Source: Euzebya pacifica
Lineage (GTDB): Bacteria; Actinomycetota; Nitriliruptoria; Euzebyales; Euzebyaceae
Direction of reading: 5' to 3'
Length of the DNA: 64,000 bases
NCBI RefSeq assembly: GCF_003344865.1
Contig: NZ_CP031165.1
Coordinates: forward strand, 744,001-808,000
The translations under genes and the position numbers were made by a program. Each line of letters starts with the position of its first letter. Positions within the stretch are counted from its first letter, which is position 1. Positions 1 through 64,000 of this stretch are shown one piece after another. The notes beneath the pieces were generated by a model, which saw only the letters and a list, made by a program, of their open reading frames with translations, had not been told where the DNA came from and made no database searches.

Positions 1-185
1 TAGGCGGTCGACGTGATGCGGCGCAGCGCCGACGCCAGGTCGGCCTCACACTCCACGACGTACGTCCCGGACTCCTGCACGAGGGCCTTGGTGAGCGCGG
101 CGGTGGCCCGGTCGTCCTCGACGAGGAGGACGCTTGTCGGCGACGCCTCCGACGGGAGCGGTTGCGTCTCGGTCACAGGGGGCAT
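1..185 (-). CDS. Response regulator, receiver domain (partial, runs off the window)
   Basis: The first 61 codons of a minus-strand gene are visible, starting at the ATG at 183-185. After a disordered leader of about 18 residues the protein reads SVLLVEDDRATAAL. This is beta-1 of a CheY-like receiver with the paired acidic residues (Glu-Asp-Asp) that bind Mg2+ near the phosphoacceptor. A helix and the next strand (YVVECEADLASALR) follow before the sequence leaves the window. The phosphoacceptor Asp and any output domain are not visible, so its DNA-binding or other output cannot be assigned. The receiver assignment is secure. Confidence 0.8.
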   Translation of the reverse strand, partial: MPPVTETQPLPSEASPTSVLLVEDDRATAALTKALVQESGTYVVECEADLASALRRITSTA

Positions 186-278
186 GTGCCGCTGATCGGC
201 CCCCTGTCCTCGGACCTGAGCCGAGGGCGTTGCGAGGAGGTCCTCATCGTGATGATGATGCCTCGCGTCTGTATCGAG

Positions 279-367
279 CGGAGTCGGGGGGATTCGAACC
301 CCCGAGGGCATTGCTACCCAACTGCCATTCCAAGACAGCGCCATAGGCCGGACTAGGCGACGACTCC
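279..367 (-). tRNA. tRNA-Ser (anticodon GGA)
   Basis: The reverse complement folds as a class II tRNA. The acceptor GGAGTCG (361-367) pairs with CGACTCC (280-286). The anticodon stem CTGTC/GGCAG encloses the loop TTGGAAT, giving anticodon GGA at 329-331. There is a long variable arm as expected for serine, and a T-loop GTTCGAATC. The discriminator is G and the CCA end is not encoded. It reads UCC codons, which are frequent in this GC-rich genome. Confidence 0.95.
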
Positions 368-394
368 ATTGCGGGCAGAACCCGCGGACGAGGC

Positions 395-400
395 AGTATA
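395..400 (-). promoter_or_regulatory. Putative -10 element of the tRNA-Ser promoter
   Basis: TATACT on the minus strand lies 27 nt upstream of the mature tRNA 5' end and matches the sigma-70 -10 consensus. No good -35 is visible. The same bases read TATAGC on the plus strand just before the GTG of the Lon-like gene, so the divergent genes share this short spacer. Confidence 0.4.
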
Positions 401-406
401 GCGACT

Positions 407-1162
407 GTGCAGCGAACCGACGCATCCGAGGGGCTGTCCGGCCGGTCACGAGCGGTCCGGACCCGGGCTGGACTGGTCTGGATGCTGGTCCTGGCCCTCG
501 TCGCGGTCGTGGTGTCGGGGCTTCCGTTGCCGGCCTTCACCGTGGTCCCGGGCGACGCGATCTCGTTGTCCGCCACCATGACCGTGGACGGGGTTCTGGC
601 CGAGGACGTGCTGTCCGGGGACTTCCTGGTCACGACGATCGCCCTGGACGACGCCGACGTCGCCGATCTGGTCCGTTCGTGGGGCGACCCGGACACAAGG
701 GTCGTGCCGCGGACGGCGTTCATGGCCGCCAGCGTGGACCAGGACGCCTTCGTCGCCGAGCAGCAGGCGCGGTTCCGCGCATCACTCGGGTTCGCGGCGG
801 ACATCGCGGCGGCCCTGACCGATCACGGCCCGGTGGTGGTGGATGTGGCCGATGACCGCGTCGGCGGACCCTCGGGAGGCCTCACCGCCAGCCTCGCGGC
901 CTACGACGTGCTCGACGACGGCGACCTGGCTGCCGGCCGATCCATCGCCGCGACGGGTGAGGTCCTGCCCGACGGGACGGTGGTCGGTGTCGGCTCGGTC
1001 GCCGACAAGGTACGGGGCGCTGCGCGGGCCGGCGCCGCGGTGTTCCTCGTCCCGGCGGCGCAGGCCAGCGATGCCGGGACGGCGGTCCCCGATGGGTCGG
1101 GCATGCAGGTCATCGGCGTGGGCAGCGTCGCAGAGGCCGTGCAGCTGCTCTCGGCTCGGTGA
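407..1162 (+). CDS. Lon-like (S16) membrane-anchored serine protease, YlbL-type without a PDZ domain
   Basis: The protein has 251 aa with an N-terminal membrane anchor at about residues 22-42. A short strand-rich segment (PAFTVVPGDAI) resembles the region before the PDZ domain in YlbL-type proteins. A C-terminal Lon protease fold follows. The catalytic dyad is present: Ser156 in GGPSGGL and Lys201 in VADKVRG, 45 residues apart, close to the spacing in Lon. The PDZ domain usual in this family is absent or very reduced. By family it would cleave membrane or extracytoplasmic substrates without ATP. The start is a GTG with no clear Shine-Dalgarno. A paralogue at 43364-44170 keeps the fold but lacks both catalytic residues. 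Confidence 0.8.
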   Translation: MQRTDASEGLSGRSRAVRTRAGLVWMLVLALVAVVVSGLPLPAFTVVPGDAISLSATMTVDGVLAEDVLSGDFLVTTIALDDADVADLVRSWGDPDTRVVPRTAFMAASVDQDAFVAEQQARFRASLGFAADIAAALTDHGPVVVDVADDRVGGPSGGLTASLAAYDVLDDGDLAAGRSIAATGEVLPDGTVVGVGSVADKVRGAARAGAAVFLVPAAQASDAGTAVPDGSGMQVIGVGSVAEAVQLLSAR

Positions 1163-1209
1163 GTCGGTCCGGTGGCCGCTATAGTGGTCGACCCCGCCGT
1201 GGATGACAC

Positions 1210-1320
<111 letters not shown>

Positions 1321-1465
1321 GTGACACTCACGGCGGTGCTGCGTTCGGCGTCGGATCGCCCGTCCACAGTCGAGCCAGTCGGCCGGGGTGCGCGGTGTCA
1401 CACCCACGAGTCAGACTCTGGAGTCCATCAGCCCACCCGTCCTCGATCCGGAGGAAGGCCACCCA

Positions 1466-3364
1466 TTGGCGCACGTCTCGCTCTACCGCAAGTACCGACC
1501 GGCCACCTTCGCCGAGGTGGTCGGCCAGGACCACGTCACGACCACGCTGGCCCGGGCCGTCGACTCGGGGTCGTGGCACCACGCGTACCTCTTCACGGGG
1601 CCGCGGGGGACGGGCAAGACCTCCAGCGCGCGCATCTTCGCGATGGCACTCAACGCCACCGAGGGCCCGACCTCCACCCCGGATCAGGACGACCCGATCG
1701 TCCGCTCGATCCGCAACGGCACGGCGCCGGACGTCATCGAGATCGACGCGGCCAGCAACAACAAGGTCGAGGACGTTCGCGACCTCGTCGACCGGGTGGC
1801 CTTCACCCCCGCCATCGCGCGGCAGAAGGTCTACATCGTCGACGAGTGCCACATGCTGACCACCCAGGCGTGGAACGCGTTCCTCAAGACGATCGAGGAG
1901 CCGCCCGGCCACGTCGTGTTCGTGTTCGCCACGACCGAACCCCACAAGGTGCTGCCGACCGTGCTGTCGCGCACCCAGCGGTTCGACTTCCGACGGGTGC
2001 CGGCCAAGGTGCTGGCCGACCACTGTCGCCGGCTCGGGGACCTCGAGGGCTTCACGTTCGCCGACGACGCCCTTGCCGCCATCGTCCGCGCCGGCGACGG
2101 CAGCGTGCGCGACACCCTGTCGGTCCTCGACCAGGTCGTGGCGTTCACCGGCCGCGACGTCACGGCAGAGGGTGTCGCCGATGTGCTCGGCTCGGTGCCC
2201 GCCACCCTGCTCGACGCCCTGGCCGGTCACCTGGCCAACAGCGACGTCGCGGGTGTGCTGGGTGTCGTGGACCGCGTTGCGGACGGCGGCACCGACCTGC
2301 GACAGTTCGCCACCGACGCCGTGGAACACCTGCGGTCGCTGGTCCTGCTCCGGGCTGCGCCCGACGCCGGTCTGATCGAGGCGACGCCCGACCGTGTCGC
2401 CGAGCTGAAGGCACAGGCCGACCGCACGGGGGTCGCCGACCTCCTGCGTGCCGTCGAGCTGCTCAACGACGCCCAGCCGAAGATGCGTCGGGGCAACACG
2501 CGCCTCCCGCTCGAGATCGCCCTGGCGAAGGCCGCCCTGCCCGAGGCCGGCAATGACGTGCAGTCGCTGGCCGCGCGGCTGGAACGGGTCGAGGCCTCGG
2601 TGGCCAACGGGGCGGCACCATCGACCACCCCGGCCATGGCCGTCCCGCCAGCAGCCTCTGCCCCTGCGCCGTCCGTCCCAGCGCCCGCTCCGGCGTCGAC
2701 GTCGCAACCAGCGCCGCACAGGACAGGAGCTGCGCCCGAGCCGGAGCCCACTGCAGTCGAGCCGGCGCCCACCGCTCCCGAGCCGGAGCCCGTTGCGTCC
2801 GAGCCGACAGCGCCAGCGACGACACCACCCCCGCAGGCCGAGCCGACCCCCGCCCCTGCGCCCGAACCCACGCCCCCGCCCGGTCCCGAGCCGCAGGCAC
2901 CTGCCGCCGAACAGGCACCGGCAGGCGGCGGGGCAGCTGACCTGCAGGCGATCGTCAACGCGTGGCCGGCGATCATGGACATGCTCGGTGGCTCGAGCCG
3001 ACGGTTGGCCGCGATCTTCGGGGAGGGCACACCGATCGCCATCTCCGAAGGGGCGGTGATCCTGCGATTCGCCTTCGACTTCCACGCCCAGCAGGCAGGT
3101 GACGGCGACAGCGCGCGGACCGTCGCCGACATCGTCGAGCGAGTGGTCGGGACGCGGTACCGGATACGGGCGACCGTCGGTGCCGTGGAGGAGGATCCAC
3201 CGTCCCCTCACGTGAAGGTTGATGACGAGGCGTCGGCAGTCATCAACCACGAGGCAGCGGAAGCTGCTGGCGAGGTCACCGACGAGGCAGCCGCACACGA
3301 CGCGGCCATCCGCACGCTGACCGCGGTCCTCGGGGCCGAAGTCACGAGCGACACCCAGGGGTAG
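1466..3364 (+). CDS. dnaX: DNA polymerase III subunit gamma/tau
   Basis: This clamp-loader AAA+ ATPase has 632 aa. The TTG start at 1466 is chosen because GGAGGAAGG (1450-1458) precedes it at good spacing and it gives the family N-terminus (AHVSLYRKYRP). An upstream GTG at 1388 would add 26 unlikely residues. Visible motifs are Walker A GPRGTGKTS (Lys51), Walker B DECHM and the sensor-1 region FATTEP. A Pro/Ala/Glu-rich linker (about residues 395-490) and a tau-like C-terminus follow. The four zinc-binding cysteines of the family (64, 73, 76, 79 in E. coli numbering) are Ala64, Asp73, Asp76 and Val79 here, so the zinc module is missing. It lies between the SRP RNA and ybaB-recR, the classic arrangement. 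Confidence 0.97.
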   Translation: MAHVSLYRKYRPATFAEVVGQDHVTTTLARAVDSGSWHHAYLFTGPRGTGKTSSARIFAMALNATEGPTSTPDQDDPIVRSIRNGTAPDVIEIDAASNNKVEDVRDLVDRVAFTPAIARQKVYIVDECHMLTTQAWNAFLKTIEEPPGHVVFVFATTEPHKVLPTVLSRTQRFDFRRVPAKVLADHCRRLGDLEGFTFADDALAAIVRAGDGSVRDTLSVLDQVVAFTGRDVTAEGVADVLGSVPATLLDALAGHLANSDVAGVLGVVDRVADGGTDLRQFATDAVEHLRSLVLLRAAPDAGLIEATPDRVAELKAQADRTGVADLLRAVELLNDAQPKMRRGNTRLPLEIALAKAALPEAGNDVQSLAARLERVEASVANGAAPSTTPAMAVPPAASAPAPSVPAPAPASTSQPAPHRTGAAPEPEPTAVEPAPTAPEPEPVASEPTAPATTPPPQAEPTPAPAPEPTPPPGPEPQAPAAEQAPAGGGAADLQAIVNAWPAIMDMLGGSSRRLAAIFGEGTPIAISEGAVILRFAFDFHAQQAGDGDSARTVADIVERVVGTRYRIRATVGAVEEDPPSPHVKVDDEASAVINHEAAEAAGEVTDEAAAHDAAIRTLTAVLGAEVTSDTQG

Positions 3365-3406
3365 GCCAGTAGGCTCACCCGCGAACGCGAGACCCAGGAG
3401 AACACG

Positions 3407-3721
3407 ATGGGCAACCAGCAGGCCATGATGCGCCAGGCGCAGGCCATGATGAAGAAGATGCAGAAGGCGCAGGAAGCGCTGGCGGCCGAGACCGTCACCG
3501 GCTCCGCCGGCGGCGGAATGGTCGAGGCGAAGGTCAACGGGGCCGGCGAGTTCCTGTCGATCACCATCGACCCCGAAGCGGTCGACCCTGCCGACGTCGA
3601 GATGCTGCAGGACATCATCGTTGCGGCCTGCAACGACGCCGTGCGCGCCTCCAAGGAGCTCGAGGGCGAGATGATGGGCGGGATCGCTGGTGGCCTCGGG
3701 TTGCCGCCCGGCCTGATCTAG
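3407..3721 (+). CDS. YbaB/EbfC family nucleoid-associated protein
   Basis: A 104-aa dimeric DNA-binding protein of the YbaB/EbfC family. A Met/Gln-rich helix (QAMMRQAQAMMKKMQKAQEAL) is followed by the conserved GGGMVEAKVNGAGEFLSITIDPEAV core and a C-terminal helix and tail. Members bind DNA non-specifically and are usually encoded between dnaX and recR, as here. AGGAG sits 6-7 nt before the ATG. Its stop codon is immediately followed by the recR start, so the two are very probably co-translated. Confidence 0.95.
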   Translation: MGNQQAMMRQAQAMMKKMQKAQEALAAETVTGSAGGGMVEAKVNGAGEFLSITIDPEAVDPADVEMLQDIIVAACNDAVRASKELEGEMMGGIAGGLGLPPGLI

Positions 3722-4315
3722 GTGTACGAAGGCCCCGTCCAGACCCTGATCGACGAGCTCGGCCGACTGCCCGGCATCGGTCCCAAGAGTGCACAGCGGC
3801 TGGCGTTCCACCTGCTCGGCACCGACCGTGCCGACGCCGAACGCCTGGCACAGGCCATCACAGCGGCCGCGCGCGACGTGCACTTCTGCCAGCGCTGCTT
3901 CAACGTGGCCGAGGCCGAGGAGTGCCGGATCTGCCGCGACCCCAAGCGGGACCAGTCGGTGCTGTGCGTGGTGGCCGAACCCAAGGACGTGCAGGCGATC
4001 GAGAAGACCGGCGAGTTCCGTGGCCGCTACCACGTGCTCGGCGGCATGATCGTGCCCATCGACGGGATCACCCCCGACAAGCTGCACATCGCCGAGCTGC
4101 TGCGGCGCATGGGCATCGAGGACATCAGCGAGGTCGTCCTCGCGTTGAACCCCACCGTCGACGGCGAGACCACCGCCAGCTACCTCACCAAGCAGCTGAA
4201 GGCGCTGGAGGTCTCGATCACGCGGATCGCCAGCGGTCTACCGGTCGGTGGTGATCTCGAGTACGCCGATCAGGTCACGCTGGGACGGGCCTTCGCCGGC
4301 CGAACGGCGATGTAG
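3722..4315 (+). CDS. recR: Recombination mediator protein RecR
   Basis: This 197-aa protein has every RecR landmark: the N-terminal helix-hairpin-helix ([17 protein letters not shown]), the four-cysteine zinc motif [16 protein letters not shown], a Toprim domain ([22 protein letters not shown] through [12 protein letters not shown]), and the C-terminal [17 protein letters not shown] motif. With RecO it loads RecA onto SSB-coated gaps. The GTG start directly abuts the ybaB stop, implying translational coupling in a dnaX-ybaB-recR operon. Confidence 0.97.
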
Positions 4316-4324
4316 GTTCCCGCG

Positions 4325-5107
4325 ATGACCGAGCAGTCCGGCGAACACGTGGCGGTCAACCGGGACCACTGGGATGACAACGCCCACGAGTGGGTCGCCT
4401 CCGGTGAACGCAACTGGGCACGCGAGGCCCCCGTCTGGGGCATCTGGGGCATCGACAACGGTGAGGTCCCGTTGCTGCCCGACGACCTGACCGGGCTGGA
4501 CGTCGTCGAGCTGGGCTGCGGGACGGTATACGGCAGCGCATGGATGGCGCGGCGAGGCGCTCGCCGTGTCGTCGGCATCGACAACTCCGCTGGCCAGCTG
4601 GCGACCGCCACGCGTCTCGCCCAGCAGCACGGCATCGAGCTGGAGCTGATCCACGGCGACGCCGAGGCCGTGCCGCTGCCCGACGGCAGCGTCGACTTCG
4701 CCCTCTCGGAGTACGGCGCCGCCATCTGGTGCGACCCGTACCGCTGGGTGCCCGAGGCCTTTCGGCTGCTGCGGCCCGGTGGGCGGCTGGTCTTCCTCGG
4801 CACGCATCCGCTGGCCCATGTCACCGCACCGATGGACGGCTCGGTGCCGATCGACACGACGCTGCACCGTGGCTGGTTCGACCTGCATCGCCTGGACTGG
4901 ACCGACGCGGTCGACGAACCGGGTGGGATCGAGTTCTGCTTGCCGACCGCGGGCTGGATGGCGTTGTTCCGCGACGTCGGCTTCGTCGTGGAGGACTACC
5001 GCGAACCCCGCTGTCCCGCGACGGGTGACGAGGTGACGTTCGCGATCACGCCGACGTGGGCGAACCGCTGGCCGAGCGAACAGGCGTGGTGGGTGCGCAG
5101 GCCGTAG
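4325..5107 (+). CDS. Class I SAM-dependent methyltransferase, substrate unknown
   Basis: A 260-aa protein with a Rossmann methyltransferase core: motif I VVELGCGTVYGSAWMARRG, the acidic motif II VVGIDNSAGQL, motif III HGDAEAVPLPDGSVDFALSEYG, and a post-motif RLLRPGGRLVFLG. The N-terminus (NRDHWDDNAHEWVASGERNW) and aromatic C-terminus (RWPSEQAWWVRRP) are typical of actinobacterial small-molecule methyltransferases. The start lies 9 nt after recR. TAGGTT (4313-4318), overlapping the recR stop, stands 6 nt from the ATG and could drive a leaderless transcript. The substrate cannot be inferred. Confidence 0.85.
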   Translation: MTEQSGEHVAVNRDHWDDNAHEWVASGERNWAREAPVWGIWGIDNGEVPLLPDDLTGLDVVELGCGTVYGSAWMARRGARRVVGIDNSAGQLATATRLAQQHGIELELIHGDAEAVPLPDGSVDFALSEYGAAIWCDPYRWVPEAFRLLRPGGRLVFLGTHPLAHVTAPMDGSVPIDTTLHRGWFDLHRLDWTDAVDEPGGIEFCLPTAGWMALFRDVGFVVEDYREPRCPATGDEVTFAITPTWANRWPSEQAWWVRRP

Positions 5108-5186
5108 GCGCGTTTGCGGGCGAGGGGTCGTCGGGTACCTCAGATGAGAACTCCGTTCATTCCCGTCCCCGTCCGAGGTGACCCCC

Positions 5187-5744
5187 TTGCGCACGCCTTC
5201 CTCCCTGCCCTTCCCCCGCTTCTTCTCCGGTCCACTTGCCGTCCTGATGGCCCTCGTGCTCGGCCTCTCGCTGACCGCCTGCAACGACGACGACGACGCG
5301 ATCACCGAGGCCGAGGAGCAGGAGGTGCTCGACAGCGACCCCATCGAGCCCTTCTCCGATGACGTCGATGACGCCGAGAACCAGCCGGACGAGCAGGCCG
5401 GCGAACAGCAGCCGGCGATCGGTGACGATGGGTTCGTGGCGGGCAGCTTCGCCGACGTGCCGGTCCCCGAGGGTGCCTCTCCCGTGGGTGCCCCCCAGGA
5501 CGTGAACGGTGTCCAGACCCAGAACTACGTGGTCACCGCCGCGTCGCCGACGACGATCATGTCGTTCTACGCCGAAGAGCTGCCGGCGCTCGGCTGGGTC
5601 GAGCGTGACCGTCAGGAGGTCGGTGACGCCCTTCGCACGATGTGGGACATGGACGACGTGTCGCTCCTCGTCGTCGCCACCGATCGTGGGGACGAGCTGG
5701 AGGAGGTCGACCTGTCGCTGCAGCTGTCGACCGACCAGGTCTGA
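5187..5744 (+). CDS. Secreted lipoprotein of unknown function
   Basis: About 185 aa, starting from TTG 5187, which follows GAGGTGA at a normal distance. A GTG at 5178 is the alternative. The signal peptide ends in a lipobox, LSLTAC, so the protein should be lipidated on Cys and anchored outside the membrane. A very acidic linker (NDDDDAITEAEEQEV, then DDVDDAENQPDEQ) follows. A small C-terminal domain (about residues 90-185) contains FADVPVPEGASPVGAP and IMSFYAEELPALGWVERDR. That second segment resembles domains in other actinobacterial lipoproteins but no function is known to me. It is convergent with the QueA-like gene, only 10 bp away. Confidence 0.8.
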   Translation: MRTPSSLPFPRFFSGPLAVLMALVLGLSLTACNDDDDAITEAEEQEVLDSDPIEPFSDDVDDAENQPDEQAGEQQPAIGDDGFVAGSFADVPVPEGASPVGAPQDVNGVQTQNYVVTAASPTTIMSFYAEELPALGWVERDRQEVGDALRTMWDMDDVSLLVVATDRGDELEEVDLSLQLSTDQV

Positions 5745-5754
5745 CGCCGACCGA

Positions 5755-6834
5755 TCAGCGCTCCGGCAGCAGCAGGGCGGAGTCCCCGAGCTCGTGCCAG
5801 TCGTAGCCGACGTCGATCGCCTGTCGGTAGGCGGCGGCCAGCACTCGGGGGCCGACGACCGCCTCGAGCAGCTGCAGGTGGGACGCGTCCGCCTCGTGCC
5901 AGCCGCTGATGATCCCGTCGACGACCCAGACGCCACGTGACGGGGTGATCACGAGGTCCGTCCATCCCCGGATGGGACGGACCGTGCCGGTGGCGTCCGC
6001 CGCGGTCTCGAGGGCCCGGGTGACCGTCGTGCCGACCGCGATGACGCGTCCGCCGCTGGCCCGTGTGTGGTTGACCAACGCCGCCGTGCGTTCGCCGACC
6101 CGAAGCCGTTCGGCCCCGGGGGCCTCGCCCGCCTCCTGCGAGCTGACACCGGCGTGCAGCTGGAGGGGTGCCAGCACGACGCCACGGCTGACCAGGTCCG
6201 CCACCAACGTCAACGAGAACGGTCGGGCGGCCGAGGGCATCTCGGCGCTGCCCGGGTGGCGGGCGAACACCGTCTGGTAGTCCTCGAGCGGCCAGGTTGG
6301 TGCGCCGCCGTAGGTGATCGGGCGGCCGTGCTCGGCCAAGTGGGTCGTCACGCGTCCACCGGGCACGTCGACGCGGGCCGACCACAGCCGGGTCCCGTCG
6401 CCGTCGGGTCCTGCGCTGGCCGGGGTGCCGAGGGTCAGGTGGCCCCCGCCGGCCAGGTGCACGACGGCACCCGACGCCGCGTCGAGGATCGGCCCGCTGC
6501 CGTCGGGCTGCCGGAGCTCCACGACCCAGTCGCCCTCGTCGGTACGGGTCGAGAAGTGCACGACCGCGTGTCGGGTGATGGGCCGCCCGTCGGCATCGCC
6601 CGACACGGTGTGGCCGGGCAGCGCTGCTGGTCGGGTCGTGGACGTGTTGACCACCAGCAGGTCGGTCGGCCGCAGGAACCGGCCGAGCTCGTGGAACCTC
6701 GCGTGGATGACGGCCGTGCCATCGGCCACGAGCAGTCGGACCCCGTCGCGGGCCAGCCCCCGACGTTCCGGCGGGCTCGTGGGGATGCGTTCGGCGGGGA
6801 CGTCGAAGGCCAACCGTGGCTCCAGCGCGCTCAC
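5755..6834 (-). CDS. QueA-like S-adenosylmethionine:tRNA ribosyltransferase-isomerase, divergent subfamily
   Basis: A 359-aa protein that aligns with QueA through LLVVNTSTTRPAAL, RPITYGGAP, the DYQTVFARHPGSAEMPSAARPFS block, LHAGVSS and VIAVGTTVTRALETAA. QueA transfers and isomerises the ribosyl moiety of SAM onto preQ1-tRNA. Two hallmark segments differ: the GLHFT-type motif is ARPFS, and the C-terminal NFHxPxSTLLML segment is replaced by ISGWHEADASHLQLLEA. No other queuosine gene is present in the window. The GTG start overlaps the SDR stop by 4 nt, so it is coupled to the SDR in a putative SoxR-controlled operon. A true QueA role is uncertain. Confidence 0.85.
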   Translation of the reverse strand: MSALEPRLAFDVPAERIPTSPPERRGLARDGVRLLVADGTAVIHARFHELGRFLRPTDLLVVNTSTTRPAALPGHTVSGDADGRPITRHAVVHFSTRTDEGDWVVELRQPDGSGPILDAASGAVVHLAGGGHLTLGTPASAGPDGDGTRLWSARVDVPGGRVTTHLAEHGRPITYGGAPTWPLEDYQTVFARHPGSAEMPSAARPFSLTLVADLVSRGVVLAPLQLHAGVSSQEAGEAPGAERLRVGERTAALVNHTRASGGRVIAVGTTVTRALETAADATGTVRPIRGWTDLVITPSRGVWVVDGIISGWHEADASHLQLLEAVVGPRVLAAAYRQAIDVGYDWHELGDSALLLPER

Positions 6835-7544
6835 GCGCCGACCCCGGTGGTGGCTGCCAGCAGCTCCGCCGCGCGATACCGACCACTCGGTGGTTGGTCC
6901 CGCAGCAGCCGCAGGATCGCCGGCGGCACCGTGGACGGCTCCGGACGGTCGCTGATGTCCTCGCCGGGGAACGCCGCCTGATGCATGTCGGTGCGCATGT
7001 CGCCCGGGTCGAACGCGTGCACGTGGAGCGCCGGTTCCTCCTCCGCCAGGACCGCCGACAGGTGATCCAGCGCCGCCTTGGCGCTGCCGTAGGGACCCCA
7101 GCCGGGCCAGTGGCCGACGGCGGCGTCGGAGCTGATGTTGATCACGGTGCCGGCCGTCGCGCGCAGGGCAGGCAGCAGCGTCCGGACCAGGGCGATCGGT
7201 GCGACGACGTTGGTCCGGTAGAGCGCCAGCAGGCGGTCGGGGTCGATGTCGACCACGGCCGGGAGGGGGCTGGGGCCGAGGTCGCTGGCGTTGTTGACCA
7301 GCAGGTCCAGGCGTCCGGTCTCGCCCACGACGTCGGCCAGTCGGTCGCGGTGCACCGGGTCGGCAACGTCGCCCGGCACGACCGTCACGGTCGTCCGGCT
7401 GCGCAGCTGGGCCTCGGCCACGGCGAGCGCGTCGTGGCCGCGGGCGGTCAGGATCAGGTGCCAGGGCTCGGGCTGGTCGGCGAGCCGGTCGGCGAGGGCC
7501 AGGCCGAGGCCCTTGGACGCGCCGGTGATGAGTGCGGTGCGCAT
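6831..7544 (-). CDS. Short-chain dehydrogenase/reductase
   Basis: A classical SDR of 237 aa. The nucleotide-binding motif is TGASKGLGLALADRL, the NNAS motif is present (LLVNNASDLG), and the catalytic Ser-Tyr-Lys set is visible in INISSDAAVGHWPGWGPYGSAKAAL (Ser of ISSD, then YGSAK). The substrate is unknown. It begins 96 bp from divergent soxR with a SoxR-like palindrome between them, and overlaps the QueA-like gene by 4 nt. This context suggests a redox-stress reductase, possibly for quinones or carbonyls (inference). Confidence 0.9.
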   Translation of the reverse strand: MRTALITGASKGLGLALADRLADQPEPWHLILTARGHDALAVAEAQLRSRTTVTVVPGDVADPVHRDRLADVVGETGRLDLLVNNASDLGPSPLPAVVDIDPDRLLALYRTNVVAPIALVRTLLPALRATAGTVINISSDAAVGHWPGWGPYGSAKAALDHLSAVLAEEEPALHVHAFDPGDMRTDMHQAAFPGEDISDRPEPSTVPPAILRLLRDQPPSGRYRAAELLAATTGVGA

Positions 7545-7599
7545 GGATGACGTCCTTCGTGTCGATGGGGGTTGCGTGTGGTGCTCCTGACGGTAATAG

Positions 7600-7615
7600 T
7601 TGAAGTCAACTTCAA
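7600..7615. promoter_or_regulatory. SoxR-type operator between soxR and the SDR operon
   Basis: TTGAAGTCAACTTCAA has perfect 7-bp arms around two central bases and resembles the SoxR box (CCTCAAGTTAACTTGAGG type). On the minus strand it overlaps TTGACT (7615-7620), a good -35 for the SDR gene. Placement of the operator between -35 and -10 is how MerR-family activators work. Confidence 0.75.
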
Positions 7616-7639
7616 GTCAAGAGAATTCTGGAGGTGGCC

Positions 7640-8098
7640 GTGGACAGGGACGCGAGGCTGACGGTCAGCGAGGTCGCCGAGCGCAGCGGATACGCCCCGT
7701 CCGCGCTGCGGTACTACGAGCGGGAAGGGCTGGTCACCGCCCACCGCACCGGTGGGGGACAGCGGCGCTACGACCGGGACGTGCTCAGGCGGCTGGCCTT
7801 CATCGCCGCGGCGCGGCATGTCGGCCTGAGCCTGCAGGAGATCCGCGAGGCCCTGGCGCTGCTGCCCGAGGAGCGCACCCCGACCAAGGCCGACTGGGCC
7901 CGGATCTCGCGCGGCTGGCGTAGCCGGCTCGACGCCGAGATCGCCGCGCTCGAACGGCTGCGCGACGGGTTGACCGGCTGCATCGGCTGCGGCTGCCTGT
8001 CGCTGAAGTCCTGCACGATCTTCAACCCGGAGGACCAGCTCGCCCAGCAGGGGACCGGTGCGGTCAAGCTGCCAGAGCCGTTGCACCCCCACGAGTGA
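7640..8098 (+). CDS. soxR: Redox-sensitive transcriptional activator SoxR
   Basis: A 152-aa MerR-family regulator. It has the winged HTH ([25 protein letters not shown]), a dimerisation helix, and the SoxR-specific [2Fe-2S] cluster motif [12 protein letters not shown] (Cys114, 117, 119, 125) followed by the family CTIFNPED tail. Cluster oxidation by redox-cycling compounds or superoxide switches it to an activator. The GTG at 7640 is preferred over the GTG at 7634, which lies inside the GGAGG Shine-Dalgarno. Actinobacterial SoxR proteins usually control only a few reductases and monooxygenases, and the divergent SDR/QueA-like operon is the obvious target. Confidence 0.95.
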
Positions 8099-8144
8099 AC
8101 CGGACCTGCCCGGTCGACGAATCGGAGTTCCGCGCGAGTGCGGC

Positions 8145-8150
8145 TAGCCT
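8145..8150 (+). promoter_or_regulatory. Putative -10 element for leaderless lysC
   Basis: TAGCCT stands exactly 7 nt upstream of the lysC ATG, and no Shine-Dalgarno lies in the gap. This geometry places the transcription start at or next to the start codon. Confidence 0.5.
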
Positions 8151-8157
8151 GTCGGCC

Positions 8158-9417
8158 ATGACCGGCGTGCCCATCATCGTGCAGAAATACGGCGGAACCT
8201 CGGTGGCCGACACCGACCGCATCACGCGTGTGGCCGATCGGATCGCACGAACGAAGCGCGCCGGCAACAACGTCGTCGTCGCCGTGTCCGCCATGGGCAA
8301 GACGACCGATCAGCTGATCCGACAGGCGGAGGAGATCTCCCCGCACCCGCCCGGACGCGAGATGGACATGCTGCTGACCGCCGGTGAGCGCATCTCCATG
8401 GCGCTGCTGGCGATGGCGATCCAGGAGGAGGGGCTGAGCGCCCGTTCCTTCACCGGATCCCAGGCCGGCATCATCACCGACGACGTGCACGGCAAGGCCA
8501 AGATCCTCGACATCACCCCGGGGCGGATCACCGACGCGCTGGCCGAGGGCCACGTCGTCATCGTGGCCGGCTTCCAGGGCGTCTCGCGGACCACCAAGGA
8601 CGTGACCACGTTGGGCCGCGGCGGCACCGACACCACCGCCGTCGCCCTCGCGGCAGCCCTGGGTGCCAAGGTCTGCGAGATCTACACCGACGTCGACGGC
8701 GTCTACACCGCCGACCCCCGTATCGTCCCCACGGCCCGCAAGGTCGAGCACATCTCCGCGGAGGAGATGCTGGAGCTGGCCGCCCACGGCGCCGGCGTCC
8801 TGCACACACGGTCGGTGGAGTTCGGTCGCAACCACGGCGTGGACATCCACGTCCGTTCGAGCTTCAGCCACCACCAGGGAACGTGGGTGCACGCCCACGC
8901 GGAAGGAAACCCCATGGAAGAGGCCATCATCTCCGGCGTCGCCCACGACCGGTCGGAGGGCAAGCTGACCGTGCGCGGCGTGCCGGACAAGCCCGGCGTG
9001 GCCGCCCGGGTGTTCCAGTCGCTCGCCGACGCCAACGTCAACGTCGACATGATCGTGCAGAACGTGTCGGCCACGGGCACGACCGACATGACCTTCACGA
9101 TCCCGCTGACCGACTCCAAGGTGGCGCGCGAGGCGCTGGAGCCCCTGCTGACCGAGGTCGGCGCCGCTGGCCTGGAGGTCGACGAGAAGATCGGCAAGGT
9201 GTCGCTGGTCGGTGCCGGCATGAAGACCAACCCGGGCGTCGCCGCGCGCATGTTCACCGCGCTGTCGGAAGCCGGTGTCAACATCGACATGATCTCCACG
9301 TCCACCATCCGCATCTCCGTGGTGGTCGACGAGGCCGACGTCGAGATCGCCGTGAACGCCATCCACTCCGAGTTCGGGCTGGACGGCGCCGAAGTCGTCA
9401 GCGTCGAAGGAGCCTGA
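8158..9417 (+). CDS. lysC: Aspartate kinase (alpha and beta products)
   Basis: A 419-aa aspartokinase catalysing aspartate to aspartyl phosphate, the first step to Lys, Met, Thr and diaminopimelate. The kinase domain begins [12 protein letters not shown] and contains [15 protein letters not shown]. Two ACT domains follow from about residue 255 ([16 protein letters not shown] and [18 protein letters not shown]), consistent with allosteric feedback. An in-frame ATG at 8914 ([12 protein letters not shown]) has GGAAGGA 6 nt upstream. It matches the internal start that gives the separate beta subunit in Corynebacterium lysC, so an alpha2beta2 enzyme is likely. asd starts 4 nt after the stop. Confidence 0.97.
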
Positions 9418-9420
9418 GTC

Positions 9421-10479
<1,059 letters not shown>

Positions 10480-10569
10480 TGCGAAGCGCGTCTAGCGTGG
10501 AGCTTGCGGAGCGCGTCTAGGACGAAGTCCGTCCAGCGCGTAGCGCGTCTGATCACACCACGACGACAC

Positions 10570-10593
10570 GGCCGGCCCCTCGACGGGCCGGCC
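10570..10593. terminator. Inverted repeat, possible bidirectional terminator
   Basis: GGCCGGCCC (10570-10578) pairs with GGGCCGGCC (10585-10593) around a 6-nt loop, between the convergent asd and crotonase genes. There is no T-tract. Three GCGCGTCT copies (10486, 10511, 10543) lie just before it. Confidence 0.4.
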
Positions 10594-10720
10594 GTTCGCG
10601 TGGCCGGCCCGGCCCCGCGTGTGCGATGCCCAGCCTCGGGGGCTGGGGAAGTCGCACGGGGTGCGCCGCCGTGTGACTTGGACGCCCCTCAGCGTGGGGC
10701 AACGCGCACGAGGTCCGAGG

Positions 10721-10817
10721 GTGGGTGGCATGCCCACCCTCAGGGGCGGGGGACCGCACACGCAGGTGGCCGGTGGTGGGTGGCATGCCCACCCCAAGGC
10801 GCGGGGGACCGCACACG
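10721..10817. repeat. Two 55-bp-period intergenic repeats with an internal palindrome
   Basis: Two near-identical 42-bp cores begin at 10721 and 10776 (GTGGGTGGCATGCCCACCC..., ending GGGGGACCGCACACG). Each holds a GGGTGGCATGCCCACCC dyad. Related but decayed GC-rich sequence extends back to about 10620. The 371-bp interval 10480-10850 has no convincing gene. Confidence 0.7.
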
Positions 10818-10850
10818 CCCGGCCGCGGCCCGGCGCCGAGACCGCCCGGA

Positions 10851-11534
10851 TCAGGGGGCGAAGAGGTGCTCGCGGTCGGCGTCGCGGTCGATGGAGGCCA
10901 GCAGGTCGCCGTAGCGGGTGGTGCGGATCTGTCGGAGGGCCGGGCCGCGGTACTGCGCCAGCTCGCCGGCCTTCGCCATGGCCGCCTCGCGGGGACCGTC
11001 CTCGCCCTCCGCGACGGCGTCGACGGCACCGGCAGCCAACGCACCCTCGCCACCGACCCGCTCGCCGAGCACCATCATCCGGTGCTGCGCCGGCTGGGGG
11101 ATCCGTGCGGAGACCAGGCCGTCCATGACCGTGGTGAACGGCATCTGCAGCTCGACCTCGGGCAGCCGGAACCAGCCGCGATCCGACCGCATGACGCGCA
11201 GGTCCATGCAGAGGGCGACCATCGCGCCGCCGGCGATCGTGTGGCCGTTCATCGCCGCGATCGTGGGGACGTCGACCCGCAGCAGCCGGCCGAACAGCTG
11301 GTGCACGTTGCGGATGAAGTCGGGGAACGCCTCGCCGAGCCCACCGATGAACGGCAGGTCGAGGCCCTGGTTGAACGTCTTGCCCTCGCCGGTCACCACG
11401 AGGGCCGTGGGCCCCTGTGACGCCTCGACGGTGGACAGCGCGTCGTCCCACCCCGCCAGGGTCGAGTCGTTGATCACCTGCGACGCCTCGTCCAGCGTCA
11501 GGAGGTGGATGCCGTCCACGAGCTCGAGCTTCAT
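10851..11534 (-). CDS. Enoyl-CoA hydratase/isomerase (crotonase) family protein
   Basis: A 227-aa crotonase-fold protein. The oxyanion-hole segments are recognisable: GKTFNQGLDLPF (CoA-binding loop) and MNGHTIAGGAMVALCMDLRVM. The usual hydratase glutamates are not in their standard positions; the region reads GWFRLPEVELQMPFTTVMDGL, which is more like Delta3,Delta2-enoyl-CoA isomerases. The substrate is unknown. The ATG overlaps the stop of the upstream methyltransferase by 4 nt, so it is the last gene of a VOC-methyltransferase-crotonase operon. Confidence 0.85.
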   Translation of the reverse strand: MKLELVDGIHLLTLDEASQVINDSTLAGWDDALSTVEASQGPTALVVTGEGKTFNQGLDLPFIGGLGEAFPDFIRNVHQLFGRLLRVDVPTIAAMNGHTIAGGAMVALCMDLRVMRSDRGWFRLPEVELQMPFTTVMDGLVSARIPQPAQHRMMVLGERVGGEGALAAGAVDAVAEGEDGPREAAMAKAGELAQYRGPALRQIRTTRYGDLLASIDRDADREHLFAP

Positions 11535-12220
11535 GTCGTCTGGTCCTTCTGGTAGGTCGTGACGTGTCGCGTCGACGCGTCATCGAAGGGTTCGTCGGCC
11601 CAGCCGCACGACCGCCGGACGCGGGCCAGGCCGGCCAGCCGGGCCATCAGGTCGATCTCGCTCGGCCAGGCGTAACGCATGTTGAGGGGCAGCGTACGGA
11701 CCGTGGCGTCATCGGTGACAACCCGGACCGACCGGACCGTCTGCGCCACAGGGTCGTGGTCGCCGTCGGCGAAGCGCCATGGCTGCGGCACGGCCGCCTC
11801 GACGATCAGACGACCACCCGGGACGAGGAGCCGCCCGGCAGCGCCGAGACAGGCCACCTGACGGTCCTGGTCGGGCAGCGCGAAGAGCGTGTTGAAGGCG
11901 ATCAGGACCAGGTCGAACGGACCCGCCACGGGAGGATCGGCCATGTCGCCGAGCACCCCGACCACTCGGTCGCCGCCGTCCTTGGCGCCGAGCCGGGCGA
12001 GCATGCGCGCCGAGCTGTCCACGCCGGTGACGTGCAGTCCTGCGGCGGCCAGCGGGATCGCGAGCCGGCCGGTGCCGACACCCAGCTCCAGCACCCGTGT
12101 GCGGGGCGCGAGGTCCGCGGTCAGGGCCGCGACGGCCTGCTTGGCGTCGGTGTCGAGATCGGCGAAGACGGCGTCGTAGACGTCGGCCCACTCCTCGCCG
12201 AACTCCTCCGCCGGCCACAC
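11531..12220 (-). CDS. Class I SAM-dependent methyltransferase
   Basis: A 229-aa protein from a GTG start. Motif I is VLELGVGTGRLAIPLAAAG, motif II VTGVDSSARMLARL, motif III VVGVLGDMADPPVAGPFDLVLIAFN, and GGRLIVEAAVPQPW follows. The N-terminal FGEEWADVYDAVFADLD is common in generic actinobacterial methyltransferases. It starts 7 nt after the VOC gene and overlaps the crotonase gene by 4 nt. The substrate is not predictable. Confidence 0.85.
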   Translation of the reverse strand: MWPAEEFGEEWADVYDAVFADLDTDAKQAVAALTADLAPRTRVLELGVGTGRLAIPLAAAGLHVTGVDSSARMLARLGAKDGGDRVVGVLGDMADPPVAGPFDLVLIAFNTLFALPDQDRQVACLGAAGRLLVPGGRLIVEAAVPQPWRFADGDHDPVAQTVRSVRVVTDDATVRTLPLNMRYAWPSEIDLMARLAGLARVRRSCGWADEPFDDASTRHVTTYQKDQTT

Positions 12221-12227
12221 GACGGTG

Positions 12228-12938
12228 TCAGACCCCCAGCAGGACGGGGGCGACGTCGGTGCGCTCGCCCGGGGCCAGGCCCGGCACGACCAGGCCGACG
12301 GGACCGGAACGCTCGCCGAGGGCGACCCGCACCACCATCGGGGACGCCGACCACTGGGCCTCGAACCCGCCGTTGCCGTCGTCGGTCACGGTGGCGCCCA
12401 CGGCCGACCACAGGGCCCGGGCGGCTGGTGGGTCGACGTGGGTCATCTGCAGCGCCAGCAGGTGCGGGGCGGCTGGGTCGGGCGACTGCGGGGCGGGCCT
12501 GCCGCTGCGCTCGGCGAAGTCGGCGTCGGTGCCCGACGCCCAGGCGATCTGCACGATCATCCCGCCCACCACGGACGGCCGGACGAACGCCTCGTGCCAG
12601 TGCGGGTAGGACTCGTTGCGGTCGACGGTCTGGATCCCCTCCGCGTCCAGCTCCTCGATGGCCTGCGCCAACGACGTCCCCACCTTGATGGTGACGTGGT
12701 GGACACGACCGGGGCCGAACCGCTCCAGGTAGCCGTCGATGAAGGACGGCTCACCTGTCGTGCGCCCGATCAGCTCCAGCTTGGCGCCGTTGCCAAGCCG
12801 GACCTGTTCGCTGCGGAACGCGGGGGCCTCGCCCCCGCCGACCGGCACGGCGCCACGGCCCAGCCAATGGGAGACGGCGGCGTCGACGTCGTCAACGGCG
12901 ATGGCAACGTGGTCGAGTACGGCTTCGGTCAGCGGCAT
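12228..12938 (-). CDS. VOC-superfamily (glyoxalase-like) protein, two domains
   Basis: A 236-aa protein. The N-terminal half resembles methylmalonyl-CoA epimerase and other VOC proteins: LDHVAIAVDDVDAAVSHWL, GNGAKLELIGRT, FGPGRVHHVTIKV. A second, weaker VOC repeat (LLALQMTHVDPPAARALW) follows. The ATG at 12936-12938 is chosen because TACCCT lies 6 nt upstream (leaderless pattern). An upstream ATG at 12965 is the alternative. It heads the operon with the methyltransferase and crotonase. A CoA-thioester substrate is plausible from the crotonase neighbour (inference). Confidence 0.8.
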   Translation of the reverse strand: MPLTEAVLDHVAIAVDDVDAAVSHWLGRGAVPVGGGEAPAFRSEQVRLGNGAKLELIGRTTGEPSFIDGYLERFGPGRVHHVTIKVGTSLAQAIEELDAEGIQTVDRNESYPHWHEAFVRPSVVGGMIVQIAWASGTDADFAERSGRPAPQSPDPAAPHLLALQMTHVDPPAARALWSAVGATVTDDGNGGFEAQWSASPMVVRVALGERSGPVGLVVPGLAPGERTDVAPVLLGV

Positions 12939-13022
12939 GCCACGAGGGTAGGTGACCGTGGTCATGTCCTGCCAAACGGCCGGCTGGGTGCGGTCCTGTT
13001 CGGTGTGGTTGGGTATGCGGCC

Positions 13023-14060
13023 ATGAGCGATGCACACGGAGTCCCGCTGGATGTCGACGCGCTGGAGGGCTGGTTGACCGACCGGGTCGAGGTGACCCCG
13101 CCGCTGACCGCCTCGCAGATCTCCGGTGGCCGGTCGAACCTGACCTACCGGGTCGCCGACGCAGACGGCCGCACGTTCGTCGTTCGTCGGCCGCCGCTCG
13201 GGGACCTCCTGCCCGGGGCGCACGACATGTCGCGGGAAGCACGCGTGATGAGCGCGCTGGCCGACAGCGACGTGCCGGTCCCCGAGGTGATCGGCTACGA
13301 GGGCGACGAGTCGATCATCGGCGGCACCTTCTACGTGATGCGTCACGTCGACGGCCTCATCCTGCGGACCACCGAGGACGGCGCCAGCATCGACGAGGCC
13401 GCCCGCGCCACGGCCACCCGCTCGCTGGCCAGCACCATGGCCGAGCTGCACCGCATCGACCCCTACGAGATCGGGCTGGTCAAGCCGGGCCGGGGCGACA
13501 ACTACCTGGCCCGCCAGCTGCACGTGTGGAAGCGACAGATGGATGCCCAGAAGGGGCGCGAGCTGCCGGTCGCCGATGCGGTGCACGACCGGTTGACCGC
13601 CGCCATCCCCGAGCAGCCGGCCACGGCGATCGTGCACGGGGACTACCGCGTGGACAACGTCATCCTCGATCCCGACGGCACCGTTGCCGCCGTGCTCGAC
13701 TGGGAGCTGTGGACCGCCGGTGACCCGCTGGCCGACCTGGCGATCACCCTCGTGTACTGGGGCGACGACAGCGTGCCGGACGCGCTGATCGGACGCCCCA
13801 CCGGGCACCCGGGCTATGGCACAGGGGCCGACTTCGTCCGGGCCTACGTCGACGCCGGCGGCATCGACGTGCCCGACGACGTCCTGCCCTACTACATGGC
13901 CTTCGCGACCTGGCGCCTGGCGGCGATCCTCGAGGGGGTGTACCAGCGCAACCGGGCGGGGGCCTACGGCGACGCCGACGACGGCTGGCGCATGTTCGAG
14001 GAGAAGGTGACCGACCTGTTCGACATGGCCTCCGGCTACGCCGACGAGGCCGGCATCTGA
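13023..14060 (+). CDS. Phosphotransferase of the APH/ACAD10-11 kinase-like family
   Basis: A 345-aa protein kinase-like-fold phosphotransferase. Recognisable motifs are ISGGRSNLTYRVADADGRTFVVRRPP (glycine-rich loop with Lys/Arg), the Brenner motif IVHGDYRVDNVILDPDG (catalytic Asp), and VLDWELWTAGDPLADLA (metal-binding DWE). This is closest to the family related to human ACAD10/ACAD11 kinase domains, which phosphorylate 4-hydroxy-acyl-CoAs. That role is family inference and is not shown here. The gene is divergent from the VOC operon. Confidence 0.85.
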   Translation: MSDAHGVPLDVDALEGWLTDRVEVTPPLTASQISGGRSNLTYRVADADGRTFVVRRPPLGDLLPGAHDMSREARVMSALADSDVPVPEVIGYEGDESIIGGTFYVMRHVDGLILRTTEDGASIDEAARATATRSLASTMAELHRIDPYEIGLVKPGRGDNYLARQLHVWKRQMDAQKGRELPVADAVHDRLTAAIPEQPATAIVHGDYRVDNVILDPDGTVAAVLDWELWTAGDPLADLAITLVYWGDDSVPDALIGRPTGHPGYGTGADFVRAYVDAGGIDVPDDVLPYYMAFATWRLAAILEGVYQRNRAGAYGDADDGWRMFEEKVTDLFDMASGYADEAGI

Positions 14061-14086
14061 CTCGCGACCGGGCGCGTCGGCTCCGA

Positions 14087-14092
14087 TAGGAT
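14087..14092 (+). promoter_or_regulatory. Putative -10 element for the leaderless SHMT-like gene
   Basis: TAGGAT lies 8 nt before the ATG at 14101, with no Shine-Dalgarno in the gap. Confidence 0.45.
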
Positions 14093-14100
14093 CCGCCGCG

Positions 14101-15609
14101 ATGGAGGCTGCGACACCCTTCGACGCCGCGTTGCTGGAGCTGACACGGGCGTGGAAGGTGCGGGACGACCTCCGCCAGCAGGGCAACACCGATCACGCCG
14201 CAATCCGTGCGGCCTGGCTGGAGCTCGACCGGGCCCGCCTGTGGATCCGAAAGGTCACCGACCCGCTCATGTGGCGCTACGAACACGCCGTCGACCCCCG
14301 GACATGGCTGCCGCCGTCAGCGGCCGACCGGGTGGCCGCGATCTCCGCTGACGCCCACCGCCTGGAGGTCGACGGCATCGCCCGCCGCCTCGACGCCCTC
14401 GTCCAGCGCGACCGCGACATTCACGACCACGAGGCCGTCAACCTCGATCCGGCCGCCAACACGATGAACCCCGCGGCCGAGGCGATGATGGCGAGGGGGC
14501 TCGGCAGCCGCCCGTCGCTCGGCTATCCCGGTGCCAAGTACGAGACGGGTCTGGAGGCGATCGAGGAGATCGAGGTCCTGGCCACCAACCTCGTCCGCGA
14601 GGTCTTCGGCGCCACGTTCGCCGAGGTGCGGGTGCCGTCCGGCGCCATCGCCAACCTCTACGCATTCATGGCCACAGCATCGCCCGGGGATGCCGTCATC
14701 GTGCCGCCCGCCAGCATCGGTGGGCACGTCACCCACCACGAGGCCGGCGCCGCCGGGCTGTACGGGCTGGAGGTCCACCATGCGCCGATCGACCCCGACA
14801 CCAACAGCGTGGACACCGCAGGCCTGGCGGCGCTCGCCCGGCGTGTCCGGCCCTCCCTCATCACCATCGGTGGCAGCCTCAACCTCGCCCATCATCCGGT
14901 TGCCGAGATCAGGCGCATCGCCGACGAGGTGGACGCCAAGGTGCTCTTCGACGCCGCACACCTGTGTGGCCTGATCGCGGGCCATGCGTGGCCGAATCCC
15001 CTCCAGCAGGGCGCGCACCTGATGACCATGAGCACCTACAAGAGCCTTGCCGGTCCCCCCGGCGGGCTCGTGGTGACCAACGACCCCGCGCTGGCCGAAC
15101 GCATCGAGGCCATCGCCCACCCCGGCCTGACCGCCAACTTCGACGCCGGCAAGACCGCGGCCATGGCCATCACGATGCTCGACTGGCTGGTGCACGGTCG
15201 GCAGTACGCCGCCGACATGGTGACCGCCGCCGCCGACCTGGCCCGAGGGCTGGAGGCGCAGGACCTGCCCGTCCATCGCCCGGCAGGCCAGCTGACGCAG
15301 GTCAGCCACCAGCTGGCGCTGGATGCCCGGGCGCTCGGCGGGGGAACGGCGGCCGCCCAGCACCTGCGGCGGGCCAACCTGCTGACCAGCGCCATCGGCC
15401 TGCCGATCCCCTCGATCGAGGGCGACGCCAACGGGTTGCGGATGGGGACGCCAGAGATCGTTCGCTGGGGGATCAGCGGTGCCGCGATCCCGCAGCTCGC
15501 GGCCTTCATCGGCCAGGCCTGGCGCGACGACGACCCCGCTCGACTGGCGCCGAAGGTCGCGCGATTCCGCTCGGAGTTCCGGCGTATCCGCTACATCCGT
15601 GACCGCTAG
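14101..15609 (+). CDS. SHMT-family PLP-dependent enzyme with an N-terminal extension
   Basis: A 502-aa fold-type I PLP enzyme resembling serine hydroxymethyltransferase. Visible features are NTMNPAAEAMMARGLGSRPSLGYPGAKYETG, SGAIANLYAFMA, FDAAHLCGLIAGHAW (cofactor Asp-x-x-His) and the Schiff-base segment TMSTYKSLAGPPGG with Lys314. In true GlyA this segment reads TTTTHKTLRGPRGG. About 110 helical residues precede the usual start, and the folate-binding landmarks are weak. It may be a related aldolase or alpha-methylserine-type enzyme rather than housekeeping GlyA. Context gives no substrate. Confidence 0.75.
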   Translation: MEAATPFDAALLELTRAWKVRDDLRQQGNTDHAAIRAAWLELDRARLWIRKVTDPLMWRYEHAVDPRTWLPPSAADRVAAISADAHRLEVDGIARRLDALVQRDRDIHDHEAVNLDPAANTMNPAAEAMMARGLGSRPSLGYPGAKYETGLEAIEEIEVLATNLVREVFGATFAEVRVPSGAIANLYAFMATASPGDAVIVPPASIGGHVTHHEAGAAGLYGLEVHHAPIDPDTNSVDTAGLAALARRVRPSLITIGGSLNLAHHPVAEIRRIADEVDAKVLFDAAHLCGLIAGHAWPNPLQQGAHLMTMSTYKSLAGPPGGLVVTNDPALAERIEAIAHPGLTANFDAGKTAAMAITMLDWLVHGRQYAADMVTAAADLARGLEAQDLPVHRPAGQLTQVSHQLALDARALGGGTAAAQHLRRANLLTSAIGLPIPSIEGDANGLRMGTPEIVRWGISGAAIPQLAAFIGQAWRDDDPARLAPKVARFRSEFRRIRYIRDR

Positions 15610-15668
15610 GGCGTCCGGCTGACACCGTCGGACCACCCGCAGCCCGGCACGGACCCCTGTCCACCCCG

Positions 15669-15674
15669 TATCGT
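15669..15674 (+). promoter_or_regulatory. Putative -10 element for the leaderless rimK-like gene
   Basis: TATCGT lies 8 nt before the ATG at 15683, with no Shine-Dalgarno in between. Confidence 0.45.
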
Positions 15675-15682
15675 GCGGGGCA

Positions 15683-16918
15683 ATGAAGCTCGGCATCCTC
15701 TCAAGGTCCCCCAACGCCTACTCCACGCAGCGGCTGAAGATCGCTGCGCTGGAGCGCGGTCACGAGGCGAAGGTCCTCAACACCGTCCGCTTCGGCATCG
15801 ACCTGACCGGGGGCGAGCCGGACCTGCAGTTCCGCGGCCGGCACCTGTCGGACTACGACGCCATCCTCCCGAGGATCGGCGCGTCGATCACGTTCTTCGG
15901 CCTCGCGGTGGTCCGGCAGTTCGAGCAGATGGACGTCTACACGCCCAACACCGCAGCGGGTATCGCCAACTCGCGCGACAAGCTGCGGTCGATCCAGATC
16001 CTGTCCCGCCACTCCATCGGCATCCCCCGGACGATGTTCGTCCGCGACCGCAAGGACGTCCCGTCGGCCATCAAGGCCGTCGGTGGCGCACCAGTGGTCA
16101 TCAAGCTGCTCGAGGGCACGCAGGGCATCGGCGTCATCCTCGCGCCCGACAACAAGGTGGCCGAGGCGGTCGTGGAGACGCTGCAGTCCACCAAGCAGAA
16201 CGTGCTGATCCAGCAGTTCATCGCCGAGTCGCGTGGCAAGGACGTCCGCGCGCTGGTCGTGGGCGACCGGGTCGTGGCGGCGATGCGGCGTGTGGCGCAG
16301 GGCGACGAGTTCCGCTCCAACGTGCACCGTGGTGGCCGCACCGAGCTCGTGGACCTCGACGAGGAGTACGAGCGCGTGGCCGTCCAGGCCGCGCAGATCA
16401 TGGGCCTGCGGGTGGCCGGCGTGGACATGCTGGAGTCCGACCACGGGCCCCTCGTGATGGAGGTCAACTCCTCACCGGGCCTGGAGGGCATCGAGGGGGC
16501 GACGGGCCTGGACATCGCCGGGGCGATCGTGGACTACATCGCCAGCCAGGTCGACTTCCCCGAGCTGGACGTCCGCCAGCGGCTGACGGTCTCCACCGGC
16601 TACGGGGTGGCCGAGCTGGTCGTGCGCGAGGGCTCACCGATGGTCGGCAAGTCCATCACCGAGACCGACCTGCGCGAACGGGACATCTCCGTGCTGACGT
16701 TGAACCGTGGCACCAAGGTCATCCCCAACCCGCGTGGCAACCGCGTCCTGGAAGCCGAGGACCGGCTGCTGTGCTTCGGCCGGCTCGACGAGATGCGCGA
16801 CCTGGTCCCCGCCCGTCGCCGGCGGCGCAGCCAGCCGAAGGTGCAGCCGCTGCCCGACGAGCCCCTGCACGAGGTCGAGGACCACTCCCACGACGACAAC
16901 GGCAACGGGGACGACTGA
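15683..16918 (+). CDS. RimK-type ATP-grasp ligase fused to a C-terminal TrkA_C (RCK_C) domain
   Basis: A 411-aa protein. Residues 1-290 are a RimK-like ATP-grasp ligase: MKLGILSRSPNAYSTQRL, PRIGASITFFGLAVVRQFE, VVIKLLEGTQGIGV, FIAESRGKDVRALVVGD, and VMEVNSSPGLEGIE with Mg-binding Glu and Asn. RimK adds glutamates to ribosomal protein S6 or related peptides. Residues about 305-375 (VREGSPMVGKSITETDLRERDISVLTLNRG, then LEAEDRLLCFGR) form a TrkA_C module, which binds small ligands such as nucleotides in potassium-transport regulators. A charged His/Asp-rich tail ends the protein. The fusion suggests ligand-gated ligase activity (inference). Confidence 0.88.
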   Translation: MKLGILSRSPNAYSTQRLKIAALERGHEAKVLNTVRFGIDLTGGEPDLQFRGRHLSDYDAILPRIGASITFFGLAVVRQFEQMDVYTPNTAAGIANSRDKLRSIQILSRHSIGIPRTMFVRDRKDVPSAIKAVGGAPVVIKLLEGTQGIGVILAPDNKVAEAVVETLQSTKQNVLIQQFIAESRGKDVRALVVGDRVVAAMRRVAQGDEFRSNVHRGGRTELVDLDEEYERVAVQAAQIMGLRVAGVDMLESDHGPLVMEVNSSPGLEGIEGATGLDIAGAIVDYIASQVDFPELDVRQRLTVSTGYGVAELVVREGSPMVGKSITETDLRERDISVLTLNRGTKVIPNPRGNRVLEAEDRLLCFGRLDEMRDLVPARRRRRSQPKVQPLPDEPLHEVEDHSHDDNGNGDD

Positions 16919-16948
16919 CGGTCAGCTCGGTCCTCGCCGACAGGACGG

Positions 16949-17000
16949 CGTGATCAGCCGATGCCCAGGAACCGTCGTGATCAACCGATGCCGAGGAACC
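16949..17000. repeat. 27-bp tandem duplication at a gene end
   Basis: CGTGATCAGCCGATGCCCAGG (16949 on) recurs as CGTGATCAACCGATGCCGAGG at 16976. The second copy encodes the last residues (RFLGIG and stop) of the small membrane protein on the minus strand. The first copy lies just past that stop. Confidence 0.7.
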
Positions 17001-17229
17001 GCCACAGCTCGTCGGGGCCGTACGTCAGGCACAGGCCGGCACTCGCCGAGCTGACCAGCATCACCACGACCGTCCAGGCCGCGGCGCGGCGCCAGCCCGC
17101 CACCTGTGTCGGCATCGCCGCGGGCTGGTACCAGCTCGGCAGGGCCGCGTTGGTGCGCAGGTCCGACCACGCGGGGTCCACGGTGGCGTCGGGGTCGGCG
17201 TCGGGGACGTCGGGCAACGGCTGCGGCAC
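16981..17229 (-). CDS. Small single-pass membrane protein, hypothetical
   Basis: An 82-aa protein from a GTG start. The N-terminus is Pro/Asp-rich and cytoplasmic (PLPDVPDADPDATVDPAW). One hydrophobic segment, AAAWTVVVMLVSSASAGLCLTY, spans about residues 49-70. The family is unknown to me. Reading-frame composition and the typical membrane-protein pattern support it over overlapping frames. It is convergent with rimK. Confidence 0.5.
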   Translation of the reverse strand: MPQPLPDVPDADPDATVDPAWSDLRTNAALPSWYQPAAMPTQVAGWRRAAAWTVVVMLVSSASAGLCLTYGPDELWRFLGIG

Positions 17230-17345
17230 TGATGGGGCCTCTCGTCGGGTCCGTCCGAGCCTACGACGACTCCTGTGCGACCGTCCGTTCCGTCATCGTG
17301 GCGTCACCGGACTCGCTCGGCTGTGGTTCCGGGCTGCGCGCTGAA

Positions 17346-17351
17346 TAGACT
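17346..17351 (+). promoter_or_regulatory. Putative -10 element upstream of the acyl-CoA ligase
   Basis: TAGACT lies 8 nt before a GTG that opens a short reading frame (17360-17416) in the 5' region of the ligase gene. Confidence 0.45.
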
Positions 17352-17359
17352 CCAGCACC

Positions 17360-17416
17360 GTGCCCCGGCGTTGGGACCCTCCGTCTCCGCCGCATCGTCA
17401 CCGAGAACGTCCGTGA
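17360..17416 (+). CDS. Possible 18-aa leader peptide upstream of the acyl-CoA ligase
   Basis: A GTG positioned 8 nt after TAGACT opens an 18-codon frame reading MPRRWDPPSPPHRHRERP. Its stop (17414-17416) touches the GAAAGG that serves the ligase start at 17430. The peptide is rich in Pro, Arg and His, with Pro-Pro pairs that can slow ribosomes. It is speculative, and no family is known. Confidence 0.25.
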   Translation: MPRRWDPPSPPHRHRERP

Positions 17417-17429
17417 AAGGCGCCAGTCA

Positions 17430-19268
17430 ATGAGCCTCCAGATCTCCACCCTCGCCCAGCTGCTCCATGCCCGGGCCGATGCCTCGCCCAACGGCGTGGC
17501 CATCCGGACCAAGGGCAACGGCAGCTGGGAAGACCGCACGTGGGCGCAGGTCCGTGACCGCGCCGACCGCATCGCCGCCGGCCTGCTGACGGCCATGGAC
17601 CTGGAGGACAACGACGTCGTCGGACTCCTCGGGCAGACCAGCGAGGCGTGGGTGACGTGTGACTTCGCGGCGCTGTCGGTTGGCCTGCAGACCGTGCCGA
17701 TCTACGCCTCCCTGCACCCCGAGGAGGTCGGCTACGCCCACGTCGACACCGGCATCAAGCTGGTCATCGTCGACGACGCCAGCCAGCTGGAGAAGATCCG
17801 CACGATGCGGAAGGGCTTCACCTTCTTCGAGACCGACTACAGCGCGGACCAGCTGGTTCTGCAGCACGTCATCGTCATCGACCCCACCGGCATCGACCCG
17901 GCCGACGACTGGGAGTCCCTGGCCGACGTCGAGGCCCGCGGCAAGGAGAAGCTGGACGAGCTGCGCGAGGAGATGACCCGCCGGCGCGAGGCCGCCAGCC
18001 CCGACCAGACGGCGACCTACACCTACACCTCGGGCACCACCGGTCCGCCCAAGGCCGTCATCCAGACCCACGACAACCACCTTGCGATGGCACGCGCCGC
18101 GGAGAAGTCGGCCCTGCTGGACGACGACATGCGGGCAGGCGGGTTGTTCCTCTTCCTGCCCCTCGCCCACTCCTTCGGTCGCCTGATCCAGTTCTCGGCG
18201 CCCTACATGGACCTGCCGCTGATCATCTCCGCGGTGGCGACGCTGGCCGACGACGCCCGTGAGACCCGCCCCGGCTTCTTCCCGGCCGCCCCGCGCGTCT
18301 ACGAGAAGATGAAGTCCAAGATCGAGACGACGGTGGCCGGTTCGCCGCCAGCCCGCCAGAAGATCTTCGGGTGGGCCCTCGGCGTCGGCAGGCAGACGGT
18401 GCCGTTCCGCACCCAGGGCAAGGAGCTGCCGCTGCTCCTCAAGCTGCAGTACGCCGTCGCGGACAAGGTCGTGCTGTCCAAGCTGCGTGCGCTGCTCGGC
18501 ATGGACCGCACCAAGGCGCTGCTGTCGGGGTCCGCGCCGCTGGACGCAGAGGTGCACACCTTCTTCCTCGCGCTCGGGCTGGACCTGATCGAGGCGTACG
18601 GCCTGACCGAGACCTGCCCCGGCCTGACGTCCAACCTGCCGGGCGACATGAAGGTCGGGACGGTCGGCAAGGCGCTCCCCGGTGTCGAGCTGAAGATCGC
18701 CAACGACCGTGAGATCCTCGCCAAGGGCCCCAACATCACCCAGGGCTACCTGAATCGTCCCGACGCCACCGGCGACGCCTTCGACGACGAGGGCTGGTTC
18801 CACACCGGTGACGAGGGGTCGATCGACGCCGACGGCTTCCTCAAGATCACGGGCCGCAAGAAGGAGCTGATCAAGACCTCCGGTGGCAAGTACGTCGCAC
18901 CGGCCAAGATCGAGGGTTCGCTGAAGCTGCTGCCGATCATCCAGGAAGCGGTCGTCATCGGCGACACCAAGAACTACTGCACCGCCCTGATCTCCATCGA
19001 CCCCGAGGAGCTGGAGGAGTGGGCGAAGCAGCAGGGCATCGCGCCCAGCCAGGACGCCCCCGAGGTCGCCAAGGCCATCGAGGCGCACGTCGCCAAGGTC
19101 AACGGCGACCTGGCCAGCTTCGAGACCATCAAGTACTGGAGCCTCGTCCCCGAGCCGCTCAGCGTCGACAACGGCTTCCTGACGGCGTCGCTGAAGGTCA
19201 AGCGCAACGTCGTCCACGACGCCTACGCCGACCTCATCGAGGACATGTACGACGGCAAGAAGAAGTAG
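17430..19268 (+). CDS. Long-chain fatty acyl-CoA synthetase (AMP-dependent ligase)
   Basis: A 612-aa adenylate-forming enzyme activating fatty acids to acyl-CoA. The P-loop-like motif TYTYTSGTTGPPKAVI, the A5 motif LIEAYGLTETCPG, GWFHTGDEGSIDADGFLKITGRKKELIKTSGGKYVAP (A7-A8) and the C-terminal VKRN region are all present. The long insert and overall shape match the FAA1/bubblegum-like branch. GAAAGG precedes the ATG. A hairpin terminator (19290-19314) follows. Confidence 0.93.
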   Translation: MSLQISTLAQLLHARADASPNGVAIRTKGNGSWEDRTWAQVRDRADRIAAGLLTAMDLEDNDVVGLLGQTSEAWVTCDFAALSVGLQTVPIYASLHPEEVGYAHVDTGIKLVIVDDASQLEKIRTMRKGFTFFETDYSADQLVLQHVIVIDPTGIDPADDWESLADVEARGKEKLDELREEMTRRREAASPDQTATYTYTSGTTGPPKAVIQTHDNHLAMARAAEKSALLDDDMRAGGLFLFLPLAHSFGRLIQFSAPYMDLPLIISAVATLADDARETRPGFFPAAPRVYEKMKSKIETTVAGSPPARQKIFGWALGVGRQTVPFRTQGKELPLLLKLQYAVADKVVLSKLRALLGMDRTKALLSGSAPLDAEVHTFFLALGLDLIEAYGLTETCPGLTSNLPGDMKVGTVGKALPGVELKIANDREILAKGPNITQGYLNRPDATGDAFDDEGWFHTGDEGSIDADGFLKITGRKKELIKTSGGKYVAPAKIEGSLKLLPIIQEAVVIGDTKNYCTALISIDPEELEEWAKQQGIAPSQDAPEVAKAIEAHVAKVNGDLASFETIKYWSLVPEPLSVDNGFLTASLKVKRNVVHDAYADLIEDMYDGKKK

Positions 19269-19289
19269 CTCCTCCAGCATCAACGCACG

Positions 19290-19314
19290 ACGCCCCGGCC
19301 GCTGGCCGGGGCGT
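19290..19314 (+). terminator. Hairpin terminator after the acyl-CoA ligase
   Basis: ACGCCCCGGCC and its exact complement GGCCGGGGCGT form an 11-bp stem around a GCT loop, 21 nt after the stop. The T-run is weak. The same hairpin recurs at 19971-19995. Confidence 0.7.
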
Positions 19315-19389
19315 TCCTGCGTCCGGCTTGTCCACAGGGGCGACGACCTTGACGGTCCGGGTCGGATGTGTCGCACTACGGTCATGGAC

Positions 19390-19971
19390 ATGGAGACCGC
19401 GGGTGCCGAGCTGCCTGACGAGGTTCGCCGGATCACGCGGGCCGAGTTCAACGCCATGGGCGACGCCGGCCTGTTCGAGGACGAGCAGGTCGAGTTGCTC
19501 GAAGGGGTGATCGTGTCGATGGCCGCCGAGGGGGGACCGCACGTCAAGGCCGTCATGTGGCTCACCAACCACTTCGCGAGGATGCTGTCGGACGACGTGA
19601 TGGTGGGCGTGTCCCACCCGTACGCGGCCAGCGACTACAGCCAGCCCCAGCCCGACCTTGCCGTCGTCGACGTCGACGACGTCCGCCGGATCACCGACGG
19701 AGTGCGGGGTGCCCGATTGCTGGTCGAGGTCGCGGTGTCCAGCAGGCGGCGCGACCTGGTCACCAAGGTCCGTGTGTACGCCACAGCCGGGATCGAGGAG
19801 TACTGGGTGGCGGATCTGGTCGACGAGGTCGTCGTCGTGCATCGCCGACCGACTGAGGGGGCCTACGTCGACGTGACCCGTCACGGGACAGGGGATGTGG
19901 TCCGGGCATGCGGCGTCGACGTGCCGCTGGCCGACCTCTTCGCCTTCGTCGACCGGGGCCGGGACGCATGA
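19390..19971 (+). CDS. Uma2-family (DUF820) putative restriction-endonuclease-fold protein
   Basis: A 193-aa protein with the Uma2 pattern: FNAMGDAGLFEDEQVELLEGVIVSM, a conserved His in PHVKAVMWL, SQPQPDLAVVDVDD (Asp), ARLLVEVAVSSRRRDLVTKVRVYATAGIEEYWVADL (Glu and Lys of a PD-(D/E)xK site). Family members are predicted nucleases of unknown physiological role, often in many copies per genome. The ATG at 19390 is chosen because TACGGT lies 7 nt upstream. In-frame ATGs at 19384 and 19366 are alternatives. The last base of its stop codon begins an inverted repeat identical to the hairpin preceding the gene. Confidence 0.88.
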   Translation: METAGAELPDEVRRITRAEFNAMGDAGLFEDEQVELLEGVIVSMAAEGGPHVKAVMWLTNHFARMLSDDVMVGVSHPYAASDYSQPQPDLAVVDVDDVRRITDGVRGARLLVEVAVSSRRRDLVTKVRVYATAGIEEYWVADLVDEVVVVHRRPTEGAYVDVTRHGTGDVVRACGVDVPLADLFAFVDRGRDA

Positions 19972-19995
19972 CGCCCCGGCCGATGGCCGGGGCGT
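19971..19995 (+). terminator. Hairpin terminator after the Uma2 gene
   Basis: An 11-bp stem ACGCCCCGGCC/GGCCGGGGCGT with loop GAT. The arms are identical in sequence to those of the hairpin at 19290-19314. Confidence 0.7.
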
Positions 19996-20052
19996 CTGCG
20001 GCGGGGCCGTCCCTGCAGGGGGTGGGGATGCAGGGACGCCCGGCGGGTCGGG

Positions 20053-21891
20053 TCAGCTGACTGTCGCGGTCAGGTCGACCGTGCCGGAGCCGGAGTAGGC
20101 GTCGACCCGCACGTACAGGTACCCCGCGGTGGGGGAGGTGTCGGTGCAGGTCTCGTCCGAGCCGCCCTGGTACGGACGGCAGTCCCAGGCGGAGTCCGTC
20201 GGCCGGGCGGCGTCACGGGTGTACAGGTCGGCGTCGAACGAACAACCGAACAGGCCGCAGGACGGGCCGTCGATGCTGACGGTGATGCTGTTGGCACCGG
20301 CGGGCACGGCGATCTTGTAGAACGCTTCGTCGCCGCTGCCCGACAGGCTGACCTGCACCGTCTGGCCGGACGTCAGGTTCGGGGTGGATGGGTCGGGGTC
20401 GCCACCCGGGTCGGACGCCTCGACGGTGACGGTGGTCGACGTCGTGTCGGTGTCGGTCCCGTCGTCGACGGTCAGGGTGACGGTGTAGGTGCCGTCGGCC
20501 GCGTAGGTGTGGCTGGCGGTCGCACCGGTGGCGGTCGAGCCGTCCCCGAAGTCCCAGGAGTGGGTCAGGGCATCGCCGTCGGCGTCGCTGGAGGCGGTGC
20601 CGTCCACGTCGATGGTCAGCTCGTCGGTGGTCGTGGTGAACGCCGCGGTCGGGGCGGTGTTGGTCGGGCCGCCGCCGGTGCCACCGTCGCACAGCACGTC
20701 GACCATCAGGTCGACCCGCACCAGGCCGTGGCCGTAGCTGCGGTCCCAGCCGTTGGCACCGAGGTCCTCGGCGGTGGACTCCATGGCGTTGCGGACATCG
20801 GCGTTGGTGGTGCCGGACGGCGCGCAGCTCCATGCCAGGGCGAGGGCGCCCGACACGTGGGGGGTGGCCATCGAGGTGCCGCTCAGCGAGCTGTAGGAGG
20901 AGTTTGAGGAGTTGTAGGTCGACAGGACGCTCGACCCGGGGGCCACGACGTCCAGCTCGTCACCAGCGTTGGAGTAGCTGGCCTTGCCCTTGTCGGCGTC
21001 GAGCGCACCGACCGCGATGGCGTTGTCGTAGGCCGCCGGGTAGGAGACGCCGTTGCTGGCGCCGTCGTTGCCGGATGCAGCGACGACGACGACGCCGTTG
21101 TTCCACGCGTAGTCGATGGCGTTCTCGAAGGACTGGGAGTACCCGCCGCCGCCGAGGGACATCGAGATGATGTCGGCCCCGTCGTCGGTCGCGTCATAAA
21201 CGGCCTGGGCGATGGACGACGTCGAGCCGGAGCACTGGATGTTGAAGATGCCGCCGGTGGCGTCGAGGACCTTGTAGGTCATCATCTGCGCCTGGGACAT
21301 GCCGGCGACGCCGATGCCGTTGTTGGTGGTCGCGCCGACGGTGCCGGCGACGTGCGTGCCGTGGCCACAGTTGTCGCTGCTGTTGCCGGTGTAGACCTGC
21401 GTGGCCGAGAAGCGGCTCGTGGGTGTCAGGTCCTGGTGACCGTGGCGGGTTCCGGTGTCGAGCACCGCGACGCTGATGGAGGTGTCGCCGTAGCCGACCG
21501 CGCCCCACGCCTCCTCCGCACCCATCATCTCGGGGCCGTACTGGTCGCCGTAGCGGGCGTCGTTCGGGATCGCCTGGCTGTAGCGGGTCTCGTCCTCCTC
21601 GACGTAGGCGACGCCGGGGACAGCGGTGCTGGCGAGGCGGAGGGCACGAAGTCCGTCGACCTCGACGGCGACGAAGGCGCCCTGTGGCGAGACGTGGACG
21701 ACCTCGAGGCCGTTGATGGCCTCCAGCGCGCCGACCGCCGCGGGCAGGTCGCCCTCGACGCCGATGATGAGGCTGGCGGGCTGCTCCTCCCCGCGCTGGT
21801 CGTCGGCCGGCGCGTCCTCGGCCGCAGCCGGGGTCACGAGCGCGAGCAGGAGCAGGCAGGCAAGGAACGAGGGGAGGAATGGTCGGTTCAC
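20053..21891 (-). CDS. Secreted subtilisin-like (S8) serine protease with PKD and PPC domains
   Basis: A 612-aa exported protease. The GTG at 21891 gives a clean signal peptide (NRPFLPSFLACLLLLALVTPAAA); longer upstream frames do not. An I9-like propeptide of about 90 residues follows. The S8 catalytic domain has Asp145 in VAVLDTGTRHGHQDL, His177 in CGHGTHVAG and Ser340 in SGTSMATPHVSG. A PKD domain (about 425-500, WDFGDGSTATGATASHTY) and a C-terminal PPC-type domain (NLTSGQTVQVSLSGSGDEAFYKI) complete it. These C-terminal modules usually aid substrate binding and are often processed. Likely extracellular nutrition. Confidence 0.95.
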   Translation of the reverse strand: MNRPFLPSFLACLLLLALVTPAAAEDAPADDQRGEEQPASLIIGVEGDLPAAVGALEAINGLEVVHVSPQGAFVAVEVDGLRALRLASTAVPGVAYVEEDETRYSQAIPNDARYGDQYGPEMMGAEEAWGAVGYGDTSISVAVLDTGTRHGHQDLTPTSRFSATQVYTGNSSDNCGHGTHVAGTVGATTNNGIGVAGMSQAQMMTYKVLDATGGIFNIQCSGSTSSIAQAVYDATDDGADIISMSLGGGGYSQSFENAIDYAWNNGVVVVAASGNDGASNGVSYPAAYDNAIAVGALDADKGKASYSNAGDELDVVAPGSSVLSTYNSSNSSYSSLSGTSMATPHVSGALALAWSCAPSGTTNADVRNAMESTAEDLGANGWDRSYGHGLVRVDLMVDVLCDGGTGGGPTNTAPTAAFTTTTDELTIDVDGTASSDADGDALTHSWDFGDGSTATGATASHTYAADGTYTVTLTVDDGTDTDTTSTTVTVEASDPGGDPDPSTPNLTSGQTVQVSLSGSGDEAFYKIAVPAGANSITVSIDGPSCGLFGCSFDADLYTRDAARPTDSAWDCRPYQGGSDETCTDTSPTAGYLYVRVDAYSGSGTVDLTATVS

Positions 21892-22095
21892 GATGCGCAG
21901 GGTCCTTCGTGGTTGGGGAGGGGGGACACGGGGTAGACGCGCCGGACCCCTACGCGTTAGCAGGCGTTGGAAGGAGACCTCGGTACTCCAAGCCGTGACC
22001 GGCACCTGACCGATCGTTCACATCCGTACGATGTGATAGCTGGAGCAAGCACTATGCTTGCTGTTGTTTCCCTATCCTCCGTCAGGAGACCCCTC

Positions 22096-22509
22096 ATGTT
22101 CCGTCGTCGTGACCCCAAGACCGATGTGATCCGTCGGCTTCCGGCGTTCGCCGACCAGTCCACCCGGCGCGTCGCCGACGCCAGCAAGGTGCTGGACCTC
22201 GTCACCGTCGAGGCCGGCCACACGCTGCTGACCCAGGGCGACCTGGGCCACGAGTTCTACCTGGTCGTCGAGGGCCGAGCCCGCGTCGAGCGTGACGGGC
22301 AGGTCATCGCCCACATCAGCGACGGCGCCGTCATCGGCGAGATGGCCCTGGTCGGCGCCGGCCGCCGCAACGCCACCGTTGTCGCCGAGACCGAGATGGT
22401 GCTGGCCACGAGCACCCGCCCGTACTTCGCCGGGCTGGTCGCAGAGTTCCCCGGCTTCGGCCGCCAGGTACGCCAGGCCAGCGAGGCCCGCACCGCCGTC
22501 CCCGCCTGA
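22096..22509 (+). CDS. Stand-alone cyclic nucleotide-binding domain protein
   Basis: A 137-aa CRP-like cNMP-binding beta-roll without a DNA-binding domain. The conserved LLTQGDLGHEFYLVVEGRARVERDG, GAVIGEMALVGAGRRNATVVAETEMVLA signature (phosphate-binding cassette GEMAL...RNATV) is present. AGGAGA lies 6-7 nt upstream of the ATG at 22096; a longer frame from 21967 lacks such a site. A partner protein is presumably needed for output. It is convergent with the FAD monooxygenase across tandem repeats. Confidence 0.88.
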   Translation: MFRRRDPKTDVIRRLPAFADQSTRRVADASKVLDLVTVEAGHTLLTQGDLGHEFYLVVEGRARVERDGQVIAHISDGAVIGEMALVGAGRRNATVVAETEMVLATSTRPYFAGLVAEFPGFGRQVRQASEARTAVPA

Positions 22510-22566
22510 CCCATCCCAGGGTGGCCGAGGCAGCGGCGGCGGGAACCCGGCGGCCCGGCCCACCCC

Positions 22567-22761
22567 CCAACGTGTGTCGGCCAATCACGACGGGTGGCCG
22601 CTTTTCCGACACGCGTCGGTGGGGGTGGCCGGCCCGACCCCAACGTGTGTCGGCCAATCACGACGGGTGGCCGCTTTTTCGACACACGTCGGTGGGGGTG
22701 CCCGGCCCGACCCCAACGTGTGTCGGCCAATCACGACGGGTGGCCGCTTTCTCGACACGCC
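22567..22761. repeat. Three tandem 73-bp repeats, each a potential stem-loop
   Basis: Units start at 22567, 22640 and 22713. The first 38 bp are identical in all three; the rest varies slightly and the third is truncated at the monooxygenase stop. In each, CGTGTGTCGG is followed by CGACACACG-like complement (perfect 9-bp arms in unit 2), with an inner GGCCA/TGGCC pair and a short T-run. Located between two convergent gene ends. Confidence 0.9.
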
Positions 22762-24318
22762 TCACGGGTGGCCGAGGCACCGGCGGACGGCGTCCACCAA
22801 CCCCATGCAGGGGAGGAGGAGGCGGGCCGCGATGTGGCCGTCGGGCCTGATCACGACGACGCAGTCGCCGACCACCTCCAGCGCCCGACCCACGGTGGAG
22901 CGGGGCTCGAACCGCAACGTCGTGACCCCGACCCCTGTCGCACCCACCTCGGCGCCACACCGGGCCGCCACCGCCTCCGCGTCCTCCCCGAAGGCCAGCA
23001 GCACGATGCCGTCGCCGAACCGCTCTCGCAGCCGACCGCCGCCCACCGGCCCGTCGGGGCACAGGACCCCCGGGACCGGCGGCCGTGGAACACCCGCGTC
23101 GACAGGAAACCCCCCGAGGTCCCCCGCCGGTGTGGTCAGCGGTGAGTCGACGTACCAGAACGGCTCGGCCAGCACCCCGGAGTCGATCGACGCGCGCGCC
23201 GACGGGTCGTCCACGGCGCGGTCGAGGGTGTCCACGCGATGTCGCCGCTCCTCCTCCGCCCTCGGGGCGATGAACCGCATCGTGTCGCCCGTCACGCGCA
23301 GGTTCTCCCTCGCCGCCGGGATCCGCTCGGCCGCATAGCTGTCCAGCAGGTCCGGGCCGGCCCACCCCCGCTCGACGAACGCCAGCTTCCATGCCAGGTT
23401 CTCGGCGTCCTGGATTCCCGAGTTCAGGCCCCGGGCGCCGAACGGGGACATCAGGTGGGCGGCGTCGCCGGCCAGGAACACCCGGTCGCGACGCCACGGG
23501 TCGGCGATGCGCTGGTGGAAGCGATAGACGCTGACCCAGTCGATCCGGTACGGGGCGTTGCCGACGATCTGACGGATCCGCCGGTCGAGCTCACCCGAGG
23601 ACCGGGCCTCCTCCAGCGAGAAGTCCGCCGGGACCTGCCAGTCGATCCGCCAGATCGACCGCGGCTGCTGGTGGACGAGGACCTGACGGCCGGGGTTCCA
23701 CTCGGGGTCGAAGTGGAAGCGACGCTCGGCGGGGAACGGCAGGTCGGCCTCGATGTCGGCGATGAGGAACTGGTCGTCCCACGTCTCGCCCTCGAACGAG
23801 GCACCGATCGCCTGGCGCACCGTCGAACGGGCCCCGTCGGCGCCGACCAGCCACGCGCCCTCCACCTGCGCCGATCCTTCGTCGGTGTGCACCGTCGCGG
23901 CCACCCCACCGTCATCGCTCGACAGCCCGACCAGCCGACAGCCCATCCGCAGGTCGACCAGCGGCTCGGCGTCAACCCGGTCCATGAGGTACCCCTCGAG
24001 CGCGGACTGGCTGAGGTTGACGAACGGCGGCAGCGCCTCGGGGCCGGTGCTGGGCAGCTCCACGACCTTCAGCTCGAGGTCCCGGTAGAACGTCCGGCCC
24101 GTCCGCCACGTCACCCCCTCCGCCACGGCCTGCTGCGCCACGCCCACCCGGTCGAGGACGTCGAGGACGTCGCGCTGGAAGCAGATCGCCTTGGACCCGA
24201 CGCGGGTTGCGAGGGGCTCGGCCTCCAGCACCACCGAGGGGACCCCGTGACGGGCCAGCAGCAGCGCCGTGGTCATGCCAACCGGCCCACCGCCGGCGAT
24301 CACCACGGGCGCGTGCAT
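22762..24318 (-). CDS. FAD-dependent aromatic-type monooxygenase (PHBH/MhpA-like)
   Basis: A 518-aa class A flavoprotein hydroxylase. The FAD GxGxxG motif is VVIAGGGPVGMTTALLLARHGV. DG motif: WLVGADGARSTVRQAIG. GD motif: RVFLAGDAAHLMSPFGARGLNSGIQDAENLAWKL. A C-terminal thioredoxin-like domain (about residues 400-518) is typical of phenol and 3-(3-hydroxyphenyl)propionate hydroxylases. The ATG at 24318 starts 4 nt after the MBL gene stop, after GGGGTGAGG. With the MBL and DDN-type genes it forms a three-gene minus-strand operon, possibly an aromatic-compound pathway (inference). Confidence 0.92.
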   Translation of the reverse strand: MHAPVVIAGGGPVGMTTALLLARHGVPSVVLEAEPLATRVGSKAICFQRDVLDVLDRVGVAQQAVAEGVTWRTGRTFYRDLELKVVELPSTGPEALPPFVNLSQSALEGYLMDRVDAEPLVDLRMGCRLVGLSSDDGGVAATVHTDEGSAQVEGAWLVGADGARSTVRQAIGASFEGETWDDQFLIADIEADLPFPAERRFHFDPEWNPGRQVLVHQQPRSIWRIDWQVPADFSLEEARSSGELDRRIRQIVGNAPYRIDWVSVYRFHQRIADPWRRDRVFLAGDAAHLMSPFGARGLNSGIQDAENLAWKLAFVERGWAGPDLLDSYAAERIPAARENLRVTGDTMRFIAPRAEEERRHRVDTLDRAVDDPSARASIDSGVLAEPFWYVDSPLTTPAGDLGGFPVDAGVPRPPVPGVLCPDGPVGGGRLRERFGDGIVLLAFGEDAEAVAARCGAEVGATGVGVTTLRFEPRSTVGRALEVVGDCVVVIRPDGHIAARLLLPCMGLVDAVRRCLGHP

Positions 24319-24322
24319 CACC

Positions 24323-25282
24323 TCACCCCTGCAGCTCCGCCCACACCTCGCGGTCGCGTTCGGCGGTCCAGATCCGTGGCCGCTCGATCCCGTCGAGCTC
24401 GTCCCACAGGCGGGCGACGTCGAATGGCATGCAGTGCTCGAAGATCGGCCAGTGGCCGTAGGCCTCGAACAGCGCAGCATGCGCGGCCTCGAACGCCTGG
24501 GGCAACGTGCCCCCGTCGCGGTGCACCGCCCCGACCTCGCGGCGCATGACCATCAGGAAGTCACGTGTCTGCTCGATCGCCGCCGCCACGGCGTCCTCGC
24601 CGTGGGCGACCTCGCCGCGGCCACCGACCAGGGTCGAGGCGCCGAGGTCGGCAACGGCATCCAGGGTCGTGGTCGACCAGTCGGTGTGGAACGCGTCGCC
24701 GGTGTACAGCGCCGCCTTGGACTCCACCAGGTCGCCGGCGAAGAGGATGCGCTGGGCCGGCAGCCAGGCGACCAGGTCACCCTCGGTGTGGCCCCGGCCG
24801 CAGTAGCGCAGCTCCAACGACCCTCGGGCCCCACCCAACGGGATCGTCAACGTGTCGCTGAACGTCACGTCCGGCCAGGTCAGCCCGGGGATGGTCTCGG
24901 CCCCCTCGAACAGGCGTGGCATGCGGCCGGCCTCCGACGCCCAGTCCTGCTGGCCGCGTTCGGCGATCAGGGCACGGGTCAGGTCGTGGGCGATGATCAC
25001 GTCCGCGTCGAAGGCGGCAGCGCCGAGCGTCCGGACGGCGTGGTAATGGGTCAGGACGAGGTACCGGACGGGTTTGTCGGTGTGTTCCCGCAGCTGCGCC
25101 AACCACTTGTCCGCCATGTGCGGGGTGGCCCGCGCCTCGATGCAGACGAGGAAGTCGTCGCCCTCGATGGCCCCGACGGTCGGGTCGCCGCCGGCGGTCA
25201 GCGCGTACACCCCCTCGCCGATCACCTCCAGGACCTCGTCCTTGGCGGCGGTGTCGGCTTCGGAGGCGAACGGCTTGGCCAT
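24323..25282 (-). CDS. Metallo-beta-lactamase-fold hydrolase with an altered metal motif
   Basis: A 319-aa MBL-fold protein. Instead of THxHxDH it has LVLTHYHAVRTLGAAAF, so the two histidines of HxH remain but Asp and the following His are Val and Arg. The downstream CGRGHTEGDLVAWLP and ILFAGDLVE keep the later His and Asp ligands. A sub-family with HYHAVR is known to me among MBL proteins linked to quinoprotein or aromatic metabolism, so this is probably a real family variant with at most one metal. The ATG at 25282 overlaps the stop of the DDN gene. Confidence 0.85.
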   Translation of the reverse strand: MAKPFASEADTAAKDEVLEVIGEGVYALTAGGDPTVGAIEGDDFLVCIEARATPHMADKWLAQLREHTDKPVRYLVLTHYHAVRTLGAAAFDADVIIAHDLTRALIAERGQQDWASEAGRMPRLFEGAETIPGLTWPDVTFSDTLTIPLGGARGSLELRYCGRGHTEGDLVAWLPAQRILFAGDLVESKAALYTGDAFHTDWSTTTLDAVADLGASTLVGGRGEVAHGEDAVAAAIEQTRDFLMVMRREVGAVHRDGGTLPQAFEAAHAALFEAYGHWPIFEHCMPFDVARLWDELDGIERPRIWTAERDREVWAELQG

Positions 25283-25719
25283 CAGTCGTCGCGCTCCAGC
25301 AGCATGACCGGGATGATCCGGTCGGTGCGTGTCTCGTACTCGGCGTAGTCGGGGAAGGCCTCGACGCAGCGCGCCCACCACTCCTCGCGTTCCGCTCCCT
25401 CCAGCTCACGTGCCACCCGATCGCTGATCGTCGGGCCGTCCTGCACGGTGCACGCCGGATGGGCAACCAGGTTGTGGTACCAGGCCGGATGCTCGGGCGC
25501 GCCGCCGACGGAGGCCACCGCGGCGTAGTCGCCGTCGTGGACCACTCGCATCAGCGGGGACTTGCGAAGGTTGCCGGAGGTACGTCCAGCGGTGGTCAGC
25601 ACGATCACCGGCATCCCACGCATCGTGGTGCCGCGTCGTCCCTTCGACGACTCGTACTCAGCGACCTGATCGCGTACCCACTGGACCGGACTCGGCTCGT
25701 ATGTTCCCTGTAGAGGCAT
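25282..25719 (-). CDS. Deazaflavin (F420)-dependent nitroreductase (DDN) family protein
   Basis: A 145-aa split-barrel protein. RRGTTMRGMPVIVLTTAGRTSGNLRKSPLMRVVHDGDYAAVASVGGAPEHPAWYHNL is the diagnostic DDN/F420-binding pattern, followed by VARELEGAEREEWW and FPDYAEYETRTDRIIPVMLLER. Members use F420H2 to reduce quinones, nitro compounds or other substrates. The gene heads an operon with the MBL and FAD monooxygenase genes and is divergent from fabG-like. TAGGCT 8 nt upstream suggests a leaderless mRNA. Confidence 0.92.
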   Translation of the reverse strand: MPLQGTYEPSPVQWVRDQVAEYESSKGRRGTTMRGMPVIVLTTAGRTSGNLRKSPLMRVVHDGDYAAVASVGGAPEHPAWYHNLVAHPACTVQDGPTISDRVARELEGAEREEWWARCVEAFPDYAEYETRTDRIIPVMLLERDD

Positions 25720-25727
25720 CTACCGTG

Positions 25728-25733
25728 AGCCTA
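25728..25733 (-). promoter_or_regulatory. Putative -10 element for the leaderless DDN gene
   Basis: TAGGCT on the minus strand lies 8 nt from the ATG at 25717-25719, in the 45-bp divergent spacer shared with the fabG-like gene. Confidence 0.45.
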
Positions 25734-25764
25734 ACGCTGCACCGACGACGAAGGACGGAATGAC

Positions 25765-26502
25765 ATGGGATTGCTCGAGGGCCGAGTTGCGCTGATCACG
25801 GGTGGGGCACAGGGCATCGGACTGGCCATCGCCCAGCGCTTCAGCGACGAGGGTGCACAGGTGGTGATCGCCGACATGCGTGAGGACGCTGCGGTCGAGG
25901 CGGCCGGCACGTTGTCGGGCGAGGCGACCGGGGTGCGGGCCAACGTCACCGACCCCGAGGACGTCACTGGCATGTTCGAGCACGCCATCGAGGCGTTCGG
26001 CCGCGTCGACGTCCTGGTCAACAACGCGGGGATCACACGGGACGCCAGCCTCAAGAACATGACGCTGGAGGAGTTCGAGCAGGTCATCGACGTCCACCTG
26101 AAGGGCACCTGGCTGGGACTTAAGGAGGGCCTGGCGCGGATGAAGGCCCAGGGGGAGGGCGGGTCGATGATCAACATGTCGTCGATCTCGGGAAAGGTCG
26201 GCAACTTCGGCCAGTCCAACTACGCCGCCGCCAAGGCCGGGATCGTCGGCATGACCAAGTCGGTGGCCCGCGAGGCCGCCCGCGCCAACATCCGCGTCAA
26301 CGCCATCCAGCCCGGGCTGATCGCCACGGAGATGACCGCGGCGATGCCCAAGGAGGCCTACGAGGCCGCCGAGAAGGCCATCCCGCTGGGACGCGCTGGC
26401 CAGCCCGACGAGATCGCCAAGGTCGCGCTGTTCCTGGCGAGCGACCTGTCGAGCTACTGCACGGGCATCACGATCGAGGTCGCTGGCGGCCGACACATGT
26501 GA
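25765..26502 (+). CDS. SDR-family 3-oxoacyl-ACP reductase-like protein (FabG-like)
   Basis: A 245-aa classical SDR. TGGAQGIGLAIAQRF is the cofactor loop and LVNNAGITRD the NNAG motif. The catalytic set is in MINMSSISGKVGNFGQSNYAAAKAGIVGMTKSVARE (Ser, Tyr-x-x-x-Lys), and IEVAGGRHM ends the protein. FabG-like sequences cover fatty acid synthesis, PHA and other reductions, so the substrate is open. GAAGGA precedes the ATG. Divergent from the DDN/MBL/monooxygenase operon. Confidence 0.9.
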   Translation: MGLLEGRVALITGGAQGIGLAIAQRFSDEGAQVVIADMREDAAVEAAGTLSGEATGVRANVTDPEDVTGMFEHAIEAFGRVDVLVNNAGITRDASLKNMTLEEFEQVIDVHLKGTWLGLKEGLARMKAQGEGGSMINMSSISGKVGNFGQSNYAAAKAGIVGMTKSVAREAARANIRVNAIQPGLIATEMTAAMPKEAYEAAEKAIPLGRAGQPDEIAKVALFLASDLSSYCTGITIEVAGGRHM

Positions 26503-26510
26503 GGAGTCGC

Positions 26511-26541
26511 GGGCGGCCGGCTCGTGTAGGAGCGGCCGCCC
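26511..26541 (+). terminator. Inverted repeat after the fabG-like gene
   Basis: GGGCGGCCG (26511-26519) pairs with CGGCCGCCC (26533-26541) around a 13-nt loop, 8 nt after the stop. No T-tract. Confidence 0.45.
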
Positions 26542-26643
26542 CGCACGGGGTTGCCGAAAGTAGTTCCCCGGTTCGTGCAGGAGTTCCTGACGGTCGTGTC
26601 AAAAGGAGGCGCACACCCGCCATCCGAACGAACTGGGGACCCC

Positions 26644-28509
26644 TTGTCGAAGATCCGCACACTCCTGGCCGCCGGCCTCGTGCTGGCCATGGCCATGATG
26701 CTGTCGCCTGCCGGCGCGCAGGACACCGGCGCCGCTGACCTCACCGCACAGGCCGCGCTGGCCCGCACCCACCTGGGCGGAACCGACGAGCTGTCGGCCG
26801 CCGACGTCGCCGGCAGCATCGTCACCGACGCCTACACCGATGCGCACAACGGCGTCACGTACGTCTACCTGCGGCAGACGGTCGACGGCCTGCCCGTCCT
26901 CGGCGCCGAGGCCACCGTCAACGTGCTCGACGGCGAGGTCCTGCTGAGCGGCCACCACTTCGTGCTCGACGTGGCCGACAACGCCACGGGCGAGCAGGCC
27001 CTCAGCGCCGAGGAAGCGTTGGCCGCCGGTGCGCTGGCCGTCGACGCGGACCCGATGCAGGCCAGCGGCGCGGAGCTGGTCTACCAGGCCCTCGCCAGCG
27101 ACAGCGCCCGCCTGGCCTGGAACCTCGATGTCGAGACGGCGACGAGCTGGTGGAACCTGTCGATCGACGCCGAGACCGGTGAGGTCCTGGCGCAGTACGA
27201 CCGTGTTGCCCAGGACACCGTCCACGAGATCACCGCCCGGACCGTCCGCCAGGACGACACCGCGGCGGCCGCGGCAGTCATCGACCCGATCCTGCCGCGC
27301 GACCGGGCAGACGACGGCTCGTCCTACAACGTCTTCCCGATGCCGATGGAGAACCCCAACGACGGCCCCCGCGTGATCGTGGAGAACCCCGCCGACGCCC
27401 GCGTGTCGCCCTTCGGCTGGCACGACACCGACGGCCAGCCGGGCCCGGAGTACACCGTCACCCGCGGCAACAACGTCAACGCCTACGCCGACACGGTGCC
27501 CGACAACATCCCCGACCCGCTGAGCCAGCCCAGCGGCGGCGATGGGCTGGACTTCGACCACCCGCTGGAGCGCTACGACCTGACCCCGCTGGCCTACCGC
27601 GATGCGGCCGTGGACAACCTCTTCTACTGGAACAACATCATGCACGACGTCACCGGCGTGTACGGCTTCACGGAGGAGGCCGGCAACTTCCAGGTCCACA
27701 ACTACACCGGCAAGGGCGCGGGCAACGATGCCGTCGAGGCACAGGCCCAGGACGGCAGCGGCGTCAACAACGCCAACTTCGGCACCCCGGCCGACGGGTC
27801 CGCCCCGCGGATGCAGATGTACATCTGGCCCGACACCGGCGAGACCCGCGACGGTGACCTCGACGCCGGCATCATCGCCCACGAGTACGGCCACGGCGTG
27901 TCCAACCGCCTCGTCGGCGGACCGAGCAACGTCAGCTGCCTCGGCTCCCATGACGAGCGGCAGGGCGAGGGTTGGAGCGACTACTGGTCCTACGTGCTGA
28001 CCATGCGCGACGGTGACGACGGGGCGACCCCCCGCGGTGTCGGAACCTACGTCCTGCACCAGGAGAACCGGTCCGGTGCCGGTATCCGTATCACCCCGTA
28101 CTCCACCGACATGACCGTCAACCCGACGACCTACGACCGCGTGAAGACGGCGGCCGAGCCCCACGGCGTCGGCTACGTCTGGGCGACCATGCTGTGGGAC
28201 CTCTACTGGAACCTGGTCGACGAGCACGGCTTCAACCCCAACGTCTACGACGGCTGGGAGACCGGCGGGAACAACCTCGCCATCCAGCTGACCGTCGACG
28301 GCATGAAGATGGCCGTCTGCCAGCCCGGCTTCGTCGACGCCCGCAACGCCATCATCGCCGCCGACGCGGCGCTGACCGGCGGCGAGAACGAGTGCTTGAT
28401 CTGGTCGACGTTCGCCCGCCGCGGCCTGGGTGAGTCCGCCGACCAGGCCAACCCGGCCAGCAAGACCGACGGCACCGAGGCGTTCGACGTCCCGGCCGCC
28501 TGCGAGTAG
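26644..28509 (+). CDS. Secreted fungalysin-type (M36) metallopeptidase
   Basis: A 621-aa exported zinc peptidase. The TTG at 26644 directly precedes a good signal peptide (SKIRTLLAAGLVLAMAMMLSPAGAQ); the Shine-Dalgarno is poor and frames from upstream starts add no recognisable sequence. An FTP-like propeptide (VYLRQTVDGLPVLGAEATVNV) is followed by the M36 domain with HEYGH at 413-417 and the third ligand in RQGEGWSDYWSYV. The C-terminal VCQPGFVDARNAIIAADAALTGGEN is characteristic. Together with the subtilase it points to extracellular protein degradation. A strong hairpin follows. Confidence 0.93.
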   Translation: MSKIRTLLAAGLVLAMAMMLSPAGAQDTGAADLTAQAALARTHLGGTDELSAADVAGSIVTDAYTDAHNGVTYVYLRQTVDGLPVLGAEATVNVLDGEVLLSGHHFVLDVADNATGEQALSAEEALAAGALAVDADPMQASGAELVYQALASDSARLAWNLDVETATSWWNLSIDAETGEVLAQYDRVAQDTVHEITARTVRQDDTAAAAAVIDPILPRDRADDGSSYNVFPMPMENPNDGPRVIVENPADARVSPFGWHDTDGQPGPEYTVTRGNNVNAYADTVPDNIPDPLSQPSGGDGLDFDHPLERYDLTPLAYRDAAVDNLFYWNNIMHDVTGVYGFTEEAGNFQVHNYTGKGAGNDAVEAQAQDGSGVNNANFGTPADGSAPRMQMYIWPDTGETRDGDLDAGIIAHEYGHGVSNRLVGGPSNVSCLGSHDERQGEGWSDYWSYVLTMRDGDDGATPRGVGTYVLHQENRSGAGIRITPYSTDMTVNPTTYDRVKTAAEPHGVGYVWATMLWDLYWNLVDEHGFNPNVYDGWETGGNNLAIQLTVDGMKMAVCQPGFVDARNAIIAADAALTGGENECLIWSTFARRGLGESADQANPASKTDGTEAFDVPAACE

Positions 28510-28524
28510 CACACGCTGAACCCA

Positions 28525-28552
28525 GGGGCCCCGCCGACCACGGCGGGGCCCC
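28525..28552 (+). terminator. Strong hairpin terminator after the M36 peptidase gene
   Basis: A 12-bp perfect stem, GGGGCCCCGCCG/CGGCGGGGCCCC, with loop ACCA begins 16 nt after the stop codon. Little T-tract follows. Confidence 0.75.
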
Positions 28553-28579
28553 TCGTCGTGTTCGCCCATTGCCGTTGAC

Positions 28580-28704
28580 GGATCTTGACCCACTTCGGGG
28601 ACCTCCGACGTCCAACGGGGGCCATCCCGTCAACGCGACCGCCGTTTCGAGGGCGCGCCGGCCGCCATGTGGGGACCATTCCGTCACGGGGTGGGTCAAA
28701 ATCC
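28580..28704. repeat. 125-bp element with 14-bp terminal inverted repeats (MITE-like)
   Basis: GGATCTTGACCCAC (28580-28593) and GTGGGTCAAAATCC (28691-28704) are inverted copies with one mismatch. Inside are GTTGACGG/CCGTCAAC arms and a direct repeat of the type GGCCATCCCGTCA / GACCATTCCGTCA. There is no gene in this 224-bp spacer. Confidence 0.55.
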
Positions 28705-28720
28705 GCCCGGGGAGGGGCGG

Positions 28721-28726
28721 TACGCT
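28721..28726 (+). promoter_or_regulatory. Putative -10 element for the leaderless thiolase gene
   Basis: TACGCT lies 7 nt before the ATG at 28734 and 17 bp beyond the right end of the inverted-repeat element, so that element may affect this promoter. Confidence 0.5.
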
Positions 28727-28733
28727 GCGGCGC

Positions 28734-29960
28734 ATGGGCGAGCTTCGTGACGCGGTGATCTGTGAACCACTCCGGACGGCGGTCGGGGGGTACGGCGGGA
28801 TGTTCCGCGACGTGCCCGTCACCGACCTGGCCAGCACCGTCATCCGGGCGCTGGTCGACCGGACCGGCGTGGACCCGGCCGAGGTCGACGAGGTCATCCT
28901 CGGGCAGGGCTATCCCAACGGCGAGGCGCCGGCGATCGGGCGGGTTGCTGCCCTGGACGCCGGGTTCCCGGTGGAGGTTCCCGGGCTGCAGCTGGACCGT
29001 CGTTGCGGCTCGGGCCTGCAGGCCGTCGTCGACGCGGCCATGCGGGTCCAGACGGGCGTGGCCGACCTCGTCGTCGCGGGTGGGGCCGAGTCGATGAGCC
29101 AGGCCGAGCACTACGTCCTCGGCGCGCGGTGGGGGCTCAAGGGCCGCCCCGCCGGGTTCGAGGACCGCTTGGCCCGCGGGCGGGTCACCGCCGGTGGCCA
29201 GTACCACCCGGTCGAGGGCGGGATGATCGAGACGGCCGAGAACCTGCGGCGCGACTTCGCCGTCACCCGCGAGGCCCAGGACGAGCTGGCGGTCCGCTCC
29301 CACGACCGGGCCGTCGCCGCGCAGAAGGCGGGCCGGTTCGACGACGAGATCGTCCCCGTCTCGGTGCCGCAGCGGAAGGCCGACGACCTGGTCATCGACA
29401 CCGACGAGCACCCGCGGCCGGGCTCGACGGTGGAGAAGCTCGCCGGGCTGCGGGCGATCATGGGCCGTCAGGACCCCGACGCGACCGTCACCGCGGGCAA
29501 CGCCTCGGGGCAGAACGACGGGGCCGCCGTCTGCCTGGTCACCACCCGCGAGACCGCCGACCGCCTCGGCCTGCGTCCCCTGGTCCGGCTGGTCAGCTGG
29601 GCGGTCGCCGGCGTCCGCCCCTCGCACATGGGCCTCGGCCCCGTCCCCGCGACGGCGAAGGCGCTGGACCGGGCCGGCCTGACGCTGGCCGACATGGACC
29701 TGATCGAGCTCAACGAGGCGTTCGCTGCCCAGGTGCTGGCTGTCACCAGCGAGTGGGGCTTCACCGACGCCGACTGGGACCGCACCAACGTCAACGGGTC
29801 CGGCATCTCCCTGGGCCATCCGATCGGTGCCACCGGGGCTCGCATCCTCGCCACGTTGACCCGCGAGATGGACCGTCGTCAGGTTCGCTACGGCCTGGAG
29901 ACCATGTGCATCGGTGGGGGGCAGGGGCTGGCGGCGGTCCTCGAACGGATCGAGGCGTAA
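28734..29960 (+). CDS. Acetyl-CoA acetyltransferase / thiolase
   Basis: A 408-aa thiolase. The nucleophile is Cys91 in LQLDRRCGSGLQAVVDA. NEAFAAQVLAV and GISLGHPIGATGARI carry the catalytic Asn and His, and CIGGGQGLAAVLE carries the second Cys. It could act in beta-oxidation or in the condensation direction for acetoacetyl-CoA. No beta-oxidation partner is adjacent. The start at 28734 is favoured by TACGCT 7 nt upstream; an upstream in-frame start at 28569 would run through the inverted-repeat element. Confidence 0.93.
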   Translation: MGELRDAVICEPLRTAVGGYGGMFRDVPVTDLASTVIRALVDRTGVDPAEVDEVILGQGYPNGEAPAIGRVAALDAGFPVEVPGLQLDRRCGSGLQAVVDAAMRVQTGVADLVVAGGAESMSQAEHYVLGARWGLKGRPAGFEDRLARGRVTAGGQYHPVEGGMIETAENLRRDFAVTREAQDELAVRSHDRAVAAQKAGRFDDEIVPVSVPQRKADDLVIDTDEHPRPGSTVEKLAGLRAIMGRQDPDATVTAGNASGQNDGAAVCLVTTRETADRLGLRPLVRLVSWAVAGVRPSHMGLGPVPATAKALDRAGLTLADMDLIELNEAFAAQVLAVTSEWGFTDADWDRTNVNGSGISLGHPIGATGARILATLTREMDRRQVRYGLETMCIGGGQGLAAVLERIEA

Positions 29961-30035
29961 GCCCCGAGGGGTGGCGGTCGTGCTCGGAGTGAAGTAGAAG
30001 ACACCTCCACCTTCTGAGCCGAAAGAGGGCCCTTG

Positions 30036-33000
30036 ATGAGCCGCCGCAGTCCCGTTCACCTCGTCGCGCCACGATTCGTGGTGCTCGCGCTACCAGTCGT
30101 CCTTGCGATGGCGTTGCTCGCCAGCTTGCTGGCGCCCACCGCCGACGCCCAGGACGACCCGCCGCTGGACGGACGGTTCCAGCAGAACGGCGACGCCGGT
30201 GGCTTCCTCAACATCATGCCGCCGGGCGCGGACGGGGTGCTGAACACCCTGGAGATCCTGGCCGCGCAGGCGGGGCAGCTGCCCGAGCACTACAACGACC
30301 AGACCGCGATGTACGAGACGCTGGTCTACGAGGGTGGGCTGCCCGTCGATGGCGACCACGGCGAACCGCTGCTCGGCGTGACCGACGGCGACCTCGAGCG
30401 CTTCTTCAAGGACGGGTCGTTCGGTGCGGACGGGGACGTCGTCGAGATCGACGTCTCGGCCTGCGGGGACGACGTGATCGCCTTCCGCGACACCGCCTTC
30501 GGTGTTCCCCACATCTACTCCAGCGACCGGACCCAGGCGCAGTGCGCCAACGGCTACGCCACCGCCGAGGACCGGCTGTTCCTCATGGACCTCCTGCGCC
30601 ACATCGGCTACGCCCGCATGAGCGAGTTCCTGGGCGCCAGCGAGGCCAACAAGGCCATGGACCGCGGCCAGCTGCTGGTCGCCGGCTACGACGAGGACGA
30701 CTACATCGCCCAGGAAGCCGCCCTGTGCGACTCCAGCGACCCCGAACGCCGCCAGATCTGCGCTGACGGGACCGCCTACATCGAGGGCGTGAACCACTAC
30801 GTCGCGGCGGTCCGGACCAACCCGATGCTGCTGCCCGGTGAGTACCCGGCGCTGCAGATCCTCCCCGAGGACTTCGTGCTGCGCGACATCCTCTCCATCG
30901 CCTCGCTCGTCGGCGGGATCTTCGGCAAGGGTGGTGGCAACGAAGCCGCCAACTCCATGTTCATGGCCGACCTGATCGACCAGCACGGTGACGCCGAGGG
31001 CCGGGCGATCTTCGATGACCTCAAGGCCGCCAACGACCCCGACGCGTCGCTGACGATCCAGGACTCCTTCCCCTACAACAACCCCACGGCGCTGGACGAG
31101 ACCACCACCGCGCTGCTCGAGCCCGGCTCGTTCGTTCCCGCGTTCGAGGGCGGCATCGGCGGGGTCGGCGTGCCCGGCACCGTGCAGGCCCGGTCCGGCT
31201 GGCCGACCAGCGACACCGTCAACCTCGGCGTCGTCGACGGCCCGTTCGGTCCGATCGACCTGCGCACCCCGCTGGGCATGTCCAACGCGATCCTCGCGAC
31301 CGCCGACGTGACCGACTCCGGTGTGCCGATCGCCGTCTTCGGCCCGCAGACCGGGTACTACACGCCCCAGCTGCTGGTCGAGACCGACATCCACGCCCCG
31401 GGCCTCGACGCCCGCGGAACGGCGTTCGCCGGGACCAACATCTACGTCCAGCTCGGGCGCGGTGGCGACTACGCCTGGTCGGCCACCTCCGCCTCCGGTG
31501 ACCTCGTCGACGAGTGGGCGATCGAGCTGTGCGACCCCGACGGTGGCGAGGCCACCATCGACTCGACCGGGTACGTCTGGGACGGCACCTGCGCGGAGAT
31601 CCCCGTGCTGACCCACACCCAGGTCGCCAAGCCGACGGCCGGCGGCATCCCCGATCCGCCCGTGGTGGACAGCATCGTCTTCACCCTGGAGCTGGGGCGC
31701 ATCCCCGAGCTGAACGACGCCGCCATCGTCGGCCGTGCGCTGGCCACCGACGGCACGCCCGTCGCCATCGCCGAGCAGCGCTCCACCTTCAAGGACGAGC
31801 TCGGGTCGGCCATCGGCTTCATGCGCATCAACGACCCCGACTTCATGACCGACGGCGTCGAGTCGTTCAACCGCGCCTTCGACGGGATTGACTTCACCTT
31901 CAACTGGTTCTACATCGACGGTGAGGACATCGCCTACCGGCACACCTGCCTGTGCCCCATCCGCCAGGACGACACCGATCCGGACCTGCTGACGTGGGGC
32001 GGCCGCGGCCACCAGTGGACCGGTGCGTTCCTGCAGCCCGCGGGCCAGCCGCAGGACGTCAACCCCGAGGAGGGGTTCTACGCCAACTGGAACAACAAGC
32101 AGGCCCAGGACTTCCGTTCCCAGGACGACACGTGGAAGCACCACTCCACCGACCGTCGTGAGCACCTCGCCGTCCGCATGGAGGCCGCGATGGCGTCCGG
32201 TCAGGCGTTGACCCGCGGCGACATGGTCAACATCGCCGAGGACGCCGGCACGGTGGACTTCAACCCCCAGGAGATCTACGGCCTCGCGCTTGAGATCATG
32301 GGCACCGAGCCGCCGGCAGTCCTCGGAGGCGACGCCGACCTCGCGTCCTCGATGCGCAGCATCCTGCAGGACTGGGTCGACGTCGGTGGCCACCGCCGCG
32401 ACCTCGACCGTGACAGCATCTACGACCACGCCGTGGCCGTCAGCATCGGCGACGCATGGGTGCGTCCGATGATCGAGGCGGTCCTCGGCGACGAGGTACC
32501 GCTGGAGACCTGGCCCGAGGGCGTGGAGGACCACCCCCGCGGTGGCATCGGCTCGGCGTACAACTCCGGCCGCATGCGCTTCCTGCAGAAGGACTTCTGG
32601 CAGGTCCTCGACATGCCGATGCGCGAGGAGCGCAGCCGCACCTACTGCGGCACCGGTACCCGTGCCGACTGCAGCGAGGTGCTGTGGCAGTCCCTCGCCG
32701 ACGCCATCGACGTCCTGTCGACCACCTACGAGGGTGAGGAGGAGCCGCCATGCGGGTTCCCCGAGGCCTATCACTTCGGTTCCACCACCCCGACGGAGTG
32801 GGTCTACCCCGCTGACTGCGACAACATCGTCCAGGGCGCTGCCGGCGTCGTGGCCGCCCCGTCGATGCGCTGGGTCAACCGCCCGACGTTCCACCAGGTC
32901 GTGGAGTCCGGCACGATCACCGGCCGCATCGCCGGTGCCGACCGCATCGCCACGTCGGCTGCGGCCAGCCGACACGCGTTCCCCGACGGTGCCGAGACGG

Positions 33001-33809
33001 TCGTCCTGGCTGCCGCTGGCACCTTCGCCGACGCCGTGGCCGGCACCCCGCTTGCGGCGGCCAACGACGCGCCGCTGCTGCTGACGGACTCCGGACAGCT
33101 GTCGCCCGCGTCGGAGCGGGAGATCGTCCGCCTCGGCGCGACCACCGCGATCGTGCTGGGCGGCACGGCTGCCATCACCGAGACGGTCGTCTCGCGGCTG
33201 GAGGTGATCGGGGTCTCGGCCAGCCGCGTTGCGGGCGACTCTCGTTACGAGACGGCGCTGGCGATCGCGGAGGAGCTCGAGGTCACCGATCGGTTCGTCC
33301 TGGCCAACGCCGGGTCGTTCGCCGACGCGCTGGCCGCCGGCCCGTTCGCGGCGGCCGACGACCGTGCCATCCTGCTGACCGACACCGACGCCCTGCCCGA
33401 CGACGTGGCCGACGCGCTCGACGGCGCCGACGTGGTCATCGCTGGTGGGTCGGCTGCGGTCTCGGCAACGGTTGCCCAGCAGGTCACCGACAGCGGCGCC
33501 ACGGTCGCGCGGGCGGACGGGGCCACCCGCTACGCCACGGCGGCCGCACTGACCGCTCGAGCCGTCGAGGCCGGCGCGTCAGCGGCCACGGCCTACGTGG
33601 TCACCGGCGAGGCGTTCCCCGACGCCCTGTCGGCCGGTGCCGTCGCGGCCCGGACCGGCGGCGTGCTCGTGCTGCTGCAGCCCGACTCGCTGGACAACGC
33701 CCCGGCGGCCCGTGACCTGCTGGTCGACGACGCCGAGCGGATCTGGTTCGTCGGCGGCACCACCCCGCTCCCGTCGGCGCTGCGACAGGCCCTGGAGTCC
33801 CTGACCTGA
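30036..33809 (+). CDS. Secreted penicillin-acylase-family Ntn hydrolase with three C-terminal cell-wall-binding repeats
   Basis: A 1257-aa exported protein with a signal peptide ending near PTADAQ. The large central region is penicillin acylase (S45)-like: AFRDTAFGVPHIYSSDRTQAQCANGYATAEDRLFLMDLLRHI in the alpha part, and an auto-cleavage candidate GMSNAILAT where Ser416 would become the N-terminal nucleophile of the beta chain. From about residue 963 come three CWBR2-type repeats (RIAGADRIATSA, RVAGDSRYETAL, RADGATRYATAA), which tether proteins to the cell wall. Substrates could be acyl-homoserine lactones, N-acyl amides or lactams. The ATG at 30036 follows GAGGG. Confidence 0.92.
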   Translation: MSRRSPVHLVAPRFVVLALPVVLAMALLASLLAPTADAQDDPPLDGRFQQNGDAGGFLNIMPPGADGVLNTLEILAAQAGQLPEHYNDQTAMYETLVYEGGLPVDGDHGEPLLGVTDGDLERFFKDGSFGADGDVVEIDVSACGDDVIAFRDTAFGVPHIYSSDRTQAQCANGYATAEDRLFLMDLLRHIGYARMSEFLGASEANKAMDRGQLLVAGYDEDDYIAQEAALCDSSDPERRQICADGTAYIEGVNHYVAAVRTNPMLLPGEYPALQILPEDFVLRDILSIASLVGGIFGKGGGNEAANSMFMADLIDQHGDAEGRAIFDDLKAANDPDASLTIQDSFPYNNPTALDETTTALLEPGSFVPAFEGGIGGVGVPGTVQARSGWPTSDTVNLGVVDGPFGPIDLRTPLGMSNAILATADVTDSGVPIAVFGPQTGYYTPQLLVETDIHAPGLDARGTAFAGTNIYVQLGRGGDYAWSATSASGDLVDEWAIELCDPDGGEATIDSTGYVWDGTCAEIPVLTHTQVAKPTAGGIPDPPVVDSIVFTLELGRIPELNDAAIVGRALATDGTPVAIAEQRSTFKDELGSAIGFMRINDPDFMTDGVESFNRAFDGIDFTFNWFYIDGEDIAYRHTCLCPIRQDDTDPDLLTWGGRGHQWTGAFLQPAGQPQDVNPEEGFYANWNNKQAQDFRSQDDTWKHHSTDRREHLAVRMEAAMASGQALTRGDMVNIAEDAGTVDFNPQEIYGLALEIMGTEPPAVLGGDADLASSMRSILQDWVDVGGHRRDLDRDSIYDHAVAVSIGDAWVRPMIEAVLGDEVPLETWPEGVEDHPRGGIGSAYNSGRMRFLQKDFWQVLDMPMREERSRTYCGTGTRADCSEVLWQSLADAIDVLSTTYEGEEEPPCGFPEAYHFGSTTPTEWVYPADCDNIVQGAAGVVAAPSMRWVNRPTFHQVVESGTITGRIAGADRIATSAAASRHAFPDGAETVVLAAAGTFADAVAGTPLAAANDAPLLLTDSGQLSPASEREIVRLGATTAIVLGGTAAITETVVSRLEVIGVSASRVAGDSRYETALAIAEELEVTDRFVLANAGSFADALAAGPFAAADDRAILLTDTDALPDDVADALDGADVVIAGGSAAVSATVAQQVTDSGATVARADGATRYATAAALTARAVEAGASAATAYVVTGEAFPDALSAGAVAARTGGVLVLLQPDSLDNAPAARDLLVDDAERIWFVGGTTPLPSALRQALESLT

Positions 33810-33835
33810 CCGACACGGTCTGACCGACCCGTCTC

Positions 33836-33918
33836 GTGCAGCTCGGCCGGCCGCCCGGCCGAGCTGCACCACCGACTCTCCGGGGTGCGCAGCTCGGCCG
33901 GCCGCTGGGTCGAGCTGC
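33836..33918. repeat. Two consecutive palindromic hairpins between convergent genes
   Basis: GTGCAGCTCGGCCGG (33836-33850) and its exact complement (33855-33869) make a 15-bp stem with a 4-nt loop. A second, imperfect copy reusing GCAGCTCG/CGAGCTGC occupies about 33886-33918. They sit between the ends of the penicillin acylase and VOC genes and may act as a bidirectional terminator. Confidence 0.7.
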
Positions 33919-33986
33919 ACATTTCGGGTCGGACAGGCCGAGCCCCCGCGGGCCGGCCCTCCACGGGGCGGGCCGGGTGGCCCTGA

Positions 33987-34784
33987 TCAGCCCTTGGAGG
34001 GCTCGCTCGGCTGCATGATCGAGAAGTTGCCGCCCTGCGGGTCGACGATCGCGGCGAGGCGGCCGACCGGGGTGTCGTCGGGGCCGAACATCACCGACCC
34101 ACCGAGCTCCTTGGCCCTGGCCACCGTGGCGTCGGCGTCGGCGACGGTGAAGTACACGCCCCAGTACGACGGCACCTGCTCGGGGATCTCCGCCGGCATG
34201 GGCATGAGGCCGGCCCGGCCCTCGTCCTCGTGCCCGCCCTTGACCACGCTGTAGGTCATGGTCTCCATGTCCATCTCGTCGTACTCCCACCCGAAGACCT
34301 GGGTGTAGAACGCCTTCGATGCGTCGATGTCGCGGGACATCAGCTCGTTCCACGAGTAGGTGTCGGGTTCGTTGACGATCCCCGCGCCCTTGTGGTTGGC
34401 AGGTTGCCAGACGCCGAACGCGGCCCCTGCTGGGTCGGTGAACAGGGCCATCGTGCCCTCCTCCATCACCTGCATCACGGGCATCAGGACCTGACCGCCC
34501 GCCGTCTCGACGGACTTGGCGACCTGCTCGGCGTCGTCGACGTTGATGTAGGACGTCCAGGCCGGCGGCATGTCGGCCATGTCGTCGTTCAGGGGGCCCA
34601 TGCCGCAGACCAGCTTCTCGTCCTTGTACAGGTTGGTGTAGATGTACTCGCCGTCCGGGCCGTCCATGTCCTCGGCGGTCCACCCGAACAGCCCGCCGTA
34701 GAACGCCTTGGCGCCATCGGTGTCGGGGGTCATCAGGTCGATCCAGCTGGGGGTGCCGTGGTCGTAGCTGCTGCGCTCGGGCAT
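33987..34784 (-). CDS. Two-domain VOC (glyoxalase-like) protein
   Basis: A 265-aa tandem VOC protein. Two similar modules begin GTPSWIDLMTPDTDGAKAFYGGLFGW and DTYSWNELMSRDIDASKAFYTQVFGWEYDEM, and each ends with an F.DP.GA.FG-type strand (FTDPAGAAFGVWQ; VDPQGGNFSIMQPSEP). This layout matches the actinobacterial CFP32-like group (related to Rv0577 of M. tuberculosis), whose enzymatic role is not settled. The ATG at 34784 has GGAG upstream. Divergent from the PPOX/LLM pair. Confidence 0.9.
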   Translation of the reverse strand: MPERSSYDHGTPSWIDLMTPDTDGAKAFYGGLFGWTAEDMDGPDGEYIYTNLYKDEKLVCGMGPLNDDMADMPPAWTSYINVDDAEQVAKSVETAGGQVLMPVMQVMEEGTMALFTDPAGAAFGVWQPANHKGAGIVNEPDTYSWNELMSRDIDASKAFYTQVFGWEYDEMDMETMTYSVVKGGHEDEGRAGLMPMPAEIPEQVPSYWGVYFTVADADATVARAKELGGSVMFGPDDTPVGRLAAIVDPQGGNFSIMQPSEPSKG

Positions 34785-35016
34785 GGTCGTCTCCGTTCGG
34801 GTGGGGGTGTCGTCGTCGACAGGGGCGACGCTACGCCTCTCGGCTTGCCGTGAACATGTCGCCTGAGTGACCTCCTGACGACGCAGTGGCAGGACGGTGG
34901 CAGTTGCCACGAGTCGGGCGCCGAGGACCCGGGTACCGGAGAGGACGAGCGGATCGCGGCCACCCCACAACCGCTGACCGCACCCGCCGAACCGAGAGGC
35001 GAAAGGACCACCCGAC

Positions 35017-35520
35017 ATGAGCACCGACACCCAACAGCAGACCGATCGAACCGCCCTGTACGAGGTCCTCGACGACTTCGACACCGCGATGTTGACCACC
35101 TTCACCGCCGACGGCACGCCACACGGCCGCCCCATGCACGTGGCGCAGCGCGACGGCGACACGCTGTGGTTCGTGACCGGGATCGACAGCGGCAAGGTCC
35201 GCGAGATCGCCTCGGGCGACCCGGCAGTCCTGACCTTCCAGTCCTCCGACACGTGGGTCGCCGCCACCGGTGAGGTCGAGATCAGCCACGACCGCAGCAA
35301 GGTCGACGAGCTGTGGTCACCGGTCATGAAGGCGTGGTTCCCCGAGGGACCTGAGGATCCCGGCGTCGTGGTCGTCCGCGTCGACCTGGTCAGCGCCGAG
35401 TACTGGGCGACGACCGGCACCGACAAGGTCTCCTTCGCCTTCGGGGTGGCCAGGAGCATCCTGACCGGCACGCCGATCGACAGCGACGACGAGGGCGAGC
35501 ACGGGGAGGTGCGCCTGTGA
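35017..35520 (+). CDS. Pyridoxamine 5'-phosphate oxidase-like (general stress protein 26) flavoprotein
   Basis: A 167-aa split-barrel protein. The start ALYEVLDDFDTAMLTTFTADGTPHGRPMHVAQRDGDTLWFVTGIDSGKVREIASGDPAVLTFQ and the core WSPVMKAWFPEGPEDPGVVVVRVDLVSAEYW are diagnostic of the GSP26 branch, which binds FMN, FAD or F420. GAAAGG precedes the ATG. It overlaps the F420-type LLM gene by 4 nt (GTGA), so the two are coupled and may share a cofactor. Confidence 0.9.
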   Translation: MSTDTQQQTDRTALYEVLDDFDTAMLTTFTADGTPHGRPMHVAQRDGDTLWFVTGIDSGKVREIASGDPAVLTFQSSDTWVAATGEVEISHDRSKVDELWSPVMKAWFPEGPEDPGVVVVRVDLVSAEYWATTGTDKVSFAFGVARSILTGTPIDSDDEGEHGEVRL

Positions 35521-36473
35521 CCCGCTTCGGCCTGAAGCTGATGAGCGAGCTGCGTGACGCCCGGACCCTCGTGGGTCACGCGCAGCTCGCGGAGGAACGC
35601 GGGCTGGAGTTCGTCTGCATCTCCGACCACATCCATCCGTGGCTGCCCGAACACGACCACTCGCCGTTCGCCTGGACGGTGCTCGGGGCGGTCGCTGCCG
35701 CCACGGACATGGAGATGGCGACCGGTCTGACCTGCCCCATCGGTCGCTATCACCCGCTCGTCATCGCCCACGCAGCGGCGACGGTCGCCAGCATGTCGAG
35801 CAAGCCGTTCACGCTGACGATCGGCGCCGGGGAACGGCTCAACGAACACGTCACCGGTGACCACTTCCCCGCCGTCGACGTTCGCCACGACATGCTCACC
35901 GAAGCCGGTGAGCTGATGAGGCGTCTGTGGGAGGGCGGATTCCACACCTATCGCGGCCGGCACTTCACCGCCGAGGATGCACGCATCTTCGACCTGCCCG
36001 AGATCCCGATCCGGCTGGGCGTCGGCGTGTCGGGCGAGCAGTCCCTCGGCGTGGCGAAGGCCGTCGGTGCGGACGCGATCATGGCCGTCGATCCCGACGA
36101 GTCCCTGGTGAGCCGTTGGGACGACATGGGCGGTGATCCCACGGCGACCTGGTCGGAGATCCCCCTGGCGTGGGCACCCACGGAGGAGGAGGGGCTGCGA
36201 CTGGCCCACGAGCGGATGCGCTTCGCCGTGCCCGGCTGGAAGGTCATGGCCGAGCTGCCGAACCCGGTCAACTTCGACGCGGCGACCGCCCACCTCTCAC
36301 CCGAGCAGGTCGGCGAGGCCATCCCGCACGGGCCCGACCCCGAGCCGTACGCGGAGATGGTCCGGCAGTTCGTCGACGCCGGTTTCACCAACCTCTCGCT
36401 GGTCCCGGTCGGCGACGACGTCGAGAAGACGCTGGACTTCTTCGAGACCGAGGTCAGGCCCCTCCTCGACTGA
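35517..36473 (+). CDS. F420-dependent LLM-class oxidoreductase (FGD-like)
   Basis: A 318-aa TIM-barrel of the luciferase-like monooxygenase class. FVCISDHIHPWLPEHDHSPFAWTVLGAVAAATDMEMATGLTCPIGRYHPLVIAHAAATVASMS is the F420-binding signature of the glucose-6-phosphate dehydrogenase-like group. IGAGERLNEHVTGDHFPAVDVRHDMLTEAGELMRRLWEGGFHTYRGRHF follows. The true Fgd1 substrate residues cannot be confirmed from sequence alone, so an alternative substrate is possible. GTG start, coupled to the PPOX-like gene. Confidence 0.9.
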   Translation: MTRFGLKLMSELRDARTLVGHAQLAEERGLEFVCISDHIHPWLPEHDHSPFAWTVLGAVAAATDMEMATGLTCPIGRYHPLVIAHAAATVASMSSKPFTLTIGAGERLNEHVTGDHFPAVDVRHDMLTEAGELMRRLWEGGFHTYRGRHFTAEDARIFDLPEIPIRLGVGVSGEQSLGVAKAVGADAIMAVDPDESLVSRWDDMGGDPTATWSEIPLAWAPTEEEGLRLAHERMRFAVPGWKVMAELPNPVNFDAATAHLSPEQVGEAIPHGPDPEPYAEMVRQFVDAGFTNLSLVPVGDDVEKTLDFFETEVRPLLD

Positions 36474-36498
36474 TCGCGCGGAGGGACCGACTCTCGGG

Positions 36499-36693
36499 TC
36501 AGCGCAGCGGTTGCCCCGGGTCCGGCTGGGGGTCGGGCCCGGGATCCGGGTCGCCGGGTTGCGGCAGCGGCTCGGGTTCGCCCGGGTCGGGCACCGGGGT
36601 CGGTTCGCCGGGGTCGGGGATCGGTGTGGGTTCACCCGGGTCGGGGACCGGAATCGGCTCGCCGGGGTCGGGGATGACGGGATCTGGGCTCAT
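36499..36693 (-). CDS. Proline-rich nonapeptide-repeat peptide, hypothetical
   Basis: A 64-aa frame made almost entirely of the 9-residue unit PDPGEPTPI and variants (four clear copies, then degenerate ones ending PDPQPDPGQPLR), encoded by 27-bp tandem repeats. It starts at an ATG with AAGGG about 7 nt upstream. There is no signal peptide or membrane segment. It may be a genuine disordered peptide or merely a repeat expansion. Nothing else codes convincingly between 36474 and 36747. Confidence 0.4.
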   Translation of the reverse strand: MSPDPVIPDPGEPIPVPDPGEPTPIPDPGEPTPVPDPGEPEPLPQPGDPDPGPDPQPDPGQPLR

Positions 36694-36747
36694 GCACGAA
36701 CCCTTCCCACTTCCGGGCCCCGCGTATCCGTCCCCCGGTCGACCGCG

Positions 36748-37035
36748 TCAGCCCCGCCGGCAGGCGCAGGGGGACGCCCCGCAGCGGGGGCAGCCGTCGG
36801 CGTACCGCTGCGCAGCCTCGGCCAGGTCAACGCCCGACTGGGCAGCCAACGACGCCAGCCACGCCAGCACGTCGGCGAACTCGTGCATCCGCTCGTCGTG
36901 ATCCCCCCGGAACAGCGCACGTGACAGCTCGCCGACCTCCTCGGTGAACCACGCGAATGTGCGGGCGAGTCCCCGCTCGGCGTCGCGGTCGCCGTAGAGG
37001 TCGACCATCTGCTGCTGGAATGTGGCGATGTCCAT
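36748..37035 (-). CDS. MazG-like nucleotide pyrophosphohydrolase
   Basis: A 95-aa all-alpha NTP-PPase. The metal-binding pattern is clear in FAWFTEEVGELSRALFRGDHDERMHEFADVLAWLASLA (ExxE then ExxD). This fold hydrolyses non-canonical or excess NTPs. The C-terminus carries an unusual cysteine cluster, CPRCGASPCACRRG, possibly a small zinc site. TACCGT lies 7 nt before the ATG (leaderless pattern). Confidence 0.9.
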   Translation of the reverse strand: MDIATFQQQMVDLYGDRDAERGLARTFAWFTEEVGELSRALFRGDHDERMHEFADVLAWLASLAAQSGVDLAEAAQRYADGCPRCGASPCACRRG

Positions 37036-37042
37036 CGCCGGG

Positions 37043-37048
37043 ACGGTA
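37043..37048 (-). promoter_or_regulatory. Putative -10 element for the leaderless mazG-like gene
   Basis: TACCGT on the minus strand stands 7 nt from the start codon at 37033-37035. Confidence 0.45.
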
Positions 37049-37061
37049 CCTGCTGGAGTCC

Positions 37062-37343
37062 TCAGGCCTTCTCGAGCTCCCGCTGGCCGGAGAAGTGCTT
37101 GTCGACCTGCTCGCCGGCCACGTAGCGCGCGACCAGGCGGCCGATGGCGGCACCGGCTGCCATGACCGCCGTCCACGTGATGGCCGAGCCCCACGTCGCA
37201 CCCTTGGCGCCCGGGTCGACCGGTGGCTCGGTCCCGCGCTTGGACGCGTAGGCCTTGCTGATGGCCGATCGGGCGCCCATCGCGCCGGCCATGCCGGCCA
37301 GGGTGGGAATGCTGCTGCGGACGAAGCTGGAGTTGTCGCTCAT
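37062..37343 (-). CDS. DUF4235 membrane protein
   Basis: A 93-aa actinobacterial DUF4235 protein. AGMAGAMGARSAISKAYASKRGTEPPVDPGAKGATWGSAITWTAVMAAGAAIGRLVARYVAGE is the family core, with one or two short hydrophobic segments, so it is probably membrane associated. Function unknown. It lies just upstream of the mazG-like gene on the same strand. A TAGACC hexamer 7 nt from the ATG would fit leaderless transcription. Confidence 0.88.
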   Translation of the reverse strand: MSDNSSFVRSSIPTLAGMAGAMGARSAISKAYASKRGTEPPVDPGAKGATWGSAITWTAVMAAGAAIGRLVARYVAGEQVDKHFSGQRELEKA

Positions 37344-37373
37344 GGACCGTGGTCTACCCAGCCCTCCGCCGTG

Positions 37374-39764
37374 TCAGTCCTCCTGCGGGTGGCTGGTCAG
37401 CATGGGGTGCAGCTCCATGACCGTCGGCACGTCCGGCTGCAGCACCACGGGCTCACCCTGGTGGCAGATCTCCAGCGCATCCTCGCCGCGCACCGTGTAG
37501 GTGGTCTCGTGCCGGCTGACGTCCACGCGCAGCTTGCGACCCCGAAGCTGCAGGTTGAACGTCAGGCCGTCCCAGGAGGCCGGCAGGCGGGGCCGGAAGT
37601 CCGGCATCTCGCCGGTGTCGGTCAGCCCACCGAAGCCGTGGACGATCGACAGCCACACCCCGCCGGCGGCCGCGATGTGCACGCCATCACCGGTGTTGCC
37701 GGCGACGTTGGCGAGGTCCATGAACACGCCGTAGCGGAAGTACTCGATGGCCTTCGCCTCGTTGCCGATGCGCGCGGCCACGATGGACTGGATGGCCGTC
37801 GACAGCGACGAGTCGCCCGTGGTCAGCGGGTCGTAGTAGTCGAAGTTGCGTTCCTGGTGGGCCATGTCGAAGGCCTGGTCGTGCAGGAACATGGCCAGGA
37901 CGACATCGGCCTGCTTGATGACCTGGTAGCGGTAGATCACCAGGGGATGGAAGTGCAGCAGCAGGGGGTACTTGTCGCGCGGCACGTTGTCGAAGTCCCA
38001 GCGCTGCAGGTCGAGGAAGTGGGCGTCCTGCGGGGTGATGCCGTGCTCGCCGTCGTAGGGGACGTACATCGATTCGGCGGCACGGCCCCACTCGGCGACC
38101 TCACGGCTGTGCAGGTTGGTGCGGCGCAGCAGGCGGGCGAAGTCCTCCGGGCGCTGCTCCCTGAGCCACTCCACCACGTCGACCGCGTCTCGCAGGTTCC
38201 CCGCCGCCATCATGTTGGTGTAGGCGTTGTCGTCGACGACGGTCGTGTACTCGTCGGGGCCGGTGACACCGTGGATGTGGAAGGTCTCGCGGTCGCCCTC
38301 GGTGCGGAAGAACCCGAGGTCGGCCCACAACCGTGCGGTCTCGACGAGGATCTCCGAGCCGGACTCGGCCAGGAAGTCCTCGTCGCCGGTCAGCTTGGCG
38401 TACTTCGACACCGCATGGCTGATGTCGGCGTTGATGTGGTACTGCGCGGTGCCGGCCTCGAAGAAGGCCGATGCCTCCTCACCCGTGATGGTCCGCCACG
38501 GGAACAGCGCACCCTTCTGGTTGACCTCGCGAGCCCGTCGTCGTGCGTGGTCCAGCATGCCGTGGCGGAACCGCAGGGCGTTGCGGGCCAGCAACGGGTT
38601 GGTGTAGGTCAGGAACGGCAGGACGTAGATCTCGGCGTCCCAGAAGTAGTGGCCCTCGTAGGCGCTGCCGGTCAGGCCCTTGGCCGGGATGCCGCGGCTG
38701 TCGGCGCGGGCCGTGGCCTGGCACACCTGGAACAGGCTCCAGCGGATCGCCTGGCACACCGTCGGGTTGCCGTGCACCTCCACGTCGGCGGCATCCCAGA
38801 AGTCCTCGAGGTACTGCCGCTGCTCCTCGGCGGTGGCCTGCCATCCGGTCCGCATGGCACGGTCGAGGGTGCGGTCGACCCGGTCGGCGAGCCGCTGCGA
38901 ACGGGTGGGCTGGCCGTCGTGGTTGACCGCGGAGGTGTGGAAGGCCGCGAACTTGGTGATCGCCATCCGCTGGCCGCTGGTCATGTCGGCGGTCACGACC
39001 AGGCGTCCGAGCTGGTCGTCGGCGCTGGACTCCTCGTGGACGACCGCGTCGCCCTCGAGGACGTGGTCGATCCCGCAGGCCATCGTCATGCCGGAGTGCG
39101 CGACCCGGTACTGCAGGACGGCGCGTCGGTCGTGCGCACGAGCACCCTCGCCGACCAGCACCTGGTGGTCGAACCCCTTGGCCCGACGGGGGTCCCCGTC
39201 ATCGTGCTTGGTGTCCTGGACGTTGCGCAGCTGGGAGGACACGACGACGTGGGCGTGCCCGTCGAGGACCTCGACCTCGTAGCGCGACGCGACGAGGTGC
39301 CGCTGGACCAGCGAGGTCATGGAGGCCGAGGTGACGCGCACGCGCACGCCGGTCGGCAGCCGCCACTCGATGACACGGGTCAGCAGGCCGGTGCGGAAGT
39401 CGAGGCGGCGTTCGTACTCGCGGATGTCGCCGTGACGCAGGTCCAGCGGTTCGTCGTCGACGTAGAGGTGGAAGCGGCGGGGGTCCGGTGCGGCGATGAT
39501 GGTCTGGCCGACCTCGGCGAACCCGAAGGCGTGCTCGGGGTGGCGGATGGGCCACTGCTCGTGCAGGCCGTTGATCAGCGACCCGCGCTCGACGTAGGGA
39601 CGTCCCTCCTCGGGGACGGCACGCATGCCGATGAACCCGTTGCCGATCGCGAAGATGGACTCGGTCTCCGCCAGGTAGCGGGGGGTGAACTCCTTCTCGA
39701 CCAGCGCCCAGGGGTCGGGCGGGTAGATCGACGTGGGCAGGCCGACGATGTCACGCTGCAGCAT
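37374..39764 (-). CDS. Glycoside hydrolase family 65 disaccharide phosphorylase
   Basis: A 796-aa GH65 enzyme. N-terminal domain: ESIFAIGNGFIGMRAVPEEGRPYVERGSLINGLHE. The (alpha/alpha)6 barrel contains WDAEIYVLPFL and HIHGVTGPDEYTTVVDDNAYTN, with the general acid Glu505. The phosphate-binding region is near GDSSLSTAIQSIVAA. Family members phosphorolyse maltose, trehalose, kojibiose or nigerose to beta-glucose-1-phosphate. The adjacent beta-phosphoglucomutase (3 nt away) converts that product to glucose-6-phosphate. The exact disaccharide cannot be told from sequence here. Confidence 0.94.
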   Translation of the reverse strand: MLQRDIVGLPTSIYPPDPWALVEKEFTPRYLAETESIFAIGNGFIGMRAVPEEGRPYVERGSLINGLHEQWPIRHPEHAFGFAEVGQTIIAAPDPRRFHLYVDDEPLDLRHGDIREYERRLDFRTGLLTRVIEWRLPTGVRVRVTSASMTSLVQRHLVASRYEVEVLDGHAHVVVSSQLRNVQDTKHDDGDPRRAKGFDHQVLVGEGARAHDRRAVLQYRVAHSGMTMACGIDHVLEGDAVVHEESSADDQLGRLVVTADMTSGQRMAITKFAAFHTSAVNHDGQPTRSQRLADRVDRTLDRAMRTGWQATAEEQRQYLEDFWDAADVEVHGNPTVCQAIRWSLFQVCQATARADSRGIPAKGLTGSAYEGHYFWDAEIYVLPFLTYTNPLLARNALRFRHGMLDHARRRAREVNQKGALFPWRTITGEEASAFFEAGTAQYHINADISHAVSKYAKLTGDEDFLAESGSEILVETARLWADLGFFRTEGDRETFHIHGVTGPDEYTTVVDDNAYTNMMAAGNLRDAVDVVEWLREQRPEDFARLLRRTNLHSREVAEWGRAAESMYVPYDGEHGITPQDAHFLDLQRWDFDNVPRDKYPLLLHFHPLVIYRYQVIKQADVVLAMFLHDQAFDMAHQERNFDYYDPLTTGDSSLSTAIQSIVAARIGNEAKAIEYFRYGVFMDLANVAGNTGDGVHIAAAGGVWLSIVHGFGGLTDTGEMPDFRPRLPASWDGLTFNLQLRGRKLRVDVSRHETTYTVRGEDALEICHQGEPVVLQPDVPTVMELHPMLTSHPQED

Positions 39765-39767
39765 CGT

Positions 39768-40511
39768 CTAGGCCAGCAGCTCGTCGAGGTCGGCCACGAC
39801 GACATCGGCACCGTGTGCCCGGAGGTCGTCGGCCTGGTCGAGGCGGTCGACCCCGATCACCAGGCCGAATCCACCACCCTTGCCGGCCTCGACCCCGGCG
39901 ACGGCGTCCTCGATCACCACCGTCCGTTCGGGCTCGGCCCCCAGCCGGCGGGCGGCCTCGAGGAACGTGTCGGGGGCCGGCTTGCCGGCGAGCTCGGCCT
40001 CCCGGGCGACCTCGCCGTCGACGACCAGCTCGAACCGGTCGGCGATGCCCGCCGCCTCCAGGACACGCCGGGCGTTGCGGCTGGAGGACACGATGGCGCA
40101 CTTGATGCCCTCGGCCAGCAACCGGTCGACCAGCTGCACCGAGGAGGGGTACGGCTCGACCCCGGCGTCGATCAGCTCCTGCACCATCTCGTTCTTGCGG
40201 TTGCCCAGCCCGTAGGTGGTGTCCTCGCGGGGCGAGTCGTCCATGTTGCCCAGGGGCAGCACGATGCGGCGGGACTCCAGGAACGCGCTGACGCCTTCGT
40301 AGCGGGGACGACCATCGACGTAGCTGCGGTAGTCCGTGGCGATCTCGAACGCCTGGTAGGGCAGGTCGTGGGCCAGTGAGTACCGCCGCAGGAACTCGTC
40401 GAACATCGTCTTCCACGCCTTGGCGTGCAGCGCGGCGGTGTCGGTGAGCACGCCGTCGAGGTCGAACAGGACCGCGTCGTAGCGCGCTGGGGTGATGCTG
40501 GCGTCGGACAC
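39768..40511 (-). CDS. Beta-phosphoglucomutase family HAD hydrolase
   Basis: A 247-aa HAD protein. Motif I is DAVLFDLDGVLTDTAALHAKAWKTMF (nucleophile and acid Asp). The cap has the beta-PGM marks YRSYVDGRPRYEGVSAFLESRRI. Motif II/III: CAIVSSSRNARRVLEAAG and GKPAPDTFLEAARRLG. Motif IV: VVIEDAVAGVEAG. It interconverts beta-glucose-1-phosphate and glucose-6-phosphate. The GTG start has GGAAGGA upstream, and the GH65 gene follows 3 nt after its stop, a standard disaccharide-phosphorylase operon. Confidence 0.94.
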   Translation of the reverse strand: MSDASITPARYDAVLFDLDGVLTDTAALHAKAWKTMFDEFLRRYSLAHDLPYQAFEIATDYRSYVDGRPRYEGVSAFLESRRIVLPLGNMDDSPREDTTYGLGNRKNEMVQELIDAGVEPYPSSVQLVDRLLAEGIKCAIVSSSRNARRVLEAAGIADRFELVVDGEVAREAELAGKPAPDTFLEAARRLGAEPERTVVIEDAVAGVEAGKGGGFGLVIGVDRLDQADDLRAHGADVVVADLDELLA

Positions 40512-40525
40512 GGAGGGGTCCTTCC

Positions 40526-40552
40526 GGGTTTGGTGCGGGAGGAGCCAAACCC
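40526..40552 (-). promoter_or_regulatory. Dyad upstream of the beta-PGM/GH65 operon
   Basis: GGGTTTGG (40526-40533) and CCAAACCC (40545-40552) flank 11 nt in the 66-bp gap after xylA. On the minus strand TAGGGT overlaps the distal arm and could be a -10, so this may be an operator. A terminator for xylA is the other reading. Confidence 0.4.
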
Positions 40553-40577
40553 TAGCGCCCGACGCCAGCGCCAGGGA

Positions 40578-41903
40578 TCAGGAAGTGGTCCAGATCGCCC
40601 GGTTCACCACGTTCTCGAGCGCCTCCTGGCGGCCGGACGTCGGGGCGGCGTCGATGTTGTCGGCACCGACCTTCTCCGCGAGGGAGGCCAGGGTGGCGCC
40701 GGACATGATGTCGCGACCCAGCTCGCCGTCCCAGCCGGCGTAGCGCTCGTCCACGGCAGCGGCCAGCTCGCCGGACTCCACCAGCGTCTCGGCGACCAGC
40801 AGCGAGCGGGCGAGCGTGTCGATGCCGCCGATGTGGCCGTGGAACAGGTCGTCGCGGGCCACGGACTGGCGACGCAGCTTGGTGTCGAAGTTGAAGCCGC
40901 CGGTGGTGAACCCGCCGCCCTTGAGGATCTCGTACATGGCCAGCGACAGCTCGTCGACGGAGTTGGGGAACTGGTCGGTGTCCCAGCCGTTCTGGTCGTC
41001 GCCGCGGTTGGCGTCGATGGAGCCGAAGACCCCGTTGGCGACGGCGTAGGCCACCTCGTGGTGGAAGCTGTGGCCGGCCAGCGTGGCGTGGTTGACCTCG
41101 ATGTTGACCTTGAACTCGCCCTCGAGGTCGTAGCGGGCCAGGAAGCCGGCGACGGACTGGCTGTCGTAGTCGTACTGGTGCTTGGTCGGCTCCTGCGGCT
41201 TCGGCTCGATCAGCAGGGTCCCCTCGAAGCCGATGGACTTCTTGTAGTCCACGACCATGTGCAGGAACCGGGCCATCTGCTCGGCCTCACGACCGAGGTC
41301 GGTGTTCAGCAGTGTCTCGTAGCCCTCGCGGCCGCCCCACAGCACGTAGTTCTGGCCGCCGAGGCGGACGGTGGCGTCCATGGCGTGCTTGACCTGGGCG
41401 GCGGCGTGCGCCACGACGCGGGGGTCGGGGTTGGTGGCGGCGCCGGCAGCGAAGCGGGGGTGGCTGAAGGCGTTGGCGGTACCCCACAGCAGCTGCACGC
41501 CCGTGTCGGCCATCTTCTTCTCGGCGTACTCCACCATCGACTCGAGGTTGGCCACGGTCTCGGTGAAGGTGTCGCCCTCGGGGGCGATGTCACGGTCGTG
41601 GAAGCACCAGAAAGGCATCCCGAGCTTGCTCATGAACTCGAACGCGGCGTCCATCTTGCTCCGCGCGGCGTCCATCGAGGTGGGATCGTCCAGCCACGGA
41701 CGATCGAAGGTGCCGCCACCGAACACGTCGCTGCCGGGCCAGTTGAAGGAGTGCCAGTAGCACACCGCGATCCGCAGGTGTTCGGCCATCGTCCGCCCCG
41801 CGACGACGCGGTCGGCGTCGTAGACCTTGAAGGCGAGGGGGTTGGTGCTGTCGAGCCCCTCGAACGGGATGCGGGACGGGACGGTGGAGAAGAACTCTTG
41901 CAT
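40578..41903 (-). CDS. xylA: Xylose isomerase
   Basis: A 441-aa xylose isomerase of the longer class II size. Signatures are [13 protein letters not shown] (catalytic His, Asp), [35 protein letters not shown] (metal Glu and Lys), [17 protein letters not shown] and [19 protein letters not shown] (metal Asp). It converts xylose to xylulose, feeding the xylulokinase at 46888. CAGGAG sits upstream of the ATG at 41903. It follows the ROK gene by 89 bp on the same strand. Confidence 0.98.
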
Positions 41904-41992
41904 GGATGGCTCCTGGCGGTCGTGCGGTGGTTCGGTCAGGGTCTGGCGGGGGGTGGTCTGGGGCTGGCGTCGGGCGGGGCAGCCGGAGGTCG

Positions 41993-43258
41993 TCAGGCCG
42001 ACGCGGCGTCGTCCACGAGCAGGTCCTCGGGGTGGGTGAGGACGTGCCACAGCACCTGCTCGCTGGCGCCGATGAGCGTGGCGTCCTTGCCGAGGTGCGG
42101 TTCGACGATGTCGCACTCCACGAGTGGGCCGAGCAGGGCCTGGCGCCCCATTTCCTCCTCCACCGTCGTCCGCAGGTGCGGCAACAGCCGGCCGAGGCGG
42201 CCGCCGAAGACGATGCGGGTGGGGTTGAGGACGTTGAGGAGGTTGCCGAGGCCCGTGGCGACCCAGCGGCCGGCATCGTCCAGGGCCGCCAGCACCTCGG
42301 CGTTTCCCGCCGCCGCGCCATCGGCCAGCGCCTCGATGGGGTCGGTGCCGTCGGGCAGGTCGGTGAGGCCGCTGGCCCGCAGGATGGCGGGAAGGCCGAT
42401 GACGGTCTCCCAGCATCCCTTGCCACCGCAGCCGCAGGCGGCGCCGCCGGGCTGGACCTTCATGTGCCCGACCTCGGCGGCCAGGCCGTTGGCCCCCCAC
42501 AGCAGGCGCCCGTTGACGACCGCACCGCCACCGACACCGGCGTTGCCGCTGATCAGCAGCCCGTTGTCGACGCCGCGGAGGCTGCCGCGCAGGTACTCAC
42601 CGATCGTGGCCAGCGTGGACTCGTTGCCCACGGTGACGGTCAGGCCGGAGGGAAGGGCGGTGCGCAGGACCGACCGCAGGTCGGTGTGGCCCCAGCCCAG
42701 GTTCGGCGCGTGCAGCAGCAGGCCGTCGTTGTTGACCAGACCGGCGACGGCCACGCCGACGCCGACGGGGGTGGCGTCGGGCGGAAGGCGGTCGATCTGG
42801 TCTTCGACCAGCAGGCGGATGGCCTCGACCACCTCGGGCACGGCCGCACGATCGGGCATCGGCTGACGGACCAGGTCGAAGAGGACCCCGCCCAGGCCGA
42901 CGCTGGCCACGGCAACCTCGCCCGGACCGATCTCGACCGCGATGGCGACCGCCCGGCGGGCGTTGAGACGAACGACGAGGGAGGGACGTCCGGGGGAGGG
43001 CTGGCGGTCCACACCGGCGTCCTCGGCGATCCCACGATCGATGAGCTCGCCGATGAGGCTGCCGATGCCGGATCGGCTGAGGTTGAGGCCGGCAACGAGC
43101 TCGGACCGCGACTGGGCACCACGCAGGTGCAGGTGGGCCATGGTCGAGATCAGGTTCGCGCGGCGCGGGATGGTCGCACCGGTGACGGCGGACTCGCGTT
43201 CGGTTGCTCGAGCTGGCGGGGCCAGCAACGTGCGGTAGGCCTGCACTTCGATCGCCAT
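41993..43258 (-). CDS. ROK-family transcriptional regulator, probable xylose repressor
   Basis: A 421-aa ROK repressor with an N-terminal winged HTH ([39 protein letters not shown]) and an actin-like sugar-kinase domain. Zinc signature [50 protein letters not shown] carries the ROK core. The start at 43258 has an excellent GGAGGAGGAGG. Its position immediately upstream of xylA, and AACAAA-type half-sites before both its own gene and xylB, argue for XylR function. Confidence 0.93.
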
Positions 43259-43321
43259 GGTCCACCTCCTCCTCCTGGTCAGGCGTCTCGCCGGGAGGGA
43301 CGGCCTCGGCGACGGGCTGAC

Positions 43322-43350
43322 GACAAATATAGGCACACTGTGAACAAAAG
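43322..43350. promoter_or_regulatory. Candidate XylR operator upstream of the ROK gene
   Basis: GACAAAT (43322-43328) and TGAACAAAAG (43341-43350) resemble the AACAAA/TTTGTT half-sites of XylR operators and the TGAACAGACAAAT and TGAACACAAAT sites before xylB. They are 64-92 bp upstream of the ROK start codon. Confidence 0.45.
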
Positions 43351-43363
43351 TGCCACCCCTTCC

Positions 43364-44170
43364 TCATGGCGCCCGTTGGAGTCCAGCCACGGCCTCCTCC
43401 AGCGTCCCCACGGCCAGCACCGTTGCGGCCTCGCCCACGAGGGTCCTGACCGCGACGTCCTCGACCGCGCAGGCCGCGGGGACGATCACGAGGTCCGGGG
43501 CAAGCGGTGCCGCCATCGGGACATCGGCGGCGCCGGCCGCCTCCAGCGACGCCTCAGCGCCTGCTGGACAGCCCACGGTCCCGTCGGCGTCGACCGACCC
43601 GAGCGCAAGCACCGTGCGGCCGGCGACGAGGTCGGCGCTGTTGACCAGGTCGACGATGGCGAGGAGCACCCCGAGCTGGGTTCGGGTCGTGTCGTCGGAG
43701 CCGACGTCGGCGGACAGGCCGAGCCGGTCGACCTGCCCTCGTCCGGGGGCGATGCCCTGCCCGACCAGCAACGCTGACTCGACTGGATCGAGGCCACGCA
43801 CGCGCTCGGCAGGCGCCCCGGTGAGTCGACGGTCGGGCCTGACGAGCCCTGCAGCGACCATCAGCAACGAGGGATGGGGGTCGACGGCAGGGACCACGAT
43901 GCGACCGTGGAGCGCTGGATCGGTGTCGCCGACGTGGACCCGGACCGCGTCGGCGACGTCGACCAGCCGAGCCGGCGTCGTCACCGCCCACGGGGCCGGC
44001 AGGATGGCGGTCGCCCCGAGGGCCAGCACCACCATCAGGACCAGGGCCGAGCGCGGCAGGCCGAAGCCCTGCCGGGACGCCCTGGCCTCGGGGTCCGGCA
44101 GGGCCAGGTCGGCCCCGCCCCATCGCCACCACCGGATGGAGGCGGGACGAGCGGTCTGTGTGTCGGTCAC
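43364..44170 (-). CDS. Lon-like (S16) fold paralogue lacking the catalytic dyad
   Basis: A 268-aa protein with one membrane segment at about residues 42-62 (ALVLMVVLALGATAILPAPW). Its shape parallels the protease at 407-1162. ADLVAGRTVLALGSVDADGTVG aligns with GDLAAGRSIAATGEVLPDGTVVG there, followed by similar strands (LVIVPAACAVEDV, VLAVGTLEEAVAGLQ). The position of catalytic Ser156 is Arg/Thr in DDTTRTQLG and the Lys201 segment is GCPAGAEASLEAAG. The whole protein contains no lysine. It is therefore a probable pseudoprotease, perhaps a binding or regulatory partner. GTG start, between ThuA and ROK genes on the same strand. Confidence 0.75.
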   Translation of the reverse strand: MTDTQTARPASIRWWRWGGADLALPDPEARASRQGFGLPRSALVLMVVLALGATAILPAPWAVTTPARLVDVADAVRVHVGDTDPALHGRIVVPAVDPHPSLLMVAAGLVRPDRRLTGAPAERVRGLDPVESALLVGQGIAPGRGQVDRLGLSADVGSDDTTRTQLGVLLAIVDLVNSADLVAGRTVLALGSVDADGTVGCPAGAEASLEAAGAADVPMAAPLAPDLVIVPAACAVEDVAVRTLVGEAATVLAVGTLEEAVAGLQRAP

Positions 44171-44204
44171 CGAAGGCGTGCTCCTCGGCCGCCCTCGGCG
44201 GTGC

Positions 44205-45056
44205 TCACTCCGCGGAGGTCACCCACTGCACCGCGGCCACGAAATGGGTCTGCCACTGGGGGTCGCCGTAGGTGCCCTCGTAGTGGCCGAGGTTGGTGTA
44301 CCAGACCCGGTTCGCGCCGCGGAAGGACTTGGTCCACTCCAGGGGCTGGTCGTCGTCGTAGGCGGGACTGATCGCGCCCAGCTGGCCGAAGCCGGTGTAG
44401 GTCGAGGTCTCGTCCAGGCTGAGCAGCACGTGCACGTCCTGTGTGCCCCGTGGGTTCTGCCGCCACCGGTAGTACTCCTCGCGCATCTGGAACTCCTCGG
44501 CCCCATCCCATGCGGCCGTGATCGGGTGCGTCGTGTCCTCGATCTGCACCGTCGCGCGGTCTAGCAGGAAGCCGCCCATCTGGTTGCCGTTGTGCGGGTG
44601 GGACTCGAACGCGGCACCCACCAGCTCCTGGTACTCGGGCCACTGGTAGTTGGTGTCAGCGGCCGCATGGATGCCCATGAAGCCACCACCGTCCAGCAGC
44701 CAGTCGACGAACATCGCCTTCTGCGCCTCGGAGAAGGGGTGCTCCCCGGTGGTGTTTGCGAACAGGATCGCGTCGGTGCGGTCCAGCAGGGCGGTCGTCA
44801 GGTCTGCCGTGTCCTCGGAGAACTCCACGGTGAACGCGCCGGTGGACGCGGCAAGGTCGGTGATCACCTGCTGGGAGTGCTCGATCGACCCGTGGCGGAA
44901 ACCGTCGGTCCGCGAGAACACCCACAGGTGCGGGGGGTCGGTGTCCGCGGCGACGGGTGCCACCGCAGACGCCAGGGTGGCCATGCACATGGCCAGGACG
45001 AGCAGCGCCCGGCGGCCCCGTCCGTGGAGGTGCACCCCGGTGGTGCCGCCGGTCAT
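44205..45056 (-). CDS. Secreted ThuA-domain (trehalose utilisation-like) protein
   Basis: A 283-aa exported protein. The signal peptide ends near ASAVAPVAADTDPP. ThuA core: VFSRTDGFRHGSIEHSQQVITDL, DAILFANTTGEHPFSEAQKAMFVDWLLDGGGFMGIHAAADTNYQWPEYQELVGAAFESHP, and VLLSLDETSTY, all in a glutamine amidotransferase-like fold. ThuA domains are common partners of extracellular sugar dehydrogenases, as here: the ATG overlaps the dehydrogenase stop by 4 nt. The molecular activity is not established. Confidence 0.9.
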   Translation of the reverse strand: MTGGTTGVHLHGRGRRALLVLAMCMATLASAVAPVAADTDPPHLWVFSRTDGFRHGSIEHSQQVITDLAASTGAFTVEFSEDTADLTTALLDRTDAILFANTTGEHPFSEAQKAMFVDWLLDGGGFMGIHAAADTNYQWPEYQELVGAAFESHPHNGNQMGGFLLDRATVQIEDTTHPITAAWDGAEEFQMREEYYRWRQNPRGTQDVHVLLSLDETSTYTGFGQLGAISPAYDDDQPLEWTKSFRGANRVWYTNLGHYEGTYGDPQWQTHFVAAVQWVTSAE

Positions 45057-46735
45057 CGGACGACCTGCTTGCGACGCAGGCCGAGGGCGATGCCGGCCAC
45101 GACGACGAGGGCGCTCGAGGCGACCAGCGGGGTCCGGTCGGTGGTGGCCGGAACGGGGGCGGGGGCGGTCGCGCCGACGACGTACTGCGTCGGTGCGGAG
45201 ACGGTCTCGGGCTGGCAGCCGCTGCAGGCGATCCGGCTGATGCGGGAGTTGCCGTTGTTCCAGAAGCCGGTCCCGTACTCGACGAGGTAGACCGCGCCGT
45301 CCGGACCGATGGCCGCATCGTGGGGGTGGCGTGGCGAGAGGGCCGACTCGTGCTGGACCGAGGTCACGAAGGTGTCCAGCGACCCGTCCGCCTCCACCGG
45401 GATGGAGAAGATCATGTTGCGGCTCCACTCGAACCACAGCAGCTTCTGCTGCAGCCGGTCCGGCAGGGCCAGCGCGCCGTCGCCGGCGTAGTCGTAGACG
45501 ACACCGGTCATGGATGTCCGGCCGCCCGCCCGCAGCTGCGGCCACTGGGTGGACAGGGTGGGGGAGTAGTACAGCGCGGGCTCGGTGTAGCCGGAGCAGT
45601 CGAAGGGCTCGCCGCTCGTGCCGGTCTCGAAGTCGTAGTCGATGTAGGGCTGGTTGTCGGCGATGCAGTAGGGCCATCCGTGGTTGGTGCCACCGCCCGG
45701 GGGGACCACGTCCAGCTCGTCGTGGCCGGCGGGGCCGCGCTGGGCGTTGGCGTTGCTGGCGTCCGGGCCGACGTTGCCGACGTAGACGGTGCCGGTCTGC
45801 TGGTGGACGGCGATCCGGTAGTCCGACCGGAAGCCCATTGCCCACACCGCCGGGTCGGCGTCGGGGTCGTCCACGAACGGGTTGGCCACGACACCCGGGA
45901 CCGATCCGTCGGGGATGGAGCCATCGAGGTTGATGCGCAGGACCTTGCCACGCCGGTCGGCCTTGTTCGCCGAGGTCCGCTGGGCATCGAACGCCTCGCG
46001 ATGGGTGTCGCGGTCGAAGACGTCGGAGGGGTTGCGTCGTTCGTCGATCGGGGCGTAGCCGCTGGACTCGAACGGGTTGGTGTCGTCGGCGTTGGAGATC
46101 ACCAGGGTGCCGTCGGGCATCAGGTCGAGGTCGCCGCCGTAGTGACAGCACTCCAGCCACTCCACGGCGTTCTCGAAGACGATCTCCTCGGAGTCGAGGT
46201 CCAGCACGTTGTCGTCACCGAGCACGAACGAGGACAACCGGTTGATGCCCTCGAGTGCCTGGGTGCCCCCGGCGTCGGGATGCTTGGGCGGGTAGGGGGC
46301 GACGCCCTGGGATCCGGGGACGGAGTAGTAGAGGTAGATCGTGTTGTCCACGTCGAAGTCCGGGGACAGCAGGAGGCCGTGCAGGCCACCCTCGTTGAGA
46401 TCGTCGGGGCAGTCGTCGCACTCGTTGGCCGCCGTCGGCAAGCGGCCGGCGGTCACCACGTCCCCGGAGGGCAGGATGACCTTGACTGCACCCTTCCGCT
46501 CCACGAAGACCACGCGGCCATCGGCAGCCACGTCGATCGCGGTGGGGTCCTGGGTCGCTTCGGTGAGGACCTGGAGCTCGATGTCGTTGGCGCCGATGAA
46601 CGGCGGAACGGCGAACTGGGCGTTGGCGGTCCCGCTGCCGGTAAGCAGCAACCCCAGCAGGACGAGCAGGGTGGTGGCCAGCAGGGGGACGGCGCGTGGC
46701 CGTGTCCGGGATGGTCGTCGGAGGGTGGTGGTCAT
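45053..46735 (-). CDS. Secreted PQQ-type glucose/sorbosone dehydrogenase (GSDH), membrane anchored
   Basis: A 560-aa beta-propeller. The signal peptide is LLATTLLVLLGLLLTGSGTANAQ. The blades carry PTAIDVAADGRVVFVERKGAVKV, CCHYGGDLDLMPDGTLVISNADD, RRGKVLRINLDGSIP and NHGWPYCIADNQPYIDYDF, a pattern of the GSDH/HHIP family that oxidises sugars with PQQ. A C-terminal hydrophobic segment and RRKQVVR tail (about residues 530-560) suggest anchoring to the membrane. GAGGAG precedes the ATG. It overlaps the ThuA gene. Neighbouring xyl genes suggest a pentose or related sugar substrate (inference). Confidence 0.9.
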   Translation of the reverse strand: MTTTLRRPSRTRPRAVPLLATTLLVLLGLLLTGSGTANAQFAVPPFIGANDIELQVLTEATQDPTAIDVAADGRVVFVERKGAVKVILPSGDVVTAGRLPTAANECDDCPDDLNEGGLHGLLLSPDFDVDNTIYLYYSVPGSQGVAPYPPKHPDAGGTQALEGINRLSSFVLGDDNVLDLDSEEIVFENAVEWLECCHYGGDLDLMPDGTLVISNADDTNPFESSGYAPIDERRNPSDVFDRDTHREAFDAQRTSANKADRRGKVLRINLDGSIPDGSVPGVVANPFVDDPDADPAVWAMGFRSDYRIAVHQQTGTVYVGNVGPDASNANAQRGPAGHDELDVVPPGGGTNHGWPYCIADNQPYIDYDFETGTSGEPFDCSGYTEPALYYSPTLSTQWPQLRAGGRTSMTGVVYDYAGDGALALPDRLQQKLLWFEWSRNMIFSIPVEADGSLDTFVTSVQHESALSPRHPHDAAIGPDGAVYLVEYGTGFWNNGNSRISRIACSGCQPETVSAPTQYVVGATAPAPVPATTDRTPLVASSALVVVAGIALGLRRKQVVR

Positions 46736-46806
46736 GTCGGCTCCTCGCGGTGGACATCACGCCGAACGGACGGTCTCCGTACGGGTGTGCATGGGGGTTT
46801 CGACGC

Positions 46807-46870
46807 TGAACAGACAAATCCTGCTCGTGTCCTCAGAATTCTTGCGCGATGAACACAAATGTCTTGTTTC
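46807..46870. promoter_or_regulatory. Candidate XylR operator sites upstream of xylB
   Basis: TGAACAGACAAAT (46807-46819) and ATGAACACAAATGTCTTGTT (46849-46868), the latter part of an inverted AAC-CAAA/TTGTTT arrangement, share half-sites with the region before the ROK gene. The second site ends 4 nt before the xylB -10. Confidence 0.5.
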
Positions 46871-46873
46871 GGC

Positions 46874-46879
46874 TAGGAT
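46874..46879 (+). promoter_or_regulatory. Putative -10 element for leaderless xylB
   Basis: TAGGAT is 8 nt upstream of the ATG at 46888, abutting the candidate operator, so repressor binding would block this promoter. Confidence 0.5.
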
Positions 46880-46887
46880 GCGCCGAC

Positions 46888-48315
46888 ATGGCACTTGTTG
46901 TGGGAGTGGACTGTTCGACCCAGGCGACCAAGGCGCTCGTCGTCGACACCGAGACGGGACGGACCGTTGCGTCCGGTCGTGCGACGCACACGGTCACGGG
47001 GACCGACGGCGCCAGGGAGACCCATCCCACCGTCTGGTGGGACGCCCTGGCCGAGGCGCTGGAGCAGACCGGTCGGGCCGGCGAGGTCGCGGCGATCGCC
47101 ATCGGGGGACAGCAGCACGGACTGGTCGTCAGCGACGCCAGCGACGAGCCCCTCCGTGCGTCGATGCTGTGGAACGACACACGCTCCGCCCCGCAGGCGG
47201 AGGAGCTGACCGCGGCGCTCGGTGGCCCCGAGGCGTGGGCGGCCGGCCCGGGGTCGGTGCCCGTCGCGGCGTACACGGTGACCAAGTGGGCGTGGCTCCG
47301 GGCCAACGAACCCGCTGTTGCCGCTGCCGCCGCATCGGTGCGGTTGCCGCACGACTGGTTGACCACCCGGATGTCCGGGGCAGCCGTCACCGACCGGGGC
47401 GATGCGTCGGGGAGCGGCTGGTACTCCACGGCCGCCGAGGCCTACGACCCGGCTGTGCTGAGCCTGCCCGCGGTCGACCTCGATCCATCGCTCCTGCCAC
47501 GCGTGGCCGCGCCGACCGAGGTGGTCGGGACCATCACGTCCGCCGCGGCGTCGGCGCTCGGCCTGCCCACCAGCGCGGTCGTTGCGCCCGGCACGGGCGA
47601 CAACATGGCTGCGGCGATGGGCCTCGGGGTCGAGCCCGGCGTGCCCGTGCTGAGCCTCGGGACATCCGGCACGGTGTATGCCGTCAGCGACCGGCGCCCG
47701 GGCGATCCCTCGGGCACCGTGTCCGGCTTCGCCGACGCCACCGGCCGGTACCTGCCGCTGGCCTGCACGCTCAACTGCACGCTGGCCGTCGACCGCGTTG
47801 CCACGTGGCTCGGGATCGACCGCAACGCCGTGGCCGACCGCACTGACGTCACGATGCTCCCCTACCTCGACGGCGAGCGGACCCCCAACCTGCCGAACGC
47901 CAGCGGGGCCATGCTCGGCCTGCGCCACGACACCGAACCCGGCGAGATCCTCCTCGCGGCCTACCAGGGTGCCGCTGCATCGCTGGTGGACGCGATGGAT
48001 GCGATCGCCGAGCAGTCCGGCGGACTGGACCCCGACGCGCCGTTGGTGCTGATCGGCGGCGGCGCCCAGGGGACGGCGTGGCGTCAAGTCATCGGTCAGC
48101 TCACCGGCCGCCGGCTGCTGGTCCCCGCCGCCGACGAGCTCGTGGCGTTGGGCGCCGCGGTGCAGGCTGCCGCGGCGCTGGAGCAGGTCGACCCGCTCGC
48201 GGTGGCAGCACGCTGGAAGACCCAGGCGGGGGAGGAGCTGGCGCCCATCGACCACGATCCCTCGTCCATGGCACGCATCCGCGCCGTCGCCGGGTCCCTC
48301 TTCGGCGCCGGGTAG
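46888..48315 (+). CDS. xylB: Xylulokinase
   Basis: A 475-aa FGGY carbohydrate kinase phosphorylating D-xylulose. MALVVGVDCSTQATKALVVDTETG is the phosphate-1 motif; IAIGGQQHGLVVSD carries the substrate-contacting Gln-Gln-His-Gly of xylulokinases; ASMLWNDTRSAPQAEEL and APGTGDNMAAAMGLGVEPGVPVLSLGTSGTVYAVSD follow (catalytic Asp in GTGDN); ADELVALGAAVQAA closes the ATP site. The start gives the family N-terminus directly. It is divergent from the GSDH operon and works with xylA. Confidence 0.96.
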   Translation: MALVVGVDCSTQATKALVVDTETGRTVASGRATHTVTGTDGARETHPTVWWDALAEALEQTGRAGEVAAIAIGGQQHGLVVSDASDEPLRASMLWNDTRSAPQAEELTAALGGPEAWAAGPGSVPVAAYTVTKWAWLRANEPAVAAAAASVRLPHDWLTTRMSGAAVTDRGDASGSGWYSTAAEAYDPAVLSLPAVDLDPSLLPRVAAPTEVVGTITSAAASALGLPTSAVVAPGTGDNMAAAMGLGVEPGVPVLSLGTSGTVYAVSDRRPGDPSGTVSGFADATGRYLPLACTLNCTLAVDRVATWLGIDRNAVADRTDVTMLPYLDGERTPNLPNASGAMLGLRHDTEPGEILLAAYQGAAASLVDAMDAIAEQSGGLDPDAPLVLIGGGAQGTAWRQVIGQLTGRRLLVPAADELVALGAAVQAAAALEQVDPLAVAARWKTQAGEELAPIDHDPSSMARIRAVAGSLFGAG

Positions 48316-48423
48316 CGCCCGACCTCCTGGGGGTGCGGGTCCGTCGATGACGCGCCCGAAGAAAATCACGCAGCGAGCAGGAGTTCGTTGTGTGAGCGGC
48401 GAATTCAGGAGGAAAGGGCTGGC

Positions 48424-48437
48424 TGCCGTGCACGGCA
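48424..48437. other. 14-bp palindrome in the 5' region of the multicopper oxidase gene
   Basis: TGCCGTGCACGGCA is a perfect palindrome, extended outward by CTGG/CCAG (48419-48422 with 48439-48442). It lies 33 nt upstream of the oxidase start and could be an operator or an mRNA hairpin. Confidence 0.4.
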
Positions 48438-48469
48438 ACCAGTCCGGGCCGACTGTGTGAGGTACTGCC

Positions 48470-50332
48470 GTGATCCCCAGGTTCAACCGCCGTGATCTGT
48501 TGAGGACGTCGACCGCCGGAGCTGGTGCGCTGGCAGGGACCACCCTGCTGGCCCGCGCCGGGGTCCTGACCGGGGTCCTCGGCCTGTCCAGCGCCGCCGC
48601 GTCGGGCGTCGCCGGGGCCATCGAGGGCGCGGCGTTGCCGCTGCCGTTCACCAGCCCACTGCGCCAGCCGCCGGTCATCACCGACGCCGATATCTCCCTC
48701 GTCGCGCGCGAGGCCGACGTGCAGCTCCTGCCGGGCCAGCCCACGAAGATGTGGACGTTCGACGGCACCTGGCCGGGTCCGACGATCCGGCGTCCATCGG
48801 GGCAGCAGACCACCGTCAGGGTCACCAACGACCTGCCGGCCGAGGTCGGCGACATCACCGTGCACCACCACGGCGGCCACCAGGCGGCCGAGCACGACGG
48901 CGGGCCGGTGCAGGATCCGGTGCTGCCCGGCGCGACGCGCACCTACGTCTACGAGCTGATGGAGGACGGCGAGGGCGAGCGGGCGGCCACGCAGTGGTAC
49001 CACGACCACTCCCATTTCCGGACCGGCCGCAACAACTGGTTCGGCCTGCAGGGCATGTTCATCATCGACGACGACGTCGAGGCCGCCCTCGGCCTCCCCG
49101 ACGGTGACCAGGACCTGGTCCTGATGTGCACCAACCGCGATGTCGACGAGCAGAACCAGCTGCTGGACCGCTTCACCGCCCCCGATCGCGAGGAGGCGAC
49201 GGCGCTGGACGCCGCCCCGGTGGGGGGCACGGGCCGCTACCCGCTGTCGGGTGACGAGACCGCGTCGCTCGGACCGATGTTCCTCGTCAACGGGGTGCTG
49301 CAGCCCTTCGCCGACGTGCAGGCTCGTCGGTACCGCCTGCGCCTGATGAACGCCGCGAACTGGCAGGTCTACAACTTCTCCCTCAGCGGCCCGAACGGGA
49401 CCGTGCCGATGGTGCAGATCGCCGCCGAGGCCGGCCTGCTGCCGGTGGCCCTCGAGCGCGACGACATCCTGCTCGGCCCGGCCGAACGTGCCGAGGTCAT
49501 CGTCGACTTCACGGGCATGGAGGGCCAGCGGTTGGTCCTGGCATCGGGACCCGGGTCGGCGTCCGCCCAGGGGGTAGTGCCGTTCTACAACGCCCCCACG
49601 CCAGCGGAGTTCGTGGAGTTCAGGGTCGGTCCGGTCGACCCCGATCACCCGGACACCTCATCGGTGATCGACCACGGCCAGGCGCTGCGCGAGCTGCCGC
49701 ACTGGGCCGCGGGGCTCGCGGCGCAGCCGGACCGGGTGTGGGTGTTCGGCGTCGGTGTCGACGAGGCCGGACGCGCCGCGTGGACCATCAACGGCCGTGC
49801 GTTCGACCACGACCGCGTGGACGCCCGTCCCGAGCTAGGGGCCAGCGAGACGTGGCTGCTGGCCAACACGACCCAGCAGACCCACTTCATCCACATCCAT
49901 GACGTGGACTGGGTGGTGTTGCAGCGCAACGGCGATCCGGCGCCGGTGCACGAACAGGGGTTGAAGGAGACGTTCCGGATCGACCCCGGCGAGGTCGTCC
50001 TCGTCGGGTCGACGTTCACCGACCACCTCGGCCCCTACATGATGCACTGCCACATGCTGGAGCACGAGGACCACGGGATGATGAACACGTGGGAGGTCGT
50101 GGAACCCGGTCAGGGCGACCGGCCCGCCGGCCTGGGCTCAGTGGCAGAGGCCCTGGCCGCCGACATGGCCACGGCCGAGTCGCTGTCGGTCGCACAAGCC
50201 GTGATCGGGGCAGCCCGCAACGGCCGTCCGGCCCCGATGTCGCTGCTGAACCGCCTGAACGCCGGCCGCGGGGTCGTGACCGACATCCCCTCCCAGGCAG
50301 CCCTCTACTGCGACCTCAACGACCTGCGGTAG
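48470..50332 (+). CDS. Tat-exported multicopper oxidase (CotA / bilirubin-oxidase-like)
   Basis: A 620-aa oxidase. A Tat-like leader (RFNRRDLLRTSTAGAGALAGTTLLARAG) precedes the cupredoxin domains. All four copper motifs are present: ITVHHHGGHQ, TQWYHDHSHF, THFIHIHD and MHCHMLEHEDHGMM, the last with the type 1 Cys, His and Met. The enzyme oxidises phenols, bilirubin-like compounds or metals while reducing O2 to water. GTG start with GAGG about 8 nt upstream. Its 3' end overlaps the convergent acyl-CoA-dehydrogenase-like gene by 17 bp. Confidence 0.94.
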   Translation: MIPRFNRRDLLRTSTAGAGALAGTTLLARAGVLTGVLGLSSAAASGVAGAIEGAALPLPFTSPLRQPPVITDADISLVAREADVQLLPGQPTKMWTFDGTWPGPTIRRPSGQQTTVRVTNDLPAEVGDITVHHHGGHQAAEHDGGPVQDPVLPGATRTYVYELMEDGEGERAATQWYHDHSHFRTGRNNWFGLQGMFIIDDDVEAALGLPDGDQDLVLMCTNRDVDEQNQLLDRFTAPDREEATALDAAPVGGTGRYPLSGDETASLGPMFLVNGVLQPFADVQARRYRLRLMNAANWQVYNFSLSGPNGTVPMVQIAAEAGLLPVALERDDILLGPAERAEVIVDFTGMEGQRLVLASGPGSASAQGVVPFYNAPTPAEFVEFRVGPVDPDHPDTSSVIDHGQALRELPHWAAGLAAQPDRVWVFGVGVDEAGRAAWTINGRAFDHDRVDARPELGASETWLLANTTQQTHFIHIHDVDWVVLQRNGDPAPVHEQGLKETFRIDPGEVVLVGSTFTDHLGPYMMHCHMLEHEDHGMMNTWEVVEPGQGDRPAGLGSVAEALAADMATAESLSVAQAVIGAARNGRPAPMSLLNRLNAGRGVVTDIPSQAALYCDLNDLR

Positions 50333-51266
50333 CCACGACCGCCCGGCCCACCGCCTCGAGGTCCCCCTCGGCGTGGTCCTGGCGCAGGTACAGGTGCAGG
50401 TCCGCGGCACGCTGGGCGAAGGCGGCGTCGCCGACGTACGGGCGCGGCCCGAACGCCCGACCGATCCGATCCAGCACCTCCGCGGCCTGCCGTTCCACGG
50501 TGTGGCGGGCGGCGAGCGCCTCCAGCTGACCCGGTCCTTCGCGGTGCTGGGCCGCGCGGTGCAGGACGGCAACCATCGCCTCACCGGCTGCGTGGAGGGC
50601 GCCGATGTGGGCGAGGCGATGCGGCCCGGCGTCCTCGCCCATCGCCACCGCCTCGTCGACGAGGCCCAGGGCCGCCCCGGCCCAGCAGGCAGCCGGCCGC
50701 AGCGCACCCGCCCAGAAGCCGGGTCGTGCCAGGTACCAGCCGGGCTTCCCGACGACGGTGTCCACGGGGTGGTCGAGGAACCGGCACGTCCCGGTCGCGG
50801 TGTCGGCCAGCGCGTCGGTGGCCCAGGGGCCGTGGACGTGCTCGACCCCGTCGAGCTTGTCGCCGGCAGCGACGTCGAGTAGTAGCTCTGGTCCTCCACC
50901 TGGGTCGGTGCCGCTCACGAGCGCCCGGTCGACGACCCCGAGACCCGAGCAGAACGGCTTGGGCCCGCTGATGTGGCCGTCGTGTCGCTCCACGCCACCA
51001 CGCGAGGCCCACACGCCGTACAGCGCATCGGCCTGTGGGGTCAGTCCTGCCTCGTCGAGGATCAGCACCGCGTCGAGGTGGGCCTCCACGAGTCGGGCGA
51101 TGGACACCGAGCCGGTGCGGGCGAGGTTGATGAGGTAGTCGATCCGCGCCACGGGGTCGCCGTGCAGGGCCGTGGCGAACGCCGGCTCCTCCACGGCGGC
51201 CCGGACGGTGCTGGCGATCGTGGTCCGGCGGTCGGTGGGCCCCTGGTCGGTGTGCATCGTGGTCAT
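50316..51266 (-). CDS. Acyl-CoA dehydrogenase-like protein of a four-gene glycoconjugate cluster
   Basis: A 316-aa protein, shorter than normal acyl-CoA dehydrogenases (about 380). ACAD features remain: VEAHLDAVLILDEAG, a central strand domain (ISGPKPFCSGLGVVDRALV, GPWATDALADTATGTCRF), and a helical C-terminal part (AALGLVDEAVAM, AHIGALHAAGEAMVAVL). The usual catalytic Glu cannot be placed. The ATG overlaps the PIG-L stop by 4 nt, and it is the last gene of GT2-methyltransferase-PIG-L-ACAD. Similar four-gene sets occur in other bacteria, to my knowledge without an assigned product. Confidence 0.82.
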   Translation of the reverse strand: MTTMHTDQGPTDRRTTIASTVRAAVEEPAFATALHGDPVARIDYLINLARTGSVSIARLVEAHLDAVLILDEAGLTPQADALYGVWASRGGVERHDGHISGPKPFCSGLGVVDRALVSGTDPGGGPELLLDVAAGDKLDGVEHVHGPWATDALADTATGTCRFLDHPVDTVVGKPGWYLARPGFWAGALRPAACWAGAALGLVDEAVAMGEDAGPHRLAHIGALHAAGEAMVAVLHRAAQHREGPGQLEALAARHTVERQAAEVLDRIGRAFGPRPYVGDAAFAQRAADLHLYLRQDHAEGDLEAVGRAVVATAGR

Positions 51267-51937
51267 GTCGTCACGTAGCACTCTCGGGAGGTCAGCGCGG
51301 GCCCCAGGAGGTGGCGGTCCAGGATCGGGGCCACCCCCGGCGGCCCGGTCAGCTGCGAGGCGTGAGCATCGATGGCCAGGGCCTTGCGTCGGCGGGTGTC
51401 GTCGTCGAGCTCCAGCGCCACCAGGCCGGACGGGGCAAGCCGCTCCACCGGGGTGTGGTGATAGGCCCAGAACAGCCAGCAGCGCAGGGCGAGGTCAGGA
51501 CGCCGGTCGACGGCCCGGACGGCGGCCCGCCCACAGGCCTCGTGGTCGCTGTGGTGGTCGTGCAGCCACGGCGCGACGACGGTTGCGCCGTCGGGTGCCA
51601 GGGCGAGGATGGCCGCGGTGACCTCCTCCTCGTGGGCGGGCACCGTGCCGTCGGTGATGCCCAGCCGATGGACGCGGTCCGGATCGACACCGAGCTCGAT
51701 GAGGGCCGCGCGCTGCTCGTCGCGTCGTCGGCCGGCCAGCACGTCGGGTTCGACGTGCCCGGGATAGGCGTTGCCCCCGTCGGTGACGGCCAGCACGGTC
51801 ACCCGGGCGGGAGCGCGGCACAGCAGCCCGCCGGCACCGAGGACCTCGTCGTCGGGGTGCGGGGCGATGACGACGATCGGTCCCTCCGGTGGGTCCCACG
51901 TGGGGGCGGTGTCGCGGCGGTGCGACCAGCCCGTCAT
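51263..51937 (-). CDS. PIG-L family deacetylase
   Basis: A 224-aa LmbE-like zinc hydrolase. The metal motif is VVIAPHPDDEVLGAGGLLCRA (His, Asp-Asp), and the distal His is in VVAPWLHDHHSDHEACGRAAV. Relatives remove N-acetyl groups from GlcNAc-containing substrates such as GlcNAc-PI, GlcNAc-inositol (mycothiol path) and bacillithiol precursors. The start at 51937 overlaps the methyltransferase stop by 4 nt, and its own stop overlaps the ACAD-like start. The neighbouring GT2 suggests it works on a glycosyl product made by the same operon. Confidence 0.92.
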   Translation of the reverse strand: MTGWSHRRDTAPTWDPPEGPIVVIAPHPDDEVLGAGGLLCRAPARVTVLAVTDGGNAYPGHVEPDVLAGRRRDEQRAALIELGVDPDRVHRLGITDGTVPAHEEEVTAAILALAPDGATVVAPWLHDHHSDHEACGRAAVRAVDRRPDLALRCWLFWAYHHTPVERLAPSGLVALELDDDTRRRKALAIDAHASQLTGPPGVAPILDRHLLGPALTSRECYVTT

Positions 51938-52503
51938 CGCTGGACCTGCCAAACGTCGAGGACGAACTGGGGGTCGACCAGGGAGGTCAGCCGGTCCAGC
52001 CACGGCAGGGCGTCGAGGTGCGCGTGGACCTCCTCGCCGGTGCGCGGGTAGTTCGTCGGGCCGGTCCAGTGGACGGCGACGAGGACGCCGTCATCGGTCA
52101 TCGACCGTGCCATCGCCGCGTCGAGCTGCTGCTGGGTCGCGGCGTCGAGGTAGTAAGCGACCTCGCTCAGGACGACCAGGTCGACGGTGCCGTCGGGCCA
52201 GGCGGACGGGAGCTGGCCCTGCTCGATGCGGGCGTTGGTGCCGTCGAGGCGGTCGGTCGCCCGCTCGACGCAGCTCGCGATGGGGTCGAAGGCGATCACC
52301 TCGTCGCAGACCTCGACCAACCGCTCGGTCAGGGCGCCGTTGGCACAGCCGGGTTCGACCGCCCTGGCAAAGCGTCGTCCGGCCGGCAGGGCGGCGATGG
52401 ACAGGTCCTGCTTGCGTCGTTCGTAGGGACGGCGGTCGAAGCCCCATGGGTCGGGGTCGTCGGCGTACTTGCCGTCGAAGTAGGAGAGGGGATGCACGCT
52501 CAC
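51934..52503 (-). CDS. NodS-like SAM-dependent methyltransferase
   Basis: A 189-aa methyltransferase. The opening SYFDGKYADDPDPWGFDRRPYERRKQDLSIAAL is typical of the NodS-like group. Motif I is AVEPGCANGALTERLVE, motif II VIAFDPIASCVERA, and VDLVVLSEVAYYLD follows. Rhizobial NodS N-methylates the deacetylated amino sugar of Nod factors. Here it sits beside a deacetylase (PIG-L) and a glycosyltransferase, so a comparable N-methylation of a deacetylated sugar is an attractive inference. GTG start overlapping the GT2 stop. Confidence 0.9.
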   Translation of the reverse strand: MSVHPLSYFDGKYADDPDPWGFDRRPYERRKQDLSIAALPAGRRFARAVEPGCANGALTERLVEVCDEVIAFDPIASCVERATDRLDGTNARIEQGQLPSAWPDGTVDLVVLSEVAYYLDAATQQQLDAAMARSMTDDGVLVAVHWTGPTNYPRTGEEVHAHLDALPWLDRLTSLVDPQFVLDVWQVQR

Positions 52504-53303
52504 GACGCGTCCAGCGAGGTCCTCGCGTCGAGCGAGGTCCTGATGTCCAGCGATCCCATCGTGTCGAGGGCGTCAAGGGCGTGGAGGCGGTGGATGGCGG
52601 CACCGAACCCGCGGGCGACCCGGGCGTCGATCCGGCCGGAGGTGTCGACGACCAGCCGGGGGTCGGCAACCACACGGGCCCCGATGTCGCGCAGGCGGCA
52701 CCACAGGGCGACGTCTTCGGCCTGGTCGACGGGCGGGAACCCACCGCAGGTCAGGTAGGGCCAGACACGGACACCGAGGTTGGCCGCGTGGACGTGGGGG
52801 TGGTCGTCGACGGACAGGGTCCGCCGGTAGCCGCGTCGCCAGTCGTCGAGGAACGTGGGCACGTCCACGTCGGTGCGCAGGTCCACCACCCCGGCGACGG
52901 CGTCCAGGCCGAGGCGGGCGCGGTGCACGTAGTCCGGTGCCCACGACTCGGGGACGAGGGTGTCGGCGTCGGTGCTGAGCAGCCAGGCGTTCCCGTCGAG
53001 GCCGAAGGTGTCGACGGCGGCCAACGCGCCCCGATGGCGGACGGCGCCGATGGTGCGGGCGTGCGGTTGGACGACCACGAGGTCCAGGCCGAACCGCCGC
53101 CCGGCGTCGGTCGCGCGTGCAGCGGTGTCGTCACGGGATCGGTCGTCGACCACCACCACGCCGGCGGGCAGGCCGGTGAGGGCCAGGCTGCGCGCCACCG
53201 AGCGCAGGCACGACTCGATCATGGCCGCTTCGTCCCGCGCCGGGATCACCACGGCGAGCGCCGAGGGTGGTGACGAGGTCTGTGCGTCGGGGCCGATCGG
53301 CAT
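52500..53303 (-). CDS. Family 2 glycosyltransferase
   Basis: A 267-aa GT-A enzyme. ALAVVIPARDEAAMIESCLRSVARSL is the N-terminal strand and nucleotide loop; VVVVDDRSRDDTAA and WLLSTDADTLVPESWAPDYV (DxD) bind metal and sugar nucleotide; PPVDQAEDVALWCRLRDIGARV carries the catalytic ED-like motif. There are no membrane segments. It leads the four-gene operon; the next three genes each start within the stop of the previous one. The C-terminus ends in repeated SLD units (LDIRTSLDARTSLDAS). The acceptor is unknown. Confidence 0.92.
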   Translation of the reverse strand: MPIGPDAQTSSPPSALAVVIPARDEAAMIESCLRSVARSLALTGLPAGVVVVDDRSRDDTAARATDAGRRFGLDLVVVQPHARTIGAVRHRGALAAVDTFGLDGNAWLLSTDADTLVPESWAPDYVHRARLGLDAVAGVVDLRTDVDVPTFLDDWRRGYRRTLSVDDHPHVHAANLGVRVWPYLTCGGFPPVDQAEDVALWCRLRDIGARVVADPRLVVDTSGRIDARVARGFGAAIHRLHALDALDTMGSLDIRTSLDARTSLDAS

Positions 53304-53307
53304 CTCG

Positions 53308-53401
53308 CTCGCTTCGCTGGGGCATCCGGACACCGCCCCGGGTGACGGCGGTCGCCCACCCATACCCCCGCCCGGCCCACCCGACACGCGAGCGAAGCGA
53401 G
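53308..53401. repeat. Inverted repeats in the spacer before the GT2 operon
   Basis: CTCGCTTCGCT (53308-53318) and its complement AGCGAAGCGAG (53391-53401) flank 72 bp, with a third partial copy (GAGCGGAGCGAAAG) near 53437. The 189-bp spacer 53304-53492 has no gene I can support. Confidence 0.5.
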
Positions 53402-53492
53402 TGGTCTTGGTTTTGCCTGCGTGGCCCGAACGCCCCGAGCGGAGCGAAAGACACGTCGGGCTTGGCCTGCGTGTCGCATGCGCGTGTGCTGT

Positions 53493-55091
53493 TCATGGGG
53501 TGAAGAGGGCGTCTACGGTCGAGAGCCACTCGATGGCTTCCTGCGGTGTCAGAGCGGTCGGGGAGTCGGGGTTTCCGGGCTGTTGTTGGATGACCACGTT
53601 CAGCACGTGCCCATCCGGCGCATCCACGAAGGCGTGGAAGTAGGTGGTGGTTGGTAGTACGACCGCGATGCGACGTCCGCGGACCTCCACCAGCTGGCCG
53701 CAGTCCTCGACGAACGTCGTCGTCAGGGGTGGGCAACCGTCTGGAATCGAGTTGGCGACGGCCTCTTCGAAGGCGCCTCGGAAGAGGGTTGCGCTGACGT
53801 GGGCGCCCCTGTCGTCGGCCCCGGCGAACACGACCCAGAGGTCCGGATGCTGCGTCTGGGGTTGTTCGATGAGGCGTGCCTGTGGTCCCTCCGCAGTGGA
53901 AGTCCGAAAGTCATCAGTCAGGCGTTCGGCGAGCTGCGCATCAAAGTCGGGGCCGTCGGAACTGGGCGGCGGCCCGTCGGTGTCGACTGAGTCGAGGATC
54001 GCCTGGACGAGTGTGGGGTCGCGTTCGAACCGGATTCGGATGACCAGATCGATGGCCTCGAATCGGTAGGTGGTCGCCCCATCGGCGTCGGTGGTCACGG
54101 TTGCGGTCTGGCGGGCGAACGTCTCCTGGACGCCACCCTCTTGCTCGGGCCAGTGCGATGCGGGGATGGCCAGGAGCCCGGCGTCGGGCTCGTCCAGGTC
54201 GCAGGCCATGTCCGTCCCCATCGGGGCCATGCGGAGCGCCTCGCGCGGCGGAGTTCCACACGATGGGTCGCCGACGCTCCAGGTGGCGGGATAACCGAAT
54301 TGGTTGCCGGTGAACCCGATGTAGTAGGTCCCGAAGTTGCCCGCTTCCAGATCCTGCAGGTCGCCGGGCAAGGGGACGACGTTGGTGCGCGCGTGCACCG
54401 TCACGCTCTCCTGACCGATGGGGATCGTCCAGCTGACCTGGTGCCATCCTGGGGTGAGGGGGGCCTCCACACCGGTGCCGTCGTCGGCGGCGACCCCCAT
54501 GCTGAGGGCAGCCCCTGCGGCCACCTCAGTTGTTTCAGCGGGGGATAGCGTCAGGGTGGGCAGCGGGGTCCAGGCCGTGCCGTCCCAGGAGCTGAGCACG
54601 AACGTCGGGGGGACGTCCAAGGCGACCTCACCGACATGAAGCGTTCCGGTCAGGTGCGGGCCGACGGTGACCTCGGGCATCATCGCGAGCTGAACGGACG
54701 CCGCCCGATTGTCATCCAGGAGAACCACTGCCTCAGAGGGCCCGGTTGCGGGTGGGGCGTCGGCGTAGGGATCGATCGCCCCATCGGATGGCGAAGGCGT
54801 GGATCCGGGTCGGGGTGTGTTGTCCGGGTTGGGCGCGATTGTCATGGACGGCGCAGGGATCAGGGATGCGGTCGGCGATGCCTGGGGCCGAACGGCCAGC
54901 TGCGTCGTGGTGCTGGGGATGCGGGAGAGGATCGGAATGGTGATCGCCAGCACGATGAAGGAGGCCACGACGATGAAGGCACGCCGGGTCTGACGCCGCC
55001 GGTTTTCTCCGAGCTCGGCGGCGCGCCTGTGGGCGCGGGCCAGGTCCGGCTCGCCTGTGTCCAACGCCGCAGGCCACTGCAGTTCGGTCAT
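53493..55091 (-). CDS. Single-pass membrane protein paired with a sigma factor (putative anti-sigma factor)
   Basis: A 532-aa protein: a cytoplasmic N-terminus of about 38 residues (ARAHRRAAELGENRRRQTRR), one membrane helix (AFIVVASFIVLAITIPIL), a Pro/Ser/Thr-rich stalk (about 65-115), and a large extracytoplasmic region rich in beta structure with a few cysteines (DPSCGTPP, DMACDL, DGCPP...EDCGQ). No zinc anti-sigma (HxxxCxxC) motif is seen. The start overlaps the sigma gene stop by 4 nt, the usual sigma/anti-sigma arrangement, which is the only basis for that role. The extracellular part has no family I recognise. Confidence 0.8.
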   Translation of the reverse strand: MTELQWPAALDTGEPDLARAHRRAAELGENRRRQTRRAFIVVASFIVLAITIPILSRIPSTTTQLAVRPQASPTASLIPAPSMTIAPNPDNTPRPGSTPSPSDGAIDPYADAPPATGPSEAVVLLDDNRAASVQLAMMPEVTVGPHLTGTLHVGEVALDVPPTFVLSSWDGTAWTPLPTLTLSPAETTEVAAGAALSMGVAADDGTGVEAPLTPGWHQVSWTIPIGQESVTVHARTNVVPLPGDLQDLEAGNFGTYYIGFTGNQFGYPATWSVGDPSCGTPPREALRMAPMGTDMACDLDEPDAGLLAIPASHWPEQEGGVQETFARQTATVTTDADGATTYRFEAIDLVIRIRFERDPTLVQAILDSVDTDGPPPSSDGPDFDAQLAERLTDDFRTSTAEGPQARLIEQPQTQHPDLWVVFAGADDRGAHVSATLFRGAFEEAVANSIPDGCPPLTTTFVEDCGQLVEVRGRRIAVVLPTTTYFHAFVDAPDGHVLNVVIQQQPGNPDSPTALTPQEAIEWLSTVDALFTP

Positions 55092-55582
55092 CGTTCGTCT
55101 CCTACGAGGTCCATGACGTCGTGGTCCGCGCGAAGTCGCCTCATGGCCTGGTGACACAGGGCAGTGACCGTCCCGGGCCGGCAACCCATGGCTGAGGCGC
55201 TCTCCTCGACGGACAACCCGCCCAGATGCCGCAGCGTCACCGCAGTTCGCTGACGAGGTGTCAGCCGTGCGAGGCCCTGCCGCAACGTGAGGACGAGCGC
55301 GACCCGCCTGGCATGGTCGTCGACGACGCCGTCGGCCACCACCGGGTGCGCAGGTTCATCGCGACGCGCTCGAAGATCGTCGCGAGCCAGGTTCATGCCG
55401 ATGCGGAACAGATAGCCGCCCGGATGCTCCATCCCGCGGACCCGAGGCCACCGCAGGATCACGCGGGCGATCGCTTCCTGGGCGAGGTCCTGGGCACGCT
55501 GCATGTCACCTGTCATGGCCGTGAGGGTGCGCACCAAGCCCGGCCACTGGGCGTGGCAGAACGCATTCACATCTTCGGCCAT
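55088..55582 (-). CDS. ECF-type RNA polymerase sigma factor (SigE-like family)
   Basis: A 164-aa sigma factor. Region 2: HAQWPGLVRTLTAMTGDMQRAQDLAQEAIARVILRWPRVRGMEHPGGYLFRIGMNLARDDLR. Region 4: LARLTPRQRTAVTLRHLGGLSVEESASAMGCRPGTVTALCHQAMRRLR. This size and sequence match the actinobacterial SigE-like ECF group. GGAGG lies upstream. It is translationally coupled to the 532-aa membrane protein, which probably senses an envelope signal and holds it inactive (inference). Confidence 0.93.
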   Translation of the reverse strand: MAEDVNAFCHAQWPGLVRTLTAMTGDMQRAQDLAQEAIARVILRWPRVRGMEHPGGYLFRIGMNLARDDLRARRDEPAHPVVADGVVDDHARRVALVLTLRQGLARLTPRQRTAVTLRHLGGLSVEESASAMGCRPGTVTALCHQAMRRLRADHDVMDLVGDER

Positions 55583-55623
55583 ACCTCATCAACCCCTCCG
55601 CGCCCCGTTCCACTTAGATCGAT

Positions 55624-55907
55624 CTAGTGGCGTGGAGCGGAGCCTAGGGATCGACTGACATCGCCAACGGCCTGGCGCGCGGAGCACCAACGACCGTCGC
55701 CCTTGGTGAACAGCCGCCCTCGCATGGCTGGTGCGCGGGTCTGCGGGCCTTGACTGCGGGTGCTTGCCGATGCGGTAGCCCTGCGGGCCCTTCCCGCTGA
55801 CGCGCCAGTCATAGATCGTCTGCTTCGGCAGGCCGAGGTAGGCGGCCAGCTCGTCGACGCTGATGAGGGGCCCGAGGCCCCAGCTCTGGTGCTGCTCGAG
55901 GTCCATG
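55624..55907 (-). pseudogene. Decayed excisionase (HTH) and integrase remnant next to tRNA-Pro
   Basis: From ATG 55907 the frame reads LISVDELAAYLGLPKQTIYDWRVSGKGPQGYRIGKH, a clear AlpA/Xis-type helix-turn-helix. After that the expected RYRLSDVEAW-type ending is lost and the sequence becomes out-of-family. In another frame, ATG at about 55723 gives MRGRLFTKGDGRWCSAR, like the N-terminus of a tyrosine recombinase, and soon stops. This is the usual xis-int order with a deletion. It lies on the 3' side of tRNA-Pro, a common integration site. Confidence 0.6.
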
Positions 55908-56075
55908 ACCCCTAGGTGCACCGGGCGTCCCCACACGACCGGAGAAGCTCGTAAGCGCCCCCACCCCCTCGATCCCGATCCCCGCCCACGGTCGAATGTG
56001 GTGAGTAACTGGTGAGTCGCATCAAATTGCACCTACCAAGAGGTCACGGAATCCCTAGAGACTCCTTGACCTCCG

Positions 56076-56152
56076 TGGTCGGGATGCAGGGATTTGAACC
56101 CTGGACCTCCACGTCCCGAACGTGGCGCGCTGCCAAACTGCGCTACATCCCG
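56076..56152 (-). tRNA. tRNA-Pro (anticodon CGG)
   Basis: The reverse complement folds canonically. The acceptor CGGGATG (56146-56152) pairs with CATCCCG (56080-56086). The anticodon loop TTCGGGA gives CGG at 56116-56118, with T-loop GGTTTGAATCC. The discriminator is A and CCA is encoded (TGG at 56076-56078 on the plus strand). It reads CCG codons. Confidence 0.97.
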
Positions 56153-56193
56153 TTGCGGCGGCACATCGGGAAACGGCCGTCGCGGGAACGAAG

Positions 56194-56223
56194 AGCATAC
56201 CGGCCCCATCGCCGGTCGGCCAA
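56194..56223 (-). promoter_or_regulatory. Putative promoter of tRNA-Pro
   Basis: On the minus strand TTGGCC (56218-56223) and TATGCT (56194-56199) are separated by 18 bp, ending about 41 nt upstream of the mature tRNA. The remaining spacer to 56452 (about 230 bp) shows GC-rich short repeats but no gene. Confidence 0.5.
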
Positions 56224-56452
56224 CACGGGCAACGTCCCTTCGGCCGGGTCCGGGAACGGCCGCTCTGGTCGCCTGAATCCGCCCGGCCTTGATCGGCGCG
56301 ATCGGGGGCTCCATCGTCCCCAAACGACGACGGGCACGATCGTGGGAACCCCTCCCCTCTCCGATCTGCGGGTTTGTCGCCCATGGGCGCCGCAGGCCCC
56401 GATCGCGCCAACCGGGGGGCGGGGTCCACCCACGACCGCCCGGTACCGACGG

Positions 56453-57343
56453 CTAGCGGCCCACCAGGTCGAGGACGGTCAGCTCCGGGCGGCAGGCGAA
56501 GCGGATGGGGTAGTACACGGAGTGGCCGAGGCCGGCGGAGACGTGCAGGTGGAGGTCGGTGCCGATCAGCGACGTCCCCTTGGCCTGGGCGGGCGGCAGG
56601 TCGGAGTTGCTGACCAGCGCGCCCCACCACGGGACGGCCAGCTGACCCCCGTGGGTGTGGCCGGCAAGGGCCAGGTCGAAGCCGGCGCGGTCGTAGCCGT
56701 GCAGCACCCGCAGGTAGGGGGCGTGGGTCAGGCCGAGGCGCAGCACGGGGTCCTCCACCGCCCCAGCGGGGCGGATGATCGAGAGGTCGTCCCGTTCGAT
56801 GTGGGGGTCGTCGACACCGGCCACCTCGATGATCCCGGCGGGGGTCGTCACCGTCGAGGTGTCGTTGCAGAGGACCTGCCAGCCGCTGTCCTCCATGCCC
56901 TTGACCAGCGCGGGGGTGTCCAGCGCCTCGCCACGTGGTCCCTCCGACGGCTGCCACAGGTAGGCCGCCGGGTTGCCGCGTCGGGGGCCGAACCGGTCGT
57001 GTGCCCCCAGCACCGCCAACGCCGGCGCCCCGGTGACCTCACGGAGCCGTTCGTGGAGCGCCACGACCGGGCCGATGGCGTCCGGATGCTCGAGGTTGTC
57101 CCCGCCGCTCACCAGCAGGTCCGGCTGGACCTCCTCCGCGACCCGACGGACGTGATCCAGCCGGTGGTCCTGGCCCGGTGCGAGGTGCAGGTCGGCGAAG
57201 AAGAGGATCCGCAGGCGCCCCTCGCCACGCAGGAGGGGGAGGGTCTCGTGGCGGGTGGCGTACCAGCGTCGCTCGATCCCGACCCCCCAGGCCAGCGCGG
57301 CCGCGCCGGCGAGCGCCACCCCCTTGCCGATGGTGCCGATCAC
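56453..57343 (-). CDS. Metallophosphoesterase linked to the PBP gene
   Basis: A 296-aa calcineurin-like phosphoesterase with an N-terminal hydrophobic segment (VALAGAAALAWGVGI). Metal motifs are FFADLHLAP (D-x-H), VSGGDNLEH (GD), AVLGAHDRFG (normally GNHD; Asn is Ala here), LTHAP and LAGHTHGGQLAVPWW. It corresponds in position to Rv3683 next to ponA2. GTG start overlapping the PBP stop by 4 nt. Probably membrane-associated hydrolysis of a phosphorylated envelope metabolite (inference). Confidence 0.92.
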   Translation of the reverse strand: MIGTIGKGVALAGAAALAWGVGIERRWYATRHETLPLLRGEGRLRILFFADLHLAPGQDHRLDHVRRVAEEVQPDLLVSGGDNLEHPDAIGPVVALHERLREVTGAPALAVLGAHDRFGPRRGNPAAYLWQPSEGPRGEALDTPALVKGMEDSGWQVLCNDTSTVTTPAGIIEVAGVDDPHIERDDLSIIRPAGAVEDPVLRLGLTHAPYLRVLHGYDRAGFDLALAGHTHGGQLAVPWWGALVSNSDLPPAQAKGTSLIGTDLHLHVSAGLGHSVYYPIRFACRPELTVLDLVGR

Positions 57344-60174
57344 CCGTCGTCGCTCGAGTCGCCGCCGGGTCGGCCGGCGGGGGCGGGTTCGGGGGGCTGC
57401 TCGCCGTCACCGTCCCCGGAGCCGTCGCCGCCGCCGGGGTCGGTGGGTGCGGGGTTGGGCTGCTCGCTCGGCTCCTCCGACGGCTCGCCGTCCCCGTCGC
57501 CGGGTCGGCCGACGGGTTCGTCGGTCTCGCCCGGCTCTGGCTCGCCGCTCGGTTCGTCGCTGGGGGACGCCGAGGGGTCGGGCGTGGGCGTCTCCGACGA
57601 CGGTGGCGGGTCGTCCTCGGTCCGTTCGCGGCCGACCTCGATGATCACCTGGCCGATGTCGGGCGTCCCGGGGTTGCTGTCGGGCACCTCGAGCACGAGC
57701 TGTCCGCCCTCGGGTCGTTGTCCGACGACGAAGCCGATCAGCTCGGGGTCGTCGACGGGGACCTCGCTGACCACGACATCGATGCCGAGGCCCTCGAGCA
57801 GGGCGATCGCCTCGGCCTGCGACAGGCCGACGACGCTCGGGACGGTCGGTCGTTCACCGGTGCCGTCGGACACGCCGAGCACGATCGTCGTGCCCTTCGG
57901 GGCCTCGGATCCTCCCGGTGGGTTCTGCTCGACCACGGTCCCCGCCGGTCGCCAGTCGCTGACGGTCGTGGCCTGGCCGGCGTACTCCTCGGCGGCCAGC
58001 GTGGCGATGGCCTGGGACTCCGTCATGCCGACGACGGACGGGACGATGGAGCTCGGGAAGCGCGGCGGCGGGGGGAAGTCCTCGACCGGCCAGCCCATCG
58101 TGTCGATGAGCGAGCGCATGTAGTTGCCCCAGATCATCGTCGGCAGGCAGCCGCCGGTGACCCGACCGCAACGGTTGTCGACCATGGTCGTGGGGATCTC
58201 GTTGCCGACCCACACGGCAGTGGAGACCTGCGGGATGAACCCGACGAACCAGGCGTCCTTCCAGTCCTGGGTCGTCCCGGTCTTTCCCGCAGCGGGGCGA
58301 CCGACCTGGCCGTGGCGGCTGGCGGTGCCGTTCTCGATCGGGCCGCGCAGCAGCGAGGTCGCTGCGTTGGCGATGTCGGGTTCGATCGCCTGGGTGCAGT
58401 TGTCCGTGCCGCCCTCGTAGATGACGTTGCCGTCGCGGTCGAGGATCTCGGTGATCGCGTACGGCTCGCAGTGCACGCCGCCGGCGGCCATCGTCCCGAA
58501 AGCGCTGGCCATGTCGAGCGGGTACACCTCGCTGGCACCCAGCACCGCGGCGCAGATGGGGGACTCGGCCGGCCCGGGTGGGTCGAAGAGGTCGGTGTTG
58601 ACGATGCCCATGCGGGTCGCGGCGTCGGCCAGGCCCTCGGGACCGGTGAACTCGTCGACGAGGTGGGCGAAGTACACGTTGGAGGAGATGGCGGTGGCAC
58701 GGGCCATGTTCATCGACCCGCCGCCGCCGTCGGAGTAGTTGCCCGGCCGCCAGCCGGAGTTGGCGCAGTGCCCGCGGGGCACGTAGGGGGAGGGGGTGTC
58801 GATGGTGTAGGTCGGCGTGACGCCGGCTTCCAGCGCCGCGACGATCTCGAAGGCCTTGAACGACGACCCGGGCTGGCGGCCGAAGGAGGACCCGACGCCC
58901 GGCACTGCCGGCAGCACCTCGGTCTGACCCGGGCCCGATCCGAACTCCTTCGGGCCGAAGCCGATAGCGATGATCTGTCCGGTGTCGGGGTCGACCGACG
59001 TCAACGCTGCCTGCGGACCGTCGGGGTCGGTCAGGACGTCGGTGATGGCGTCCTGGGCGAGGTCCTGCATCAGCGGGTCGATCGTGGTGCGGATCGTCAG
59101 GCCGTTGTTCAGGACGGCCCGCTCACGCGCGTCGGCATCGACGCCGAGCTCGGGGATGTCCCGCAGCAGCGTGCGGATGTAGTTGACGAAGAACGGCTCG
59201 GAGGCCTCTTCGATCTCGGAGATGTTCAGGCCGAGCGTGCGCACGAGCTGCTCGTCGGTGGCGGTGTCGGGGGCGTCGACGACGAAGCCGAGGGCCTCCA
59301 GGTCGGTGATGAACCCGGCCTCGGCCATCTGGTTGATCACGATGTTGCGGCGGTCCAGGGCGTTGCGCGGGTTGGCCAGCGGGTCGTTGGCGTTGGGCGC
59401 GCGCAACATGCCGGCGAGCATGGCGGCCTCGCCAACGTCGAGCTGGCCGATCTCCTTGGAGAAGTAGTACTCCGCCGCCGTACCGAAGCCGTACACGCCG
59501 TTGGCGAGGTAGGCCTCGTTCATGTAGATCTCGAGGATCTCGTCCTTGGTGGCGTTCTGCTCCAGCTCGATGGCGTAGACGGCCTCGCGCAGCTTCCGCT
59601 CGATCGTCGTCTCGGCCTCGCCGGTGAGGTTCTTGATCAGCTGCTGGGTGATCGTGGACGCACCGGACTCGATGTCGCCGGACCGCAGGTTGCCCAGCGC
59701 AGCACGGGAGATGGCTCGCCAGTTCACGCCGGTGTGCTCGCGGAAGGTCTGGTCCTCCGTCGCAAGGACCGCGTTCTGGACGTGGGCCGGGATCTCCTCG
59801 ATGCTCACGTTGACCCGGTTGACCGAGCGCAGGATCGCCAGCTCGTCGCCGTTGGCGTCAAGGACGACGGACCGCTCGTCGGCGACGTACCCCTCGATGA
59901 TGTCGCCGAGGGGCGGGAAGTCCAGCACCTCGGAGTCCACGCGGTGCGTGAAGTCGGCGACGGGCTGGACCAGCGGTGCGATGCCCGCGCCCATCGCCGT
60001 GCCGGCGCCGATGATCAGCAGCGGGACGAGGACGATCGCCAGGAGCAGCCGGAGGATGATGTGGGGGTCGCGGTGGTCCGCGGCGGGAGTGGTGGTGGCC
60101 ATGGGGGAGGTGCGACTGAGGACACGGGGTGAGGGGCGCACCGGGGTCGACCGGTCGACCGTGTCCGTCTGCAC
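57340..60174 (-). CDS. Class A penicillin-binding protein (transglycosylase/transpeptidase) with PASTA domains
   Basis: A 944-aa bifunctional PBP of the PonA2 type. Membrane helix about 38-60. GT51 domain: LATEDQTFREHTGVNW (catalytic Glu140) and GASTITQQLIKNLTGE. Transpeptidase: GSSFKAFE with Ser437 (SxxK), SSNVYF (SxN) and AGKTGTTQDWKDAWFVGF (KTG). Two PASTA modules (VPSVVGMTESQAI; VPSVVGLSQAEAI) and a Pro/Glu/Gly-rich tail end it. It builds peptidoglycan outside the membrane. The GTG start at 60174 lies just after TATCCT; an ATG at 60102 is the alternative. Coupled to the metallophosphoesterase. Confidence 0.95.
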   Translation of the reverse strand: MQTDTVDRSTPVRPSPRVLSRTSPMATTTPAADHRDPHIILRLLLAIVLVPLLIIGAGTAMGAGIAPLVQPVADFTHRVDSEVLDFPPLGDIIEGYVADERSVVLDANGDELAILRSVNRVNVSIEEIPAHVQNAVLATEDQTFREHTGVNWRAISRAALGNLRSGDIESGASTITQQLIKNLTGEAETTIERKLREAVYAIELEQNATKDEILEIYMNEAYLANGVYGFGTAAEYYFSKEIGQLDVGEAAMLAGMLRAPNANDPLANPRNALDRRNIVINQMAEAGFITDLEALGFVVDAPDTATDEQLVRTLGLNISEIEEASEPFFVNYIRTLLRDIPELGVDADARERAVLNNGLTIRTTIDPLMQDLAQDAITDVLTDPDGPQAALTSVDPDTGQIIAIGFGPKEFGSGPGQTEVLPAVPGVGSSFGRQPGSSFKAFEIVAALEAGVTPTYTIDTPSPYVPRGHCANSGWRPGNYSDGGGGSMNMARATAISSNVYFAHLVDEFTGPEGLADAATRMGIVNTDLFDPPGPAESPICAAVLGASEVYPLDMASAFGTMAAGGVHCEPYAITEILDRDGNVIYEGGTDNCTQAIEPDIANAATSLLRGPIENGTASRHGQVGRPAAGKTGTTQDWKDAWFVGFIPQVSTAVWVGNEIPTTMVDNRCGRVTGGCLPTMIWGNYMRSLIDTMGWPVEDFPPPPRFPSSIVPSVVGMTESQAIATLAAEEYAGQATTVSDWRPAGTVVEQNPPGGSEAPKGTTIVLGVSDGTGERPTVPSVVGLSQAEAIALLEGLGIDVVVSEVPVDDPELIGFVVGQRPEGGQLVLEVPDSNPGTPDIGQVIIEVGRERTEDDPPPSSETPTPDPSASPSDEPSGEPEPGETDEPVGRPGDGDGEPSEEPSEQPNPAPTDPGGGDGSGDGDGEQPPEPAPAGRPGGDSSDDG

Positions 60175-60258
60175 GCGAGGATACGGCGGTCACGAGCGCG
60201 GCTCACCTGCCCGTCGCGTGCCACCCCGGCCGGAGGGACGATGCCCCCGGGCGGGACC

Positions 60259-61395
60259 TCAGCTGCGGATCAGGTGTTCCCCGATGGCGTCGAGGCCCTC
60301 GAGGTCGTGCACGTCCGACGGCATCTCGGGCACCTCGACCAGCGTCCGCGGGTCCAGCCCGTGGAGGCCGGACTCGATGTTGCGCTGCTGCCGGGCGTGC
60401 ACCTGCGCGGACCGGTCGAGCAGGCCGAGCATGCCGGCCACGGCCCGCTGCTCGTCGTCACCGGCCAGCAGCCGCTCGCGGTCGTCCTCGCCGACGCGGG
60501 CGGCCAGCGCGGCCAGGTCCTCCGGCAGCGCGGGCGTCACCCGGTTCAGCACGAGGCCGGCCAGCGGCATGCCCTCCTTGGCCAGGCGCTGCACGAAGTA
60601 GCGGGCCTCGCGCAGGGCCGTCGGTTCGCCGGAGGAGACGACCACGAACGCCGCATCGCCGGACGCCAGCAGCTTGTAGACCAGCTGCGCGCGGTTCTTG
60701 AAGCCCTCGTACATGCCCTCGAAGGACTGGAAGAACTCCGCGAGGTCGTCCAGCACGCCGGCGCCGGTGATCCGGCCGGCCGCCTTCATGAACAGCCCGG
60801 TGCCGAACGCCGCCATCCGACCGATGGTCTTGGTGGCCGTCAGGCCGGGGGACAGGAACATCTTGAGGAACTTGCCGTCGAGGAAGTCCGTCAGCCGCTT
60901 GGGGGCGTCGAGGAAGTCCAGCGCGTTCCGGGTGGGCGGCGTGTCGACGACGATGCAGTCGTAGCGGCCGGTGGAGTGCAGGTCGAACAGCTTCTCCATC
61001 GCCATGTACTCCTGCGTGCCCGCGAGCTGGCCGGAGATCTGCTGGTAGAAGCGATTGGACTTGATGCGGGCGGCCCGGGCGGGATCGTCGGCGTGCCGGT
61101 CGATGACCTCGTCGAAGGTCCGCTTCATGTCCAGCATCATCGCGTCGAGGTTGGGCACCGCGTCGACGGCCCGTGGGGTGTTGTCGAGGGCGTCGAGGCC
61201 CATCGACTGGGCCAGTCGGCGGGCCGGGTCGATCGTGACGACGATCGTCCGACGGCCCTGCCGTGCAGCGGCAACGGCCAGGGTCGCGGCGGTGGTGGTC
61301 TTGCCCACCCCACCGGAGCCGGTGCAGACGATGATGTGGCGCTCGGCGACGACCTCGGTCAGGTCGCGTTCGCGGGCACGGTCGAGGGTCGTCAC
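60259..61395 (-). CDS. ArsA/Get3-family ATPase, second of a pair
   Basis: A 378-aa P-loop ATPase. Deviant Walker A: IIVCTGSGGVGKTTTAATLAVAAARQGRRTIVVTIDPARRLAQSMGL. Switch region: YDCIVVDTPPTRNALDFLDAPKRL. The Ala/Met-rich helical region (FMKAAGRITGAGVLDDLAEFFQSFEGMYEGF) resembles actinobacterial ArsA-like proteins rather than arsenite pumps. The mycobacterial pair Rv3679-Rv3680 beside ponA2 has been linked to stress tolerance. GTG start overlaps the stop of the first ArsA gene by 4 nt. Confidence 0.93.
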   Translation of the reverse strand: MTTLDRARERDLTEVVAERHIIVCTGSGGVGKTTTAATLAVAAARQGRRTIVVTIDPARRLAQSMGLDALDNTPRAVDAVPNLDAMMLDMKRTFDEVIDRHADDPARAARIKSNRFYQQISGQLAGTQEYMAMEKLFDLHSTGRYDCIVVDTPPTRNALDFLDAPKRLTDFLDGKFLKMFLSPGLTATKTIGRMAAFGTGLFMKAAGRITGAGVLDDLAEFFQSFEGMYEGFKNRAQLVYKLLASGDAAFVVVSSGEPTALREARYFVQRLAKEGMPLAGLVLNRVTPALPEDLAALAARVGEDDRERLLAGDDEQRAVAGMLGLLDRSAQVHARQQRNIESGLHGLDPRTLVEVPEMPSDVHDLEGLDAIGEHLIRS

Positions 61396-62363
61396 AGCCG
61401 GTCCTCCAGGGTGGCGGCGATGGCGGTCACGATCTCCTCGGGCCGGGTGGCGTCGGCCACGAAGGGCAGCTCCAGCGACGGCAGGTCGATCTCGTCGGCG
61501 ACGCGTTGGCGCATGCGTTCGGCCAGGTCCAGCCGTCCGAGGTGGGTGTGGCCGGTGTCCAGCAGCGCCTCGGCCGTGGACGCGTCGACGTCGTCGATGC
61601 CGAGATCGGCCAGGACTCGCTGCACGGCCTCGCGGTCCATGCCGGCGAGGTGCTTCAGCGCAGCGTCGTCCATGGCGGGCTGCACCGCGCGATTGATCAG
61701 GACCGGCCCGAGCGGGACGCCGAGCTGGGTCAGGTCGCGGATCGAGTCGGCCGTCTCGGTGACCGGCATCTCCTCCAGGAGGGTGGTCAGCAGGACCGCG
61801 GTCCGCGAGGAATCCGTGAGCATGTCGATGACGGTCTGCGCCTGCTGGCGCACCGGCCCGACGTTGACCAGCTCGGTGGTGGCGTCGGGGGCGGCGAGGA
61901 AGTTGACGATCCGGCCGGTCGGCGGGGCATCGACCACGATCAGGTCGTACTCGAACTGCCCGTCGTCACGTCGGCGCCGCTCCATCTCCTTGACCTTGCC
62001 GATCAGCAGGACGTCCTTGATGCCGGGTGCGGCCTGCGTGGCGAACTCCACCGCCGGGGTCCTGGCCACCAGCTTGGTGATCCGCTGGGCGCCGTAGAAC
62101 ATCGACAGGTACTCCGTGAGCGATGCCTCCGGGTCGATGGACAGCCCGTAGAGGCTCGGCCGGAACTCACGCTCCTCGAAGTCCCAGGGTGCAGTGGAGA
62201 AGATCGAGGAGAACGCCTGGCGTCCCTCCACCTCCACCAAGCAGGTACGGCGTCCCAGACGCGAGCCGGCAAGGGCCAGCGACGCGGCGAGGGTCGACTT
62301 GCCGACGCCCCCCTTGCCGGTGACCAGCAGCAGGCGGCGCGACAACAGCTGTGAGGCGTCCAC
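61392..62363 (-). CDS. ArsA/Get3-family ATPase, first of a pair
   Basis: A 323-aa P-loop ATPase. LLLVTGKGGVGKSTLAASLALAGSRLGRRTCLVEVEGRQAFSSIF is the deviant Walker A; YDLIVVDAPPTGRIVNFLAAPDATTELV the switch; VLLTTLLEEMPVTETADSIRDL and LINRAVQPAMDD the nucleotide-binding base region. No arsenite-binding cysteine set is present. It probably forms a heterodimer with the next gene product. Divergent from the NfeD gene. Confidence 0.93.
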   Translation of the reverse strand: MDASQLLSRRLLLVTGKGGVGKSTLAASLALAGSRLGRRTCLVEVEGRQAFSSIFSTAPWDFEEREFRPSLYGLSIDPEASLTEYLSMFYGAQRITKLVARTPAVEFATQAAPGIKDVLLIGKVKEMERRRRDDGQFEYDLIVVDAPPTGRIVNFLAAPDATTELVNVGPVRQQAQTVIDMLTDSSRTAVLLTTLLEEMPVTETADSIRDLTQLGVPLGPVLINRAVQPAMDDAALKHLAGMDREAVQRVLADLGIDDVDASTAEALLDTGHTHLGRLDLAERMRQRVADEIDLPSLELPFVADATRPEEIVTAIAATLEDRL

Positions 62364-62462
62364 GGGGTCACTATTACCCCGATCAGCGGACCGTGCACAT
62401 CCCTGTCCTCGGCGGGGGGTGGCCCGAACGGCCCCCGTTGGGGCCGTCGTGGGTTCACCGCC

Positions 62463-62468
62463 TACACT
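62463..62468 (+). promoter_or_regulatory. Putative -10 element for the leaderless nfeD-like gene
   Basis: TACACT stands exactly 7 nt from the ATG at 62476; TTGGGG (62438-62443) could be a weak -35 at 19-bp spacing. Confidence 0.5.
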
Positions 62469-62475
62469 CTCCCGG

Positions 62476-63885
62476 ATGGCCCTTCACCGAATCGCGGGCG
62501 GAGTGCTGCTCCTCGTCGGCCTTCTCGCCGCGCTGGCCGCCCCCGCGAGCGCCCAAGCTTCATCCACCTCCACCGTCGACGTCGTGGAGGCGGTGGGCGT
62601 GCTCGATGATCCGCTGACCGACTTCGTGATCGGGGCGATCGAGCAGTCCAACCTCGACGGCTCGCAGGCCGTGGTGATCCGGCTGGACACCGACGGCGCG
62701 CTCGGTGGTGACATCGACCGGCTGGTCGACACCATCGAGTCCTCCGACGTGCCCGTCGTGGTCTACGTGGGCACCGCAGGTGCACGCGCCACCGGTGCGG
62801 GCGTCCGCGTCGCGGCTGCCGCACACGTGCTTGCCCTGGCCCCGACCGGCCTCTACGGCGTGGCCCACCCGGCTGACCTGGGCGACCCCGGGGCGCGGAC
62901 CGTGGGCGAGGTTGCCTCCGACCTGGAGGCCCTTGCCGACGCCCGCGGCCGCGATGCTGACTTCCTCGTCGACGCCGCCGAGAGCGGCGCGGCCGTGATC
63001 GCGGTCCCCGACGGCGAGACCGGCGCCCCGATCGCCGACGGCACCGAGCTGCCCGAGGGCACCGACCCGACGGTGGTCCGCACGCTGGACGAGTCGGCCC
63101 TCGCCGAGGCGGGCATCGCCGACATCGTCGCCCCGACCATCCAGCAGGTCCTCGCCGCGCTGGGCGGCCGCGAGGTCGTCACCAACGCCGGTGACGTCGT
63201 GCTCGACGTCGACCCGGTAACCGCCAACGTGCGGTTCGTCAACCTCGACCTGGTGCAGCGGATCCTCCACACGGCGTCCAGCCCGACGCTGGCCTACCTC
63301 CTGCTGCTCGCCGGCGCCCTGACCCTCTTCTTCGAGGTGTTCCAGCCGGGCTTCGGCGTGTCCGGGTTCTCCGCCATCGGGGTCCTGGCGCTGGGTGTCT
63401 ACTCCGTCGCCGTCCTGCCCATCCAGCCGCTGTGGGCGGTGATCGCGGTGATCGGCCTGCTGCTGCTCGCCTACGACCTGGCCATCGCCGGGTTGTCGTG
63501 GCCCAGCGCCGTCGGCACCCTCGCGCTCGGAGCCGGATCGATCAACATGTGGCAGATCCCCCAGCTCGCCCCCCCGACGTGGTTGATCGTCGTCGGGACC
63601 CTCTCCGCCGCCGTGTTCTTCATCATGATGATGACGTCGGTCCTGCGTGCCCAGGGCAACCAGGCGCTGCTCGGCGCCAAGGCTGTCGAGGGCAAGGTCG
63701 GCATCGTCCGTTCGGCGCTCGGCCCCGAGGGACACATCTTCGTCGGCGGTGCGCTGTGGCGCGCCCGTGCCCCGCAGGGCTCGGGCAAGGTGCGGACCGG
63801 GACCAAGGTGCGGGTGCTCGGGCTCAACGACAGCCTGACGCTCGACGTCGAGATCGTCGACGACACCAGCACCACGAAGGTGTGA
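62476..63885 (+). CDS. NfeD-family membrane protein with an inactive ClpP-like domain
   Basis: A 469-aa protein: signal peptide (LLLVGLLAALAAPASAQ), an extracytoplasmic ClpP-like NfeD1b domain (about 35-250), four membrane helices (about 270-390; TLAYLLLLAGALTLFFEVFQPGFGVSGFSAIG), and a C-terminal OB-fold (GIVRSALGPEGHIFVGGALWRARAP). In active relatives GARAASAG holds the nucleophile Ser; here it is GARATGAG with Gly107 in that place, and the ClpP-like domain has no lysine for the Ser-Lys dyad. It is probably a scaffold. NfeD proteins normally pair with an SPFH/stomatin protein, and the next gene may be that partner. Confidence 0.9.
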   Translation: MALHRIAGGVLLLVGLLAALAAPASAQASSTSTVDVVEAVGVLDDPLTDFVIGAIEQSNLDGSQAVVIRLDTDGALGGDIDRLVDTIESSDVPVVVYVGTAGARATGAGVRVAAAAHVLALAPTGLYGVAHPADLGDPGARTVGEVASDLEALADARGRDADFLVDAAESGAAVIAVPDGETGAPIADGTELPEGTDPTVVRTLDESALAEAGIADIVAPTIQQVLAALGGREVVTNAGDVVLDVDPVTANVRFVNLDLVQRILHTASSPTLAYLLLLAGALTLFFEVFQPGFGVSGFSAIGVLALGVYSVAVLPIQPLWAVIAVIGLLLLAYDLAIAGLSWPSAVGTLALGAGSINMWQIPQLAPPTWLIVVGTLSAAVFFIMMMTSVLRAQGNQALLGAKAVEGKVGIVRSALGPEGHIFVGGALWRARAPQGSGKVRTGTKVRVLGLNDSLTLDVEIVDDTSTTKV

Positions 63886-63894
63886 CGACGGGTC

Positions 63895-64000
63895 GTGGCC
63901 TCCAACCACGAAGGCGGAACGGTGGTGCCCGGGCCGCCCGACGCGACTGACCCGACACCGCCCCCGACCCCGCTGCCCCCGACCCCACCGCCGAGCCGAT
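63895..64000 (+). CDS. Start of a further gene with a proline-rich N-terminus (partial)
   Basis: From a GTG at 63895 an open frame runs to the window edge, reading SNHEGGTVVPGPPDATDPTP then a Pro/Thr stretch. It lies 9 nt after the nfeD stop. Stomatin/flotillin genes commonly follow nfeD, but nothing in these 35 residues shows such a domain, and the start is not supported by a Shine-Dalgarno. Confidence 0.35.
   Translation, partial: MASNHEGGTVVPGPPDATDPTPPPTPLPPTPPPSR

Follow-up and report, generated by a model that had tools for sequence, protein, structure and literature searches.

A conserved four-gene cassette of Euzebya pacifica and other bacteria that probably makes a small N-methylated, oxidised glucosaminide

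Four adjacent genes in a stretch of 64,000 nucleotides from Euzebya pacifica, which is called the window hereafter, belong to a cassette that is kept together as a unit in several bacterial phyla and is often accompanied by stress genes. The genes encode a GT2-family glycosyltransferase, a NodS-like methyltransferase, a PIG-L deacetylase and a shortened protein resembling acyl-CoA dehydrogenases (ACAD-like protein). We consider it probable that this stress-associated cassette makes a small cytosolic glucosaminide that is N-methylated and oxidised.

Organization of the cassette in the window

All four genes are located on the minus strand, between positions 50316 and 53303. The GT2 gene comes first (52500–53303; 267 aa, ATG start) and is followed by the genes for the SAM-dependent methyltransferase (51934–52503; 189 aa, GTG start), the PIG-L (LmbE-like) N-deacetylase (51263–51937; 224 aa, ATG start) and the ACAD-fold flavoprotein-like protein (50316–51266; 316 aa, ATG start). 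Consecutive genes overlap by 4 nt (GTGA or ATGA) at all three junctions, as the first-pass annotation of the window had described. These overlaps, of a kind frequent in operons generally, suggest that the four genes may be translationally coupled. The start codons are choices, because in-frame starts are present further upstream; the GT2 frame, for example, stays open as far as 53387. The promoter is presumed to lie in the 189-nt gap 5' of the GT2 gene (53304–53492, minus strand), in which no sigma-70-type consensus was found.

An ECF sigma factor encoded at 55088–55582 was considered as a general regulator of the cassette and rejected. A sister genome has the cassette in the same setting, with flanks that are 91–95% identical, and lacks both this sigma factor and its adjacent protein, and thus regulation by it is not a general feature.

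Conservation in other genomes

We examined 96 loci, composed of 80 public-genome loci chosen by the ACAD-like protein alone and of plasmid and relative loci. In 70 of these 96 loci with an ACAD-like match, all four genes are present on one strand, and therefore the grouping of the same four families cannot be attributed to chance. The loci belong to Actinomycetota, Pseudomonadota, Acidobacteriota and Myxococcota, to which a plasmid record adds Deinococcota, and the hosts, numerous and unrelated to one another, include bacteria of soil and water as well as radiation-resistant ones. The genes are arranged in at least six orders, a lower bound obtained by allowing for over-long and fused ORFs, which distort the order. 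The proposal that the set is one functional unit conserved in several phyla was thus supported; the genes adjoin one another in several phyla and not in this genome only, and the same survey did not assign a separate conserved neighbourhood to each of them. Within the window's phylum, the ACAD-like gene occurs in about one in ten of the sampled genomes (31 of 296). The spread is patchy and includes plasmid copies, and horizontal transfer of the cassette forms part of the explanation that we regard as probable. Phage-labelled carriage was seen in two matching records only, contigs of 230–300 kb named "Acinetobacter phage" in which an LmbE gene adjoins the methyltransferase gene; these may be plasmids.

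Two features connect the deacetylase with the other members. In 10 actinobacterial loci, PIG-L and the methyltransferase form one polypeptide. In 15 Rubrobacter-type genomes, the order is CE4, ACAD, methyltransferase, FAD reductase and GT2 (Rubrobacter indicoceani being a named record with this type of cassette); a NodB-family (CE4) deacetylase unrelated to PIG-L occupies the place of PIG-L, and a flavin-type reductase is an extra member. This replacement indicates that the conserved requirement is N-deacetylation and not PIG-L itself. The earlier proposal of deacetylation followed by N-methylation gains support from the fusions, from the swap of the deacetylase and from NodS being the nearest characterised relative of the methyltransferase with a solved structure.

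The four genes might also have been grouped by shared stress regulation or joint travel only, with no common pathway. The location in stress islands and the patchy spread including plasmids are compatible with this, as are seven loci in which the ACAD-like gene has no other member nearby, some of them being short or ended by a contig edge. We regard this explanation as very improbable, because tight overlaps in several gene orders, fusions of PIG-L with the methyltransferase and a swap of the deacetylase family inside one operon are difficult to account for without a shared pathway.

Properties of the four proteins

The GT2 protein matches Pfam PF00535 (48.8 bits against a gathering threshold of 23.3, E = 1e-12); the DxD of TDADT is invariant in the family and an ED pair is conserved. 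Its structural model has GT-A neighbours up to Z 22.8 over 187 residues (rmsd 2.4), and an inverting enzyme of GT-A fold is predicted. The structure search was uninformative for assigning the acceptor, with WrtF, PcManGT, chondroitin polymerase, TarS and GpgS nearly tied; with similar scores for many GT2 enzymes, the model narrows down neither donor nor acceptor.

The deacetylase matches Pfam PF02585 (74.3 bits against 28.2, E = 2e-20) with intact zinc motifs (HPDDE at residue 27 and HxDH at residue 129), and its best matches among solved structures in profile searches are diacetylchitobiose deacetylase (8BGN/8BGO) and MshB. The NodS-like identity assigned to the methyltransferase was upheld by Pfam PF05401 (NodS; 43.5 bits against 24, E = 4e-11) and by a profile match to NodS itself (3OFJ, 7e-29), the nearest among its relatives that are both characterised and structurally solved; the SAM motif EPGCANG is found at residue 50. 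The protein scores only 54.2 bits against a cut-off of 300 on the NodS equivalog NF041650, and it is therefore a relative of NodS, not NodS itself. Far better than any other solved structure is the match to 4ISC (1e-69), an uncharacterised protein whose record is titled only "Methyltransferase" and gives no function.

The ACAD-like protein of the window has no Pfam match at E up to 1, and its Rubrobacter-type homologue matches Acyl-CoA_dh_N and Acyl-CoA_dh_M. Both parts of its original description as a shortened ACAD-like protein stand: profile and model agree on the ACAD fold (pLDDT 93.5; Z 28.6 over 292 residues, rmsd 2.4, to 4u83), and at 316 aa it is shorter than two canonical ACADs encoded in this genome (378–384 aa). 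The hallmarks of a dehydrogenase appear to be missing. In place of the TEPxxGSD loop there is a shortened or different segment. Among the residues invariant in an alignment of 50 sequences (Q296 and H298), the Gln falls in the column of the catalytic Glu of the YEGT loop or in the adjacent one, with a register accurate to ±1 residue and with some ACADs carrying the Glu elsewhere. Judging from alignment and model, we regard it as a protein of ACAD fold without acyl-CoA-dehydrogenase hallmarks.

Its nearest solved relatives are class D flavin monooxygenases, namely TdsC (6e-14) and DszC (9e-11) in profile searches and TdsC, MsuC and DszC in the top rows of Foldseek. A CSG motif is common to this family and TdsC/DszC, and S163 of DszC aligns with S107. 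Differences from these enzymes are the identity of about 20%, a shorter N-terminal part and the lack of conservation of H92 and Y96, which, with S163, are active-site residues of DszC; H92 corresponds to R58 and Y96 to Ala or Gly, and H97 to H63. A reduced-flavin monooxygenase catalysing N- or C-oxygenation appears more likely, from the sequence comparisons, than an acyl-CoA dehydrogenase.

The contrary reading makes the protein a genuine dehydrogenase or reductase whose substrate is an intermediate linked to an acyl group or an amine, giving a desaturated or imine-type product instead of an oxygenated one. For this speak the whole-fold scores, in which acyl-CoA dehydrogenases and monooxygenases are tied at Z about 28, and the two Pfam matches of the Rubrobacter-type homologue; the altered loop, the invariant Gln, the best profile matches with their common motif, and a conserved core without acyl-CoA ligase, thioesterase or ETF speak against it. 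We consider it unlikely, and the desaturation that the first-pass annotation had offered as one option is weakened by the missing hallmarks and by monooxygenases being nearest in sequence.

Neighbouring genes

Genes near the cassette are often stress genes, i.e. those for catalase, trehalose synthesis and Dps, a context that was absent from the first-pass annotation. Comamonas has otsA, the cassette and otsB as a single run; otsB and GH65 adjoin the cassette in Legionella, and catalase and Dps in Deinococcus; catalase is also near it in Sulfitobacter, Novosphingobium and Cupriavidus. Of the 80 loci, together 1.46 Mb, 9 contain a long catalase; for comparison, a sample of 100 whole genomes from the phylum of the window gave about 6 full-length Catalase_C matches. 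The window's own copy has no stress neighbours, but a multicopper oxidase, a kinase and a phosphoesterase instead. Stress genes beside the cassette may reflect shared regulation instead of shared chemistry.

Comparison with known systems

The core of Nod factors is made by NodC (GT2), NodB (CE4) and NodS, with the same logic as that of the cassette: GT2 transfer, N-deacetylation and N-methylation of the freed amine. The likeness extends to the methyltransferase, which belongs to Pfam NodS, and to the NodB-family deacetylase of Rubrobacter-type copies. In contrast to the Nod system, the cassette has a small, soluble GT2 enzyme, PIG-L as the usual deacetylase, an additional ACAD-fold flavoprotein and a methyltransferase far under the NodS equivalog cut-off, and it occurs in stress islands and in numerous genera that are not known to nodulate. 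Neither NodA nor NodIJ was found in the annotations of the loci or among the 25 commonest neighbouring Pfam families.

This likeness bears on the possibility that the target of the cassette is a glycan or glycolipid of the cell surface, such as a Nod-factor-like or envelope amino-sugar conjugate, and not a soluble metabolite. That NodC-, NodB- and NodS-type enzymes jointly build the Nod-factor core, that the Rubrobacter-type version contains CE4, and that extra glycosyltransferases and UDP-galactopyranose mutase are encoded beside some copies would suit such a role. We nevertheless judge it quite unlikely: none of the four window proteins has a membrane span, the recurring genes include no flippase, transporter, polymerase or acyltransferase, and the GT2 enzyme is soluble and of about 235 aa, unlike NodC. 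Because membrane spans are absent and the conserved core has no transporter, a small cytosolic metabolite fits better than the glycoconjugate originally proposed.

In the synthesis of mycothiol and bacillithiol (MshA/MshB, BshA/BshB), a cytosolic glycosyltransferase acts first and a PIG-L-family enzyme then deacetylates the GlcNAc glycoside, leading to a small protectant. The cassette resembles these systems in the order of glycosyltransferase and PIG-L-family deacetylase and in the small protective product proposed; it differs in having GT2 and not GT4, no cysteine ligase, and N-methylation and a flavoprotein instead, and its PIG-L protein falls below both BshB equivalog cut-offs of NCBIfam (47.6 against 195.25 and 41 against 182.5 bits). 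KijD3 and nitrososynthases are flavin monooxygenases of ACAD fold whose substrates are amino sugars. KijD3 is among the Foldseek matches of the ACAD-like protein, and DnmZ and a nitrososynthase are among its profile matches, weakly (E about 3e-4) and behind TdsC/DszC, but KijD3-type enzymes act on dTDP-sugars in antibiotic clusters.

Proposed pathway and significance

We infer the sugar donor, the acceptor, the order of steps, the oxidation reaction, the product and its physiological role as follows. The GT2 enzyme would move an amino sugar bearing an N-acetyl group, with UDP-GlcNAc as the probable donor of GlcNAc, onto a common cytosolic acceptor; PIG-L, or the CE4/NodB-family enzyme in Rubrobacter-type genomes, would remove the acetyl group; the NodS-like enzyme would methylate the freed amine with SAM; and the ACAD-fold flavoprotein, more likely a reduced-flavin monooxygenase, would oxidise the product. 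The final compound would be protective under stress, like the products of neighbouring genes. As a bolder and distinctly improbable extension, it could be an N-oxygenated N-methyl-glucosaminide (hydroxylamine or nitrone) serving as a cytosolic radical trap under oxidative and drying stress, an undescribed class of protectant common to Deinococcus, Rubrobacter, Pseudomonas, Acinetobacter and mycobacteria.

In agreement with the earlier remark that such four-gene sets have no described product, no paper describing the cassette was found in the open-licence full-text literature, and no passage naming it was found in reports on desiccation of Curtobacterium (PMC12029717) and Acinetobacter Tol 5 (PMC13130816) and on trehalose in Bradyrhizobium (PMC8092242). 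Being present in at least five phyla and having no described product, the cassette marks a widespread unknown metabolite, and its fused and swapped parts point to a fixed sequence of reactions. Two of the genera that bear the cassette are radiation-tolerant, and this presence, together with the company of stress genes, makes a protective role directly testable.

Four overlapping genes in the window

The first-pass annotation regarded 50316-53303 as a coupled four-gene operon, and the 4-nt overlaps on which it relied were confirmed as three junctions joining co-directional genes on the minus strand. These encode a GT2 glycosyltransferase (53303-52500; PF00535, 1e-12), a NodS-like methyltransferase (MT; 52503-51934; PF05401, 4e-11) and a PIG-L deacetylase (51937-51263; PF02585, 2e-20), all above the Pfam gathering scores, and an ACAD-like protein (51266-50316), for which the Pfam search gave no match. 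No membrane span was found in any of the four, and their NCBIfam matches are far under the equivalog cut-offs, so that none is a known named enzyme. The 3' end of the ACAD-like gene shares 17 nt (50316-50332) with that of a convergent multicopper oxidase gene (48470-50332, plus strand).

Conservation and spread of the cassette

We sought relatives with the ACAD-like protein alone, and the other three families, unused in selecting loci, were then looked for. Matches were obtained in 9 of 41 close genomes, 49 plasmid records and 80 genome loci (the best 80 of 472); GT2 was present in 79, MT in 85 and PIG-L in 85 of 96 loci, many of which end early because of contig ends or short flanks. All four occurred on a single strand in 70 loci. 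Record names place the sources in Actinomycetota, Acidobacteriota, Myxococcota, Pseudomonadota and Deinococcota, and since the genes co-occur in this manner across phyla, their adjacency is not restricted to one genome, nor does each keep a conserved neighbourhood of its own elsewhere. Gene order, scored by 3' ends, was ACAD>PIGL>MT>GT in 52 of the 70, GT>ACAD>PIGL>MT in 10 and PIGL>MT>GT>ACAD in five, the rest being singletons; the window order, GT>MT>PIGL>ACAD, is shared with the sister genome, and 4-nt overlaps are frequent at cassette junctions in the loci.

In Pseudomonas anatoliensis, about 5.5 kb separates the ACAD-like gene from PIG-L (about 10.8-16.4 kb of the locus). Three Mycobacterium loci (L045, L048 and L079) carry the ACAD-like gene with none of the other members nearby and may put the protein to another use; in L045 an endonuclease/exonuclease/phosphatase-family gene (PF03372) closely follows it. 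Two records of 230-300 kb labelled Acinetobacter phage MD-2021a, containing MT and an LmbE-like gene, may be mislabelled plasmids.

Sampling of 296 genomes from the phylum showed the ACAD-like gene in 31. Within the genus, the sister genome has the cassette at the same site (ACAD 80% identical, flanks 91-95%), a second genome has it at a different site (43% identical) and a third gave no ACAD-like match, a distribution that fits repeated horizontal transfer. Just upstream of the window cassette are an ECF sigma factor gene (55088-55582, minus; Pfam Sigma70_r2/r4) and, following it, a gene for a protein with a likely membrane span and no Pfam match (53493-55127, minus); the sister genome, otherwise syntenic, has neither.

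Stress-related genes recur beside the cassette: otsA and otsB enclose it in Comamonas, otsB and GH65 adjoin it in Legionella, and trehalose-6-phosphate synthase is near it in Acinetobacter and Psychrobacter. Catalase is a neighbour in Sulfitobacter, Novosphingobium, Deinococcus (together with Dps) and Cupriavidus (together with a GlgE-type enzyme), and in Pseudomonas the neighbours include GlgX, Ku and LigD, three names read directly off the sequences. Catalase ranks among the most frequent neighbour families; a long catalase in 9 of 80 loci (1.46 Mb), against about six full-length Catalase_C matches in 100 actinobacterial genomes, supports enrichment, with no exact factor because this control covers one phylum. 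Neighbours of such kinds are absent around the window's own copy.

Enzymatic steps and proposed pathway

Against solved structures, the MT profile matched 4ISC (1e-69; titled only 'Methyltransferase'), NodS 3OFJ (7e-29) and phosphoethanolamine methyltransferases (1e-15). NodS methylates the nitrogen of deacetylated glucosamine, and this is thus the activity of the closest characterised solved relative. PIG-L, with intact zinc motifs, matched diacetylchitobiose deacetylase and MshB. GT2 keeps a DxD motif and an ED pair and is predicted to be a soluble GT-A enzyme, for which structure searches separated neither donors nor acceptors.

The predicted structure of the ACAD-like protein is confident (pLDDT 93.5), and acyl-CoA dehydrogenases and monooxygenases are level by whole-fold score at Z about 28 (4u83: Z 28.6, rmsd 2.4, 292 residues; TdsC 5xdc: Z 28.3, rmsd 2.6, 298 residues). 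In alignment with canonical ACADs of the same genome the family has no TEPxxGSD loop, and an invariant Gln occupies the YEGT Glu column, with the register uncertain by one residue. TdsC, MsuC and DszC are top or near top in profile and Foldseek searches, the CSG motif agrees with DszC (S163 aligned with S107), although DszC H92 is aligned with R58. We read the protein as a predicted flavin monooxygenase-like enzyme, with a dehydrogenase as the rival. KijD3-type amino-sugar N-oxygenases were found by Foldseek to have the same fold, and N-oxygenation is a bolder and less probable reading.

PIG-L and MT form a single open reading frame in ten actinobacterial loci. In 15 Rubrobacter-type genomes, PIG-L is absent from the operon, which runs CE4 polysaccharide deacetylase (Polysacc_deac_1, 1e-23), ACAD, MT, pyridine-nucleotide/FAD reductase (Pyr_redox_2) and GT2; a Rubrobacter indicoceani plasmid of 169,605 bases carries it. 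PIG-L and CE4 have unrelated folds and both remove N-acetyl from amino sugars, so the operon requires the N-deacetylation reaction and not a protein family, and the extra reductase would agree with a redox function of the ACAD-like protein. On a Deinococcus sp. AJ005 plasmid, the gene annotated as acyl-CoA dehydrogenase (6699-9062 of the locus) has 2364 nt, about 790 aa, and its ACAD-like protein may be fused with another domain.

No description of the cassette was found in open full text, the extent of our literature search, and we provisionally regard it as undescribed. The four-step logic of the first-pass annotation stands as the best-supported mechanism, its last step now being read as monooxygenase-like with the dehydrogenase as rival: after glycosyl transfer, a cytosolic amino-sugar compound would be N-deacetylated, N-methylated and oxidised in a flavin-dependent step, and it may serve a protective role. 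Overall, the cassette is real and widespread, and its four functions form a coherent set.
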